Shown one piece after another: positions 1-37,017 of a DNA stretch of 37,017 nt; the stretch's first letter is position 1, and each line of letters opens with the position of its first letter. Origin of the DNA: Candidatus Nanopelagicales bacterium (lineage in GTDB: Bacteria; Actinomycetota; Actinomycetes; S36-B12); the NCBI GenBank assembly GCA_023264215.1, contig JALQSY010000002.1:1-37017 (forward strand), written 5' to 3'. A program made the translations under genes and the position numbers. The notes beneath the pieces were generated by a model. That model ran no database searches and was not told the origin of the DNA. It saw only the letters and a program-made list of their open reading frames with translations.

Positions 1-1640
1 GAGCAGCCCGGTCCCTTCTTTCGATACACGGTCTCCGGTTGACGCACTCCCGTCCGCGGACCGAACTCGGCTTCGATGACGTCGTAGACGCGCGTGCCCC
101 AGAAGTCGACGGTCATCGAGGTGTTGGTCATCTTGGTGGTGATGAGCACGGGATACGGGCTGTCGTTGCGGAATTTCATGTCGAAGATTCCCCATGCAAC
201 GGTCGCTTCCAGTCCCGGCTGGTAGCGCGAGATGTACACCGAGTGCGCCTGGACCTCGACGGGCTCCAGGCCGGCGTAGAAGGCAGCTGACCACATCGTG
301 GTCGTGGCCGCGGAGAGGCCACCGCCGAGCGCCTTGCGGAAGATCCCTCCGGGCCCGATGACCCAGCCCTCCATGTAGCCACCGACCGGGTCACGGTTCT
401 CCGTCGTCTCGTTCATGGAGAAGACCTCTCCCGGGAGCAGGAGGGTGCCGTTGATGTACTCGGAGGCGACGGAGAGATTGTGCGCGAGGTACTCGGCGTA
501 GTTGACCTGCTGGGTGAAACTGGAGATCTCCTCGATCACTCCGAGTTCGAGTGCATCCTCGGTCGTGAGCACGGGATCGCGAACCGTCACGGGTGCCGGT
601 GCCACTCGCTCATCGCCCTCCGAGAACATCGCGTTGCCTACCGCGGCAGCGAGGACCTCGTCGCTCACTCCGCGGCCGACGCGCGAGGGCACGACCACGG
701 GGACGTTGTTGGCATCGATCTCGAAGGTCGCGTTGTTACCCGGCTCCTCCACGGGGGAGAGATCCTCCGCGATGGAGTCGTGCAGGACGGCACCGTCGAT
801 CTGGGGCGCGAGGCTCTCCCCCTCCACCAGATAGTGCGTGGCCTCGGCGATGGCCTCGGCGGGCACCTGAGGGGCGATGTCCTCCACCTCGATGGTGACC
901 GGCGCGGACACCGCGATCGTGGCCGGCCCGGCGACGAACTCCTCGGCCTCGGCGTTGGTGACCGCCGGCTCGATGATCACCTCGGGAAGAGCGATGGGGC
1001 CGGTCGTCGTGAGGTACGCCGAGGCGATCGACTCGACGGCGACGGGAATGTCGACATCGCGACCATCCTCGGCTGGAGTCAGGACCGGGATCATGTCCTC
1101 GTAGTACACGGTGGGCTCGACGGTCTCGGTCCGGATCAGGTCGGCGAACTCATCGAGTCGCTCGGACAGCAACGCGTCATCGACGGTCACCACGGGGGCG
1201 ATATCGCGCGAGCCGAAGAACCGCATGACGAGGGCGAACGGATTGAGCAGTCGCCCTTCGGCGGAGTCGACCGTCGCGATGGGGTCGAAGGACAGGCCTG
1301 AGTCCGCGGGGAATATCTCCTCCGAGGTCTCGAAGGCCGAGACGGAGATCGGCTCGAGGGAGCGCGGCGTGATCGAGGCCTCGAGAGTCGCGACGGCCTC
1401 GGCACGATCCATGCCACCGATCGGCACGCCCATGACCGACGTGTTGGCCGGGATGTCGCTCGAGGAACCCACGATCAGGCCCAGGTAGAAGACCAGCGCG
1501 CCGGCGACGACCCCCAGCGCCACGAGGATCCCGCGCCGCGGCGCGGTGCTGCCCGCGGGCCGCTCCTCGTCCGACACTGCCGCTCCCCGCTCCGTGGCCC
1601 CATCGAAAGGCCGCCCCAGCTGTCCTGGGGCTCCGATCAT
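1..1640 (-). CDS. VanW family protein with tandem peptidoglycan-binding-like domains (3' end outside window)
   Basis: This minus-strand frame is open from ATG at 1640 to the window edge (546 codons seen, no stop), so the C-terminus is missing. Residues 1-36 are cytoplasmic, 37-57 form one membrane helix, and the rest should lie outside the cell. About 155-215 and 265-340 look like two copies of the PG_binding_4 fold found beside VanW. Residues 379-535 are the VanW domain: LLPGEVFSMNETT, GGGLSAATTTMWSAAFYAGL and HSVYISRYQPGLEATVAWG match its conserved blocks. VanW proteins occur in vancomycin-resistance loci and widely as cell-envelope proteins; their chemistry is unsettled, so a wall-associated role is inference and resistance is not implied. 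A GTG at codon 22 (base 1577) follows a GGGGAG-like ribosome site and is an alternative start. Confidence 0.88.
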   Translation of the reverse strand, partial: MIGAPGQLGRPFDGATERGAAVSDEERPAGSTAPRRGILVALGVVAGALVFYLGLIVGSSSDIPANTSVMGVPIGGMDRAEAVATLEASITPRSLEPISVSAFETSEEIFPADSGLSFDPIATVDSAEGRLLNPFALVMRFFGSRDIAPVVTVDDALLSERLDEFADLIRTETVEPTVYYEDMIPVLTPAEDGRDVDIPVAVESIASAYLTTTGPIALPEVIIEPAVTNAEAEEFVAGPATIAVSAPVTIEVEDIAPQVPAEAIAEATHYLVEGESLAPQIDGAVLHDSIAEDLSPVEEPGNNATFEIDANNVPVVVPSRVGRGVSDEVLAAAVGNAMFSEGDERVAPAPVTVRDPVLTTEDALELGVIEEISSFTQQVNYAEYLAHNLSVASEYINGTLLLPGEVFSMNETTENRDPVGGYMEGWVIGPGGIFRKALGGGLSAATTTMWSAAFYAGLEPVEVQAHSVYISRYQPGLEATVAWGIFDMKFRNDSPYPVLITTKMTNTSMTVDFWGTRVYDVIEAEFGPRTGVRQPETVYRKKGPGC

Positions 1641-1726
1641 GCTAAGCGCTACGCGCTCGGGAACGCCCGACGAGGCCCCGCCGTGTCGTGGGTCACATGA
1701 GGTGGTGCCGTGCGGAGCGCATGTGG

Positions 1727-2089
1727 CTACGGGCGCCGGAGTCGCTCGATCGGTGGGACGGTGGCCGCCGCCGCGCCGACGATGACTCCTCCGAGGAGGT
1801 AGGCCATCTGTCGACCGCCAGCCGAGATGACCAGGTCACCCGAGGGCATCTCGGCTGCGAAGGCGACGGTGACCGCGATCCACGCGAGGAGGACGATCCA
1901 GCCGCCCCATCGGCTGGACGTCAGGTCGACCCCCGCGCGCACGAGGACGATGAGCGCCACCAGTGACACGACCAGCCCCCACGGCAGGCTGGCATCAGCA
2001 ACGACCCACCGCGCTCCCTGCACGAAGGCGCCGACGACTCCCATGACCACCCCCGCCAGGAGGCAGGCAACGAAGCCGACGAACCTCAC
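1727..2089 (-). CDS. small four-helix membrane protein downstream of mshB (DUF6113-like)
   Basis: A 120-residue hydrophobic protein starting at GTG 2089, four bases after the mshB stop, so the two are almost certainly cotranscribed. Four membrane segments are visible at roughly residues 3-23, 33-52, 62-82 and 93-113, joined by short loops, and the tail is basic (IERLRRP). I recall small DUF6113-type membrane proteins beside mshB in other actinobacteria, and the size and pattern fit, but the family name is from memory and untested here. No catalytic motif is visible. The position suggests a link to mycothiol metabolism or simply conserved neighbourhood; the function is unknown. A longer open frame continues upstream inside mshB but has no membrane or family character. 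Confidence 0.75.
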   Translation of the reverse strand: MRFVGFVACLLAGVVMGVVGAFVQGARWVVADASLPWGLVVSLVALIVLVRAGVDLTSSRWGGWIVLLAWIAVTVAFAAEMPSGDLVISAGGRQMAYLLGGVIVGAAAATVPPIERLRRP

Positions 2090-2093
2090 CGTG

Positions 2094-2975
2094 TCACAGG
2101 CCCGCGAAGAGATCGGTCTCCCGGCCGGCACCGTCGAAGGGTCCCGCCGCGTTGCCCCGCACCAGGCGGAAGTACTCGGTGCCGAAGGCTTCTGCCCCGA
2201 CGTTGTCGGCGAGGGCGAAGAACCCGCCATCGACGGTCACCTGGGTCGCGTGAGCGCGGAGCGCGTCGAGCTTGCGATCAAGGTGCTCAGGCGCATGGAC
2301 GGCCGTCGTCACCAGCGCGTCGTCGGTGGCGAAGGGGATGTCGTCGGGGTCCATCTCGGCGAAGCCGGTGGTCTCCCCCGCCGCACGGAGCTTCTCGATG
2401 CCCTCGCGGACGATGCTGCGCGGGAACGCCGTCCAGTAGATCTTGGCGATATCCCAGGGCTCGCCCAGGTCGGGGCGGAAGGTGCGGGCAGCCGCCAGGC
2501 TCGCGGCGTACATCGACACGCGGTGCGCCTGGATGTGGTCCGGATGGCCGTAGCCGCCGAAGTCGTCGTACGTCACGAGCACCTGCGGGCGGACCTCGCG
2601 GATGATCGCCACCAGATGGGTGGCTGCCTCCAGCAGGTCACTGCGCCAAAACGCCCCCTCGCGGTCGTTGGCAACCGTCCCGGCCATGCCCGAGTCTCGG
2701 TATCGGCCGGGGGCACCCAGCAGGCGCCAGTCCGTCACGCCGAGGATCCCCATGGCCTGGGCGAGCTCGGTCTGGCGGTGCTCGCCGAGCCGGTCCTCCT
2801 TGTCCGAAGCGAGATGCTCGAGGCCCGGGACCAGGATCTCGCCCTCCTCGCCGAGGGTGCAGGTGACGAGGGTGACGCCGACGCCCGCGTCGACGTAGCG
2901 GGCCATCACCGCCCCCGTCCCGATGGTCTCGTCATCGGGATGGGCATGGACGAGAAGGATGCGCCGATCGGTCAT
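2094..2975 (-). CDS. mshB: mycothiol biosynthesis deacetylase MshB
   Basis: This enzyme removes the acetyl group from GlcNAc-inositol to give GlcN-inositol, the third step of mycothiol synthesis, before MshC adds cysteine. The 293-residue product has the LmbE/PIG-L fold. The motif AHPDDE at 11-16 supplies His12 and Asp15 as zinc ligands and Asp14 as likely general base, and GHPDH at 143-147 supplies His147; this matches the zinc ligands of the M. tuberculosis enzyme (His13, Asp16, His147). The start is ATG 2975, because a TACCCT box ends six bases upstream and the protein then begins just before the first beta strand (RRILLVHAHPDDE). The longer frame back to 3056 overlaps the divergent peptidase gene and is not believed. 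A small membrane protein follows after four bases. Confidence 0.95.
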   Translation of the reverse strand: MTDRRILLVHAHPDDETIGTGAVMARYVDAGVGVTLVTCTLGEEGEILVPGLEHLASDKEDRLGEHRQTELAQAMGILGVTDWRLLGAPGRYRDSGMAGTVANDREGAFWRSDLLEAATHLVAIIREVRPQVLVTYDDFGGYGHPDHIQAHRVSMYAASLAAARTFRPDLGEPWDIAKIYWTAFPRSIVREGIEKLRAAGETTGFAEMDPDDIPFATDDALVTTAVHAPEHLDRKLDALRAHATQVTVDGGFFALADNVGAEAFGTEYFRLVRGNAAGPFDGAGRETDLFAGL

Positions 2976-2981
2976 GCGCAC

Positions 2982-2987
2982 AGGGTA
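2982..2987 (-). promoter_or_regulatory. -10 box for leaderless mshB
   Basis: TACCCT on the minus strand ends six bases before the mshB ATG. That spacing would place the transcript start at or beside the A of the start codon. No ribosome-binding site is present. Confidence 0.6.
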
Positions 2988-3022
2988 GTGCCGCCGGATC
3001 CAGCCTCCGGCAGGATGTGCGC

Positions 3023-5134
3023 GTGACTGCGCCCCTGAGCGACGAGACCTACCCACGCCAGCGAGCTCGCACGCGCGGGTTCCGTCTCGGCGCGCCGCGA
3101 TCGTTCACCATCGATCACAAGCGGCGGCGTGTCCTGTTCCTGCGCTCACGCGGGGGCACGGATCCGAACACGTGCCTGTGGTCGCTCGACCTCGCCAGCG
3201 GCACCGAGAGGTGCGTCGTCGATCCCGGCGACCTGCTCGACGACGCCGAGTCGCTTCCCGCAGAGGAACGAGCCCGACGCGAGCGCATGCGCGAGGTGAG
3301 CGCGGGCATCACCGACTACGCGACGGATCGCGAACGCAGCCTCGCCGTCTTCGCGCTGTCCGGTGCGCCGTACGCGGTCGGACTCGAAGGCGCGGAGCCG
3401 GCCCGGCCGCTCGCCGCGCCCGGCCCCGTCGTCGACCCGCGCCCGGACCCCACCGGCACCTGGGCCGCCTACGTCAGCGAGCGAGCGCTGTACGTCACCC
3501 CGCTGAGCGGAGGACCGGCCCGGATGCTGTGCGCGCCCGACGGCGACGACGTCACATGGGGACTCGCCGACTTCATCGCGGCAGAGGAGTTCGACCGCGT
3601 GCGCGGCTTCTGGTGGCTGGCCGACGGCTCCGGGTTGCTAGTGGAGCGCGTGGACGACGCCCCCGTGGCGCAATGGTGGATCGCCGACCCCGCGCACCCG
3701 GATCAGCCGGCCCGCCCGCATCGGTATCCCGCCGCGGGATGCGACAACGCCGACGTCTCGCTATGGCTCGTGCCCGTCGACGGCGGCGCACGCACGGAGC
3801 TCGCCTGGGATCACGCCGAATTCCCCTACCTCGCACGCGTCACCGCGCCCGAGACCGGCAGGCCACTGGTCACGGTGCTGTCTCGCGACCAGCGGCGCCA
3901 GGTGATCCTCGAGGTCGACCCCGCGACCGGGGCGCTGCACCACCTGCGCGAGCGCACCGATCCGGATTGGATCGAGTTGATGCCCGGCGTGCCTGCCCGC
4001 GCCCCGGACGGCCGCGTGGTCGAGATCGTCGCCGACCGGGAGATCGATGCCTACCGCCTCGTCGTCGACGGCTCTCCCGTCTCTCCCTCGGGGCTGCAGG
4101 TGGCATCCGTCGTGGATGCCGGCGAGCAAGACGTCCTCGTCACGGCATCAACCGATCCGACGTATCCGGGCCTGTACCGCATCGGCTACGACGGCAGCAT
4201 CGACAGGTTGAACGATGACGAAGACGCAGTACACGGGCTTCGCGCGGGCAATGTCGTGCTCACCTCGACGACACGACTGTCATCGACCGCCACGGACATC
4301 CGGATCCGGCAGGACGGGGCGCCTGTTGCCGAGGTGACGTCGTTGGCCGAGATCCCGATCATCGCGCCGCGCGTGAGCCTGGTGACCGGGGGCGAGAGGG
4401 AACTCGAGGCGGCTGTGCTCTTCCCCTCCGGCCACGCACCCGGGTCGGGTCGGCTGCCCGTGATCATGTCGCCGTACGGCGGCCCGCACGCGCGGCGGGT
4501 GGTCGCTGCCGGACTGGCGTACGGCACCGATCAGTGGCTGGCCGACCAGGGGTACTGCGTGATCGTCGCCGATGGCCGGGGCACTCCCGGCCGAGGACCG
4601 GCGTGGGATCGCTGGGTGCGAGGGGATCTGGCGACGCCGGCCCTCGACGACCAGGTCGCCGCCCTGGAGGCGGTTGCAGCGGCGTACCCCGACGACGTCG
4701 ACACCGGGCGCGTGGGCATCCGCGGCTGGTCGTTCGGCGGCTACCTCGCAGCCCTCGCCGTCCTGCGGCGGCCGGACGTCTTCCACGCCGCGGTCGCCGG
4801 CGCACCCGTCACCGAATGGCGGCTCTACGACACCGGCTACACCGAGCGCTACCTCGGGCTGCCGCAGGACGAGCCGGACAACTACGACCGATCGTCGCTG
4901 CTCCCTCTCGCAGCCAACCTCACCCGACCGCTCCTGATCATCCACGGCCTCGCCGACGACAACGTCGTCGTCGCGCACACGCTCCAGCTCTCTTCGGCGC
5001 TGCTCGCGGCAGGCCGCCCGCACGCCGTACTCCCGCTCAGCGGCGTCACGCACATGACCCCTCAGGAGGTGGTCGCCGAGAATCTGCTGCGCGCCGAGGT
5101 CGACTTCTTCGCCGATGCGCTGGCCGAGCGCTAG
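3023..5134 (+). CDS. S9 family prolyl peptidase, dipeptidyl-peptidase IV type
   Basis: A 703-residue serine peptidase with an N-terminal beta-propeller (DPP-IV N-terminal type, about 30-420) and a C-terminal alpha/beta hydrolase domain (about 440-703). The nucleophile is Ser570 in GWSFGGYLA, with Asp645 in GLADDNV and His677 in SGVTHM, the order and spacing of family S9. IAAEEFDRVRGFWW in the propeller carries the double glutamate that in DPP-IV holds the substrate's free N-terminus, so release of N-terminal dipeptides with proline or alanine second is the likely activity. No signal peptide or membrane anchor is seen, suggesting a cytoplasmic enzyme. GTG 3023 is preferred because CAGGAT lies six bases before it; GTG 3017 would add two residues. 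It is transcribed divergently from mshB. Confidence 0.9.
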   Translation: MTAPLSDETYPRQRARTRGFRLGAPRSFTIDHKRRRVLFLRSRGGTDPNTCLWSLDLASGTERCVVDPGDLLDDAESLPAEERARRERMREVSAGITDYATDRERSLAVFALSGAPYAVGLEGAEPARPLAAPGPVVDPRPDPTGTWAAYVSERALYVTPLSGGPARMLCAPDGDDVTWGLADFIAAEEFDRVRGFWWLADGSGLLVERVDDAPVAQWWIADPAHPDQPARPHRYPAAGCDNADVSLWLVPVDGGARTELAWDHAEFPYLARVTAPETGRPLVTVLSRDQRRQVILEVDPATGALHHLRERTDPDWIELMPGVPARAPDGRVVEIVADREIDAYRLVVDGSPVSPSGLQVASVVDAGEQDVLVTASTDPTYPGLYRIGYDGSIDRLNDDEDAVHGLRAGNVVLTSTTRLSSTATDIRIRQDGAPVAEVTSLAEIPIIAPRVSLVTGGERELEAAVLFPSGHAPGSGRLPVIMSPYGGPHARRVVAAGLAYGTDQWLADQGYCVIVADGRGTPGRGPAWDRWVRGDLATPALDDQVAALEAVAAAYPDDVDTGRVGIRGWSFGGYLAALAVLRRPDVFHAAVAGAPVTEWRLYDTGYTERYLGLPQDEPDNYDRSSLLPLAANLTRPLLIIHGLADDNVVVAHTLQLSSALLAAGRPHAVLPLSGVTHMTPQEVVAENLLRAEVDFFADALAER

Positions 5135-5210
5135 ATGCCGTGGCCGGGCTCGCCGGAATCGAGTCGCGTGGTGCCCAGGCCACCGAGGTTGCGCGACCCC
5201 GGACGCCCCG

Positions 5211-5301
5211 CCTGCGCTCGAGGATACGAACTGGTCGTTTAAGCCCGACAAATCGGACGCGGTTGCCGCCTAAACGACGAGTTCGTGTCCTCGAGCGGAG
5301 G
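5211..5301. repeat. long imperfect palindrome between convergent genes, possible bidirectional terminator
   Basis: Arms 5211-5241 and 5271-5301 match at 28 of 31 positions as an inverted repeat. The 29-base centre itself contains two small hairpins, CCGA-caaa-TCGG and GCGG-ttg-CCGC, so a transcript could fold into a three-way junction. It lies 76 bases after the peptidase stop and 18 bases before the typA stop, between convergent genes, and no T-run follows either arm. A bidirectional terminator or a dispersed palindromic repeat are both possible. It shares the core GTCGTT(T)AAGC with the palindrome at 35592-35652. The rest of the 5135-5319 gap shows nothing recognisable. Confidence 0.7.
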
Positions 5302-5319
5302 GAGGGGGTGCCCGGTTGC

Positions 5320-7182
5320 CTACTTCGAGCGCGAGCGCGTCTTGGCCCGGTCGGTGGCGGCGAGCTGGACCTTGCGGATCCGCACGGCCTGCGGCGTGAC
5401 CTCGACGCACTCGTCCTCGCGGCAGAACTCCAGTGCCTGCTCGAGCGACAGCTGCTTGTGCGGGATCAATGGCACGAGTACGTCGCCCGAGGACTGACGC
5501 ATGTTGGTGAGCTTCTTCTCCTTCGTCGGATTCACGTCGAGATCGTCCGATCGGGAGTTCTCGCCGACGATCATGCCCTCGTACACCTCGGTGCCGGGTC
5601 CCACGAACATCGTGCCGCGCTCCTGCAGGTTGGCAAGGGCGAAGCCCGTTGTCGGGCCGGATCGATCGGCGACGAGCGAGCCCGACGGGCGTGTGCGCAG
5701 TTCACCGTGCCACGGCTCGTAGCGATCGAATACGTGGTGCAGCAGGCCCGTGCCACGGGTCTCGGTGAGGAACTCGGTGCGAAAGCCGATGAGTCCGCGC
5801 GCGGGAACGAGGTAGTCCATCCGCACCCATCCGGTGCCGTGATTGACCATCTGCTCCATACGCCCCTTGCGCAGTGCCATGAGCTGCGTGACCACACCGA
5901 GGTAGTCCTCGGGGATATCGACCGAGAGGCGCTCCATGGGCTCGTGGAGCCTGCCATCGATCATGCGCGTCACGACCTGGGGCTTGCCCACGGTGAGCTC
6001 GAATCCCTCGCGCTTCATCAACTCCACGAGGATCGCGAGCTGGAGCTCGCCGCGGCCTTGCACCTCCCAGGTATCCGGGCGCTCGGTGGGCAGCACCCGG
6101 ATCGAGACGTTGCCGACGAGCTCTTGGTCCAGGCGGGACTTGACCATGCTCGCGGTGAGTTTCGTGCCTCCGCTCCTGCCTGCGAGCGGCGAGGTATTGA
6201 TGCCGATGGTCATCGAGATCGACGGCTCGTCGACCGTGATGACCGGAAGTGCTACGGGATCGTCGACATCGGCCAGGGTGTCGCCGATCGAGATCTCGGG
6301 GATACCCGCAACCGCGATGATGTCGCCGGGGCCGGCACTCTCGACAGGAACGCGGTCGAGCGCCTCGGTCATGAGCAGTTCGACGACCTTGGCCCGCTCG
6401 ACGGAGCCGTCGGCCTTCATCCACGCGACCTGCTGCCCCTTGCGGATCGTGCCCTGGTGCACGCGGCACAGGGCGAGCCGGCCGAGGTACGGCGATGCAT
6501 CGAGGTTGGTGACGTGCGCCTGCAGGGGCGCGTCCTCGTCGTACGACGGTGCGGGGATGGCCTCGATGAGGGTGGCGAAGAGCGGCTCGAGGCTGTCCTC
6601 AGCCGGCATGCCGCCGTCGTCGGGACGCTCGCGCGAGGCGCGACCTGCCTTCGCGCTGGTGTAGACGATGGGGAAGTCGATCTGCTCGTCTGTCGCGTCG
6701 AGGTCGAGGAAGAGCTCGTACGCCTCGTCTACGACTTCGGCGATGCGCGCGTCGGTGCGATCGACCTTGTTGATCACCAGGACAACCGGGAGGCGCTTGG
6801 CGAGCGCCTTGCGCAGGACGAAGCGCGTCTGGGGCAGCGGGCCCTCCGAGGCGTCGACGAGGAGGACGACCCCGTCGACCATCTCCAGTCCGCGCTCCAC
6901 CTCGCCACCGAAGTCGGCGTGGCCAGGAGTGTCGATGATGTTGAAGGTCACACCGCCCTCGGGAGCCGACGGACCGGCGTACTTCACCGAGGTGTTCTTG
7001 GCCAGGATCGTGATGCCCTTCTCGCGCTCCAGGTCCATCGAGTCCATGACCCGGTCGTCGACATCCTGGTTGGCGCGAAAGGCCCCGGACTGCCAGAGCA
7101 TGGCGTCGACGAGGGTGGTCTTGCCGTGGTCGACGTGCGCGACGATGGCGACATTGCGGAGGTCCGAGCGGGTGGCAGTCAC
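5320..7182 (-). CDS. typA: translational GTPase TypA/BipA
   Basis: A ribosome-associated GTPase of the EF-G/LepA group that helps 50S assembly and stress or cold adaptation. The 620 residues match the usual family length. G1 is AHVDHGKT (15-22), G2 REKGITI (53-59), G3 DTPGH (84-88) and G4 NKVD (138-141). EF-G-like domains II, III and V follow, and the family's own C-terminal domain ends in a basic tail. The start is GTG 7182, with TAGGGT ending six bases upstream; the TAG of that box is also the stop of the preceding Nudix gene. So typA may be read both from the Nudix/ACT operon and from its own promoter. In M. tuberculosis typA is also near a mutT gene and mshB. Confidence 0.96.
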   Translation of the reverse strand: MTATRSDLRNVAIVAHVDHGKTTLVDAMLWQSGAFRANQDVDDRVMDSMDLEREKGITILAKNTSVKYAGPSAPEGGVTFNIIDTPGHADFGGEVERGLEMVDGVVLLVDASEGPLPQTRFVLRKALAKRLPVVLVINKVDRTDARIAEVVDEAYELFLDLDATDEQIDFPIVYTSAKAGRASRERPDDGGMPAEDSLEPLFATLIEAIPAPSYDEDAPLQAHVTNLDASPYLGRLALCRVHQGTIRKGQQVAWMKADGSVERAKVVELLMTEALDRVPVESAGPGDIIAVAGIPEISIGDTLADVDDPVALPVITVDEPSISMTIGINTSPLAGRSGGTKLTASMVKSRLDQELVGNVSIRVLPTERPDTWEVQGRGELQLAILVELMKREGFELTVGKPQVVTRMIDGRLHEPMERLSVDIPEDYLGVVTQLMALRKGRMEQMVNHGTGWVRMDYLVPARGLIGFRTEFLTETRGTGLLHHVFDRYEPWHGELRTRPSGSLVADRSGPTTGFALANLQERGTMFVGPGTEVYEGMIVGENSRSDDLDVNPTKEKKLTNMRQSSGDVLVPLIPHKQLSLEQALEFCREDECVEVTPQAVRIRKVQLAATDRAKTRSRSK

Positions 7183-7188
7183 CGGGTG

Positions 7189-7194
7189 ACCCTA
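7189..7194 (-). promoter_or_regulatory. -10 box for leaderless typA, built on the Nudix stop codon
   Basis: TAGGGT on the minus strand ends six bases before the typA GTG. Its first three bases are the TAG stop of the upstream Nudix gene. Confidence 0.5.
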
Positions 7195-7575
7195 CGGGGT
7201 GACTGACCGAAGGGCGCGCACCGCATCCACGTCGGACTCCAGCCATGCGACGTCATCGAAGTCCTCGGGTGCGACCCACCGAATCCGATCGTGGTGATCG
7301 AGAGGGCGGGGCTCGCCCTCGAGCAGCGTCGCGACATAGAGATGGAGGACGAGGTCGTCGTGCAACGGCCACTCCCCCGGCACGCGCTCGCCGACCGCAA
7401 TCCCGACCCCCAACTCCTCCCGGATCTCGCGCTCCAGCGCCACGGACTCGGTCTCCCCGGGCTCGACCTTGCCGCCGGGGAACTCCCAGCGCCCCGCAGC
7501 CCAGTCGGGCTTCGTACGCCGCGCCGCCAGGTAGCGGCCATCACGCTCGATCGCCGCGGCGACGACGACGGTCAC
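7192..7575 (-). CDS. Nudix hydrolase, MutT-like (8-oxo-dGTP pyrophosphatase type)
   Basis: A 127-residue single-domain Nudix protein. The Nudix box runs from GGKVEPGETES to REIREELGV (about 35-57) with all key glycine, glutamate and arginine positions. The FPGGK lead-in and short length fit MutT-type enzymes that cleanse oxidised nucleotides such as 8-oxo-dGTP, but Nudix substrates cannot be read from sequence with certainty. The start is GTG 7575, overlapping the TGA of the ACT-domain gene in a GTGA, so translation is probably coupled. typA follows nine bases after the stop. M. tuberculosis mutT2 lies in a comparable neighbourhood near typA. Confidence 0.85.
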   Translation of the reverse strand: MTVVVAAAIERDGRYLAARRTKPDWAAGRWEFPGGKVEPGETESVALEREIREELGVGIAVGERVPGEWPLHDDLVLHLYVATLLEGEPRPLDHHDRIRWVAPEDFDDVAWLESDVDAVRALRSVTP

Positions 7576-7949
7576 GCGATCTCGATGCCTGCTGCGCGCC
7601 AGGCGATCTCCGCGGCCACGCCCGCGTCGGCGTGCACGAGCAGATAGTCGGTGTCGTACGTGGAGACACCCAGGATGCCGATGCCTGCCTCGGCAAGCGG
7701 CGCGGTGAGCGCAGCCATGATCCCGGTCGCGGAGAAGTCGATGGCGCCGGGCACGCGGTACGCGAGCCAGGGCCCGACCTTGCTGTCGCTGTCGATGGGG
7801 ATGCCATTGCCAGTGATGATGCTCAACTCATCACGCGATCGGCCGACGCTGACGAAGGGCGCATCCCACGCCTCCGCGGGGATGTCGGCATCAGGAGGCA
7901 TGCGGTGCACGGCGTATTCCCCAGGGACCCGCCGCAGTGTGAGGGCCAT
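7572..7949 (-). CDS. ACT domain-containing protein (COG3603 type)
   Basis: A 125-residue protein without a catalytic domain. It fits a small family made of two ACT-like modules: an N-terminal half with LRRVPGEYAVHRMPPD and a C-terminal half with VPGAIDFSATGIMAALTAPL and GIGILGVSTYDTDYLLV, the latter resembling the ACT_7 amino-acid-binding module. The likely role is sensing an amino acid, as inference only. It is first in a minus-strand operon with the Nudix gene (4-base overlap) and typA. The start is ATG 7949, six bases after a TAGGCT box, so it appears leaderless. Confidence 0.8.
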   Translation of the reverse strand: MALTLRRVPGEYAVHRMPPDADIPAEAWDAPFVSVGRSRDELSIITGNGIPIDSDSKVGPWLAYRVPGAIDFSATGIMAALTAPLAEAGIGILGVSTYDTDYLLVHADAGVAAEIAWRAAGIEIA

Positions 7950-7955
7950 GCCGGC

Positions 7956-7965
7956 AGCCTACGGT
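7956..7965. promoter_or_regulatory. overlapping divergent -10 boxes (ACT gene and membrane-protein gene)
   Basis: The ten bases AGCCTACGGT read TAGGCT on the minus strand (7956-7961), six bases before the ACT-gene ATG, and TACGGT on the plus strand (7960-7965), 27 bases before the ATG at 7993. Polymerase could not occupy both at once, so the two promoters should exclude each other. Confidence 0.5.
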
Positions 7966-7992
7966 GGGCTCGAAGCGGACGAAGGAGCGGAC

Positions 7993-8607
7993 ATGACGTG
8001 GTACTCGGAGATCCCCGCGCGGCGCACGCGGCAGATGCTGGGCGATGCGTGGCTGGTGCTGTGGAGCGCACTGTGGATCTGGATCGCGGTGCGACTGCAT
8101 GATTTGGTGATGAATCTCGCCGCACCCGGACTCGCCGTGTCCGAGAGCGCGACCGACCTGTCGGATCGTTTCGCGAGCGCCGGCGAGACCCTCGCGGGCG
8201 TCCCACTCATCGGCGGCGCGCTGCAGTCACCCTTCGACGGGATGAGCGGCGCGTCCGTATCGATCGCCGAGGCCGGCCAGGCATCCGCGGATGCGGTGTC
8301 GGTGCTGGCGCGCTTCCTGGCGATCGCGCTGGCGATCCTCGGCATCGCGTCGTGGGCGATGCTGTGGGTGCCCATCCGCGTCGCGTTCATCCGCCGCGCC
8401 ACCGCCGCACGGAGATTCCTGGACTCCACAGACGACCTCGATCTCTTCGCGCTGCGGGCCATGGCCCGTCAGCCGCTGCACCTGCTGGCCCGCATCAGCG
8501 ACGATCCGGCGGGAGCCTGGCGCCGGGGCGACCGGGACGTCATCGCCGAACTGGCCTCGCTCGAACTGCGCTCGGAGGGGTTGGCGCCCCGCCCCGCGGT
8601 CAACTAG
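7993..8607 (+). CDS. two-helix membrane protein of unknown function
   Basis: A 204-residue protein not recognised as a named family. Two hydrophobic segments are visible, about residues 18-40 and 96-122, with an external loop between them rich in Ser, Ala and Gly. After the second helix comes an acidic-basic cytoplasmic tail (RRFLDSTDDLDLFALRAMARQPL). The start is ATG 7993 because a strong GAAGGAG site lies five bases upstream; upstream codons in the same frame run antisense through the ACT gene. Its end overlaps the convergent SRPBCC gene by eight bases. Similar small proteins are common in actinobacteria; no function can be claimed. Confidence 0.75.
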   Translation: MTWYSEIPARRTRQMLGDAWLVLWSALWIWIAVRLHDLVMNLAAPGLAVSESATDLSDRFASAGETLAGVPLIGGALQSPFDGMSGASVSIAEAGQASADAVSVLARFLAIALAILGIASWAMLWVPIRVAFIRRATAARRFLDSTDDLDLFALRAMARQPLHLLARISDDPAGAWRRGDRDVIAELASLELRSEGLAPRPAVN

Positions 8608-9082
8608 TGCCGAGATAGACGCCGAGGGAATCGAAGTAGCTCTCCATGCCGGCCTGAGCCATCGCGGCCTGATCCGCGGGCATGTCGCCGTACTGCGCGA
8701 AGCGGACCCAGGTGCCACCATCGCGCGGCTCCATGTCGATGACGATGTCATGGCTCGGGGCATCGTCGTCGTGGGTGATGAAGTCCGCCTCGTCCTGGGA
8801 ATAGGCCAGGCCGTGGATGAGACGACGCCCGGGATCGACGTCGTCATAGCGGCCCCAGAAGTAGGCGATGTGCCCGTAGGCAGTGGCGTCCACAGCGACG
8901 GCCCAGCGACCGCCGATGACGGGATCGGAGACGACCGAACCTGGGACGACGCTCAGCTCAGTCGGGGCGTACCACCGCTCGAGCTCAGCAGCATCGGTCC
9001 ACGCGCACCACATGCGATCGGCATCGACCGGGTACGTCCGCTCGACCGCGTAGGCCAGGGGCGAGTAATCGTCGTCGCTCAT
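8600..9082 (-). CDS. SRPBCC / AHSA1-like ligand-binding fold protein
   Basis: A 160-residue protein with the START/Bet v1-like helix-grip fold. YAVERTYPVDADRMWCAWTD is the typical first strand and helix, followed by LERWYAP, GGRWAVAVD and a late GGTWVRFAQYGDMP strand, then the long C-terminal helix ending in MESYFDSLGVYLG. Such proteins bind hydrophobic ligands or act with a regulator; no substrate can be named. The start ATG 9082 overlaps the stop of the upstream ABM-like gene in ATGA, so translation is probably coupled. Its end overlaps the convergent membrane-protein gene by eight bases. Confidence 0.85.
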   Translation of the reverse strand: MSDDDYSPLAYAVERTYPVDADRMWCAWTDAAELERWYAPTELSVVPGSVVSDPVIGGRWAVAVDATAYGHIAYFWGRYDDVDPGRRLIHGLAYSQDEADFITHDDDAPSHDIVIDMEPRDGGTWVRFAQYGDMPADQAAMAQAGMESYFDSLGVYLGTS

Positions 9083-9402
9083 GCCGGGGATCCTGTCACG
9101 CGCGAAAGGCGATCATCACCATACGACGCCGTCACCTCACTCACGATGATCCGATACCCCTCGTACCAGCGCTCGTACTGGCCCTTGGCCTCCAGATGCT
9201 GGGGGAACTGCGAGAGCTGGCGCACCGACGCCATGTCGTCGAAGTAGTACGTCGCATTGACGATGGTGCCGTCCGCGGACTGCCAGGTTTGAGTCGCGAG
9301 AAAGCCCGGGAGCGACCTCGCGAACGCGTCGATCTCCCCGTCGAGGCGACGAAAGTCCTCGTCGTACGCACCCGGCTGGAAGATGAACTGAACGCAGATC
9401 AC
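9079..9402 (-). CDS. small antibiotic-biosynthesis-monooxygenase-like (dimeric alpha-beta barrel) protein
   Basis: A 107-residue protein whose pattern fits the ABM/dimeric ferredoxin-like fold: opening strand ICVQFIFQPG, helix DEDFRRLDGEIDAFARSLPG, then TQTWQSADGTIVNATYYF and a helix containing LSQFPQHLEAKGQYERWYEG. ABM-like proteins include quinone-forming oxygenases and many uncharacterised members, so a small-molecule oxidation or binding role is only possible. The start is GTG 9402, five bases after the ychF stop, and its stop overlaps the SRPBCC start. The order ychF, ABM-like, SRPBCC suggests one transcript. Confidence 0.7.
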   Translation of the reverse strand: MICVQFIFQPGAYDEDFRRLDGEIDAFARSLPGFLATQTWQSADGTIVNATYYFDDMASVRQLSQFPQHLEAKGQYERWYEGYRIIVSEVTASYGDDRLSRVTGSPA

Positions 9403-9407
9403 GAGAC

Positions 9408-10481
9408 TCAGACGTTGAAGCGGAATTCCACGACGTCGCCGTCGTGCATGACGTAGTCCTTCCCCTCCATACGCACCTTGCCCGCGGCCTTGGCCGCCGC
9501 CATCGAACCGGCTTCGGCCAGATCGGTGAATGACACGACCTCGGCCTTGATGAACCCCTTCTCGAAGTCAGTGTGGATGACCCCGGCCGCCTGGGGCGCG
9601 GTCGCACCCTTCGGGATCGTCCAGGCTCGCGCCTCCTTGGGCCCGGCGGTCAGATAGGTCTGCAAGCCCAGGGTGTCGAAGCCGACTCGGGCCAGAGCAT
9701 GCAGCCCCGACTCATCCTGACCCACCGACTCCAGCAGTTCCAGCGCCTCCTCATCGGATAGTTCGATGAGCTCGGACTCCACTTTGGCGTCGAGGAACAC
9801 CGCCTCGGCGGGCGCGACGAGTTCGCGCATCCGGGCCTTGAAGTCGTCATCGGTCAACTGGCTCTCGTCGCAGTTGATCACGTAGAGAAATGGCTTGGCG
9901 GTGAGCAGGAACAACTCCCGGATCGGCTCGGCATCGAAGCCCGCTGCGAACAGGGTCTGACCGGAGTCGAGGATCACCTTCGCCGCTTCCGCAGCCGCGA
10001 GCACCGGCGCCCGCGACTTGTCGTTGCGGGCCTCTTTGGTCAGCCGCGGGATCGCGTTGTCGAGGGTCTGCATGTCGGCGAGGATCAACTCGGTGTTGAT
10101 GGTCTCCATGTCCTCGGCCGGCGAGACGCGACCCTCGACGTGGACGACGTCATCGTCATGGAACGCGCGCAGAACCTGGCAGATCGCATTCGATTCGCGG
10201 ATATTGGCGAGGAACTTGTTCCCGAGACCGGCTCCCTCGCTGGCCCCCTTCACGATCCCGGCGATGTCGACGAAGGTCACCGTCGCGGGGATGGTCTCGC
10301 GGGACTCGAAAATCTCCGCGAGCGTGTCCAAGCGGGGATCGGGCACCCCCACGACTCCGGTGTTGGGCTCGATCGTCGCGAACGGGTAGTTCGCCGCGAG
10401 GACGTCGTTCTTGGTCAGGGCGTTGAACAGGGTCGACTTGCCGACGTTCGGGAGCCCGACGATGCCGATGGTGAGCGCCAT
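9408..10481 (-). CDS. ychF: redox-regulated ATPase YchF (Obg family)
   Basis: A 357-residue Obg-family P-loop protein that, unlike most relatives, prefers ATP. It associates with ribosomes and affects oxidative-stress responses. G1 is GLPNVGKST (9-17), the switch region includes NYPFATIEPNTG, and G3 is DIAGIVKGASEGAGLGNKFL. The coiled-coil insertion spans about 130-200. A C-terminal TGS domain (about 275-357) ends in the typical MEGKDYVMHDGDVVEFRFNV. Length and ends match the family. The ATG is at 10481; TAGGAT lies nine bases upstream. Two small genes follow closely on the same strand. Confidence 0.97.
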   Translation of the reverse strand: MALTIGIVGLPNVGKSTLFNALTKNDVLAANYPFATIEPNTGVVGVPDPRLDTLAEIFESRETIPATVTFVDIAGIVKGASEGAGLGNKFLANIRESNAICQVLRAFHDDDVVHVEGRVSPAEDMETINTELILADMQTLDNAIPRLTKEARNDKSRAPVLAAAEAAKVILDSGQTLFAAGFDAEPIRELFLLTAKPFLYVINCDESQLTDDDFKARMRELVAPAEAVFLDAKVESELIELSDEEALELLESVGQDESGLHALARVGFDTLGLQTYLTAGPKEARAWTIPKGATAPQAAGVIHTDFEKGFIKAEVVSFTDLAEAGSMAAAKAAGKVRMEGKDYVMHDGDVVEFRFNV

Positions 10482-10553
10482 AGTGGCCCGATCCTAGGCG
10501 GGCCACCGCGCATGCCTGGGAGCGGTGTCGGACCCCCAGGGCACCCTGGTCGC

Positions 10554-11627
10554 ATGGACTGGACCACTGTGCTCATCGCCTGCATCGTCGTCGCCGCCTG
10601 CTCCATCGCCGTGGGCGTGGTGCTCGGCCGGCGGCGCGGCGCGGACGTCGCAGGCCCTTCCCCGCTCGATGGTGTCGCCGACGCGCTCGATCGGCTCGGC
10701 CGCCGACTCGAGGAGGCCGAGGCCCTGCGCCGCAGCGACCAGGCGGGGCTCCGCAGCGAGATCGGCGAGCAGTTGAGATACGTCGAAGCCACCGCCCAGG
10801 GCCTTCGTCGGGAGACCCACCAGCTCGCGGCCGCACTCGGTCGTGCCGACGTGCGCGGGCGTTGGGGTGAGGCGCAACTGCGCCGCCTAGTGGAGGCAGC
10901 GGGCCTGCTCGACCGGGTGCACTTCGTCGAGCAGGACGTGCGGTCCGGTGACAGCGGCAGCCAGCGTCCGGACATGGTGATCGACCTCGCCGCGGGCCGT
11001 CGCATCGTGGTCGACGCCAAGGTTCCGCTCGGAGCCCTGCTCGAAGCCGAGGCCTGCGACGACCCCGTGACGCAGGCCGAGCTCTTCGCCCGGCACGCGC
11101 ATGACGTTGCGGGCCACGCAGAGCGCCTCGGCGCCAAGGACTACTGGCGCCAGTACGACGACTCCGTCGATGCGGTCGTCATGTTCCTGCCCGCCGAGTC
11201 CATGCTCGGCGTGGCACTTCGCGAGGACCCCGCACTCCTCGACCGGGCATTCGGCCGCAATGTCATCCTCGCAACGCCCACGACGCTGCTCGCGCTGCTG
11301 CGCACGGTCGCGCACGTGTGGCGCCAAGAGGCCATCGCCGATCACGCGCGGGAGATCCATCGGCTCGGCCGCGAGCTCCACGAACGACTCGGCAACTTCG
11401 CTGATCACATGCGCAAGATGGGGTCCTCGCTCGACACCGTCGTCGGCCATTACAACCGCATGGTCGGCTCCTTCGACGGCCGAGTGATGGTCTCCGCGAG
11501 GCGCCTCGCTGATCACGGCATCGGCGACGGGGCTGTCGTGAGCCCGCCGCCGATCACGCAGCGCACGCGCGAGTCCGCAGCTCCGGCCTCGGTCGGCTCC
11601 GGCACGGAGTCGACCAACCTGTCGTAG
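10554..11627 (+). CDS. rmuC: DNA recombination protein RmuC
   Basis: A 357-residue membrane-tethered RmuC protein. One N-terminal helix (about 5-24) is followed by a helical region (40-95) and the RmuC nuclease-like domain (about 95-315): RADVRGRWGEAQLRRLVEAAG, PDMVIDLAAGRRIVVDAKVPL, YDDSVDAVVMFLPAESML and NVILATPTTLLALLRTVAHV. RmuC limits DNA inversions at short inverted repeats and has a restriction-like fold. The ATG at 10554 lies six bases after CACCCT. The frame upstream is open only as an antisense shadow of ychF. The DUF6542 gene follows 10 bases after the stop. Confidence 0.93.
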   Translation: MDWTTVLIACIVVAACSIAVGVVLGRRRGADVAGPSPLDGVADALDRLGRRLEEAEALRRSDQAGLRSEIGEQLRYVEATAQGLRRETHQLAAALGRADVRGRWGEAQLRRLVEAAGLLDRVHFVEQDVRSGDSGSQRPDMVIDLAAGRRIVVDAKVPLGALLEAEACDDPVTQAELFARHAHDVAGHAERLGAKDYWRQYDDSVDAVVMFLPAESMLGVALREDPALLDRAFGRNVILATPTTLLALLRTVAHVWRQEAIADHAREIHRLGRELHERLGNFADHMRKMGSSLDTVVGHYNRMVGSFDGRVMVSARRLADHGIGDGAVVSPPPITQRTRESAAPASVGSGTESTNLS

Positions 11628-11630
11628 CCT
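11625..11630 (+). promoter_or_regulatory. -10 box for the DUF6542 gene, built on the rmuC stop codon
   Basis: TAGCCT begins with the TAG stop of rmuC and ends seven bases before the GTG start at 11638. No ribosome-binding site is visible, which fits leaderless translation. Confidence 0.5.
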
Positions 11631-11637
11631 TGTCGGC

Positions 11638-12327
11638 GTGAGCGAGCCTGCGGTCGGCACCGGCCGCCTCTTCCGGTCCCTGCGCGCCGAAGGCGATGCC
11701 GCCGCGGTCGCCGTGCCGGCCCTGACGCTCGATCAGGCCGTGGGACTGCGCACGGTGACCCTGGGATCAGGCCCCGCCGCTCCCGCTCCGAGTCCGCCGG
11801 CCCCTGCCGTCGTGGCCGATGAGGGTCTGCTGGAGTTCGCCGAGGTCGCGCCCCGCCCCGAGCCGGCAGCCTCCGACGATTCGGCACCTGCCGTCGCGCT
11901 GGTCACGCCAGTTGCCGCGAGCGGCGTCGGCGGTCGTCATGCGCACGCTGCACCCGGTCTGCGCCCCGGCGGGGTGTGGCTCGTCGTCATCGGCGTCACC
12001 GTGGTCATGGGCTTCGCCGATGCGCTCGTCGTCGGCCGCACTCAGCTCGGCTGGCTGACGGGCGTCTCGCTTCTCGCGGCCAGCATCTATGGCGCGCTCG
12101 TGGTCCGTCGCGACGACGCGATCGTGGCCGTGATCGCCCCGCCCCTGGCGTTCTTCCTCGCCACCGTCACCGCTGGGCAGCTCACCCTGCCCCCGACGGG
12201 TGACCTGCTGGTGCGCGAGGCCTTCATGATCATCACCACGCTGGGAGCCAACGCCGTCTGGGTCTTCGGCTCGACGATCGCGGCGCTGATCATCGTGCTC
12301 GTGCGCCGTCGGCGCGCCCCGGCCTAG
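11638..12327 (+). CDS. DUF6542-like membrane protein
   Basis: A 229-residue protein with a low-complexity N-terminal half (residues 1-110, rich in Ala, Pro and Val, probably disordered) and a C-terminal membrane domain with four hydrophobic segments at about 116-134, 140-156, 162-180 and 200-222. The membrane part starts [20 protein letters not shown] and fits the actinobacterial DUF6542 pattern as I remember it; this was not checked against a profile. M. tuberculosis also has a conserved membrane protein between ychF and ispH. Function unknown. Its TAG stop shares CTAG with the convergent ispH stop. Confidence 0.75.
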
Positions 12328-13280
12328 GCCTGACCGGCGGCCTTCAGGTCGCGCCGCAACTCCGGCGGGAGCGCGAAGACGAGCGTCTCCTCGGCGCTGG
12401 TCACCTCCTGGACGTCACCGAAGCCACGCTCCGCGAGCCAGGCGAGCACCCCATCGACGAGAACCTCGGGCACGGACGCTCCCGACGTCAGGCCCACGGT
12501 GTCGACGCCGTCGAGCCAGGACTCGTCGAGCTCGTCAACCCCGTCGACGCGATAGGCGGTGCGAGCACCGGACTCCAAGCCCACCTCGACCAGCCGCACG
12601 CTGTTGGAGGAGTTGCCGGAGCCGACCACGATGAGCAGGTCGCACTGCGGAGCAATGCTCTTGACGGCGAGCTGGCGGTTCTGGGTCGCGTAGCAGATGT
12701 CATCGCTCGGCGGGCTCTGCAGGTGGGGGAATCGCTCCTTGAGCAGGTCGACCGTCTCAAGCGTCTCGTCGACCGAGAGAGTCGTCTGCGACAGCCACAC
12801 GAGCGGCCGCTGCGGATCGACGCTGACCGTGGTCGCGTCCTCCGGGGACTCCACCAGCGTCATCGCCTCAGGGGCCTCGCCCATCGTGCCGACGACCTCC
12901 TCGTGCCCCTCATGGCCGATGAGCAGGATCTGCATGCCCTCGGAAGCGAACCTCCGGGCCTCGGAGTGCACCTTGGTCACCAGGGGGCAGGTCGCGTCGA
13001 TGGTCTTCAGGCTCCGGTCCGCGGCCTCCGCGTGCACCGCGGGCGCCACGCCGTGGGCGGAGAAGACGACAGTCGAGCCCTCGGGCACCTCGTCGAGCTC
13101 CTCGACGAACACCGCCCCGCGCTCCTCCAGGCGATGCACGACGTACTTGTTATGCACGATCTGCTTGCGGACGTAGACGGGCGGGCCGTAGAGATCGAGC
13201 GCCTTCTCCACGGTGACCACGGCGCGGTCGACGCCCGCGCAGTAGCCGCGCGGAGCTGCGAGGAGGACTTTGCCGGGCAT
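12324..13280 (-). CDS. ispH: 4-hydroxy-3-methylbut-2-enyl diphosphate reductase IspH
   Basis: The last enzyme of the MEP isoprenoid pathway, reducing HMBPP to IPP and DMAPP with an iron-sulfur cluster. The 318 residues carry the three cluster cysteines, Cys14 (PRGYCAG), Cys98 (DATCPLV) and Cys196 ([11 protein letters not shown]). Substrate-binding histidines lie in IVHNKYVVH and SAHGVAP, and the catalytic glutamate region is [28 protein letters not shown] is also typical. The start is ATG 13280, six bases after a TACGAT box, divergent from xseA with 56 bases between start codons. The same order of ispH next to xseA/xseB occurs in mycobacteria. Confidence 0.97.
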
Positions 13281-13286
13281 GCGACC

Positions 13287-13292
13287 ATCGTA
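13287..13292 (-). promoter_or_regulatory. -10 box for leaderless ispH
   Basis: TACGAT on the minus strand ends six bases before the ispH ATG, with no ribosome-binding site between. Confidence 0.55.
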
Positions 13293-13324
13293 AGGCGCCC
13301 CCCTCGCATCGGCACCTGAGCCCG

Positions 13325-13330
13325 TAGCCT
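13325..13330 (+). promoter_or_regulatory. -10 box for leaderless xseA
   Basis: TAGCCT ends six bases before the xseA ATG at 13337. It shares the short divergent region with the ispH box. Confidence 0.55.
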
Positions 13331-13336
13331 GCCCCT

Positions 13337-14482
13337 ATGGCGCTCGAGACCTCGCCCGAGTCACCCGCTCCCGTGCGCACCGTCTCGCAGCTCCTCGGCG
13401 ACTGGATCGGCCGACTCGGCGGCATCTGGATCGAGGGGCAGATCGCGCAGATCTCACGCCGCCCGGGATTGCGCACGGTCTTCATCACCCTGCGCGACAC
13501 CGACTCGGACATCTCCCTCAGCGTCGTCGCCGAGGTCACGGTCGTCGGCGTGGTGTCTCCACCGCTCGCCGAGGGGCAGCGCGTGGTGATCTTCGGCCGA
13601 CCCGAGTTCTATCCCGTGCGCGGCCAATTGCAGGTGCGCGCGCACGAGATTCGACCGGTGGGGCGCGGCGCGCTGCTTGAGGAACTCGAGCGGCTGCGTG
13701 CGCTGTTCCAGGCCGAGGGTCTCTTCGCGCCCGAGCGCAAGCGCGCGATCCCCTTTCTCCCGCGTCGCGTGGGGCTCATCTCGGGGCGAGCGAGCGCGGC
13801 CCTCCGGGATGTGACGGTCAATGCCCGCCTGCGATGGCCCGCCGTCGACTTCGACATCCGCGAGGTCGCTGTGCAGGGAGCCTCGGCCGTGGGGGCGATC
13901 GTCGAGGCTCTGGAGGACCTCAACGCCCACCCCGCCATCGACGTGATCGTGCTCGCCCGAGGCGGCGGCAGCGTGGAGGACCTGCTGCCCTTCAGCAATG
14001 AGCGGCTGGTGCGAGCCGTGGTCGCTTCGCGCGCCCCCGTCGTCACGGCCATCGGGCATGAGCAGGACGTGCCCCTGGTCGACCTCGTCGCCGACCTACG
14101 CGCATCGACCCCCACGGACGCCGCGAAGCGAATCGTGCCGGACGTCTCCGAGGAGCGAATGCTGGTCGAGCAGCTCCTCGCGCGGACCCGCCGCGCCATC
14201 CACCGTCACGTGGAGACCGACCAGCGCGAGGTCATGCGCGCCAGGACGATCGTGCGACGCTCGCTCGCCCAGCGCATCGATCACGGCCGCGCTGACCTTG
14301 GTCACCTCGCTGCTCGACTCGTCGCCCTCTCGCCAGCCGCGACCCTGGAGCGGGGCTACGCCGTGCTCCTCACCACCGAGGGCACGGCGGTGCGCGACAC
14401 GGCCGACCTTGCTCCGGGACAGTCCCTGGAGGCGCGCATCGCGCGCGGATCGTTCACCGTCGCCGTGCGGGATCTACCCTGA
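13337..14482 (+). CDS. xseA: exodeoxyribonuclease VII large subunit
   Basis: The catalytic subunit of ExoVII, which degrades single-stranded DNA from both ends in repair. The 381 residues begin with an OB-fold (about 14-110; IWIEGQIAQISRRPG and TVFITLRDTD). The catalytic domain follows with PRRVGLISGRASAALRDV, VLARGGGSVEDLLPFSNERL and VTAIGHEQDVPLVDLVADLR. A helical region (about 260-330) and a C-terminal segment with ATLERGYAVL complete it. It is slightly shorter than many homologues through a reduced coiled coil. xseB starts four bases after the stop, giving the usual two-subunit operon. Confidence 0.96.
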   Translation: MALETSPESPAPVRTVSQLLGDWIGRLGGIWIEGQIAQISRRPGLRTVFITLRDTDSDISLSVVAEVTVVGVVSPPLAEGQRVVIFGRPEFYPVRGQLQVRAHEIRPVGRGALLEELERLRALFQAEGLFAPERKRAIPFLPRRVGLISGRASAALRDVTVNARLRWPAVDFDIREVAVQGASAVGAIVEALEDLNAHPAIDVIVLARGGGSVEDLLPFSNERLVRAVVASRAPVVTAIGHEQDVPLVDLVADLRASTPTDAAKRIVPDVSEERMLVEQLLARTRRAIHRHVETDQREVMRARTIVRRSLAQRIDHGRADLGHLAARLVALSPAATLERGYAVLLTTEGTAVRDTADLAPGQSLEARIARGSFTVAVRDLP

Positions 14483-14486
14483 GCCC

Positions 14487-14696
14487 ATGACGACTCCCGC
14501 CGATCCCCCGATGGGCTACGAAGAAGCCCGCTCCGCACTGGCCGAGGTGGTGGCGGCACTGGAGTCCGGCGGCATCACGCTCGAGGAGTCCCTGGCACTG
14601 TGGGAGCGGGGAGAGGAGTACGCCCGGATATGCGAGGCGTGGCTGTCCGGAGCTCAGGCCCGGCTGGACGCGGCGCAGCCCGAGGAAGCCGGCTAG
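14487..14696 (+). CDS. xseB: exodeoxyribonuclease VII small subunit
   Basis: The 69-residue helical partner that wraps the coiled coil of XseA and is needed for stable ExoVII. The family pattern is clear: GYEEARSALAEVVAALESGG, then ITLEESLALWERGEEYARIC and a C-terminal helix (SGAQARLDAAQ). The ATG at 14487 lies four bases after the xseA stop, so expression is coupled. Its TAG stop shares CTAG with the convergent DUF4245 gene. Confidence 0.94.
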   Translation: MTTPADPPMGYEEARSALAEVVAALESGGITLEESLALWERGEEYARICEAWLSGAQARLDAAQPEEAG

Positions 14697-15310
14697 TCGG
14701 CGACCGGTGCCGTCGGCGTCGCCGACGGGCTCAGCCGCTGGGCCAGGAACTCCAGGGCCGGCCATGCCGCCGTCCCGGACACCACGATCATCACTCCGTC
14801 GACGACGCGCACCAGCGCCCGGCCATCCGGTGACTCGTAGCGCTGCCAGCCCTGCCACTCACCAGCCGGCTCGGCGCGTCCGACCTGCTCGACGAGGTAC
14901 GCCTCGCTCGTCGACGCGGACTGGCCGACCTGCGCGTACTCCTCGTCCGGGGTGACCATCCCCAGGTGCCACGCGGGATCGGGTGTCGACGCGGGCGTGA
15001 TCTCCCACCGTGCGCTCGTCGGTCGCCAGGCCGGGTCGAGATCGGCGGGGTAGAGCACCGGGTACGACGCCTGGGTCCGCGCGAGAGCCAGCACGGGCGC
15101 GGGATCGATGACGCGCACGGGATCGGGCGCGGGCCTCCAGGTCACGGCCATGACCGCACCGATCGCGGCGAGCACGACGACCAGGGACAGCACCATGTCG
15201 CGCACCGTCTGCCGCAGGCGCGCGTTCGGCCGTCCGGTGGGACGCAGCTCGCCCGGCTCCGGCGCGAGCGGGATATCGCCCGACTCGGACGCTGGTGCTT
15301 CGCGTGACAC
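14693..15310 (-). CDS. DUF4245 domain-containing membrane-anchored protein
   Basis: A 205-residue protein: a variable N-terminus (1-35), one membrane helix (about 38-58; [20 protein letters not shown]) and an external DUF4245-type domain (about 65-200) with [37 protein letters not shown] and a late [15 protein letters not shown] strand. Function is unknown; the gene sits beside glpX and xseB in many actinobacteria, including M. tuberculosis (Rv1100). GTG 15310 is chosen because GACGAT lies six bases upstream; GTG or ATG codons further up would run into the divergent glpX start, so the exact start is uncertain. Confidence 0.8.
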
Positions 15311-15374
15311 GCCTCCATCGTCCCTGATGACCGCCAGCGGCACATCTCGGCCCGCTCGCGTGAGAGAGTCAGGC

Positions 15375-16376
15375 ATGAGCGCGATGGAGACGCCCGATCG
15401 CAACCTCGCCCTCGAGCTCGTCCGCGTCACCGAGGCGGCATCCATGGCCGCCGCTCGGTGGGTAGGGCGCGGTGACAAGAACGGTGCCGACGCAGCCGCC
15501 GTCAACGCGATGCGCCAGCTCATCGGCAGCGTCTCGATGGACGGGATCGTGGTCATCGGCGAGGGGGAGAAGGACGACGCCCCTATGCTCTTCAACGGCG
15601 AGCGCGTCGGCGACGGCAGCGGCCCCCCTGTCGATGTTGCCGTCGACCCGATCGACGGCACCACCCTGTGCGCCAAGGGCATGTCCAACGCCATCTCCGT
15701 GCTGGCAGTGTCCGAGCGGGGATCGATGTACGACCCGAGCGCCGTGTTCTACATGCGCAAGCTCGTGACCGGGCCTGAAGCAGCCGACGTCGTCGACATC
15801 ACAGCACCCTGCGCGGACAACCTCAAGCTCGTCGCGTCGGCGAAGGGCATGTCGATCGCGGATCTCACCGTGTGCATCCTCGACCGCCCGCGGCACGACG
15901 AGCTCGTCCAGGAGGTGCGCGATGCGGGGGCGCGCATCAAGTTCATCTCGGACGGTGACGTCGCCGGCGCGATCATGGCCATGCGCCGCGGGACCGGCGT
16001 CGACCTGCTCATGGGGATCGGGGGCACTCCGGAGGGGATCATCACCGCGTGCGCGGTCAAGTGCCTCGGAGGGGTCATCCAGGGCCAGCTCTGGCCCCGC
16101 GACGACGCGGAGCGCGAGCGCGCCATCGCAGCGGGCCATGATCTGGACCGCGTCCTCACGACCGAGGATCTCGTGACGGGGGACAACGTGTTCTTCTGCG
16201 CGACGGGGATCACCGACGGGGAGCTCCTGCGCGGTGTCCACTACGCCTCGCATGGCGTGCAGACGCATTCGATCGTCATGCGCAGCAAGAGCGGGACCAT
16301 CCGCGAGGTCGCCAGCGAGCACCGCCTGGACAAGCTGGGCCGCTATGCGGTCGTCGACTTCGGCAGCACCGACTAG
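15375..16376 (+). CDS. glpX: class II fructose-1,6-bisphosphatase GlpX
   Basis: Hydrolyses fructose 1,6-bisphosphate to fructose 6-phosphate in gluconeogenesis. The 333-residue protein has the class II signatures: [13 protein letters not shown] (60-72), metal-binding DPIDGTT (91-97), [14 protein letters not shown], and [20 protein letters not shown] near the substrate site. Metal ligands are probably Asp34, Glu63, Asp91 and Asp94. The ATG at 15375 is preferred; an in-frame ATG three codons later is an alternative. The region upstream has GAGAGT five bases before the ATG, a weak -10 match. The stop shares CTAG with the convergent kinase. The fumarase gene lies just beyond, as in mycobacteria. 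Confidence 0.96.
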
Positions 16377-17341
16377 GTCGCCATCGCGGCGTCGACCTCG
16401 GCGCGAGTGGGCGGCTGGGCGCCCTCGCGGGAGCAGGTGATCGAAGCCGCCACGGCAGCTCGGTCCAAGATCCCGGCCACCTCATCGTCGGTGAGGTCGG
16501 CGACGTCCCCGGCCGGCCCGAGCACGCCCAGGTCGCCCAGTCCCACGAGCAGGGCGGCCGAGACCGTGTCGCCGGCACCGACGGTGTCCGCGACCGTCAC
16601 GGTCCGTCCATCGACCTGCACCGCATCGCGACCGGGCCGCCAGGCGCAGAGCCCCGCGGCCCCTCGCGTCAGCACGACCATCGACGGCCCTGCGTCCACC
16701 CATCGCGCGCAGACGTCCTCCGGCATCTCGCCCGGGTAGAGGAAGGCGATGTCCTCGTCGCTGACCTTGACGATGTCGGAGAGCCCGACGAACTCCTCGA
16801 CGCGATCGCGCATGCGCTCGCGAGACACGGTGCCCGGACGGGCGTTGGGGTCGTAGCTCAGGGTGAGGTCCCCGGCCTCGCGGGCCGCACGCCACGCGGC
16901 CAGCACCTCGTCGACCCCCGGGCCCAGCCAGCTCACGAGGGACCCGGTGTGCCAGGCCGTCGCGCCGGCGGCGCGCGCGGCGCCGAGCGCCTCGGCCAGG
17001 TCGGCCGCGTCCCACATGAGGTCGGGGCTGCCCTGGTAGTAGAAGTAGTAGGAGACCGATCCGTCCGCGTCACGCGTGCACACGGCGAGCAGGCTCGGCC
17101 CCTCCCGGCGCAGCAGTGCGGCGGTCGACAGGCCGTTGTCGGCGATGGCCTGATCGAGCAGCGCGGACAGGCCGTCATCCCCTGCCCGGCCCAGGAGCAC
17201 CGGTTCGCCGCCGAGCCTGCGCACACCGAGGGCGACATTGGCCGGCGACCCGCCCGCCACGGCGCGATACGCGTGCGGATCCTCTCCGGGGACGAAGTCC
17301 ACGATGCGCTCGCCGAGGACCGCGATCACGGGAGGATTCAC
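16373..17341 (-). CDS. PfkB-family carbohydrate kinase (fructokinase-like)
   Basis: A 322-residue ribokinase-fold enzyme that phosphorylates a sugar with ATP. The N-terminal signature [15 protein letters not shown] (30-44) binds the sugar, and [14 protein letters not shown] contains the anion hole (GAGD, 255-258) and catalytic Asp258. The start [13 protein letters not shown] and residues [13 protein letters not shown] resemble bacterial fructokinases, so fructose is a reasonable guess, but PfkB substrates are hard to assign. Its tail meets glpX on a shared CTAG; both act on fructose phosphates, though the opposite orientation argues against one operon. The start is GTG 17341, seven bases after TAGGTT. 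Confidence 0.88.
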
Positions 17342-17348
17342 GGCGACG

Positions 17349-17354
17349 AACCTA
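17349..17354 (-). promoter_or_regulatory. -10 box for the leaderless PfkB kinase gene
   Basis: TAGGTT on the minus strand ends seven bases before the kinase GTG at 17341. Confidence 0.5.
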
Positions 17355-17370
17355 CCGAAGCAGCACGGCC

Positions 17371-17376
17371 TAGGCT
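17371..17376 (+). promoter_or_regulatory. -10 box for leaderless fumarase gene
   Basis: TAGGCT ends six bases before the fumarase ATG at 17383. The two divergent boxes in this 41-base gap are only 16 bases apart, so polymerases on them would interfere. Confidence 0.55.
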
Positions 17377-17382
17377 GGTCCC

Positions 17383-19053
<1,671 letters not shown>

Positions 19054-19059
19054 CGCCGA

Positions 19060-20100
19060 CTAGTACCAGCCGTTGGCCTGCCAGAAGGCCCAGGCCTTCA
19101 GCGGCGTGCCGTAGCGCTGCTTGATGTACGCCGCGCCGACCTTGATCTGGGCAATCGGGGACCTCATGTACTCCTTGATGGAGTAGCCGCGCGAGGCGAT
19201 GAAGCCGCCGTTGACCTGGCCCAGGCCGTACCACGGACCGTTCGGATGATTGTTGATCACGTCGTGGCGCCAATTGCTCTCGCGCCACCACATGGCCTTC
19301 AGCGCCCGGAACTCCGGGTACTTCCAGCCGTGGCGCTCGCGGATGAACTTGCGCGCGAGCTGGAGGTTGTGCTCGGGGGTGCCGGCGCGCGGCGTGGACT
19401 TGTCGGGCTTGTCGTCCTTGCCCGACGCGCCCTTGTCCGACGTGCCCTTGTCCCGCTCGAGCGGGGAGTAGTTCCAGCGGTTGGGGTTGGGCCAGCCGCT
19501 CTCGGCGTTGCGAGCCGGGTTGCAGTACCAACTGCCGCCGGCCCAATGGCTGGCGCCCGCACCCTTGTTGAAGGTGGTCCAGAAGGCGGCATCTTGGAAG
19601 AAGCGGGGCCAGGTGTAGATCAGGGTCCCTTCGAGGGAGTCCAGCGCGCGGCGCCCCGCATTGCCGTAGACCTCGACGATCTCGGCCCGCATGGCCCGCA
19701 GGGCCCCGGCAGCCAGGGAGTCGCTGAACTGGTAGGCGCCCCGCCAGGGGCCGGAAGGCTCGTCGTAGTTGCCGCCGCTCTCGCGCTGGATGACGCAGAG
19801 CCGGTACTGCTCGCGGGAGCGGTCGTAGTACTTGCCGGTGTAGGTGCTCAGCCGGTAGCCCTTCATGTCCCGACCCGCCTCGGTCGTCCAGGGCATGTCG
19901 CCGAGATCCGGCGGTGTCGGCACGCGCGGCCCCCGCTCGTTGGGCGGCGCCTCCTCCGCCGGGCTCACCGGGGCAGCGGAGGCGCCGGGGGCGAGGACGG
20001 CGGCGGGCACCGCGAGAAGGGCCATCGAGACGGCCGCGGCGATGGCGCCGCGGACCGTGGCCCGGGGCGCTCGGCGGGGGGACTTCTGACCGATCAGCAC
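19060..20100 (-). CDS. secreted protein with two lysozyme-like (transglycosylase/Rpf-type) domains
   Basis: A 346-residue exported protein. Residues 1-43 form a long signal peptide (basic start, hydrophobic core, likely cut after GASA). Domain 1 (about 95-195) contains LCVIQRESGGNYDEPSGPWR and GAYQFSDSLA, the Rpf/transglycosylase pattern, with Glu107 the likely acid and Cys102/Cys193 a possible disulfide. A Lys/Asp/Ser-rich linker (215-240) leads to domain 2 (242-346) with ALKAMWWRESNWRHDV (Glu274), GPWYGLGQVNGGF and AYIKQRYGTPLKAWAFWQAN, resembling SLT-like C-terminal domains of actinobacterial and lactobacillar wall proteins. Peptidoglycan cleavage is inferred. GTG 20100 is preceded by CACGGT at six bases; a CRP/GlxR-like site lies 120 bases upstream. 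Confidence 0.88.
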   Translation of the reverse strand: MLIGQKSPRRAPRATVRGAIAAAVSMALLAVPAAVLAPGASAAPVSPAEEAPPNERGPRVPTPPDLGDMPWTTEAGRDMKGYRLSTYTGKYYDRSREQYRLCVIQRESGGNYDEPSGPWRGAYQFSDSLAAGALRAMRAEIVEVYGNAGRRALDSLEGTLIYTWPRFFQDAAFWTTFNKGAGASHWAGGSWYCNPARNAESGWPNPNRWNYSPLERDKGTSDKGASGKDDKPDKSTPRAGTPEHNLQLARKFIRERHGWKYPEFRALKAMWWRESNWRHDVINNHPNGPWYGLGQVNGGFIASRGYSIKEYMRSPIAQIKVGAAYIKQRYGTPLKAWAFWQANGWY

Positions 20101-20219
20101 CGCTCTACCGTGCCCAAGGAATCGCCAAATGTCACGCGGAGATAACGACCGACCTGGGGATAACTAGGGAAGAAGTAGGGCAAATCGGGCGGAATGTCGC
20201 GGATTCATGGGGGAATCGA

Positions 20220-20235
20220 CGTGATCTACTTCACA
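20220..20235. promoter_or_regulatory. CRP/GlxR-like operator upstream of the secreted lysozyme-like gene
   Basis: On the minus strand the 16 bases read TGTGAAGTAGATCACG, one mismatch from the consensus TGTGA-N6-TCACA. It lies 120 bases before the GTG of the lysozyme-like gene and overlaps the phoH stop. CRP in mycobacteria and GlxR in corynebacteria control rpf genes through such sites, so regulation of this wall hydrolase by a CRP-type protein is plausible. The remaining 20101-20219 has two GATAAC direct repeats 22 bases apart and no other clear signal. Confidence 0.5.
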
Positions 20236-21589
20236 CCGGCAAATCTTCGAGCATCTCGGTGACGAGGGCGGCGATCGGGGAGCGCTCGGACCTGGTCAGC
20301 GTGACGTGGGCGAAGAGCGGGTGCCCCTTGAGCTTCTCGACCACCGCCACGACCCCGTCGTGGCGACCGACCCGCAGGTTGTCGCGCTGCGCGACGTCGT
20401 GGGTCAGGACCACCTTGGAGTTCGCGCCGATGCGCGACAGCACCGTGAGGAGCACGTTGCGCTCCAGCGACTGCGCCTCGTCGACGATGACGAACGCGTC
20501 GTGCAGCGACCGACCCCGGATGTGGGTCAGCGGCAGGACCTCGAGCATCTGCCGGTCGACGATCTCGTCGATGACGGCCTGGCTGGTCATGGCACCGAGG
20601 GTGTCGAAGACCGCCTGGGCCCATGGCGACATCTTCTCGTTCTCGGTCCCGGGCAGGTAGCCCAGGTCCTGACCCCCGACGGCGTACAGGGGGCGGAAGA
20701 CGACGACCTTGCGGTGCTGCCGGCGCTCGAGGACAGCCTCGAGCCCGGCGCACAGAGCGAGGGCGCTCTTGCCGGTGCCCGCCCGCCCGCCGAGCGAGAC
20801 GATCCCGATCTCGGGGTCCAGCAGCAGGTCGAGGGCGACGCGCTGCTCCGCGCTGCGTCCGTGGAGCCCGAAGGCCTCGCGGTCCCCTCGGACCAGGCGG
20901 ACGCGCTTCTCCGGAGTGACGCGGCCCAGGGCGCTGCCCCGGTCCGAGACCAGGACCAGTCCGGTGTGGCAGGGCAGGTCACGGGCGGCGTCGAGGTCGA
21001 TGACGCTCTCCTCGTACAACCCGTCCAGCGTGGCCGCCGTGACATCGATCTCCGCCATCCCGGTCCAGCCGGACTCGACCACGAGCTCGGCCCGGTACTC
21101 CTCCGCGGCCAGGCCCACGGCGGAGGCCTTGACCCGCATCGGCAGGTCCTTGCTCACCAGGACGACGTCGTGGCCGTCGGCCGCGAGATTGCGGGCGACG
21201 GCCAGGATGCGGGTGTCGTTGTCCCCGAGCTGGAAGCCGCTGGGCAGCACCGAGGGATCCGTGTGATTGAGCTCCACGCGCACGGTCCCGCCCGCCTCGC
21301 CCACGGCCATCGGCTGATCGAGCCGCCCGTGCTGCACGCGCAGGTCATCGAGCAGGCGCAGCGCCGAGCGGGCGAAGTAGCCCAACTCCGGGTGCGTGCG
21401 CTTGGCCTCGAGTTCGGTCACCACGACGACGGGGATGACGACCTCGTGCTCGTCGAATCGCAGCAGGGCATGCGGGTCCGACAGGAGTACGGAGGTGTCG
21501 ATGACGAAGGTGCGAGGGGCGGGCCCCACACGGGCGGCCGTGCCGCCTCGCCGGGCCTGAGTGCGGGAGCGGCTACGTGCAGCGGCCAC
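20231..21589 (-). CDS. PIN-PhoH fusion protein (PhoH2 type RNase/helicase)
   Basis: A 452-residue two-domain protein. The N-terminal PIN nuclease domain (about 25-165) has acidic residues Asp31 (FVIDTSVLL), Glu59 (TELEAKR), Asp123/Asp125 (GDNDTRIL) and Asp148 (SKDLP). The C-terminal PhoH ATPase (about 240-452) has Walker A GRAGTGKS (268-275) and Walker B FVIVDEAQ (366-373), with [14 protein letters not shown] following. PhoH2 of mycobacteria unwinds and cuts RNA and is paired with a small antitoxin-like gene; I see no such gene upstream here. The start is GTG 21589 after AGGAG at the right distance. The prenyl synthase gene lies upstream on the same strand. Confidence 0.93.
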
Positions 21590-21761
21590 GTGTTCTCCTC
21601 GTCGTGCGCCGCGGCCGACGGGGCTTGCCCGGGGCGAGCACGGCGCACCGTATCCGGCGGGCCGGCCGGGTGCCGACCCGTTCCTCGGACCCTAGGACCG
21701 CGTCGACCGCGACCCCGGGCAACACGCCGGAGGCGCAGGTGAAGAAATGGGGCTGGTGGGA
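21590..21761 (-). promoter_or_regulatory. phoH upstream region with candidate -10 box
   Basis: This 172-base gap holds TACGGT on the minus strand at 21647-21652, which would give a leader of about 50 bases ending in a GAGGAG ribosome site before the GTG. No conserved small ORF, terminator with T-run or known riboswitch was seen. Confidence 0.35.
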
Positions 21762-22523
21762 TCAGGCGCCGTAGCGGCGCTGGCGTGCGGCGTAGGCACG
21801 CATGGCCCGCAGGAAGTCCACGTGCCGGAAGTCCGGCCAGTAGGCCTCGCAGAAGTAGAACTCCGAGTGCGCGCTCTGCCACAGCAGGAAGCCGGAGAGG
21901 CGCTGCTCACCCGAGGTGCGGATCACCAGGTCCGGGTCCGGCTGCCCTCGGGTGTAGAGGTGCTCGGCGATGTGCTCGACATCGATCATCTGGGCGATGT
22001 CCTCGACCGACGTGCCCTCCTTGGCGTGCTCGGTGAGCAGCGACCTCACCGCATCGACCACCTCGCGGCGGCCGCCGTAGCCGACAGCGACGTTGACCAG
22101 GATCCCGCTGATGTCGGCGGTCGATTCGGCGGCCTGCTTGAGCAGGCGAGCGGTGCGATCGGGCAGCAGGTCCAGCGCACCCACCGGATGGATCCGCCAG
22201 CGACCGGTCTCGGCCAGGCCCGTCACCGTCTCCTCGATGATCGCCTGCAGGGCGGCGAGCTCGGGCTCGGGACGCGTGAGGTTGTCGGTGGACAGCAGCC
22301 ACAGGGTGACGACCTCGACATCGGCCTCCTCGCACCAGCCGAGGAACTCCACGATCTTGGCAGCGCCCGCGCGATGACCCACGTCGCTCGCCGAGCCCTG
22401 GCTGGTGGCCCAGCGACGGTTGCCGTCGAGGATCACGCCCACGTGCCGGGGGCGACGGTCGGGTGGGATCTGCCGCAGGAGCCGGCGCTCGTAGGCGCCG
22501 TAGATGACGTCGGTGAGTCCCAC
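21762..22523 (-). CDS. cis-prenyltransferase (short-chain Z-isoprenyl diphosphate synthase type)
   Basis: Condenses isopentenyl diphosphate onto an allylic diphosphate in Z configuration, leading to lipid carriers for wall synthesis. The 253 residues include VGVILDGNRRWA with catalytic Asp33, the helix motif GHRAGAAKIVEFLGWCEE, LSTDNL, NVAVGYGGRREVVDAVR and RTSGEQRLSGFLLWQSAHSE. Position between a YyaL gene and phoH matches M. tuberculosis Rv1086, which makes short Z,E-farnesyl diphosphate, so that product is favoured over full undecaprenyl or decaprenyl diphosphate; chain length cannot be proved here. The start is GTG 22523, six bases after TAGCCT that includes the YyaL stop. Confidence 0.93.
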   Translation of the reverse strand: MGLTDVIYGAYERRLLRQIPPDRRPRHVGVILDGNRRWATSQGSASDVGHRAGAAKIVEFLGWCEEADVEVVTLWLLSTDNLTRPEPELAALQAIIEETVTGLAETGRWRIHPVGALDLLPDRTARLLKQAAESTADISGILVNVAVGYGGRREVVDAVRSLLTEHAKEGTSVEDIAQMIDVEHIAEHLYTRGQPDPDLVIRTSGEQRLSGFLLWQSAHSEFYFCEAYWPDFRHVDFLRAMRAYAARQRRYGA

Positions 22524-22532
22524 GCCGACAGG

Positions 22533-24569
<2,037 letters not shown>

Positions 24570-24592
24570 GCGCCCAGTGTGCCTGAGTCCGT

Positions 24593-24943
24593 CTATCCCT
24601 CGGTGATGTCGATGGAGACCCCGCACAGCCCGACGACAGCACCGCTGCCGTCGCGCATCGGCGCCTTGACCGTGAGGTACACGCGCTCCTCGCCGGTCTC
24701 CTTGATGATGTCGCGTTCGGTGCGAGTGACGCTCACGCCGGATTCCATGACCTCGACGTCGTTCTCGCGCAGTTCGCTCGAGGCCTCGAGGTCGAAGAAG
24801 GCAGTGTCATCCTTGCCGACGATCTCGGCGAGGGGCGCCCCGAAGAGCTCGCAGACCATGCGATTGGCATACGTGTAGCGGCCCTCGCGGTCCTTGCTGT
24901 AGATCGCGATATCGAGCGTGTCGAGAATCGTCTGCGGGTCCAT
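24593..24943 (-). CDS. stand-alone PAS domain protein
   Basis: A 116-residue protein made only of one PAS fold. [20 protein letters not shown] opens it, [20 protein letters not shown] is the helix region with [20 protein letters not shown], and [20 protein letters not shown] is the final sheet of a PAS/PAC unit. No kinase, cyclase or DNA-binding part is attached, so it would act by binding a ligand or partner protein; neither is known. YyaL follows 23 bases downstream on the same strand and may be cotranscribed. The ATG at 24943 lies seven bases after TACCCT, in a -10 box that overlaps the divergent yqhA-like promoter. Confidence 0.85.
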
Positions 24944-24950
24944 GGGGGCA

Positions 24951-24960
24951 AGGGTAGCCT
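24951..24960. promoter_or_regulatory. overlapping divergent -10 boxes (PAS gene and YqhA-like gene)
   Basis: AGGGTAGCCT reads TACCCT on the minus strand (24951-24956), seven bases before the PAS ATG, and TAGCCT on the plus strand (24955-24960), six bases before the YqhA GTG. The boxes share two bases, so the promoters must be mutually exclusive. Only 23 bases separate the two start codons. Confidence 0.55.
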
Positions 24961-24966
24961 CCCAGG

Positions 24967-25437
24967 GTGCGCCGGATCATCGAACTCTCGCGATACGTCG
25001 TGGTGCTCCCGGCCGTCGGGGCTCTGGTCGGTGCGCTGGTGCTCATCTTCATCGGACTGTGGGAGATCGGGACCGCGATCTACAAGCTCGTGCAGTTCGA
25101 CATCGAGCTCAAGGCCTCCATCGTCTCCGTCCTGACGGCGGTCGACACGCTCCTGCTCGCCACCGTGCTGCTCGTCATCGGCTACGGCCTCTACGAGCTC
25201 TTCGTCGACGAGTCGGTCGAACTCCCGGCCTGGCTGCAGATCCACTCCCTCGAGGACCTCAAGGGCAAGCTCATCGGCGTCGTCGTCGCCGTCATCGCCG
25301 TGGTCTTCCTGGGCGAATTGGTGGAGGGCTCGGACCCGGAGGCCGTCATGTACTTCGGGGCGGGTGCCGGCGCCCTCGTGCTGGCCCTCGCGGCATTCCA
25401 GTACGCGACGCGTTCGGGCAAGGGCGGCGGTCAGTAG
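24967..25437 (+). CDS. YqhA family (UPF0114) membrane protein
   Basis: A 156-residue integral membrane protein. RRIIELSRYVVVLPAVGALV at the start and the central VLLVIGYGLYELFVDESVEL followed by LEDLKGKLIGVVVAVIAVVF are characteristic of UPF0114/YqhA. Four membrane segments fall at about 10-33, 57-78, 101-119 and 129-147. Function is unknown; some homologues are linked to stress responses. The GTG at 24967 follows a TAGCCT box by six bases. Its TAG stop opens the -10 box of pheA. Confidence 0.9.
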   Translation: MRRIIELSRYVVVLPAVGALVGALVLIFIGLWEIGTAIYKLVQFDIELKASIVSVLTAVDTLLLATVLLVIGYGLYELFVDESVELPAWLQIHSLEDLKGKLIGVVVAVIAVVFLGELVEGSDPEAVMYFGAGAGALVLALAAFQYATRSGKGGGQ

Positions 25438-25440
25438 GCT
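25435..25440 (+). promoter_or_regulatory. -10 box for pheA, built on the YqhA stop codon
   Basis: TAGGCT begins with the TAG stop of the YqhA-like gene and ends seven bases before the pheA ATG at 25448. Confidence 0.5.
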
Positions 25441-25447
25441 TCGCGCC

Positions 25448-26311
25448 ATGTCCGCGGCCATGCGCATCGCCTACCAGGGAGAGCCTGGGTCCAACTCCGA
25501 TGCGGCGTGCCGTGAGGTCTATCCGAGTGCGCAGTCCGTGCCCTGCGCGACGTTCGAGGATGTCTTCGCGGCGGTCGACGAAGGCCTTGCGGACCTGGCC
25601 ATGATCCCCGTCGAGAATTCGATCGCCGGCCGTGTCGCCGACATCCACCACCTGCTCCCGGAATCCGGGCTCCACATCGTCGGCGAGCACTTCATGGCCA
25701 TTCACTTCGCCCTGCTCGCCGTCCCCGGCGCGAGCGAGGCGGACATCTCCACGGTGCGAAGCCACTCCCACGCCCTGGGCCAGTGCCGTCAGTTCATCCG
25801 GGATCACGGCTGGCGCTCGGTCGTGGCGGATGACACTGCGGGGTCGGCTCGCGAGGTGGCCGAGGCCGGGGATCCCAGTGTGGCCGCGCTCGCGCCCGTG
25901 CTCGCCGCGGAGCTCTACGGCCTCGACGTGCTGCAGCGCGACGTCGAGGATGAGCATCACAACACGACGCGCTTCCTCGTGCTCGCGCGGGAGGCAAAGG
26001 TCCCTGCCCTCGACTCCGGCCCTGTCATCACGACGTTCGTCTTCCGGGTTCGCAACGTGCCGGCAGCCCTGTACAAGGCCATGGGCGGGTTCGCGACCAA
26101 CGGCGTCAACATGACCAAGCTCGAGAGCTATCAGCTCGGGGGCTCCTTCTCCGCCACCCAGTTCTACGCCGACGTCGAGGGCCATCCCGAGCAGCGCCCG
26201 CTCGCGCTGGCACTCGAGGAACTTGCGTTCTACACGGCCTACATGCGCCTGCTGGGCACCTACCCGGCCAGTCCCTTCCGCGCCAGTGTCGCGTCGGACA
26301 AATCCGCATGA
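25448..26311 (+). CDS. pheA: prephenate dehydratase (ESRP-lacking, alphaproteobacterial-like type)
   Basis: Converts prephenate to phenylpyruvate in phenylalanine synthesis. The 287 residues comprise a periplasmic-binding-like catalytic domain (about 5-185), with MIPVENSIAGRVADIHHLL and catalytic Thr174-Arg175-Phe176 in HHNTTRFLVLARE, and a C-terminal ACT domain (about 195-272). The ACT motif that usually reads ESRP for phenylalanine feedback is ESYQ (226-229). Together with MRIAYQGEPGSNSDAACREV and RNVPAALYKAMGGFATNG, it resembles alphaproteobacterial enzymes more than the common actinobacterial PheA. ATG 25448 is used; ATG 25460 is also possible. The VOC gene overlaps its stop by four bases. 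Confidence 0.94.
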   Translation: MSAAMRIAYQGEPGSNSDAACREVYPSAQSVPCATFEDVFAAVDEGLADLAMIPVENSIAGRVADIHHLLPESGLHIVGEHFMAIHFALLAVPGASEADISTVRSHSHALGQCRQFIRDHGWRSVVADDTAGSAREVAEAGDPSVAALAPVLAAELYGLDVLQRDVEDEHHNTTRFLVLAREAKVPALDSGPVITTFVFRVRNVPAALYKAMGGFATNGVNMTKLESYQLGGSFSATQFYADVEGHPEQRPLALALEELAFYTAYMRLLGTYPASPFRASVASDKSA

Positions 26312-26706
26312 CCGGGCATTCCACACCGGTCCACCACGTGACCCTGACCGTCAGCGACGTCGACCAGTCGGCCGACTGGTACCAGCGCCTCCTCGGTCCG
26401 GCTGACGCCGCGCATCGCTCCGGCGAGGGATGGCAGCGGATTCGCCTGGCGTGGCCCGGAGGGCTGGTCATCGGGGTGACGGCCCATGAGGCGATGCCGT
26501 CGCACGATGAGTTCGACCATGCGCGCATCGGACTCGATCACATCGGGCTGGGCTGTACGACCGAGGATGAGGTCCGCGCGTGGGCCGCGCGACTCGACGC
26601 CCTCGGCGTGGATCGCGGTCCGGTCGAGTCCGCGCCGTACGGATGGGCGGTGACAGCCCGCGATCCCGATGGCATCGCGATCGAGTTCTTCTGTCCGAAG
26701 TCGTAG
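26308..26706 (+). CDS. VOC family protein (glyoxalase/bleomycin-resistance fold)
   Basis: A 132-residue protein with two beta-alpha-beta-beta-beta modules: VHHVTLTVSDVDQSADWYQR at the start and LDHIGLGCTTEDEVRAWAAR in the second half, ending VTARDPDGIAIEFFCP. The His near residue 9-10, His in LDHIG and Glu in IEFF are likely metal ligands. VOC proteins include isomerases, dioxygenases and binding proteins; no substrate is evident. The ATG overlaps the pheA TGA in ATGA, so it is translated with pheA, though a functional link to aromatic synthesis is only suggested by that coupling. Confidence 0.87.
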   Translation: MTGHSTPVHHVTLTVSDVDQSADWYQRLLGPADAAHRSGEGWQRIRLAWPGGLVIGVTAHEAMPSHDEFDHARIGLDHIGLGCTTEDEVRAWAARLDALGVDRGPVESAPYGWAVTARDPDGIAIEFFCPKS

Positions 26707-26732
26707 ACCGATCAGGTGCAGGCGACTCGGTC

Positions 26733-27056
26733 TCACGCGCGGGATTCGCCCAGGGTGATCGCGACCACGCCGATGACGACGATGGCGATACCCGAGACCG
26801 TGAGCAGGTTCATCCGCTCGCTGAAGACCAGCCAGCCGCCGACGGCGGCACCGACGGTCCCCAGGCCTGCCCACAGGGCGTAGGCCGGACCGACGTCGAG
26901 GGTCTTGAGCGCGAAGGCGAGCAGGGTGAAGGCCGAGCCGTAGCCGACGACAACGGCGACCGAGGGCCACAGGCGCGAGAAGCCATCGCTGGCCTTGAGG
27001 GAGAGCGTGCCGACGACTTCCGCGGCAATGGCGAGCACGAGCAGCACCCAGGCCAT
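26733..27056 (-). CDS. small multidrug resistance (SMR) family transporter
   Basis: A 107-residue four-helix membrane protein that works as a dimer, exporting cationic compounds in exchange for protons. Glu13 in LAIAAEVVGTLSLKASDGFS is the coupling residue, and YALWAGLGTVGAAVGGWLVF and IAVVVIG-like final helix sequence (SGIAIVVIGVVAITLG) match the family. The N-terminus resembles the EmrE/QacE subgroup more than the guanidinium exporter group, but this is not certain. ATG 27056 follows a GAAGGGAG ribosome site. It lies 16 bases after the tandem-TetR gene on the same strand, so that regulator probably controls it. Confidence 0.93.
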   Translation of the reverse strand: MAWVLLVLAIAAEVVGTLSLKASDGFSRLWPSVAVVVGYGSAFTLLAFALKTLDVGPAYALWAGLGTVGAAVGGWLVFSERMNLLTVSGIAIVVIGVVAITLGESRA

Positions 27057-27072
27057 CGTGCTCCCTTCGCGG

Positions 27073-28248
27073 TCAGCCCTCCCAGGCGACCGTGACGACG
27101 TCGTAGGGGAGCAGCCAAGCATCCGGGTAGAGCACGCACAGCAGCAGGGTGCCCCCGCCGATGGCGAAGCCCACGTGCGCCTCGGCGAGGTTGAAGCCCG
27201 GCTTCGTCGCGTGGGCCTCGGCGACGAAAGCGGTGTACTCGCGCATCACCGCTTCGCGCAGGATCGGATCGTGCCAGCCGGTGCGGAGTTGCTCGAGTGC
27301 GAAGATGCGCAGGTGGTCGCGCCCGGGGCGCATGAATTCCCGGATGATGGCCGCTTCGGCGATTCCGCGGCCGTGCGTGAGCGTGACGTTCTCGATGAAG
27401 GCCTCGGTCGATCGGAGCCCGTGGGCCGCCTGACGCTGGGAGGCGTCGAGGTAGAGCGACACCTTCGTCGGGTATCGCGCGAAGAGCGCGCCCTCGGACG
27501 ATCCAGCACGCTGGGCGATCGCATCGACCGTGGCGGCGTCGTACCCACGCTCCCCGACGATGTCCAAGGTCGCCTGCAGTAGGCGATCGCGGACGTCATC
27601 GCCGGTGTCGAAGGGGATGGGACCATGGAAATGCGGGGAGTCAATGTCCGGAAGCGGCCCAGCGGGCGCAGGATTTGCCAGCGCCCGCAGCAGCACGTCA
27701 GCAATGCGCTCGACGTCGATTCGCTCGACGCCGGGACGTCGTGCCACGAGGACCAGGCCGAGCCCCACACTGAGCATGAAGGCTCGAGCCGCTGCCTCCT
27801 CGCGTCGCAGGTCATCTGTCGGCGCGCACCACCGGGCGATCTCGTCCCCGAGGGTCTCCCGGAGCGCCGCCTTCAAGGCATCGTCGAACTGGGCCACGAT
27901 GAGGAACTCGACGGCAGCCTGGATCTCCAGGGAGGGATGCGCCAGATCGTCCAGCACCCCGATGAGGCGGCTGCGATCCGGCTCGGACTGCAGCAGGCCC
28001 GAGGACGCCAGGAACTCCAGCAGGATGCCGCGGATGACAGGCTCCGCGGATTCGCGCCAGGTCGCCGCCGCGAGTTCGGACCTGCCGGCGTAGCGGTCCT
28101 GCAGGGGTCGACGCGAGGTGCCAGCTCGCCGTGCCACCTCGGCGAAGGTGAACTCGCCCCAGCCTTCCTCCGCCGCGACGCGGATCGAGGCAGCGCAAAG
28201 AGCACGATCGGTACGTCGCACCCGGGGCGACGCCGCGCGGCCGGCCAC
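27073..28248 (-). CDS. TetR-family regulator with two TetR units in one chain
   Basis: A 391-residue protein with two tandem TetR-like units. Unit 1 (about 12-190) has a DNA-binding part with EFTFAEVARRAGTSRRPLQDRY, somewhat diverged. Unit 2 (about 215-391) has a more typical helix-turn-helix, TVDAIAQRAGSSEGALFARYP, and its own helical ligand-binding region. One chain could therefore mimic a TetR dimer. It sits between a beta-lactamase-like gene, 9 bases upstream, and the SMR pump, 16 bases downstream, and is a likely regulator of the pump. GTG 28248 lies six bases after TAGGGT, whose TAG is the stop of the upstream gene. Confidence 0.9.
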   Translation of the reverse strand: MAGRAASPRVRRTDRALCAASIRVAAEEGWGEFTFAEVARRAGTSRRPLQDRYAGRSELAAATWRESAEPVIRGILLEFLASSGLLQSEPDRSRLIGVLDDLAHPSLEIQAAVEFLIVAQFDDALKAALRETLGDEIARWCAPTDDLRREEAAARAFMLSVGLGLVLVARRPGVERIDVERIADVLLRALANPAPAGPLPDIDSPHFHGPIPFDTGDDVRDRLLQATLDIVGERGYDAATVDAIAQRAGSSEGALFARYPTKVSLYLDASQRQAAHGLRSTEAFIENVTLTHGRGIAEAAIIREFMRPGRDHLRIFALEQLRTGWHDPILREAVMREYTAFVAEAHATKPGFNLAEAHVGFAIGGGTLLLCVLYPDAWLLPYDVVTVAWEG

Positions 28249-28254
28249 CTTTCG

Positions 28255-28260
28255 ACCCTA
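28255..28260 (-). promoter_or_regulatory. -10 box for the tandem-TetR gene, built on the upstream stop codon
   Basis: TAGGGT on the minus strand ends six bases before GTG 28248 and begins with the TAG stop of the beta-lactamase-like gene. Confidence 0.45.
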
Positions 28261-29649
28261 CCCGCTCGGCGTCCCTCGAGCAGATGACATCGCCTGGATC
28301 CTGGGGGTGCGCTCTCCCGTCATGAGCACGTCCAGCTCGACGAGCCCGATATCGGCCCGAACAGTCCAGTGCGCGTGTGCCGGGCTGCGGGACCAGACGC
28401 TGCCCTTATCGCGTTCGAGTGAGCGCACCCCGAGTGCGGCCCACGCCTGCCGGCGCTCGTCCCGAGACTGGTCCAGATCGAGGTTGGCCGCTGCGGCACG
28501 GTCGAGGGCATCGTCATCCCACTCGACCAGGAGGGCCTCGAGCAGGGTCATCGCCTCTTCGGTCTGGGGCCAGAGCCTTGTGACAGCCCGCGCACGGGCA
28601 GCCGCCGCCGCCTCGTCGGCGACGATGTCGGCGAGGGCCTGCGCGCACACCGATCGCATGGGGGCGTACGTGCGGTTGCCCAGGGCCACGACAGCCCAGC
28701 GCGTGTCGGGGTGCCACCGCATATGGGAGCCGAAGCCCGGATAGCCCCCGCTGTGATGCACGAAGCGCCCGAGGTCACGATGATCGGTGATGCGCAGGCC
28801 CATGCCATAGGAGTCGATCGACCCGTCGGGTTCGTGGCCCACGACGATGTGGGGCCGTTGCATCTCGCGGCGTGACCAGCGCGACAGTGCCCCGACCTCC
28901 GGCGCATCGGCCCACGCCGACTCCAGGAAGTCGATCCATCGCGCGAGATCGGCGACCGTGCTCCACAGGCCGCCCATCGGACTGAACGCACCGGGCGGGC
29001 CCTCGCCCTGCGTCACGAGGCCGCCCGCCGTGGGATGCATGCCCGTCGCGCGCGATCGCGCATCGGCGGCATCGAAGGTCGTCGAGGTCATCCCGAGGGG
29101 CTCGAGGAGCCTCTCGCGCACGACCTCCGCGTAGGGCTCACGCGTGACCTCCGCGATGACGCGACCGAGCAGGGCATAGCCGATGTTGGCGTACTCGAAC
29201 TCCAGCCCGGGCGGCCGGCACAGGCTGAGTCCGCCCGCGACAAGCGCGTCGAAATCATCCAGGGCAGTCGACTCATGACGATCGCCCCAGGGATCGTCGG
29301 TCGGGAAGCCGGCCGTCATCGTGAGCAGATGCGACAGGCGAATCGGTGGCGAGGATGACGGGAGCCCTATGCCCGCAGCCCACGGCAGGATCTCCTCGAG
29401 AGGCGCATCGAGAGCGAGTGCACCGTCATCGCGCAGGAGCAGGATCGTCGCCGCCGTGAAGCTCTTGGTCATCGACGCAATGCGAAAGGGCGTCGTCGAC
29501 GCCTGAGCGACCGGCAGTTCGCCCACAGCTCCCACGTGCACGAGTTCCCCAGCCAGCAGCAGGCCGTAGGCGGCGGCGGGTACGCCGTGTTCGGCGCACG
29601 CCTCGGCGATACGCGCATCGAAGGTCGCGCTCGCCTCGCTGAGGTCCAT
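28258..29649 (-). CDS. serine beta-lactamase-like hydrolase (class C/esterase type)
   Basis: A 463-residue penicillin-binding-fold hydrolase. The three active-site motifs are SMTK (Ser59, Lys62), YAN (Tyr153, Asn155) and HHSGG (from His298). LRLSH-like and FEYANIGYALLGRVIAEV segments fit the family of class C beta-lactamases, D-aminopeptidases and esterases. The lack of a signal peptide and the His-Ser-Gly third motif favour a cytoplasmic esterase or peptidase over a true beta-lactamase. A C-terminal extension (about 360-463) is less conserved. ATG 29649 follows TACGGT by six bases; upstream codons to 29733 overlap the divergent DUF805 promoter. It heads the minus-strand set with the TetR and SMR genes. 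Confidence 0.9.
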   Translation of the reverse strand: MDLSEASATFDARIAEACAEHGVPAAAYGLLLAGELVHVGAVGELPVAQASTTPFRIASMTKSFTAATILLLRDDGALALDAPLEEILPWAAGIGLPSSSPPIRLSHLLTMTAGFPTDDPWGDRHESTALDDFDALVAGGLSLCRPPGLEFEYANIGYALLGRVIAEVTREPYAEVVRERLLEPLGMTSTTFDAADARSRATGMHPTAGGLVTQGEGPPGAFSPMGGLWSTVADLARWIDFLESAWADAPEVGALSRWSRREMQRPHIVVGHEPDGSIDSYGMGLRITDHRDLGRFVHHSGGYPGFGSHMRWHPDTRWAVVALGNRTYAPMRSVCAQALADIVADEAAAAARARAVTRLWPQTEEAMTLLEALLVEWDDDALDRAAAANLDLDQSRDERRQAWAALGVRSLERDKGSVWSRSPAHAHWTVRADIGLVELDVLMTGERTPRIQAMSSARGTPSG

Positions 29650-29655
29650 GGCGCG

Positions 29656-29661
29656 ACCGTA
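29656..29661 (-). promoter_or_regulatory. -10 box for the leaderless beta-lactamase-like gene
   Basis: TACGGT on the minus strand ends six bases before the ATG at 29649. Confidence 0.55.
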
Positions 29662-29697
29662 GCCGACGAAATCCCCGGGTATCGCAGTCCGCTGCCC

Positions 29698-29703
29698 TAG
29701 CCT
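29698..29703 (+). promoter_or_regulatory. -10 box for the DUF805 gene
   Basis: TAGCCT lies 28 bases before the DUF805 ATG. The short leader ends in AAAGGAAAG, a clear ribosome-binding site, so this gene has a leader unlike most of its neighbours. Confidence 0.45.
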
Positions 29704-29731
29704 CGAGGCAGCCCTCGGCGAAAGGAAAGCC

Positions 29732-30172
29732 ATGACGATGACCTTCGGTCAGTCGATCAAGCACGTCTTCAGCAACTACGCCACCTTCCGAGGTCGCGCC
29801 TCGCGGTCGGAGTTCTGGTGGTTCTACCTGTTCAGCGTCATCGTCAGCCTGGTGCTCGAACTCATCTCGCGTCCCCTGGGCCTGACGATCGGCAACACCG
29901 AATACGTCATCGGTGAAGGTGCCGACGCGACGGTCATCACCGTCGCCGGCGTATCCATCCTGAGCACGATCTGGAGCCTTGCGATCCTGCTCCCCACGCT
30001 GGCTGTCGGCACGCGCCGGTTCCACGACTCCAACAGGTCAGCGTGGAACTGGCTCTGGCTCCTGGCAATTCCCCTGTGCGGCATAGGCGCCATCATTTTG
30101 TTGATCTGGTGGATCCTGCCGGGCACGGCAGGACCCAACCGCTATGGCGAGGGTCCCGCGCAGCCCGTCTGA
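29732..30172 (+). CDS. DUF805 family membrane protein
   Basis: A 146-residue membrane protein of the DUF805/YhaH family. The N-terminus FSNYATFRGRASRSEFWWFY is the diagnostic block, followed by membrane segments at about 27-44, 70-90 and 105-130. LAVGTRRFHDSNRSAWNWLW is the second family block, and the C-terminus PGTAGPNRYGEGP the third. The role is unknown. ATG 29732 is preferred over the ATG two codons later because of the AAAGGAAAG site five to six bases upstream. Confidence 0.93.
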   Translation: MTMTFGQSIKHVFSNYATFRGRASRSEFWWFYLFSVIVSLVLELISRPLGLTIGNTEYVIGEGADATVITVAGVSILSTIWSLAILLPTLAVGTRRFHDSNRSAWNWLWLLAIPLCGIGAIILLIWWILPGTAGPNRYGEGPAQPV

Positions 30173-30183
30173 TCCCCCGACAT

Positions 30184-30227
30184 GCGAGCGGGCACCCGTC
30201 TAGGAGACTAGGCCGGTGCCCGCTCGT
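30184..30227 (+). promoter_or_regulatory. hairpin enclosing the start of the S51/CysRS-tail gene
   Basis: CGAGCGGGCACC (30185-30196) pairs perfectly with GGTGCCCGCTCG (30215-30226), with an extra G-U pair outside. The loop of 18 bases contains the ribosome site AGGAG (30202-30206), and the GTG start (30216-30218) is inside the 3' arm. The fold would hide the start codon. It could also end transcription of DUF805, 12 bases upstream, but no T-run follows. Confidence 0.6.
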
Positions 30228-31469
30228 CTTGTGATCATCGGATCCGGTGAGACATCCCCGACGATGGTCAAGGTGCACCGTGAACTCCTGGCATCCGCCG
30301 GTGACGGTCCAGCAGCGATGCTCGACACCCCCTTTGGCTTCCAGGCGAATGCCGATGACCTCACCGACAAGATCCGCGAGTACTTCCGCGACTCCGTCGG
30401 GGCGGACATCGGCGTCGCCTCCTGGCGCCGTCGCGATGAGGCCCCCACCTCCCGAGAGCGCGCGCTCGCCCTCCTCGGGAGGGCGTCCTGGGCCTTCGCT
30501 GGGCCCGGCAGTCCGTCCTACGCCCTGAGGCAGTGGACCGACACCGCGATGCCTGGCGCCCTGGCTCAGCTCGCGCAGCGTGGCGGGACCCTTGTCATGG
30601 GCAGTGCAGCGGCAGTGACCGTCGGCGTCTCGGCGCTGCCCGTCTACGAGATCTACAAGGTCGGCGAGGAGTCCCGCTGGCTCGCCGGCCTGGATCTCCT
30701 GGGCGCTCTCACTGGACTCAAGGCAGCGGTCATCCCCCATTACGACAACCGCGAGGGCGGCCGCCACGACACGCGCTACTGCTACATGGGAGAGACGAGA
30801 CTCCTGGAGCTCGAGACCATGCTGCCCGAGGATGTCGGCATCCTCGGCGTCGACGAGCACACCGCGGTGATCCTCGATATCCACACGGCCATGGCCGACG
30901 TGCGAGGCAACGGCGGGATGACGCTGCGCTTCCGTGATCGCGAGACCGTCATTCCCGCGGGTGAGTCCATCGCCTTCGACGACATCGCTGCGGCGCTGAG
31001 AGGCAGCGGCTCCGCGGCAGCCGTGGTCATGGCCTTCGCGCCCCGAGCGGAGGCACCCCAGCCGACGGCGGCCAGTTCCGGCCTTCGGGCGGACGCCGAG
31101 GCGCGCCGGCGGGCATTCGACGCCGCCATGGTCGCGGGCGATGCGGACGGCGCACTCGAGCAGGCGTTGGGCCTGGAGCAGGACATCCATGCCTGGAGCG
31201 CCGACACCTTGCAGAGCGACGACATCGACATCGCACGATCGATACTTCGGGCGATGCTCGTCGAGTTCGCGACCGTGGCCCAGAGCGGCCTGCGCGACGA
31301 GTCCGAGGTGATCGGGCCCTTCATCGAGCTCGCGCTGGACGTGCGTCGTCGCGCGCGCGAGGCCAAGGACTTCGCCACGAGCGACGCCGTCCGAGATGGT
31401 CTCGTGGCGCTCGGCATCGAGGTGCGCGACACCCCCGATGGTGCGGCCTGGGAACGCCTAGGTCGCTGA
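30216..31469 (+). CDS. peptidase S51-like (type 1 GATase fold) protein fused to a CysRS-type C-terminal domain
   Basis: A 417-residue two-part protein. Residues 1-275 resemble the S51 family (cyanophycinase, dipeptidase E): ARLVIIGSGETSPTM, WAFAGPGSPSYALRQW, LVMGSAAAVTVG with a possible nucleophile Ser130 (SAAA in place of SAGA), IPHYDN with His175, and GVDEHTAVILD with Glu214. After a linker (276-294), residues 295-417 match the C-terminal helical and tail part of cysteinyl-tRNA synthetase: FDAAMVAGDADGALEQAL, then RRRAREAKDFATSDAVRDGL and GIEVRDTPDGAAW. No aminoacylation core is present. Function is unknown; binding to tRNA or to a cysteine-related partner is inference. The start is GTG 30216 after AGGAG. 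It overlaps the convergent beta-propeller gene by 12 bases. Confidence 0.85.
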   Translation: MPARLVIIGSGETSPTMVKVHRELLASAGDGPAAMLDTPFGFQANADDLTDKIREYFRDSVGADIGVASWRRRDEAPTSRERALALLGRASWAFAGPGSPSYALRQWTDTAMPGALAQLAQRGGTLVMGSAAAVTVGVSALPVYEIYKVGEESRWLAGLDLLGALTGLKAAVIPHYDNREGGRHDTRYCYMGETRLLELETMLPEDVGILGVDEHTAVILDIHTAMADVRGNGGMTLRFRDRETVIPAGESIAFDDIAAALRGSGSAAAVVMAFAPRAEAPQPTAASSGLRADAEARRRAFDAAMVAGDADGALEQALGLEQDIHAWSADTLQSDDIDIARSILRAMLVEFATVAQSGLRDESEVIGPFIELALDVRRRAREAKDFATSDAVRDGLVALGIEVRDTPDGAAWERLGR

Positions 31470-33338
31470 GATGAGGGCGACGACACCGCTGATCGTTCCG
31501 ATGTAGACAGAGCCTTCCGGCCCCACATAGCCCGCGGCGTAGTGGTTGTTGAGCATCGACCCGATCCCCGCGAGCCGGCGCCACAGCAGATCGCCGCTCG
31601 CGGCATCGACCGCCGTGAACCACCAGGCATCGGTGCCCAGCAGGCTCGCGTCCTTCGTGTAGGTGAGGATCGCATTGTCCGCAGCGACGCCCTTGGACAC
31701 CAGCGACGGGATGGCGATCGCGTCGGTCTCCCACGCGAGGACGCAGCCGTCGCCGTCGACGTCGACCCGGGCCAGGCCCGGCACCGTGGTGCGCCCACCC
31801 GCCACGGCGGTGACGGTGTAGCCGTAGTTGCTCTCGACGAACACCGACTCCCCCAGGGCGATGAGGGAGTTCTCGGTCGCACTCTGCCCGTCGGGGAAGA
31901 CCGGCACCGCGCAGTGCTCGACGGGCTCGGGACCGCTGATATCGAAGACCAGCAGATGCATCCTCGGGTCGGCGTTGTCGGTGATGGCGACGTAGCGACC
32001 ATCCGGCCCGAAGACCGTCGGCGTGGTCCCGGACGCTCGACTGGTCTGCCCGGGCTTGCGCCGCTCGCCCCGGTCGTAGGCCACACGCCATGTCACCGTC
32101 GGTGCGCCGTCGACAGCGGATACCAGGAGGAGCTCTGCCCCGGTGACGACCAGGGCACCGTCCTCCACCACGGCAAAGGAGTTCTCGATGTCGACGGGCG
32201 TCCCCTCGGGCCCGGCGACGAGCGAGCGCGCTTGCCCGGTCATCGGATCGAGCAGCCCGACGGTGCCCTCGCGGCCGACGAACCACAGCGCGCCATCCCA
32301 CGCGGGGACGACGGACGTGATGCCCTCGCCGGGCAGGAGCGCCGGCGTGACGTCGAATTCGTCGATCAGTTCCAGCGTGCGCGCATCCGATCGGGCGATG
32401 ATGCCTCCGGGCAGGGGGGTCACGAGGCGCTGATCCGCGTCCAGGATCGCGTAGCCGCCGCCGCTGAAGTTGGTCAGCGCGTCGGTCGCGAGCGGGCGCG
32501 CGGCGATCTGGCGCTCCGCGCGTGGGGCGAGGGACTGCGCGTCGAGGATGTAGGCCCGCACCTCGGTCGGGCTCACGCAGACCGCCACGATCTCGCCCAG
32601 GTCGTTCCACACCAGGGAAGCACAGTCCCCTCCCGCGAAGAAGGAGCGCACCTCGGCCGTCGCAGGATCCGGGAGGGCCACGGCGGCGTACGCATCGGTC
32701 ATCCAGGAGTCGTTGTGGATCGTGGCCCACTCCCCCGGCGCGAGCCCGGGATTCTGCGGCGCGGGAGGAACCACGGCGGGCGAGGCAGCGGACGACGCCA
32801 CCTCGACCGCGGGCATCCAGGGCAGTCGCGGAAAGGCGGGGATCCCCGACGCTGCAAGCGCCGTGACGGCAGCGACGCCGACGTAGGCGCCGACGACGCC
32901 GGCGACGGCCGGCGCGACACCCACCACCGGCTTGCCTTGCTCCGAACGACGCGCGAGGGACAGGCTGAGTGCGATCACGGCGAGTGCGAGGAGGGCAACC
33001 GCGACCGGCCGCGGCAGCCACGACGCGACCACCACCGCCCACGCACCGGTGAGCGAGATGCCCAGGAGGACCAGCACTGCGACGAGGGCAACGACGGTCG
33101 GGCGGCGCCGCCCGCGCAGCAGTCCGGGAATCGTGGCCCAGAGCGTCGCCACGATGGCGACCGCGGTGACGATGAGCGCGCCCGCCAGCGCGTAGACCGG
33201 GGCGCCGCTCCTGAGACCGACGGCGAAGGTCCCACCGCCGACCCATGCCGACGCGACCACGGCGATCGGAGACGTCACGCTGAGCGCTGCGAGCACGACG
33301 ATGGCCGCGACCATCACTCGAGCGCGCGGACCTCGCAT
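31458..33338 (-). CDS. membrane protein with five helices and an external beta-propeller domain
   Basis: A 626-residue protein not assigned to a named family. Five hydrophobic helices lie at about 9-30, 47-69, 81-104, 110-129 and 140-163. A Pro/Ala-rich stretch (170-200) leads to a long domain (200-626) made of repeating beta-strand blades, as in PQQ/WD-like propellers: DGALWFVGREGTVGLLDP, VDAASGDLLWRRL and PEGSVYIGTISGVVALI. With an odd helix count the propeller should be outside. Cys residues in GGDCASLVW and VAVCVSP may form a disulfide. A binding or sensor role is possible. ATG 33338 follows CACAAT by six bases; the frame continues antisense upstream through the next gene and is not believed. 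Confidence 0.8.
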   Translation of the reverse strand: MRGPRARVMVAAIVVLAALSVTSPIAVVASAWVGGGTFAVGLRSGAPVYALAGALIVTAVAIVATLWATIPGLLRGRRRPTVVALVAVLVLLGISLTGAWAVVVASWLPRPVAVALLALAVIALSLSLARRSEQGKPVVGVAPAVAGVVGAYVGVAAVTALAASGIPAFPRLPWMPAVEVASSAASPAVVPPAPQNPGLAPGEWATIHNDSWMTDAYAAVALPDPATAEVRSFFAGGDCASLVWNDLGEIVAVCVSPTEVRAYILDAQSLAPRAERQIAARPLATDALTNFSGGGYAILDADQRLVTPLPGGIIARSDARTLELIDEFDVTPALLPGEGITSVVPAWDGALWFVGREGTVGLLDPMTGQARSLVAGPEGTPVDIENSFAVVEDGALVVTGAELLLVSAVDGAPTVTWRVAYDRGERRKPGQTSRASGTTPTVFGPDGRYVAITDNADPRMHLLVFDISGPEPVEHCAVPVFPDGQSATENSLIALGESVFVESNYGYTVTAVAGGRTTVPGLARVDVDGDGCVLAWETDAIAIPSLVSKGVAADNAILTYTKDASLLGTDAWWFTAVDAASGDLLWRRLAGIGSMLNNHYAAGYVGPEGSVYIGTISGVVALISAT

Positions 33339-33374
33339 CCGGACATTGTGGACCGACTCAGCCCGTGGTGCCTC

Positions 33375-33380
33375 TAGTGT
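33375..33380 (+). promoter_or_regulatory. -10 box for the leaderless cysteine-desulfurase-like gene
   Basis: TAGTGT ends six bases before the ATG at 33387. Confidence 0.5.
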
Positions 33381-33386
33381 GGGCGC

Positions 33387-34595
33387 ATGACCTACGACGT
33401 GCAGCGCCTGCGCGCCCGCGTGCCGGCCCTCCGCGAGGGGGCTGCGCACTTCGACGGCCCGGGCGGGACCCAGATCCCCGATGAGGTCGCCGACGCCATG
33501 GACGTGACGCTTCGATCGGCCGTCTCCAACAGGGGTCGGGGCACCGCCGCCGAGCGCCGCGCGGACGACATCGTCACCGGGGCCCGGCAGGCGATGGCGG
33601 ACCTGCTCGGCGCCGATCCGCGGGGCATCGTCTTCGGCCGCAGCATGACCCAGATCACGATGGACATCGCGCGCACGCTGGCGCAGGACTGGGGCCCCGG
33701 CGACGAGATCGTCGTCAGCCGCCTGGATCACGACGCCGATGTCCGGCCCTGGGTGATCCACGCCGAGCGGGCAGGAGCGACCGTGCGCTGGGCGGAGTTC
33801 GATCCGGCGACCGGCGAGCTCACCCCCGATGATGTGCTGCGCCACGTCGGGCCTGCGACGCGGCTCGTCGCCGTGACGGGTGCGTCCAACCTCATCGGCA
33901 CGAGGCCCGATCTCCCCGCTATCGCCGCCGGGGTCCACGAGCACGGCGCGCTGCTCTACGTCGACGGCGTGCACCTCACGGCGCACGCACCTGTCGACGT
34001 GGCGGCCATCGGCTGCGACTTCTACGCATGCTCGCCGTACAAGTTCCTCGGGCCGCACCTGGGGGTGCTGGCGGCCTCGCCGAGCCTGCTGGAGCGTCTG
34101 CACCCGGACAAGCTGCTCCCGGCGACCAATGCGGTGCCCGAGCGGTTCGAACTCGGCACGCTTCCCTATGAGTTGCTCGCGGGGGTGACTGCGGCCGTGG
34201 ACGTCCTCGCCGACCTCGTGCCGGATCAGCCGGCCGGAAGCACTCGACGCGAGCGCATTCTGCGCTCCATGACGGCGCTCGAGGAGTACGAGGATGACCT
34301 CCACGCGCGGATGCGGGAGGGCCTTGAGTCGATCCCCGGCATCAGGCTGTACAGCAATGCCAAGGAGCGCACCCCGACGGAGACCTTCACCATCGATGGG
34401 CACGACAGCGACGCGATCTCGGCGTTCCTCGCCGAGCGCGGGGTCAACGCCCCGGCGAGCAACTTCTACGCCCTGGAGGTCTCCCGCTCCCTCGGGCTCG
34501 GCGATGCCGGCGGCGTGCGCGTCGGCCTTGCGCCGTACTCCAGCGCCGAGGACGTCGACCGGCTCATCGCCGGGCTGCGCGAACTCACGTCCTAG
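33387..34595 (+). CDS. cysteine desulfurase-like class V aminotransferase
   Basis: A 402-residue PLP enzyme of fold type I. The cofactor lysine is Lys219 in CSPYKFLGPHLGVL, with Asp193 in YVDGVHLTAH before it. AAHFDGPGGTQIPDEVADAM at the start and SNFYALEVSRSLGL near the end match the 'cysteine desulfurase-like' family (TIGR01976 type) rather than IscS or SufS. In place of the usual DxAQ after the cofactor Asp it has DGVH, and I see no NifS/IscS-type catalytic cysteine loop, so sulfur transfer is doubtful; another PLP reaction is possible. The MDR oxidoreductase gene begins 25 bases downstream. Confidence 0.88.
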   Translation: MTYDVQRLRARVPALREGAAHFDGPGGTQIPDEVADAMDVTLRSAVSNRGRGTAAERRADDIVTGARQAMADLLGADPRGIVFGRSMTQITMDIARTLAQDWGPGDEIVVSRLDHDADVRPWVIHAERAGATVRWAEFDPATGELTPDDVLRHVGPATRLVAVTGASNLIGTRPDLPAIAAGVHEHGALLYVDGVHLTAHAPVDVAAIGCDFYACSPYKFLGPHLGVLAASPSLLERLHPDKLLPATNAVPERFELGTLPYELLAGVTAAVDVLADLVPDQPAGSTRRERILRSMTALEEYEDDLHARMREGLESIPGIRLYSNAKERTPTETFTIDGHDSDAISAFLAERGVNAPASNFYALEVSRSLGLGDAGGVRVGLAPYSSAEDVDRLIAGLRELTS

Positions 34596-34620
34596 TCCAC
34601 CCTCCATCGATTGGATCGCC

Positions 34621-35589
34621 ATGCTCGCCGCTGCCGCCACCTCCCTTCACCCCGACGCACCCCTGGACGGTCTGACCATCGGCGAGATGCCGGACCCGCA
34701 GCCCGCCGATGGCTGGGTGCGCATCGCGGTGAAGGCGGCGAGCTTGAACCACCACGATCTGTGGAGCTTGAAGGGGGTCGGGCTCGCGGCCGACCGCCTG
34801 CCCATGATCCTGGGCTGCGACGCAGCGGGTGTCCTCGAGGACGGGACCGAGGTGATCGTCCACGGCGTCATCGGCGACCCCGCGGCTGGCGGCGGCGACG
34901 AGACGCTGGATCCGCGCCGGTCCCTGCTCTCGGAGGTCTATCCGGGCACGCTCGCCGACTATGTCTGCGTGCCCGAGCGCAACGTCCTGCCCAAGCCCGA
35001 CGTCATCTCCTTCGCCGATGCGGCATGCCTGCCCACCGCCTGGCTCACGGCGTATCGGATGCTCACGACCAAGGCGCAGGTGCAGCCCGGGCAGACGGTG
35101 CTGGTCCAAGGCGTCGGTGGCGGCGTGTCCACGGCCGCGATCGCCCTGGCGAAGCAACTGGGAGCTCGCGTGTGGGCGACCAGTCGCGATGAGGCGAAGC
35201 GGGAAGCCGCGATCGATCTGGGCGCCGACGAGGCCTTCGAACCGGGCGCACGACTACCCGAGCGCGTGGATGCGGTGATGGAGAGCGTCGGAGAGGCGAC
35301 CTGGTCTCATTCGCTGAAGTCGCTGCGACCGGGCGGGCGGCTCGTGGTGTGCGGGGCGACGAGCGGCCCGAATCCTCCCGCGGACCTCAACCGCGTGTTC
35401 TTCCTGCAGTTGGAGGTGCTCGGATCGACCATGGGCACGCGCGAGGAACTCGCCGCTCTCATCGATCTCGTGGCCGCCTCCGGAATCCGGCCGACCGTCG
35501 CGTCGACGTACTCGCTTGCGCAGGCCCGCCAGGGCTTCGCCCAGCTCGCGGACGGCGACGTGATCGGCAAGATCGTCATCACCCCCTGA
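34621..35589 (+). CDS. MDR-superfamily oxidoreductase (quinone reductase / zinc-free alcohol dehydrogenase type)
   Basis: A 322-residue medium-chain dehydrogenase/reductase. The N-terminal catalytic domain has VRIAVKAASLNHHDLWSLKG, ILGCDAAGVLEDGTEVIVHG and PGTLADYVCVPERNVLPKP, and the NADPH-binding Rossmann domain has VLVQGVGGGVSTAAIALAKQ (GVGGGV at 164-169). The structural zinc loop cysteines of true alcohol dehydrogenases are absent. Substrate unknown. ATG 34621 is the first good start; upstream frame codons lie inside the preceding gene. Cotranscription with the cysteine-desulfurase-like gene is likely from the 25-base spacing. A perfect palindrome begins two bases after its stop. Confidence 0.88.
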   Translation: MLAAAATSLHPDAPLDGLTIGEMPDPQPADGWVRIAVKAASLNHHDLWSLKGVGLAADRLPMILGCDAAGVLEDGTEVIVHGVIGDPAAGGGDETLDPRRSLLSEVYPGTLADYVCVPERNVLPKPDVISFADAACLPTAWLTAYRMLTTKAQVQPGQTVLVQGVGGGVSTAAIALAKQLGARVWATSRDEAKREAAIDLGADEAFEPGARLPERVDAVMESVGEATWSHSLKSLRPGGRLVVCGATSGPNPPADLNRVFFLQLEVLGSTMGTREELAALIDLVAASGIRPTVASTYSLAQARQGFAQLADGDVIGKIVITP

Positions 35590-35591
35590 CT

Positions 35592-35652
35592 GTTGTTTCC
35601 ACCGTGTGTGTCGTTAAGCGAGGCCCTTAACGACACACACGGTGGAAACAAC
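35592..35652. repeat. perfect 27-bp palindrome between convergent genes, possible bidirectional terminator
   Basis: Arms 35592-35618 and 35626-35652 are perfect inverted repeats of 27 bases with a 7-base loop (CGAGGCC). It starts two bases after the MDR gene stop and ends eight bases before the cydB stop, filling almost the whole gap, so termination in both directions is likely. The arm starts GTTGTTTCC, which gives a T-rich end on the minus strand reading and A-rich on the other. The core GTCGTTAAG recalls the palindrome at 5211-5301. Confidence 0.8.
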
Positions 35653-35660
35653 GGGGCGGG

Positions 35661-36677
35661 TTAGCCGTAGTGCGAGCGGGCGGCCTCCTCGACGGTGATC
35701 CGCTTGCGGAAGACCCAGAACGACCACGTCTGGTAGGCGATCACGAGTGGCAGGCCGATGGCGGCGACCCAGGTGAGCACGGTGAGCGAGTACGGACTCG
35801 CCGCCGCGCCCTGGACCGTGAGACTGGCCGCGGGATCGAGCGTGCTCGGCAGCACGTCCGGATACAGCGCCACGAACATGGCCGCCACGAACGCCGCGAT
35901 CGCCACGCCGTGCGACCAGAAGGCGATGAGCGGGCGTCGGCGCAGGTTCGCCACCAGCGCGATGAACATCGCGAGCACGGCCACGATGCCGATCCCGAGG
36001 GCGACCGCATCGCCTCGTGAGTACGACCAGTAGGTCCAGGCGGCGAATGCCGTCATCAACGCGCCCGCCACCACGTCGAAGCGTGCAGCCCATACTTCGT
36101 TCTTCACCTGCACCGGACCCGCGGTCTTGAGCGCGAGGAAGGTGGCGCCGTGGGCGAGAGAGAAGCTGAGGAGCGTGAGACCGCCGAGCACCGAGTAGGG
36201 ATTGATGAACGACAGCAGGCTCCGACCCACGAACTGGCCGCTGGCGTCGATCGGGATGCCGTGCACGATCCCAGCCCAGAAGACACCGAAGAGGAACGCG
36301 AGCAGCAAGGACGCGACCGCGACGGCCGTGTCCCATCGCGATCGCCAGACAGGACCCGGCCGCTTGGAGCGGTACTCGATCGCGACGGCGCGCACGACGA
36401 TCGCGACGATCACGACGAGCAAGGGCAGGTACGCCGCCGGGAACAGCGCGGCGTACCACGCGGGAAAGGCCGCGAAGATCGCGATGCCCCCCGTGATCAG
36501 CCAGACCTCGTCCGCATCCCACACGGGTCCGATGGCGGTGAGCATCTGACCGCGTTCGGCCTCGCTGGATCCGAGGAACCTCGACAGCATCCCCACGCCG
36601 AAGTCGAAACCCTCGAGGAAGAAGAAGCCGGTCCACAGGATCGCGACGATCACGAACCAGACCTCGGGCAGCCCCAT
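35661..36677 (-). CDS. cydB: cytochrome bd ubiquinol oxidase subunit II
   Basis: Subunit II of the bd-type terminal oxidase, which reduces oxygen with quinol and supports growth at low oxygen or under stress. The 338 residues form about nine membrane helices. LPEVWFVIVAILWTGFFFLE and GFDFGVGMLSRFLG at the start, GPVWDADEVWLITGGIAIFA and FPAWYAALFPAAYLPLL are the conserved blocks. FRKRITVEEA ends the protein. ATG 36677 shares one base with the cydA TGA in TGATG, so translation is coupled; GTG 36680 just before it is an alternative. No cydDC genes are in view, but they could lie beyond the window or elsewhere. Confidence 0.96.
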   Translation of the reverse strand: MGLPEVWFVIVAILWTGFFFLEGFDFGVGMLSRFLGSSEAERGQMLTAIGPVWDADEVWLITGGIAIFAAFPAWYAALFPAAYLPLLVVIVAIVVRAVAIEYRSKRPGPVWRSRWDTAVAVASLLLAFLFGVFWAGIVHGIPIDASGQFVGRSLLSFINPYSVLGGLTLLSFSLAHGATFLALKTAGPVQVKNEVWAARFDVVAGALMTAFAAWTYWSYSRGDAVALGIGIVAVLAMFIALVANLRRRPLIAFWSHGVAIAAFVAAMFVALYPDVLPSTLDPAASLTVQGAAASPYSLTVLTWVAAIGLPLVIAYQTWSFWVFRKRITVEEAARSHYG

Positions 36678-37017
36678 CACGCCACCTGCGCCGGTCTCGG
36701 TGGCGCGGGCTGTCCCGCCATCGGCTCATCGTCGCTCGGCGGACCCTTGATGACGTAACGGCGCAGCAGCAGGAACTCGACGATGGCGAACGCGCCGTAC
36801 AGCAGGAAGAAGACGGGCAGGCTGATGAAGAGGAAGGTGGGCGAGATCTGGGACACGGCATCTCGGGTGAGCAGCATGTCGTAGACCACCCAGGGCTGCC
36901 TTGCGTTCTCGGTGAAGATCCACCCGAACATGTTGCCCAGCCATGGCGTGAAGACGATCCAGATGGAGATCGCCCAGAACACCCGCCCCTCGGGCAGCCG
37001 ACCCTTCCGCGTGCGCC
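36677..37017 (-). CDS. cydA: cytochrome bd ubiquinol oxidase subunit I (3' end only)
   Basis: Only the last 112 or so codons are in the window; the gene continues beyond 37017. The segment holds the C-terminal helices: VFWAISIWIVFTPWLGNMFG, then ENARQPWVVYDMLLTRDAVS with the QPW motif typical of CydA, and LFISLPVFFLLYGAFAIVEF followed by a basic and proline-rich tail. CydA carries hemes b558, b595 and d; their ligands are upstream and not visible. The TGA overlaps the cydB ATG. Confidence 0.93.
   Translation of the reverse strand, partial: RTRKGRLPEGRVFWAISIWIVFTPWLGNMFGWIFTENARQPWVVYDMLLTRDAVSQISPTFLFISLPVFFLLYGAFAIVEFLLLRRYVIKGPPSDDEPMAGQPAPPRPAQVA

Follow-up and report, generated by a model that had tools for sequence, protein, structure and literature searches.

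A widespread fusion of an S51-like domain with the cysteinyl-tRNA synthetase tail and its possible place in mycothiol-type thiol metabolism

Overall architecture of the fusion protein

In the window (the whole stretch of DNA analysed, 37,017 nucleotides of a Candidatus Nanopelagicales contig), the gene at 30216..31469 on the forward strand encodes a 417-residue protein with a GTG start, which scored 577 bits with the family profile in a six-frame scan of the window. The protein joins an S51/peptidase-E-like fold (residues 1–259) to the helical bundle and anticodon-binding domain of cysteinyl-tRNA synthetase (CysRS; residues 291–415), with a low-confidence linker at residues 270–287 (31023..31076, +; pLDDT below 50). 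Our main reading, to which we assign a probability of roughly 0.4, is that this protein is a serine hydrolase or acyltransferase that would dock on tRNA-Cys and act on cysteinyl bonds in thiol metabolism. More broadly, we tentatively read the fusion as a real protein of two modules that is conserved across many genomes and belongs to mycothiol-type thiol metabolism, which suggests a link between cysteine-tRNA and protective thiols. The parts are known, but their combination is apparently undescribed: the literature searched, consisting mostly of papers available without subscription, yielded neither a description of an S51-like/CysRS-tail fusion nor a pairing of cysteinyl-tRNA synthetase with cyanophycinase, and the consulted portions of work on mycothiol and aminoacyl-tRNA, including PMC2922099 and PMC9437257, do not describe it.

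The S51-like head domain

The head domain (30216..30992, +) has the class I glutamine-amidotransferase-like fold of the S51 type, and the structure nearest to it is 6nqc, a stand-alone cyanophycinase-like exopeptidase of an acI-B1 actinobacterium. Alignment with 6nqc and family conservation together define a Ser-His-Glu triad of the S51 type. The predicted nucleophile Ser130 (30603..30605, +), located in an SAAA elbow, aligns with the serine of SAGA in 6nqc, the predicted catalytic His175 (30738..30740, +) with the histidine of its PH motif, and Glu214 (30855..30857, +), the predicted third triad member, with the glutamate of its GIDE motif. Ser130, Ala131, Ala132, His175, and Cys189 are invariant in the 57 aligned members and Glu214 is kept in 56 of them, in an alignment for which 8 of the 64 loci had been dropped beforehand by a length filter of 360–500 residues; alignment A1 comprises 52 sequences, namely the query, 11 of 120 listed proteins, and 40 loci. 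The head with these three residues and SAAA in place of SAGA, as read by the initial annotation, is thus borne out by fold, alignment, and homologue survey.

The fold and the aligned triad are common to the S51 peptidases (PepE, cyanophycinase, and 6nqc), from which the head differs in several respects. The SAGA-type nucleophile elbow is replaced by SAA in 57 of 57 rows, and a GPGSP loop (residues 96–100; 30501..30515, +), invariant in the 57 rows, aligns with SGGDP of 6nqc. An eight-residue insertion (residues 180–187; 30753..30776, +), which faces a gap of the same length in 6nqc, contains the invariant Gly181, Asp185, Thr186, and Arg187, the last three forming a DTR motif, and is directly followed by the invariant Cys189 (30780–30782, +). 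Unlike these peptidases, the fusion also carries a CysRS tail and gives no match to Pfam S51 (PF03575) at E ≤ 1; the cyanophycinase model TIGR02069 scores 20 bits, against an equivalog cut-off of 126.6 bits.

The CysRS-type tail domain

The C-terminal module (residues 291–415; 31086..31460, +) was also recognised at the outset as a CysRS-type tail without the synthetase core, and profile searches do match it. PF23493, with a gathering cut-off of 23 bits, scores 22.7 bits when the full-length protein is searched and 25.3 bits with the tail alone, while cysS profiles match only residues 336–415, indicating that the core is absent. A chance match of the CysRS tail was ruled out by the profile searches and structure comparison. 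The fusion thus shares with CysRS the C-terminal bundle and anticodon-binding domain (PF23493), both in sequence and in the G34-contacting residues, whereas the place of the catalytic core is taken by a hydrolase-type domain.

In the E. coli CysRS–tRNA-Cys structure, as given in the part of PMC12684709 consulted, Arg427 and Asp436 form bonds with G34, Trp432 stacks on it, and a water molecule connects it to Arg423. Counting along the tail–CysRS sequence alignment, we found that Arg377, Arg381, Phe386, and Asp390 of the fusion are equivalent to Arg423, Arg427, Trp432, and Asp436, and that Arg393, Asp405, and Trp412 are equivalent to Arg439, Asp451, and Trp458; the G34-recognition set together with Arg393 spans 31344..31394 (+). 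The three arginines, two aspartates, and tryptophan are invariant in the 56 rows that have a letter there, and position 386 is Phe, Trp, or Tyr in all 56, unlike most other tail positions, which vary. The same residues are kept in four shortened members (356–407 residues, with a shortened middle) and in one member read in a longer frame. Because the G34-contacting residues are kept, docking of tRNA-Cys by the tail is likely, and their retention supports the view that the hydrolase would be brought to tRNA-Cys. This retention is not proof of docking, as these residues may be kept in CysRS for the sake of its fold.

A different role for the tail would be dimerisation or protein docking without tRNA binding, with the head acting as an ordinary acidic-dipeptide or isoaspartyl peptidase. 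That the nearest structure, 6nqc, is a stand-alone exopeptidase is consistent with this, as are the stand-alone S51 (cyanophycinase-like) genes that adjoin the fusion in three loci (L048:6676-7374, +; L056:7152-7847, +; L098:9240-9950, −). The conservation of the base-contacting tail residues and the linkage to thiol genes described below argue against it, and we consider it very unlikely.

Five matches that at first covered the head only (G271, G326, G456, G476, and G487) were examined for a different tail, which was ruled out since all five carry the CysS_C tail. In G446 (L123), the match runs off the contig and reads across a stop codon, which leaves no basis for judging its tail. No tRNA-Cys gene was found near the fusion in 50 loci or in the window.

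Distribution of the fusion

At least 7806 homologues were found at E ≤ 1e-3 among 7998 scored candidates, a lower bound within which the presence of the tail was checked for part of the proteins. The 64 fusion loci in representative genomes belong to several phyla and include Actinomycetota (Nanopelagicales, Acidimicrobiia, and others), Dormibacterota, Chloroflexi, Deltaproteobacteria, and Syntrophomonadaceae, as well as the isolates Acidithrix ferrooxidans and Ferrithrix thermotolerans. The homologue count and the 64 loci ruled out a single-genome artefact. Occurrence is patchy, with the fusion present in 24 of 198 sampled genomes of the phylum to which the Syntrophobacteraceae genome G042 belongs and in 20 of 246 randomly drawn Actinomycetota genomes.

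Genomic context

The window contains an mshB gene (2094..3056, −; TIGR03445 363.8 bits, cut-off 224.35), which points to a mycothiol maker. It lies 27 kb from the fusion gene and near typA (5320–7182, −). The next gene upstream of the fusion encodes a DUF805 protein, and a cysteine desulfurase-like protein (TIGR01976, 452 bits, over the cut-off) is encoded downstream at 33387–34592 (+).

In Syntrophobacteraceae-type loci, the genes that usually come after the fusion on its own strand encode a FemX-like double-GNAT protein (GNAT6), an MshA-like glycosyltransferase, and a PIG-L deacetylase. Among the 27 loci of the phylum of G042, some of which are cut by contig ends, GNAT6 is a neighbour in 14, the glycosyltransferase in 12, and PIG-L in 11. 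The arrangement varies: the set lies on the opposite strand to the fusion in L098, and two Gfo/Idh genes are inserted between the fusion and the set in L092. The MshA-like glycosyltransferase of L052 scores 314 bits with TIGR03449, for which the cut-off is 462.5. In 10 of the 64 loci (L029, L031, L032, L035, L038, L039, L040, L043, L045, and L050), including those of Acidithrix and Ferrithrix, two Gfo/Idh/MocA genes and an alpha/beta hydrolase gene precede the fusion.

Hydrolases of the HAD and glyoxalase-II-like types recur beside the thiol cluster. The HAD-family genes (L051:4880-5506, −; L054:1062-1736, −; L103:9269-10006, +; L104:9191-10000, +; L140:3611-4216, +) may offer a candidate for the unassigned GlcNAc-inositol-phosphate phosphatase step. 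In L048 and L056, the start of the S51-only gene overlaps the end of the fusion gene.

Co-occurrence with thiol genes

We compared 27 fusion genomes (the 24 positives from the phylum of G042 plus G041, G043, and G050) with the first 50, by handle number, of the 174 fusion-free genomes, all mostly draft assemblies whose completeness is not stated. GNAT6 (E ≤ 1e-20) was found in 25 of 27 fusion genomes and 6 of 50 controls, PIG-L (E ≤ 1e-50) in 25 and 3, and the MshA-like glycosyltransferase (E ≤ 1e-85) in 23 and 3, respectively; with a limit of 1e-60, set afterwards, GNAT6 remains in 3 of the 50 controls. Three controls (G070, G085, and G108) have all three genes. The search profiles were built from fusion-linked genes: 12, 10, and 11 of the 27 fusion genomes contributed sequences to A2, A3, and A4, respectively, and these genomes match by construction. 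After the profile-source genomes were left out, the counts were 13/15 versus 6/50 for GNAT6 (Fisher p 1e-7), 14/16 versus 3/50 for PIG-L (p 9e-10), and 13/17 versus 3/50 for the glycosyltransferase (p 4e-8), all p values ignoring shared ancestry. Within fusion genomes only, 48 of 54 others have an MshA-like glycosyltransferase at E ≤ 1e-60.

In the Actinomycetota sample, matches to TIGR03447 at E ≤ 1e-95, counted as MshC or MshC-like genes at a limit that E. coli CysRS also passes, occur in 57 of 246 genomes, namely 15 of the 20 with the fusion and 42 of the 226 without it. At 1e-110 the counts are 14/20 and 37/226. In the fusion genomes, all 15 MshC-like matches fall short of the MshC cut-off, and the fusion is missing from each of the 19 Actinomycetota genomes whose MshC exceeds it, an outcome that chance would also allow (p 0.38). 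The fusion gene is thus tied statistically, and often physically, to MshA-like and PIG-L genes accompanied by MshC-like or GNAT6 genes. This association bears on another reading, in which the protein is a trans-editing or deacylating factor that clears wrongly charged or excess Cys-tRNA-Cys for translation and has no direct role in thiol synthesis. Such factors are usually built as a hydrolase with tRNA-recognising parts, and the fusion follows this logic. However, a general translation factor should not track mycothiol-type genes in two phyla, nor be as patchy as 24/198 and 20/246 genomes, which makes this reading quite unlikely.

The earlier interpretation is partly upheld. Its suggestion of a role in mycothiol economy is strengthened by the neighbourhood, the co-occurrence in two phyla, and mshB in the window, but the fusion extends beyond the MshC-bearing mycothiol makers: Syntrophobacteraceae-type genomes and a Syntrophomonadaceae genome have it with MshA-like and PIG-L genes and without MshC over the cut-off. 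None of the 27 fusion genomes in the phylum of G042 has MshC over the cut-off, and MshC-like candidates were found only in G076 and G185. These score 426 and 380 bits with cysS and 377 and 375 bits with the MshC model, and may be tail-less CysRS paralogues. The candidate in G076, which lacks GNAT6, adjoins the glycosyltransferase; G185 has both genes. In a Syntrophomonadaceae genome (G048), which has the fusion but neither MshC over the cut-off nor GNAT6, MshA-like, PIG-L, and mycothiol-type INO1 genes lie together (L145:107-5298), all below their equivalog cut-offs (for INO1, TIGR03450 425 bits against 638). Because the MshA-like gene sits with PIG-L and this INO1, the product in G048 is likely to be inositol-based.

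A search for MshD at E ≤ 1e-15 found nothing in 12 genomes of the phylum of G042 that carry GNAT6, in the Acidimicrobiia genome G017, or in eight fusion genomes of Dormibacterota/Chloroflexi, which means that the product could be something other than mycothiol. An MshC-like gene is present in eight and an MshA-like gene in eight of the nine genomes G013–G018, G021, G022, and G028, which are without an MshD match.

GNAT6 and the MshC step

GNAT6 is represented by a gene beside the MshA-like gene of L052 (7244-8308, +), with orthologues in alignment A2, and PF13480 was found in both members tested. Its model (pLDDT 89) is nearest to aminoacyl-tRNA-dependent enzymes, namely Sbb17 and Sba18 with streptothrisamine, FemX, and MprF. 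A sequence search against the PDB gave no meaningful match, so the FemX kinship rests on the fold, apart from a weak FemAB_like Pfam match below the cut-off. GNAT6 and the fusion have no sequence relation (hhalign probability 0.2 per cent).

Among the Actinomycetota fusion genomes, GNAT6 is present in four of the five without MshC-like genes and in one of the 15 with them (G027), and three of those four GNAT6 genes adjoin a glycosyltransferase. GNAT6 and MshC-like genes thus tend to alternate across genomes. Because of this alternation and the FemX-like model, GNAT6 is more likely than the fusion to be a Cys-tRNA-dependent replacement of MshC. The fusion itself accompanies both kinds of genome.

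This alternation is what speaks most against the fusion being a simple cysteine ligase, a role in which it would substitute for MshC in all genomes that lack it and transfer the cysteine of Cys-tRNA-Cys to GlcN-Ins. Such a role would agree with three genomes (G048, G046, and G369) that have an MshA-like gene and the fusion without an MshC-like match or GNAT6, but these may simply be incomplete. The gene found to alternate with the MshC-like ones is GNAT6, with its model closest to aminoacyl-tRNA-dependent transferases, and not the fusion, and 13 of the 50 fusion genomes of the representative set have MshC over the cut-off; we regard the substitution as unlikely. MshC itself, the ATP-dependent cysteine ligase of mycothiol synthesis, is like the fusion CysRS-derived and tied to the same pathway genes, but MshC keeps the CysRS core, whereas the fusion keeps the bundle and tail without such a core to make Cys-AMP; at E ≤ 1, the NCBIfam matches of the fusion protein do not include the MshC model (TIGR03447, cut-off 485.1 bits), which covers a CysRS-like core.

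Proposed function

The union of an anticodon reader and a serine hydrolase in presumed thiol makers is what one would expect of an enzyme that breaks a cysteinyl bond and is controlled or assisted by tRNA-Cys. As substrate we place the ester of Cys-tRNA-Cys first, as a tentative choice, and the amide of Cys-GlcN, with tRNA as a sensor, second, as a rather doubtful one. In the first case, the tail would dock tRNA-Cys much as CysRS does, with the head sitting in place of the lost synthetase core, and Ser130 would attack the cysteinyl ester to give a cysteinyl-enzyme; serine peptidases form an enzyme-substrate intermediate of this kind. Cysteine would then either be set free by water or be handed on to an amine, for example the one in GlcN-inositol, to supply the thiol pathway, a direction of cysteine flow that we infer.

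In the second case, the protein would be a recycler that senses tRNA-Cys: the head would be an amidase that hydrolyzes the amide between Cys and GlcN in a mycothiol-type thiol, much as cyanophycinase degrades a storage compound, and uncharged tRNA-Cys would activate it when cysteine is short. The fusion behaves as an optional companion of both MshC-like and GNAT6 genomes, as expected of a recycling enzyme, and a sensor could work without touching the CCA end, in keeping with the shortened bundles. The cysteine of mycothiol is N-acetylated, however, and would be unacceptable to an enzyme that needs a free N-terminus; the position of the fusion at the head of presumed biosynthetic clusters also suggests synthesis rather than breakdown. 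Further points in favour come from the consulted parts of two papers, in which S51 enzymes hydrolyze peptide bonds with a Ser-His-Glu/Asp triad (PMC11078827) and communication between the anticodon site and the active site is reported for CysRS (PMC9976931).

Returning to the preferred docking of the hydrolase on Cys-tRNA-Cys, the fusion fits a known kind of protein, namely synthetase-derived proteins and aminoacyl-tRNA-dependent enzymes that work outside translation. The portion of PMC12945691 consulted describes two of them. FemABX-type transferases of natural products, such as Orf11, which transfers glycine from Gly-tRNA to streptothrisamine, have the fold found in GNAT6, whereas the fusion has an S51-type fold and a recognisable tRNA-specific domain. 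In AcmF, an AlaRS-like and Ala-tRNA-dependent enzyme, a synthetase-derived part moves the amino acid from tRNA to a small molecule, but it does so by an AlaRS-like active site, while the fusion has the synthetase tail only.

A wider proposal, which we hold with considerable doubt, is that bacteria without MshC make a mycothiol-type thiol from Cys-tRNA-Cys through GNAT6, the fusion, or both, a hydrolase having replaced the CysRS core and the anticodon domain selecting tRNA-Cys. If true, a central redox buffer would be fed by cysteine-tRNA, and the cysteine-tRNA pool of translation would be connected to low-molecular-weight thiol metabolism. Syntrophobacteraceae-type and Syntrophomonadaceae bacteria would then be suggested to have mycothiol-type pathways, and a family with thousands of members would gain a pointer to its function. 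The route by which cysteine gets to the amino sugar when MshA- and MshB-like genes are present without MshC also becomes testable.

A tail-less CysRS paralogue

A tail-less CysRS paralogue encoded in G041, G042, G043, and G050 (L109–L112) was considered as a partner of the fusion and ruled out, as it occurs in 4 of 80 genomes, all four of them profile sources. This paralogue has WNIQDPAM where CysRS has WHIECSAM. It may be the CysRS* of Desulfobacterales, which is said to charge SelC* in the part of PMC9437257 consulted.
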